Source: Planctomycetota bacterium (GTDB lineage Bacteria; Planctomycetota; Planctomycetia; Pirellulales; Pirellulaceae). Taken from it: 6,282 nt of DNA. The DNA lies in NCBI GenBank assembly GCA_026692885.1, contig JAPLNJ010000750.1, positions 1 through 6,282 on the forward strand. Reading direction: 5' to 3'. The notes under the pieces were generated by a model, which did no database searches, had not been told where the DNA came from, and saw only the letters and a list, made by a program, of their open reading frames with translations. This document shows, piece by piece, positions 1 through 6,282 of the stretch; position 1 is the stretch's first letter; each line of letters starts with the position of its first letter. The position numbers were made by a program, and so were the translations under genes.

Positions 1-378
1 CGGAGGCGACGTCCCAGAGGCGGACGGATTTGTCGTGCGAGCCGCTGGCCAGTTGTCGTCCATCGGGGCTGAAGGCGACGCTCCTGACAGACCCCTGGTG
101 TCCGTTGCAGACGCGGAGTTCCTTGGCGGAGGCGACGTCCCAGAGGCGGACGGAGTTGTCGTCCGAGCCACTGGCCAGTTGTCGTCCATCGGGGCTGAAG
201 GCGACGCTCCCGACATAGCCCTGGTGTCCGTTGCAGACGCGGAGTTCCTTGGCGGAGGCGACGTCCCAGAGGCGGACGGATTTATCGGACGAGCCGCTGG
301 CCAGTTGTCGTCCATCGGGGCTGAAGGCGACGCTCCCGACAGAGCCCTGGTGTCCGTTGCAGGCGCGGAGTTCCTTGG
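1..378 (-). repeat. Three near-identical 126-bp tandem repeats encoding WD40 blades
   Basis: Units 1–126, 127–252 and 253–378 have an exact 126-bp period (42 residues, one propeller blade). By direct comparison they differ at only 6 or 7 of 126 bases per pair. Each encodes the WD40 pattern GHQG-x-V-x-SVAFSPDG…LASGS…VRLWD. A fourth, diverged unit lies at about 379–505 (SPDGTLIASGHNDGSVRLWD). Most differences change the residue, and they cluster just after LASGS (S-D-K, D-D-N, H-D-K) and around GHQG (S or Y, then G or R). The array continues past the left edge, so blade number is unknown. Confidence 0.93.
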
Positions 379-3300
379 CGGAGGCGACGTCCCAGAGACG
401 GACGCTGCCGTCGTTGTGGCCGGAGGCGATCAGCGTACCGTCGGGGCTCACGGCGAGGGTATTGCCGGGAGACGCGGGACTGCTAAAATTGGGCGGGTGG
501 GCGAGGGTCATGGGTAGCGCGGCCCCGAGCAACCGCTCTTCTCCCACCGCCTGTGCGAACTCCGCACCCAGCTTCGCGCCGATCAGCTTGGCCCGCCTGA
601 ATACGGCGCCTACGACGCTGGCCCCGCGCAGATCGGCGCCCAGCAGACTGGTGCGGGCCAGGATGGCCGCGTCCAGCGTCGCCTCGCGCAGATCGGCCCG
701 GTCAAGTCGGGCCTCAGTCAGGTCCGCGCCTCGCAGGTTGGCCCGGCGCAGGTCACGGCCTGTGAAATCCTTGCCCCGTAAGTCTTGCCCGGCGAGATCG
801 ATCGCTGGCGCGGGAGGCGGCTCGGCCTCGGTCGCCGGCGCCGGGCGCAGCTCCTGGTGACGTTGCTGGATCAGCAGGGCGTTCTTCTTCAGCCAGCCTT
901 CGATACCGCCCGGCTGGCCCAGGATGTCCGTGGCCCACGCCAGCGCCCGGTCCGGCTTGGCCAGCCCCAGGACGAAATCCGCCATCAGCGGCGAGACCTC
1001 GTTCTGTTCCAGCGACTGCGGCGTCTGGCCGGCCGCAACAGCCGCCGCGGCGTCGCGGGCGATCAGCCATTCCATGACCGAACGGTGGACGAACGAGAAC
1101 CGGCCTTCGCGGTCCCGCACCAGCAGCGAGCCGGCTCCGATCTCGAAGGCCGCCTCGTGGGCCGTCATGTCCAAGGCCGGCAAGTCCTTGCGCGCGGCTT
1201 GCACCTGCTCGGTCAACTCGCCCACGTCTACGCTCCGCTGGCCAGTTTCCCACATCCGCAGCGCCAGACGCGTGACGGCGGCCCACAAGTGGTCCTTCTC
1301 CAGCGTTTTCAACCCGCCGTGGGCTTGGCGGCGGCGGACTTCGCCCTCCAGCCACTTGTCCAGGATGATCTGGTACAAGTCGGCGGCCGTGATCTGACCC
1401 GACGGGTCGCGGGCTTCGAGCAATCGCTGGTCGTCCAGTTCGGCGATGAAACTGAGCAGTCGCGGGTTGGCTGAAAGCCCTTGCAAGTCCTGGACGTCCC
1501 GGATCAGCGTCATGCGGTGGTTGGCCAGTTGTTGTACCTCGGCGTCGTCCGGCGGCAAGGGCGATTGCCCGGCTGGGGAGCGGTAGTAGTTGACCAAGAA
1601 GCTGCGCACCTGGTCGAGTTCAAAACTCCGTAGTTCCACCAGCCGCCGCGCGGACACGGTGTCGATCTGGGCGTACAACGCCTGCTTGACCTGCTGTTCG
1701 CTCAGAAAATGCTGCGTCCGGCTGGTGACGACCACCTTGGCCTGTCCCTGGGCCGCGTCGACCAGTGCGGCCAGATGCTCGGCGGCCCGGTCGTAGGTCA
1801 CGCGCAGGGCCAGTTCATCGAAGCCGTCGAACAGCAGGCAGATTCGGCCGTGGCGGAGCATGTAACGGAACCGGCCGATGTCGAATCGCTCCTCGCGCGT
1901 TGCGATCATGTGCATCGACACCAGCACGTCCACCGGATGCCCGCGTTCCAGCGACCGCATCTCGATCAGCACGGGCGTCAGGTGCGGCAGCCGTTTGGGC
2001 ATCTGTCGCGCCAACTCGTGCAGCAAGAACGTCTTGCCGGTGCCGAATTCGCCCAGGACCAGCACAAACCGGGCGTCCGGCTGTTCGAGCCACTGGAAGA
2101 CCTGTTCGGTAACGTTGTCTCCGGGCTGGCGCTGGTTGCCCACGTGGTGCCAGTACCGTTGCGGCACGTACAGCCGAGGCGGATAGATGGGATCTCGTTC
2201 CAGCCGGTCGTTTTGCTCGGCCTTGTACCGGCGAAAGTCGGTCAGCTCCAGGTACTCCTCGAACGACAGCAGTTGCACGCCGGCCTTCCTGGCGGCCGAG
2301 ACGACCAGGGCGTCTGCCAGCGGTCCGCCGTAGACGATATACGACTGCAGATTGGCATCGGCTGCGCGGAACGAGGCGTCGATACTCTTGAGGAATCGCT
2401 GCAGACCGTCCAGCGAGCAGTCGTTCTCCATTACCCCGATCGGGAAGTGCCGCGTGACCAGGCCACTGCGGCAGGTGACGCGGAGATACGGGATGCCCGA
2501 TTCGTCGTCCAGCTGCTCGACCACGCGCGCCTCCTCCGGCTCGCGCAGGCGGCACACGTCTGCCACGTGGGAGAAGAAATCGGTCCGTGAATGGGACCGG
2601 ATCCCGCCAGCATCGCGAGTGTCGTCGCGATCGGCGTCCTGACGCAATGGTTCTACGTCTGGATCGGTCTTCGCTTCCTTCGTTTTTGGGTCGGCGAGTT
2701 TGTCCCACGGCTCATCCTCAGGAAAGACGGCGTGGGCGTGTTGAAACGTCACACGGTCTTTGGTCTGCCAGTTATTGCCATCGTCTGAGCAGCGGGTGTC
2801 TCCGATCCATTTCTTGTTGGGCGGGTCGTAGCACCGCATCCAGCGCACGAATCGGTCCGGGAAGAGTTGGAGCAATTGGTACTGGTTGGGCGTCTCTTCG
2901 GGCCGAGCCGCCCGTCCCAGCCCTGCGCTGCCGGTGGAGATCGCAGGCAGGTGCTGGTTCAGCCAATTCAGCGCGCCGAAATGCGTGTGGCCGTGAAGGA
3001 CCAGGTTCAGCGAGGGAGCCAGGAGCCGTTTCAGATCGAGGATGTCTTTCAGGTTCTCGTCATCATTTTCCGGCCCGCGGACTGGGTTGTGATGCATGAC
3101 TCCGATCCGCAGCCAGCCGTCGGCGACAAACGGTTTCAGGCGGTCGGCGAACCAGTTCAGTTGCTTCTCGCCACACCGGCCGAAGTGTCCGCAGGCGCCG
3201 TCGTGAATCCACTTCTGGTACGCATCACGCGGCGGAACTGCGGCCGCCTTGATTGCCTTGTGCACATCCTCCTCGCCGTGGATTTCCGGCATCGTCGAAT

Positions 3301-3817
3301 TCAGCCCCGCGACGACCACGCGGAGATCATCCAGCTGATACCACGTCCACGGTTCGGCAGGCACAAAGGTGAGGTCCGGTTCGTCGTGGTAGAACTCCTG
3401 GAGCATCGCCTGAAAGAACTCCCATTTGCGCCAGAAGGGACGCTCGGGCTCTGTTTCGCGGGCTTCGCACTCGTTGAAATACGACTCACAGAGCTTCCGG
3501 CTGACATCGTGGTTGCCCGGCACGACGATCACTCGCCGCCGCGGCAGTTGCAGGTGTTCCGCCAGTGTGACGAGGAACTTCAGCGCGTCTTCGAATTCCG
3601 ACTTCCTGCCCCACTCGGCCAGATCACCGGAGACAACAAGCAGATTGGGTTTCAGCCCATTCTGGTCACGGAGTTGATCCAGGTCCTGGGTCAGACGCCC
3701 CAACAGCGTATCGAACGGCGAGTCCGGATCGCCCAACGCCAATCGGCCGAAGCGATGCTGGTGCCCGAACTGGATGTCGGAGATGTGCAAAATCGTAATC
3801 GGCGACGGGTCCGTCAT
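1..3817 (-). CDS. Metallophosphoesterase–NACHT–pentapeptide–WD40 STAND protein, 3' end outside window
   Basis: One open frame of at least 1272 codons with no stop before the left edge. Residues 7–330 are a calcineurin-like phosphoesterase: D14-I-Q16, G64-D65, G101-N-H-D104, H242-H243 and G276-H-T-H279 are the metal-binding motifs in the normal order. Residues 410–555 form a mixed domain I cannot assign. Residues 580–790 are a NACHT NTPase with Walker A GEFGTGKT (589–596), Walker B LLFDGFDE (661–668) and a TSR sensor (698–700); the helical tail includes FSFVHRSVMEWL (907–918), a common NACHT ending. A Pro/Ala linker (992–1005), sixteen pentapeptide repeats (1006–1085) and WD40 blades (from 1117) follow. 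No signal peptide or membrane segment is visible, so it is probably cytoplasmic. STAND proteins of this layout couple ligand sensing to NTP-driven oligomerisation and effector activation; a phosphoesterase effector acting on nucleic acid, nucleotide or phosphoprotein is inferred. ATG 3817 is the only possible start: the in-frame stop at 3878–3880 has no start codon after it. Confidence 0.93.
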   Translation of the reverse strand, partial: MTDPSPITILHISDIQFGHQHRFGRLALGDPDSPFDTLLGRLTQDLDQLRDQNGLKPNLLVVSGDLAEWGRKSEFEDALKFLVTLAEHLQLPRRRVIVVPGNHDVSRKLCESYFNECEARETEPERPFWRKWEFFQAMLQEFYHDEPDLTFVPAEPWTWYQLDDLRVVVAGLNSTMPEIHGEEDVHKAIKAAAVPPRDAYQKWIHDGACGHFGRCGEKQLNWFADRLKPFVADGWLRIGVMHHNPVRGPENDDENLKDILDLKRLLAPSLNLVLHGHTHFGALNWLNQHLPAISTGSAGLGRAARPEETPNQYQLLQLFPDRFVRWMRCYDPPNKKWIGDTRCSDDGNNWQTKDRVTFQHAHAVFPEDEPWDKLADPKTKEAKTDPDVEPLRQDADRDDTRDAGGIRSHSRTDFFSHVADVCRLREPEEARVVEQLDDESGIPYLRVTCRSGLVTRHFPIGVMENDCSLDGLQRFLKSIDASFRAADANLQSYIVYGGPLADALVVSAARKAGVQLLSFEEYLELTDFRRYKAEQNDRLERDPIYPPRLYVPQRYWHHVGNQRQPGDNVTEQVFQWLEQPDARFVLVLGEFGTGKTFLLHELARQMPKRLPHLTPVLIEMRSLERGHPVDVLVSMHMIATREERFDIGRFRYMLRHGRICLLFDGFDELALRVTYDRAAEHLAALVDAAQGQAKVVVTSRTQHFLSEQQVKQALYAQIDTVSARRLVELRSFELDQVRSFLVNYYRSPAGQSPLPPDDAEVQQLANHRMTLIRDVQDLQGLSANPRLLSFIAELDDQRLLEARDPSGQITAADLYQIILDKWLEGEVRRRQAHGGLKTLEKDHLWAAVTRLALRMWETGQRSVDVGELTEQVQAARKDLPALDMTAHEAAFEIGAGSLLVRDREGRFSFVHRSVMEWLIARDAAAAVAAGQTPQSLEQNEVSPLMADFVLGLAKPDRALAWATDILGQPGGIEGWLKKNALLIQQRHQELRPAPATEAEPPPAPAIDLAGQDLRGKDFTGRDLRRANLRGADLTEARLDRADLREATLDAAILARTSLLGADLRGASVVGAVFRRAKLIGAKLGAEFAQAVGEERLLGAALPMTLAHPPNFSSPASPGNTLAVSPDGTLIASGHNDGSVRLWDVASAKELRACNGHQGSVGSVAFSPDGRQLASGSSDKSVRLWDVASAKELRVCNGHQGYVGSVAFSPDGRQLASGSDDNSVRLWDVASAKELRVCNGHQGSVRSVAFSPDGRQLASGSHDKSVRLWDVAS
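563..802 (-). repeat. Sixteen in-register pentapeptide repeats within the NACHT protein
   Basis: Residues 1006–1085 follow the A(D/N)LXX pattern: a central Leu, Phe, Ile or Val falls every fifth residue from L1008 to L1083, often preceded by Asp or Asn and with Ala or Gly at the -2 position (for example RRANL, RGADL, DRADL, LGADL). This array should fold as a right-handed quadrilateral beta-helix. Sixteen repeats give about four coils, a rigid rod between the NACHT helical tail and the WD40 propeller. It could be a spacer or a second binding surface; the sequence does not say which. Confidence 0.88.
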
Positions 3818-3826
3818 AGCGTCCTC
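3818..3826 (-). promoter_or_regulatory. Ribosome binding site for the NACHT gene
   Basis: Read on the minus strand, GAGGA (3826–3822) lies four bases before the ATG at 3817. The spacing is short but acceptable. It supports this start, which is also the only start codon available after the upstream in-frame stop. Confidence 0.55.
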
Positions 3827-3876
3827 GCAAGGTGGTGAGGCGAGCCGGGTTTCTGGATCGGCTCGGAGTCGGACCC

Positions 3877-3905
3877 ATTACACACCGTGCAAGGGGTACA
3901 GGCAA
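3877..3905 (-). promoter_or_regulatory. Possible sigma-70-type promoter of the NACHT gene
   Basis: On the minus strand TTGCCT (3905–3900; four of six matches to TTGACA) is followed after exactly 17 bases by TGTAAT (3882–3877; five of six matches to TATAAT). Transcription would begin near 3870, giving a leader of about 50 bases before ATG 3817. This is a consensus match only. It would mean the NACHT gene is transcribed separately from cphA. Confidence 0.4.
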
Positions 3906-3949
3906 GTCGGCTAAAGACTGCCCCGTAGCGCCGCAGGCCGAAATAGGTT

Positions 3950-3986
3950 CCAGTTTTCGGTCCGGGGGTGGGCCGCGCAAAACTGG
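3950..3986. repeat. Small inverted repeat, possible decayed copy of the neighbouring palindrome
   Basis: CCAGTTTT (3950–3957) pairs with AAAACTGG (3979–3986) around a G/C-rich loop. The core resembles the inner arms of the two full elements nearby: CAGTTTTCG then GGTCC on the left, and CCGCG then AAAACTG on the right. The outer GGGTCAG termini are missing. Kinship is plausible but rests on short matches. Confidence 0.45.
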
Positions 3987-4002
3987 GCGGAAACAGCGGC
4001 CA

Positions 4003-4096
4003 GGGTCAGTCGTTCAAATTTCAGTTTTTGCGGCGGCGAGACTCTCCAGCATAGTTGCCTAGATGCCGCAAAAACTGAAAATTGAAGGACTGACCC
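4003..4096. repeat. 94-bp palindromic element, copy 1
   Basis: The left arm 4003–4034 begins GGGTCAGTC and ends TTTTTGCGGC. The right arm 4065–4096 is its reverse complement at 30 of 32 positions, with a 30-base loop between. The inner arm carries the motif TTTCAGTTTT, shared with the element at 4276–4371. No transposase is present, so this is at most a non-autonomous or REP/MITE-like palindrome. A structured RNA or a protein-binding site are alternatives. Confidence 0.85.
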
Positions 4097-4275
4097 ATGT
4101 CTGCGAGCGGAACGGAAGTGGAACAAACTTTGGCCTGCCTCGCGACACTGTTTTACGCGGCCCAGTCCGGGGGTAACGCGAGGCGACGGAGAATTGGTCG
4201 CGGAGCGACCTGCTTGTGGCCCTTGCGCGTGAAGAATGGGACTTAACGGTTCAGCAGGGACGGGGCGCGAGACAA

Positions 4276-4371
4276 GGGGTCAGACGTACAGATTTCAGTT
4301 TTCGCGGTCCTGTGCTCAAGCCTAGGGAAAGCCTTCTGCCCGCGAAAACTGAAATCTGTACGTCTGACCCC
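4276..4371. repeat. 96-bp palindromic element, copy 2, perfect 32-bp arms
   Basis: The left arm 4276–4307 (starts GGGGTCAGACG, ends TTTTCGCGG) and the right arm 4340–4371 are perfect reverse complements over 32 bases, with a 32-base loop. It matches copy 1 at about 27 of 31 arm positions. Where the copies differ, both arms usually changed together, so pairing is preserved. Perfect arms suggest recent spread or active maintenance. GCCTAG occurs in both loops (4057–4062 and 4320–4325). It is no ordinary terminator, because no T-tract follows the stem on either strand. Confidence 0.88.
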
Positions 4372-4491
4372 AGCCGGCGGTCCGTCACGGCGAAATCATA
4401 AGACCCCATGCTTGACACCGACAACGTCGAAAACCGCCTGGTGCTAGTTCGACTGTCTCACTTTGCTCACGGCCGGTGACGCCGTGTCGTC

Positions 4492-4668
4492 CCCCCCTTT
4501 ACTATTGAGTCCTAGGTTGCCAATGGAAAACGAGAGAACGTGGCATGGGAGGGCGACGCTCCCGCGGAGCCGTGGGCCGTTCCTGATGGCCCGCTCCGGC
4601 TCGGCGGGGTGCCCACGGGGCCCCTCGCCCTCCCATGCCATTGGCAACCTAGGACTGAATAAGGGGGG
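4492..4668. repeat. 177-bp nested palindromic element of a second type
   Basis: The outermost arms are CCCCCCTT (4492–4499) and AAGGGGGG (4661–4668). Next come AGTCCTAGGTTGCCAATGG (4508–4526) and its perfect complement at 4638–4656. Inside lie TGGCATGGGAGGGCGA (4541–4556) with its perfect complement 4625–4640, and CCGTGGGC (4570–4577) with GCCCACGG (4611–4618). Further small stems are GGGAG/CTCCC (4547–4563) and GGGCC/GGCCC (4575–4592). The second and third right arms share three bases (4638–4640), so those helices compete slightly at their junction. The sequence is unrelated to the GGGTCAG elements. It encodes no protein I can support; a palindromic mobile element or a large structured RNA are the main options. 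Confidence 0.82.
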
Positions 4669-4705
4669 TTGGGTGGGTATCGGGACATACGGACACCACT
4701 CCCAA

Positions 4706-4726
4706 CCTCCCTTTGGTAAGGGGAGG
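4706..4726. repeat. Small G/C-rich hairpin downstream of cphA
   Basis: CCTCCCTTT (4706–4714) can pair with AAGGGGAGG (4718–4726) over a three-base loop with one wobble. The left side can instead pair with 4661–4673 (AAGGGGGGTTGGG against CCCAACCTCCCTT, 12 of 13). No T-tract follows on either strand, so a terminator role is doubtful. Confidence 0.35.
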
Positions 4727-4768
4727 AGTGACTCGCTGGGGATGCCACGTTGTGGCGGAGACTACGAC

Positions 4769-4789
4769 CTGCGCGCAGGGCGCGTGCAG
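4769..4789 (-). terminator. Possible hairpin terminator after cphA
   Basis: About ten bases past the cphA stop, CTGCGCGC (4769–4776) and GCGTGCAG (4782–4789) form an eight-pair stem with one non-Watson-Crick position and a five-base loop. No U-tract follows in the minus-strand RNA, so intrinsic termination is uncertain. The position is the main argument. Confidence 0.22.
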
Positions 4790-4798
4790 CCTGAGACT

Positions 4799-6282
4799 CT
4801 AACCGGCTTTGGCGCCGACGGGGGATTCGGCCATAACACCGATGCACAGCTCGTTGGAAACGTGCGTTTTGGACGGCTTGGTGGGCGCGTCCAGCTCTTT
4901 CTTGGACGCGCGGGCATGCGCTTCGACGACCGCGGTAATCGCCTCGACTTCGGCTGCGTGAGACGGCCCGGCTAAAGCCTCCACGTAACGGCGCACACAT
5001 TCGACCGTCTCGTCGATGGCGTCGGCTTGGATCAGCATCAGCTCGCCCGGTTGAACTGTGTTCAAGGCGTGCTCCACCGACTTGACCGCGCCCTGAATCG
5101 CTTCGACCTGCCGAGTGCGGGTGCCTTGGGCCACACCCTGGCGGAACAGGTTGATGATCTCGCCCTCCACACGGCCGCGAACGTAGTGGTCTTCGTACAG
5201 CACCACCCGATCAAAGGCGTCGCCCAGCAATTGCCCCATCAGCAACATGTCGCAATCGCGGCGGTCGCCTGCCGTCGAATAGACCGCCGTCCGGCGCTGC
5301 TGGGGAAACGTGTTGATGGCTTCGATCATGGCCCGCAGAGCATGGGCATTGTGGCCATAATCGATAATCACCATGGCGCCTTTGATCTCCAGGATATTGA
5401 ACCGGCCCGGCGTCTTGCTCATGTCCGCCGCAAAGCTCTCGGCGCGCGCCACGATCGTCTCCTTGGACAGACCCAGCGCCCAGGCAGCGCCCAGGGCCGC
5501 CAAGGTGTTTTCCACTTCGAACGAGATGCGGCCGTGGTGGGTCAGCGGGATGTGATCCAGGGTCGTCAGCGGTGTCTCGTGGTCGCCCTCGGCCAGGATG
5601 ATCGTCTGCTCGCGCACAAACACGGCCCGGCCGCCTACGCTACGGTGCTGGACAATCACCGGATGCTGGCCGTCGATGGCGAAGAACAGGACTTTGCCGC
5701 GCGAGTACTGGGCCATGTTCGCGACGAGCGGATCCGCGGCGTTCAGCACGGCGGTCCCCGTGTCGCGAGCCACCACGTCGACAATCGTCCGCTTGACCTT
5801 GGCCAGGTCTTCCGGCGTGTGGATATCGTGCAGGCCGAGATGGTCGCCGTCACCGATATTCGTCACGACCGCCACGTCGCATTGGTCAAAGCCCAAGCCG
5901 GCGCGGAGGATGCCGCCTCGAGCCGTCTCAAACACGGCCACATCGATATTGGGGTTCATCAGCACCCGGCGGGCGCTGCTCGGACCGGCGCAGTCGTCGT
6001 GATCGACGCGGCGGTCCTCAAAATAGATCCCGTCCGTGCAGGTCATCCCCACCCGGCGGCCGGTTCCCTTCAGGAGATGGGCGATGAACCGGGTCGTGGT
6101 CGTCTTGCCATTCACGCCGGTCACCGCGACGATCGGGATGCGGCCGTTGTTGCCCGGCTCGAACATCATGTCGACGATCGCTTCCCCCACCGGACGCGGT
6201 ACGCCGACCGACGGCGCCAAATGCATCCGCAGGCCGGGGGCGGCGTTGACCTCGACCACGATCCCGCCCTGCTCCTCCAACG
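4799..6282 (-). CDS. cphA: Cyanophycin synthetase, C-terminal half (5' end outside window)
   Basis: CphA makes cyanophycin, a non-ribosomal Asp/Arg storage polymer, by alternating ATP-dependent additions: the ATP-grasp domain adds Asp to the backbone and the Mur-ligase-like domain adds Arg to the side chain. Counting from the leucine codon at 6280, residues 7–18 (IVVEVNAAPGLR) are the end of the ATP-grasp domain. The Mur-ligase domain follows: P-loop GVNGKT (55–60), FETARGG (117–123), NIGDGDHLG (141–149), PGRFN (291–295), DYGHNAHAL (307–315) and GDRRD (338–342). The intact P-loop fits bifunctional CphA1 rather than CphA2, where this site is degenerate. About 493 residues are visible, against roughly 870–900 for the whole protein. 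The TTG at 6280 is an internal codon, not a start. A tail of about 60 residues after RRYVEAL (430–436), rich in Ala and Lys, looks like a C-terminal extension. The stop is TAG at 4801–4799. Confidence 0.95.
   Translation of the reverse strand, partial: LEEQGGIVVEVNAAPGLRMHLAPSVGVPRPVGEAIVDMMFEPGNNGRIPIVAVTGVNGKTTTTRFIAHLLKGTGRRVGMTCTDGIYFEDRRVDHDDCAGPSSARRVLMNPNIDVAVFETARGGILRAGLGFDQCDVAVVTNIGDGDHLGLHDIHTPEDLAKVKRTIVDVVARDTGTAVLNAADPLVANMAQYSRGKVLFFAIDGQHPVIVQHRSVGGRAVFVREQTIILAEGDHETPLTTLDHIPLTHHGRISFEVENTLAALGAAWALGLSKETIVARAESFAADMSKTPGRFNILEIKGAMVIIDYGHNAHALRAMIEAINTFPQQRRTAVYSTAGDRRDCDMLLMGQLLGDAFDRVVLYEDHYVRGRVEGEIINLFRQGVAQGTRTRQVEAIQGAVKSVEHALNTVQPGELMLIQADAIDETVECVRRYVEALAGPSHAAEVEAITAVVEAHARASKKELDAPTKPSKTHVSNELCIGVMAESPVGAKAG

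Follow-up and report, generated by a model that had tools for sequence, protein, structure and literature searches.

A probable NLR-like immune receptor of a planctomycete with a metallophosphoesterase in an exchangeable effector slot

The window analysed here, a 6,282-nucleotide stretch of contig JAPLNJ010000750.1 from a Planctomycetota bacterium, carries a gene for a protein that combines a metallophosphoesterase (MPE), an NA-iREase3 adaptor, a NACHT ATPase, pentapeptide repeats and WD40 repeats. The protein is likely to be an NLR-like (STAND) bacterial immune receptor, akin to the NLRs of animals and fungi, in which the activated MPE destroys a nucleotide, where the role in phage defence, the substrate and the trigger are what we infer. 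Phages, or non-self of another kind, are its probable targets. Receptors of the NLR-like kind are already known, and the MPE/NA-iREase3/NACHT/pentapeptide/WD40 protein is a variant form. The effector-STAND-sensor architecture, which the original prediction had proposed, is well supported because its N-termini are exchangeable, the MPE occurs on other STAND proteins, the catalytic and Walker residues are mostly conserved, and DS-8, a tested system, likewise joins a metallophosphatase to NACHT.

The minus-strand reading frame starts with an ATG and continues without a stop to the window edge, where it is still open (Table 1). The encoded protein is incomplete, since the contig stops within an array of 126-nt repeats; full-length relatives have about 1700 aa. 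Past the contig end, some 430 more residues would follow, together with a C-terminal tail of consensus GRYK...LCRFE.GELD. Pfam matches included PF00805 (pentapeptide) and PF00400 (WD40, 6.2e-48), and the precomputed Pfam list added PF00149 and PF05729, which confirms the fusion of phosphoesterase, NACHT, pentapeptide and WD40 domains in one frame that had been predicted. H103, K595 and D667 were found at the positions originally given for them. All four domains named in that prediction are present, but the NA-iREase3 domain (PF22739), which joins the MPE to the NACHT module, had been overlooked.

Table 1. Features of the MPE-NACHT-WD40 gene in the window. Residue numbers refer to the 1272-aa protein; conservation counts refer to the best 120 relatives listed, which are not a random sample.
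Feature	Position	Strand	Remarks
MPE - NA-iREase3 - NACHT - pentapeptide - WD40 gene	2..3817	-	1272 aa, 3' end past contig
MPE domain, putative effector, residues 1-350	2768..3817	-	
MPE motif I, D14-I-Q16 (DxQ replaces DxH)	3770..3778	-	Q in 118/119 rows with a letter
MPE motif II, GDLAE, residues 64-68	3614..3628	-	G64, D65 120/120; E68 119/120
MPE motif III, GNHD, residues 101-104	3506..3517	-	N102 120/120; H103 119/120
MPE motif IV, HHN, residues 242-244	3086..3094	-	each 120/120
MPE motif V, HGHTH, residues 275-279	2981..2995	-	H277 120/120; H279 119/120
NA-iREase3 (PF22739), predicted inactive REase-like adaptor, residues 412-528	2234..2584	-	87.5 bits, cut-off 27
NACHT ATPase core, about residues 560-760	1538..2140	-	
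Walker A, GEFGTGKT, residues 589-596 (K595)	2030..2053	-	
Walker B, LLFDGFDEL, residues 661-669 (D664, D667, E668)	1811..1837	-	
Helical part of STAND module, residues 761-1000	818..1537	-	structure model; aligned with NLRC4, NOD2, NLRP3
16 pentapeptide repeats, residues 1010-1089	551..790	-	PF00805, 2.4e-14; tally by eye
WD40 sensor start, residues 1105-1272	2..505	-	PF00400
Near-identical WD40 units from residue 1162	2..334	-	126-nt period, 94% matches

Residues 1-560 matched 489 proteins at E ≤ 1e-3, and the listing of homologues by domain order, which had been suggested as a check, found MPE, iREase, NACHT, pentapeptide and WD40 domains all present in 88 of the best 120; the domain combination is therefore beyond chance. 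The adaptor-NACHT-pentapeptide-WD40 chassis is constant and the MPE occupies an exchangeable slot, in which TIR, SIR2, phosphorylase (PNP) and EAD1 domains occur as alternatives (chassis N-termini without a domain label were assessed by eye). The MPE clade is also fused to three other STAND types with scores over the cut-off, and to two more with weaker support. The family is widespread yet patchy in its distribution. This combination of a constant chassis and exchangeable effectors in a patchy NLR-like family means that effector and sensor can be tested separately.

The MPE is of the binuclear type, and all five calcineurin-like motifs (pattern DX[H/X]..GDXX[D/X]..GNH[D/E]..[G/X]H..GHX[H/X]) are present in it, with Q in motif I and E in motif II. 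The original description of an intact motif set thus holds for the presence of the motifs, but the set is not canonical because motif I reads D14-x-Q16. Judged by sequence comparison, the DxQ motif I is a hallmark of this MPE clade that is common to ADPRibase-Mn enzymes, and from it a concrete hypothesis on the substrate of metallophosphatase effectors can be drawn. According to the accessible parts of the sources, ADPRibase-Mn (PDB 2nxf) has the MPE fold with D[V/I]Q as motif I, comparable to DIQ in the window protein, and the Gln is a metal ligand in a docking model (PMC4334965, PMC3407115); 2nxf was not among the 11 matches to the A1 profile at E ≤ 0.01. The MPEs of 14 genomic loci were less conserved than those of the best-listed 120 relatives. 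Once an integrative model with no assigned activity is set aside, the structures nearest in fold are phosphodiesterases, Rv0805 and GpdQ among them. Of the two activities first envisaged, nuclease is not favoured, both for this reason and because the TIR, SIR2 and PNP domains that can fill the slot have NAD or nucleosides as substrates.

Of residues that could serve a catalytic PD-(D/E)xK site, the near-invariant columns of the best-listed alignment within residues 405-530 include a single acidic one (D527) and no Lys; the structure list began at about residue 520, past most of this region. A NACHT fold followed by a helical part was found, and the Walker A (GEFGTGKT) and Walker B (LLFDGFDEL) motifs, predicted to be intact, are so, as is a sensor-1-like motif (VVTSR). 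All six Walker residues were kept in 112 of the 120 best-listed relatives.

Counting by eye reproduced the sixteen pentapeptides reported earlier. The two complete WD40 units differ in amino acid sequence at unit positions 16, 18, 40 and 42 only, and 34 of 82 proteins contain an adjacent pair of units at least 80% identical. Fourteen WD repeats, counted with a profile made from 4 units, were found in 39 of 59 full-length relatives and would correspond to two seven-blade propellers. The WD40 domain of fungal HNWD proteins (HET-D/HET-E/HET-R) has been modelled in the same manner, and the accessible text describes these proteins, like the window protein, as combining NACHT with 42-aa (126 bp) WD40 repeats of >80% identity (PMC12222747). 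The effector of these fungal proteins is a HET domain, which is absent from the window protein, where the MPE is found instead; that text does not describe MPE, NA-iREase3 or pentapeptides (PMC12222747). Mismatches between WD40 units fell at unit positions 16, 18, 25, 38-40 and 42, which match the seven high-dN/dS positions of HET-D/HET-E, in 267 of 461 cases (0 of 20000 permutations, with one fixed shift), where the fungal register was the best-fitting shift, chosen without an aligned fungal sequence. This register agrees with strand d as the repeat start in the available HNWD description (PMC12222747). In 91 further proteins, 173 of 338 mismatches were at the same seven positions. Neighbouring repeat pairs overlap in units and are therefore non-independent, and the Fisher test (8 pairs) is indicative only. 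These hypervariable positions raise the testable question of whether NLR sensors diversify by repeat recombination in bacteria as in fungi.

The nearest tested system is DS-8 (NF053861; DefensePredictor, Science 2026), which, in the available part of its description, is a single metallophosphatase-NACHT protein that requires both domains for phage protection and loses protection upon active-site mutation (PMC13092281). DS-8 thus resembles the window protein in having MPE and NACHT within one protein, but its model has 994 positions and that part of its description does not include NA-iREase3, pentapeptide or WD40 (PMC13092281); motif I is DxH in the one DS-8 member read, and DxQ in the window protein, which scored 45.4 bits against NF053861, below the cut-off of 790. 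Two relatives of the DS-8 STAND body (L146, L147) have a TIR-like start where the MPE would be. The best NCBIfam match of the window protein was DS-9A (NF053862) with 83.7 bits, and the MPE of another locus (L008) reached 106 bits; both are below the cut-off of 420, and a search for a member above it found none. The metallophosphatase of DS-9A is likewise required for protection, but that system consists of two genes, one for an HAD phosphatase, and the accessible description includes no NACHT (PMC13092281). A calcineurin-like effector proved less unfamiliar than first supposed, since such effectors had already been predicted (PMC7159879, PMC8195603) and the validation of one followed in 2026 (PMC13092281). 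In the accessible text, calcineurin-like phosphoesterases are predicted as nucleotidyl phosphodiesterase effectors of conflict systems, and one DGR target has phosphodiesterase, NACHT and CLec domains (PMC7159879, PMC8195603, PMC10907252); the adaptors and sensors given there differ from those of the window protein. The five-domain architecture was not found in open-licence papers, and no Avs-named family was among the 8 PADLOC-DB 2.0.0 families matched at E ≤ 1.

In the mechanism that we propose, the WD40 propellers would use their top faces to bind a non-self protein, for example from a phage, the NACHT module would exchange nucleotide and oligomerise, and the NA-iREase3 adaptor would pack the effectors together. 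The clustered MPE may then become active and hydrolyse a nucleotide-type phosphodiester or pyrophosphate, leading to growth stop or cell death before the invader spreads, and recombination between near-identical repeats could rapidly change sensor specificity. A more specific version, tentative and on balance rather unlikely, is that the double WD40 propeller is reshuffled into strain-specific specificities and that the DxQ MPE cleaves NAD+ or ADP-ribose as a pyrophosphatase. If so, the MPE of TIR-MPE fusions would carry the TIR reaction to its end, from NAD+ through ADP-ribose to AMP, and make the loss of NAD irreversible.

The coincidence of the seven hypervariable WD40 positions with those of fungal HNWD proteins, repeated in the 91 further proteins, would also suit a receptor that tells kin or self from non-self instead of defending against phages, with the WD40 domain reading variable proteins that come from neighbours or from mobile elements, in the manner of HET-D/HET-E, and the MPE killing or arresting the cell. 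Sorangium, Frankia and other Actinomycetota, groups with known multicellular growth, are among the listed members, and several NA-iREase3 matches occur per genome (five in G004, two of which lie in short frames, 317 and 358 aa long, and four each in G009 and G001). However, protection against phages is what the accessible parts of the literature describe for bacterial NACHT and Avs proteins (PMC10907252, PMC13092281), and we regard a kin-recognition role as unlikely.

It is much less probable that the MPE, instead of being the killer, serves as a safeguard or erases a signal, degrading a messenger such as a TIR product so that the receptor stays quiet. Among the best-listed 120 chassis matches, TIR and MPE are fused in 10 and trypsin and MPE in 3, and the MPE is degenerate, thus dispensable, in some members with another N-terminal domain (the first gene of L007, L112 and L115). 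However, in 51 of these 120 no labelled domain other than the MPE precedes the adaptor, so that there is no other known effector to restrain, and the loss of DS-8 protection upon active-site mutation argues in the same direction. The cyclic-nucleotide phosphodiesterases among the near folds (e.g. Rv0805), the CpdA-like name that one source gives to many relatives, and STAND regulators outside immunity such as MalT, mentioned in the available part of PMC10427625, would suit a non-immune regulator whose WD40 domain senses a host signal and whose MPE alters cAMP or another second messenger; effector swaps (TIR, SIR2, PNP, EAD1), patchy distribution and diversifying repeats would be unusual for such a housekeeping function, which we consider the least probable of these readings.

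To look for defence genes nearby, as had been suggested, 107 naive ORFs (150-1000 aa) from the surroundings of 17 loci were compared with 104 ORFs from 10 control regions of six of the same genomes; one of the 17 loci, L121, was included on the basis of a 33% identical MPE. No shared operon partner was noticed around these loci in an unsystematic look, and housekeeping genes (ALAD, thiolase, CobU) were also among the neighbours by Pfam. When 10 of the 107 neighbour ORFs were scanned again, one weak match was obtained (Aga_SIR2 type, L119). At E ≤ 1e-10, the neighbours matched 99 PADLOC-DB models, compared with one control ORF (PDC-M32A, 4 models), and these matches are too few and unspecific to place the loci in a defence island. 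The 25 listed of the 99 models, matched by one ORF each, include PD-T4-6, mad6, C3a189, PtuB1, HEC-01A and MTase_II, of which the first three probably represent one protein kinase.

With residues 1-560 of the window protein as query, 489 proteins were retrieved at E ≤ 1e-3 (7994 candidates scored), and family statistics were drawn from the best 120 of these, the window protein among them. The fusion architecture of the original prediction proved real. Metallophosphoesterase (MPE), NA-iREase3, NACHT, pentapeptide and WD40 parts were found together in 88 of the 120, 33 of which were extended at the N-terminus by over 150 aa, and at least one part was absent in the other 32, many of them short. 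The prediction's reading as effector, STAND NTPase and sensor was right in kind; to this the analysis adds an adaptor domain, an active site of unusual type and a sensor that diversifies. According to the sources, members belong to Pirellulaceae, Longimicrobiaceae, Gemmatimonadetes, Thermoanaerobaculia, Myxococcota, Actinomycetota, Gammaproteobacteria and others. NA-iREase3 was scarce in whole genomes of four groups, with counts above cut-off of 2/246, 2/235, 1/396 and 0/369, the first three each including the group's own defining genome; multiple matches were found in G004 (Frankia; five, two in short frames), G009 (Sorangium; four) and genome G001 (four).

Among the best 120 of 489 proteins, all eight chosen MPE residues were present in 115, the five exceptions being two N-terminal gaps and three single changes, and six Walker residues were retained in 112, the other eight lacking that part or having another chassis. 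MPE motif I was DxQ in 118 of 119 rows of this set. In 73 distant MPE loci (L011-L083) it was DxH in 55, DxQ in two and outside coverage in 16, one of the two scan patterns having required DxQF, so that any bias would be toward Q; both DxQ loci (L026 and L057) also had GD[VI]AE. The combination of DxQ with GDxAE is therefore the mark of a clade. In the ADPRibase-Mn family, nearly all members are described as having D[V/I]Q at the equivalent position, a docking model places the Gln among the metal ligands, and replacement of this Gln by His lowered efficiency 11- to 27-fold with the four substrates tested (PMC4334965), an analogy that suggests a pyrophosphate-type substrate for the DxQ MPE. The Thiodiazotropha locus L026 holds a 1562-aa protein gene without Pfam match, overlapping that of a 504-aa DxQ-type phosphoesterase (68.9 bits against DS-8, below cut-off); this pair is possibly a further system.

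The iREase-NACHT part (residues 405-760) as query yielded 1383 proteins, and the N-terminal slot of the best 120 was assigned with seeds of known domains: MPE in 51, TIR in 12, TIR with MPE in 10, SIR2 in six (including three proteins used as SIR2 seeds), PNP in four and trypsin with MPE in three; three were truncated and 31 unlabelled, of which, by eye, 22 started with a TIR-like signature and two were apparent cut MPE ends. The SIR2 assignment was consistent with source names and with PF13289 in precomputed lists. By Pfam, PNP_UDP_1 replaced MPE in four Sorangium loci (L108 barely above cut-off), EAD1 was present in L118 (under cut-off in L116 and L117), and L119 had an Mrr-like match below cut-off. 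TIR stood next to MPE in L004, L009, L113 and L115 (one Frankia genome) and trypsin in L002, L007 and L112; no Pfam domain was found in the 190 aa preceding the MPE of L001. The DxQ MPE also occurred above cut-off with NACHT without NA-iREase3 (P0113), with nSTAND1 (P0082) and with nSTAND5 (L008), in the last case encoded by its own gene 1 nt upstream; below cut-off it was paired with an AAA_16-like protein (L005) and a TPR-like one (P0107). Since swaps were seen on the MPE side and on the body side, exchange takes place on either side of the joint, which is the behaviour expected if the MPE is an effector module. The enzymes TIR, SIR2 and PNP act on NAD or nucleosides, which would make a nucleotide the natural guess for the MPE substrate. 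The N-termini of P0128, P0141, P0134, P0165, P0193 and P0199 hold slot domains not recognised by the seeds used.

Of 14 members read from genomes (nine MPE positions checked), 10 had an intact MPE and four were changed at two or more positions (L007, first gene; L112; L115; L120). Because trypsin precedes the altered MPE in L007 and L112, and TIR in L115, decay accompanies a second effector in three of these four members, small numbers though these are.

The WD units of the window have a 126-nt period (94% matches, 3.2 copies), and the two complete units differ in amino acids only at positions 16, 18, 40 and 42. Among the best 120 of 489, adjacent WD pairs with at least 80% identity were found in 34 of 82 proteins with at least two WD motifs (90 pairs), and positions 16, 18, 25, 38, 39, 40 and 42 took 267 of the 461 mismatches (58%). 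Shifted by 28, these hotspots become 10, 11, 12, 14, 30, 32 and 39, which are the seven positions of high dN/dS taken for repeats of the fungal receptors HET-D, HET-E and HET-R (PMC12222747). The runner-up shift gave 157 mismatches versus 267, and a permutation test allowing the best shift each time reached 267 in 0 of 20000. The hotspot share of mismatches was 75% at identities of at least 90%, 53% at 80-90% and 23% below 40% (best 120 of 489), and 83%, 44% and 22% in 91 further proteins from the best 120 of 1383. In eight repeat pairs compared as DNA (window one, L003 three, L108 four), hotspots had 16 amino-acid-changing versus 3 silent codon differences, and other positions 22 versus 26 (Fisher p 0.006, the pairs not being independent). 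Exactly 14 WD repeats were counted in 39 of 59 full-length members (best 120 of 489), a number that fits a pair of seven-blade propellers like those in the HET-E model. Hotspot-site diversity was already reported for highly repetitive WD40 proteins (PMC5587647); no bacterial NLR family matching the fungal positions was found in the literature retrieved.

Upstream of the receptor gene, on the same strand, lies part of a cyanophycin synthetase gene, which scores below the profile's cut-off because it is cut, and about 1 kb with hairpins separates the two. The hairpin pair is like a mobile palindromic repeat; neither its exact core pattern nor that of the nested inverted repeat was found in any of the 149 loci compared. 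Few PADLOC-like genes lay beside relatives.

Coordinates of features in the window and in other loci
Feature	Position	Strand	Details
Cyanophycin synthetase, C-terminal half	window 4799-6280	(-)	NF010623 583 bits, profile positions 433-865
Two related hairpins	window 4003-4096, 4276-4371		32-nt arms, 94-100% complementary, about 30 nt between
Nested inverted repeat	window 4503-4661		24-nt and 23-nt arms; same intergenic stretch
Chassis member, MPE altered at several catalytic positions	L007:1-4518	(-)	
Same	L112:1-3902	(-)	
Same	L115:1-4993	(-)	
Same	L120:8329-13335	(+)	
Thiodiazotropha gene pair	L026:4858-11041		
Nostoc plasmid protein	L133:1397-5728		
Aeromonas plasmid genes	L134:4004-6360		
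Pantoea plasmid genes	L135:4001-6359		
Sorangium cellulosum MPE start and NACHT-like frame	L010:9893-13418		

The metallophosphatase-NACHT kind is already known since DS-8, a single phage-protective protein whose protection is lost when either domain is mutated (PMC13092281); effectors of calcineurin-like type were predicted earlier (PMC7159879, PMC8195603), and a DGR target carrying phosphodiesterase and NACHT domains was noted (PMC10907252). The DS-8 profile NF053861 found one member above cut-off in 369 genomes (L145, 1073 bits), with DxH as motif I, whereas the window protein family has DxQ; L146 and L147, whose STAND bodies are related to that of L145, each begin with an apparent TIR domain. 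At 45.4 bits against the DS-8 cut-off of 790, the window protein is DS-8-like in its putative way of working, yet distinct from DS-8. Its top NCBIfam match was DS-9A (83.7 bits, cut-off 420), and HyoA, an antiphage NACHT protein, matched residues 572-720 weakly (22.6 bits, cut-off 1200). New relative to DS-8 are the domain architecture, the DxQ active-site clade and a diversification of repeats like that in fungi, and these make the protein worth testing.

Other arrangements were also observed. A Nostoc plasmid protein annotated as metallophosphoesterase (L133) has a P-loop motif (342) followed by a DxH-type MPE (from about 875), and the next gene is annotated NACHT. On Aeromonas and Pantoea plasmids (L134, L135), DxH-type metallophosphoesterase genes immediately precede GASH (GTPase-associated) genes. 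In the Sorangium locus L010, an MPE start lies in a different frame from a NACHT-like, HEAT-like and Couple_hipA reading frame, apparently because the copy is broken or rearranged.
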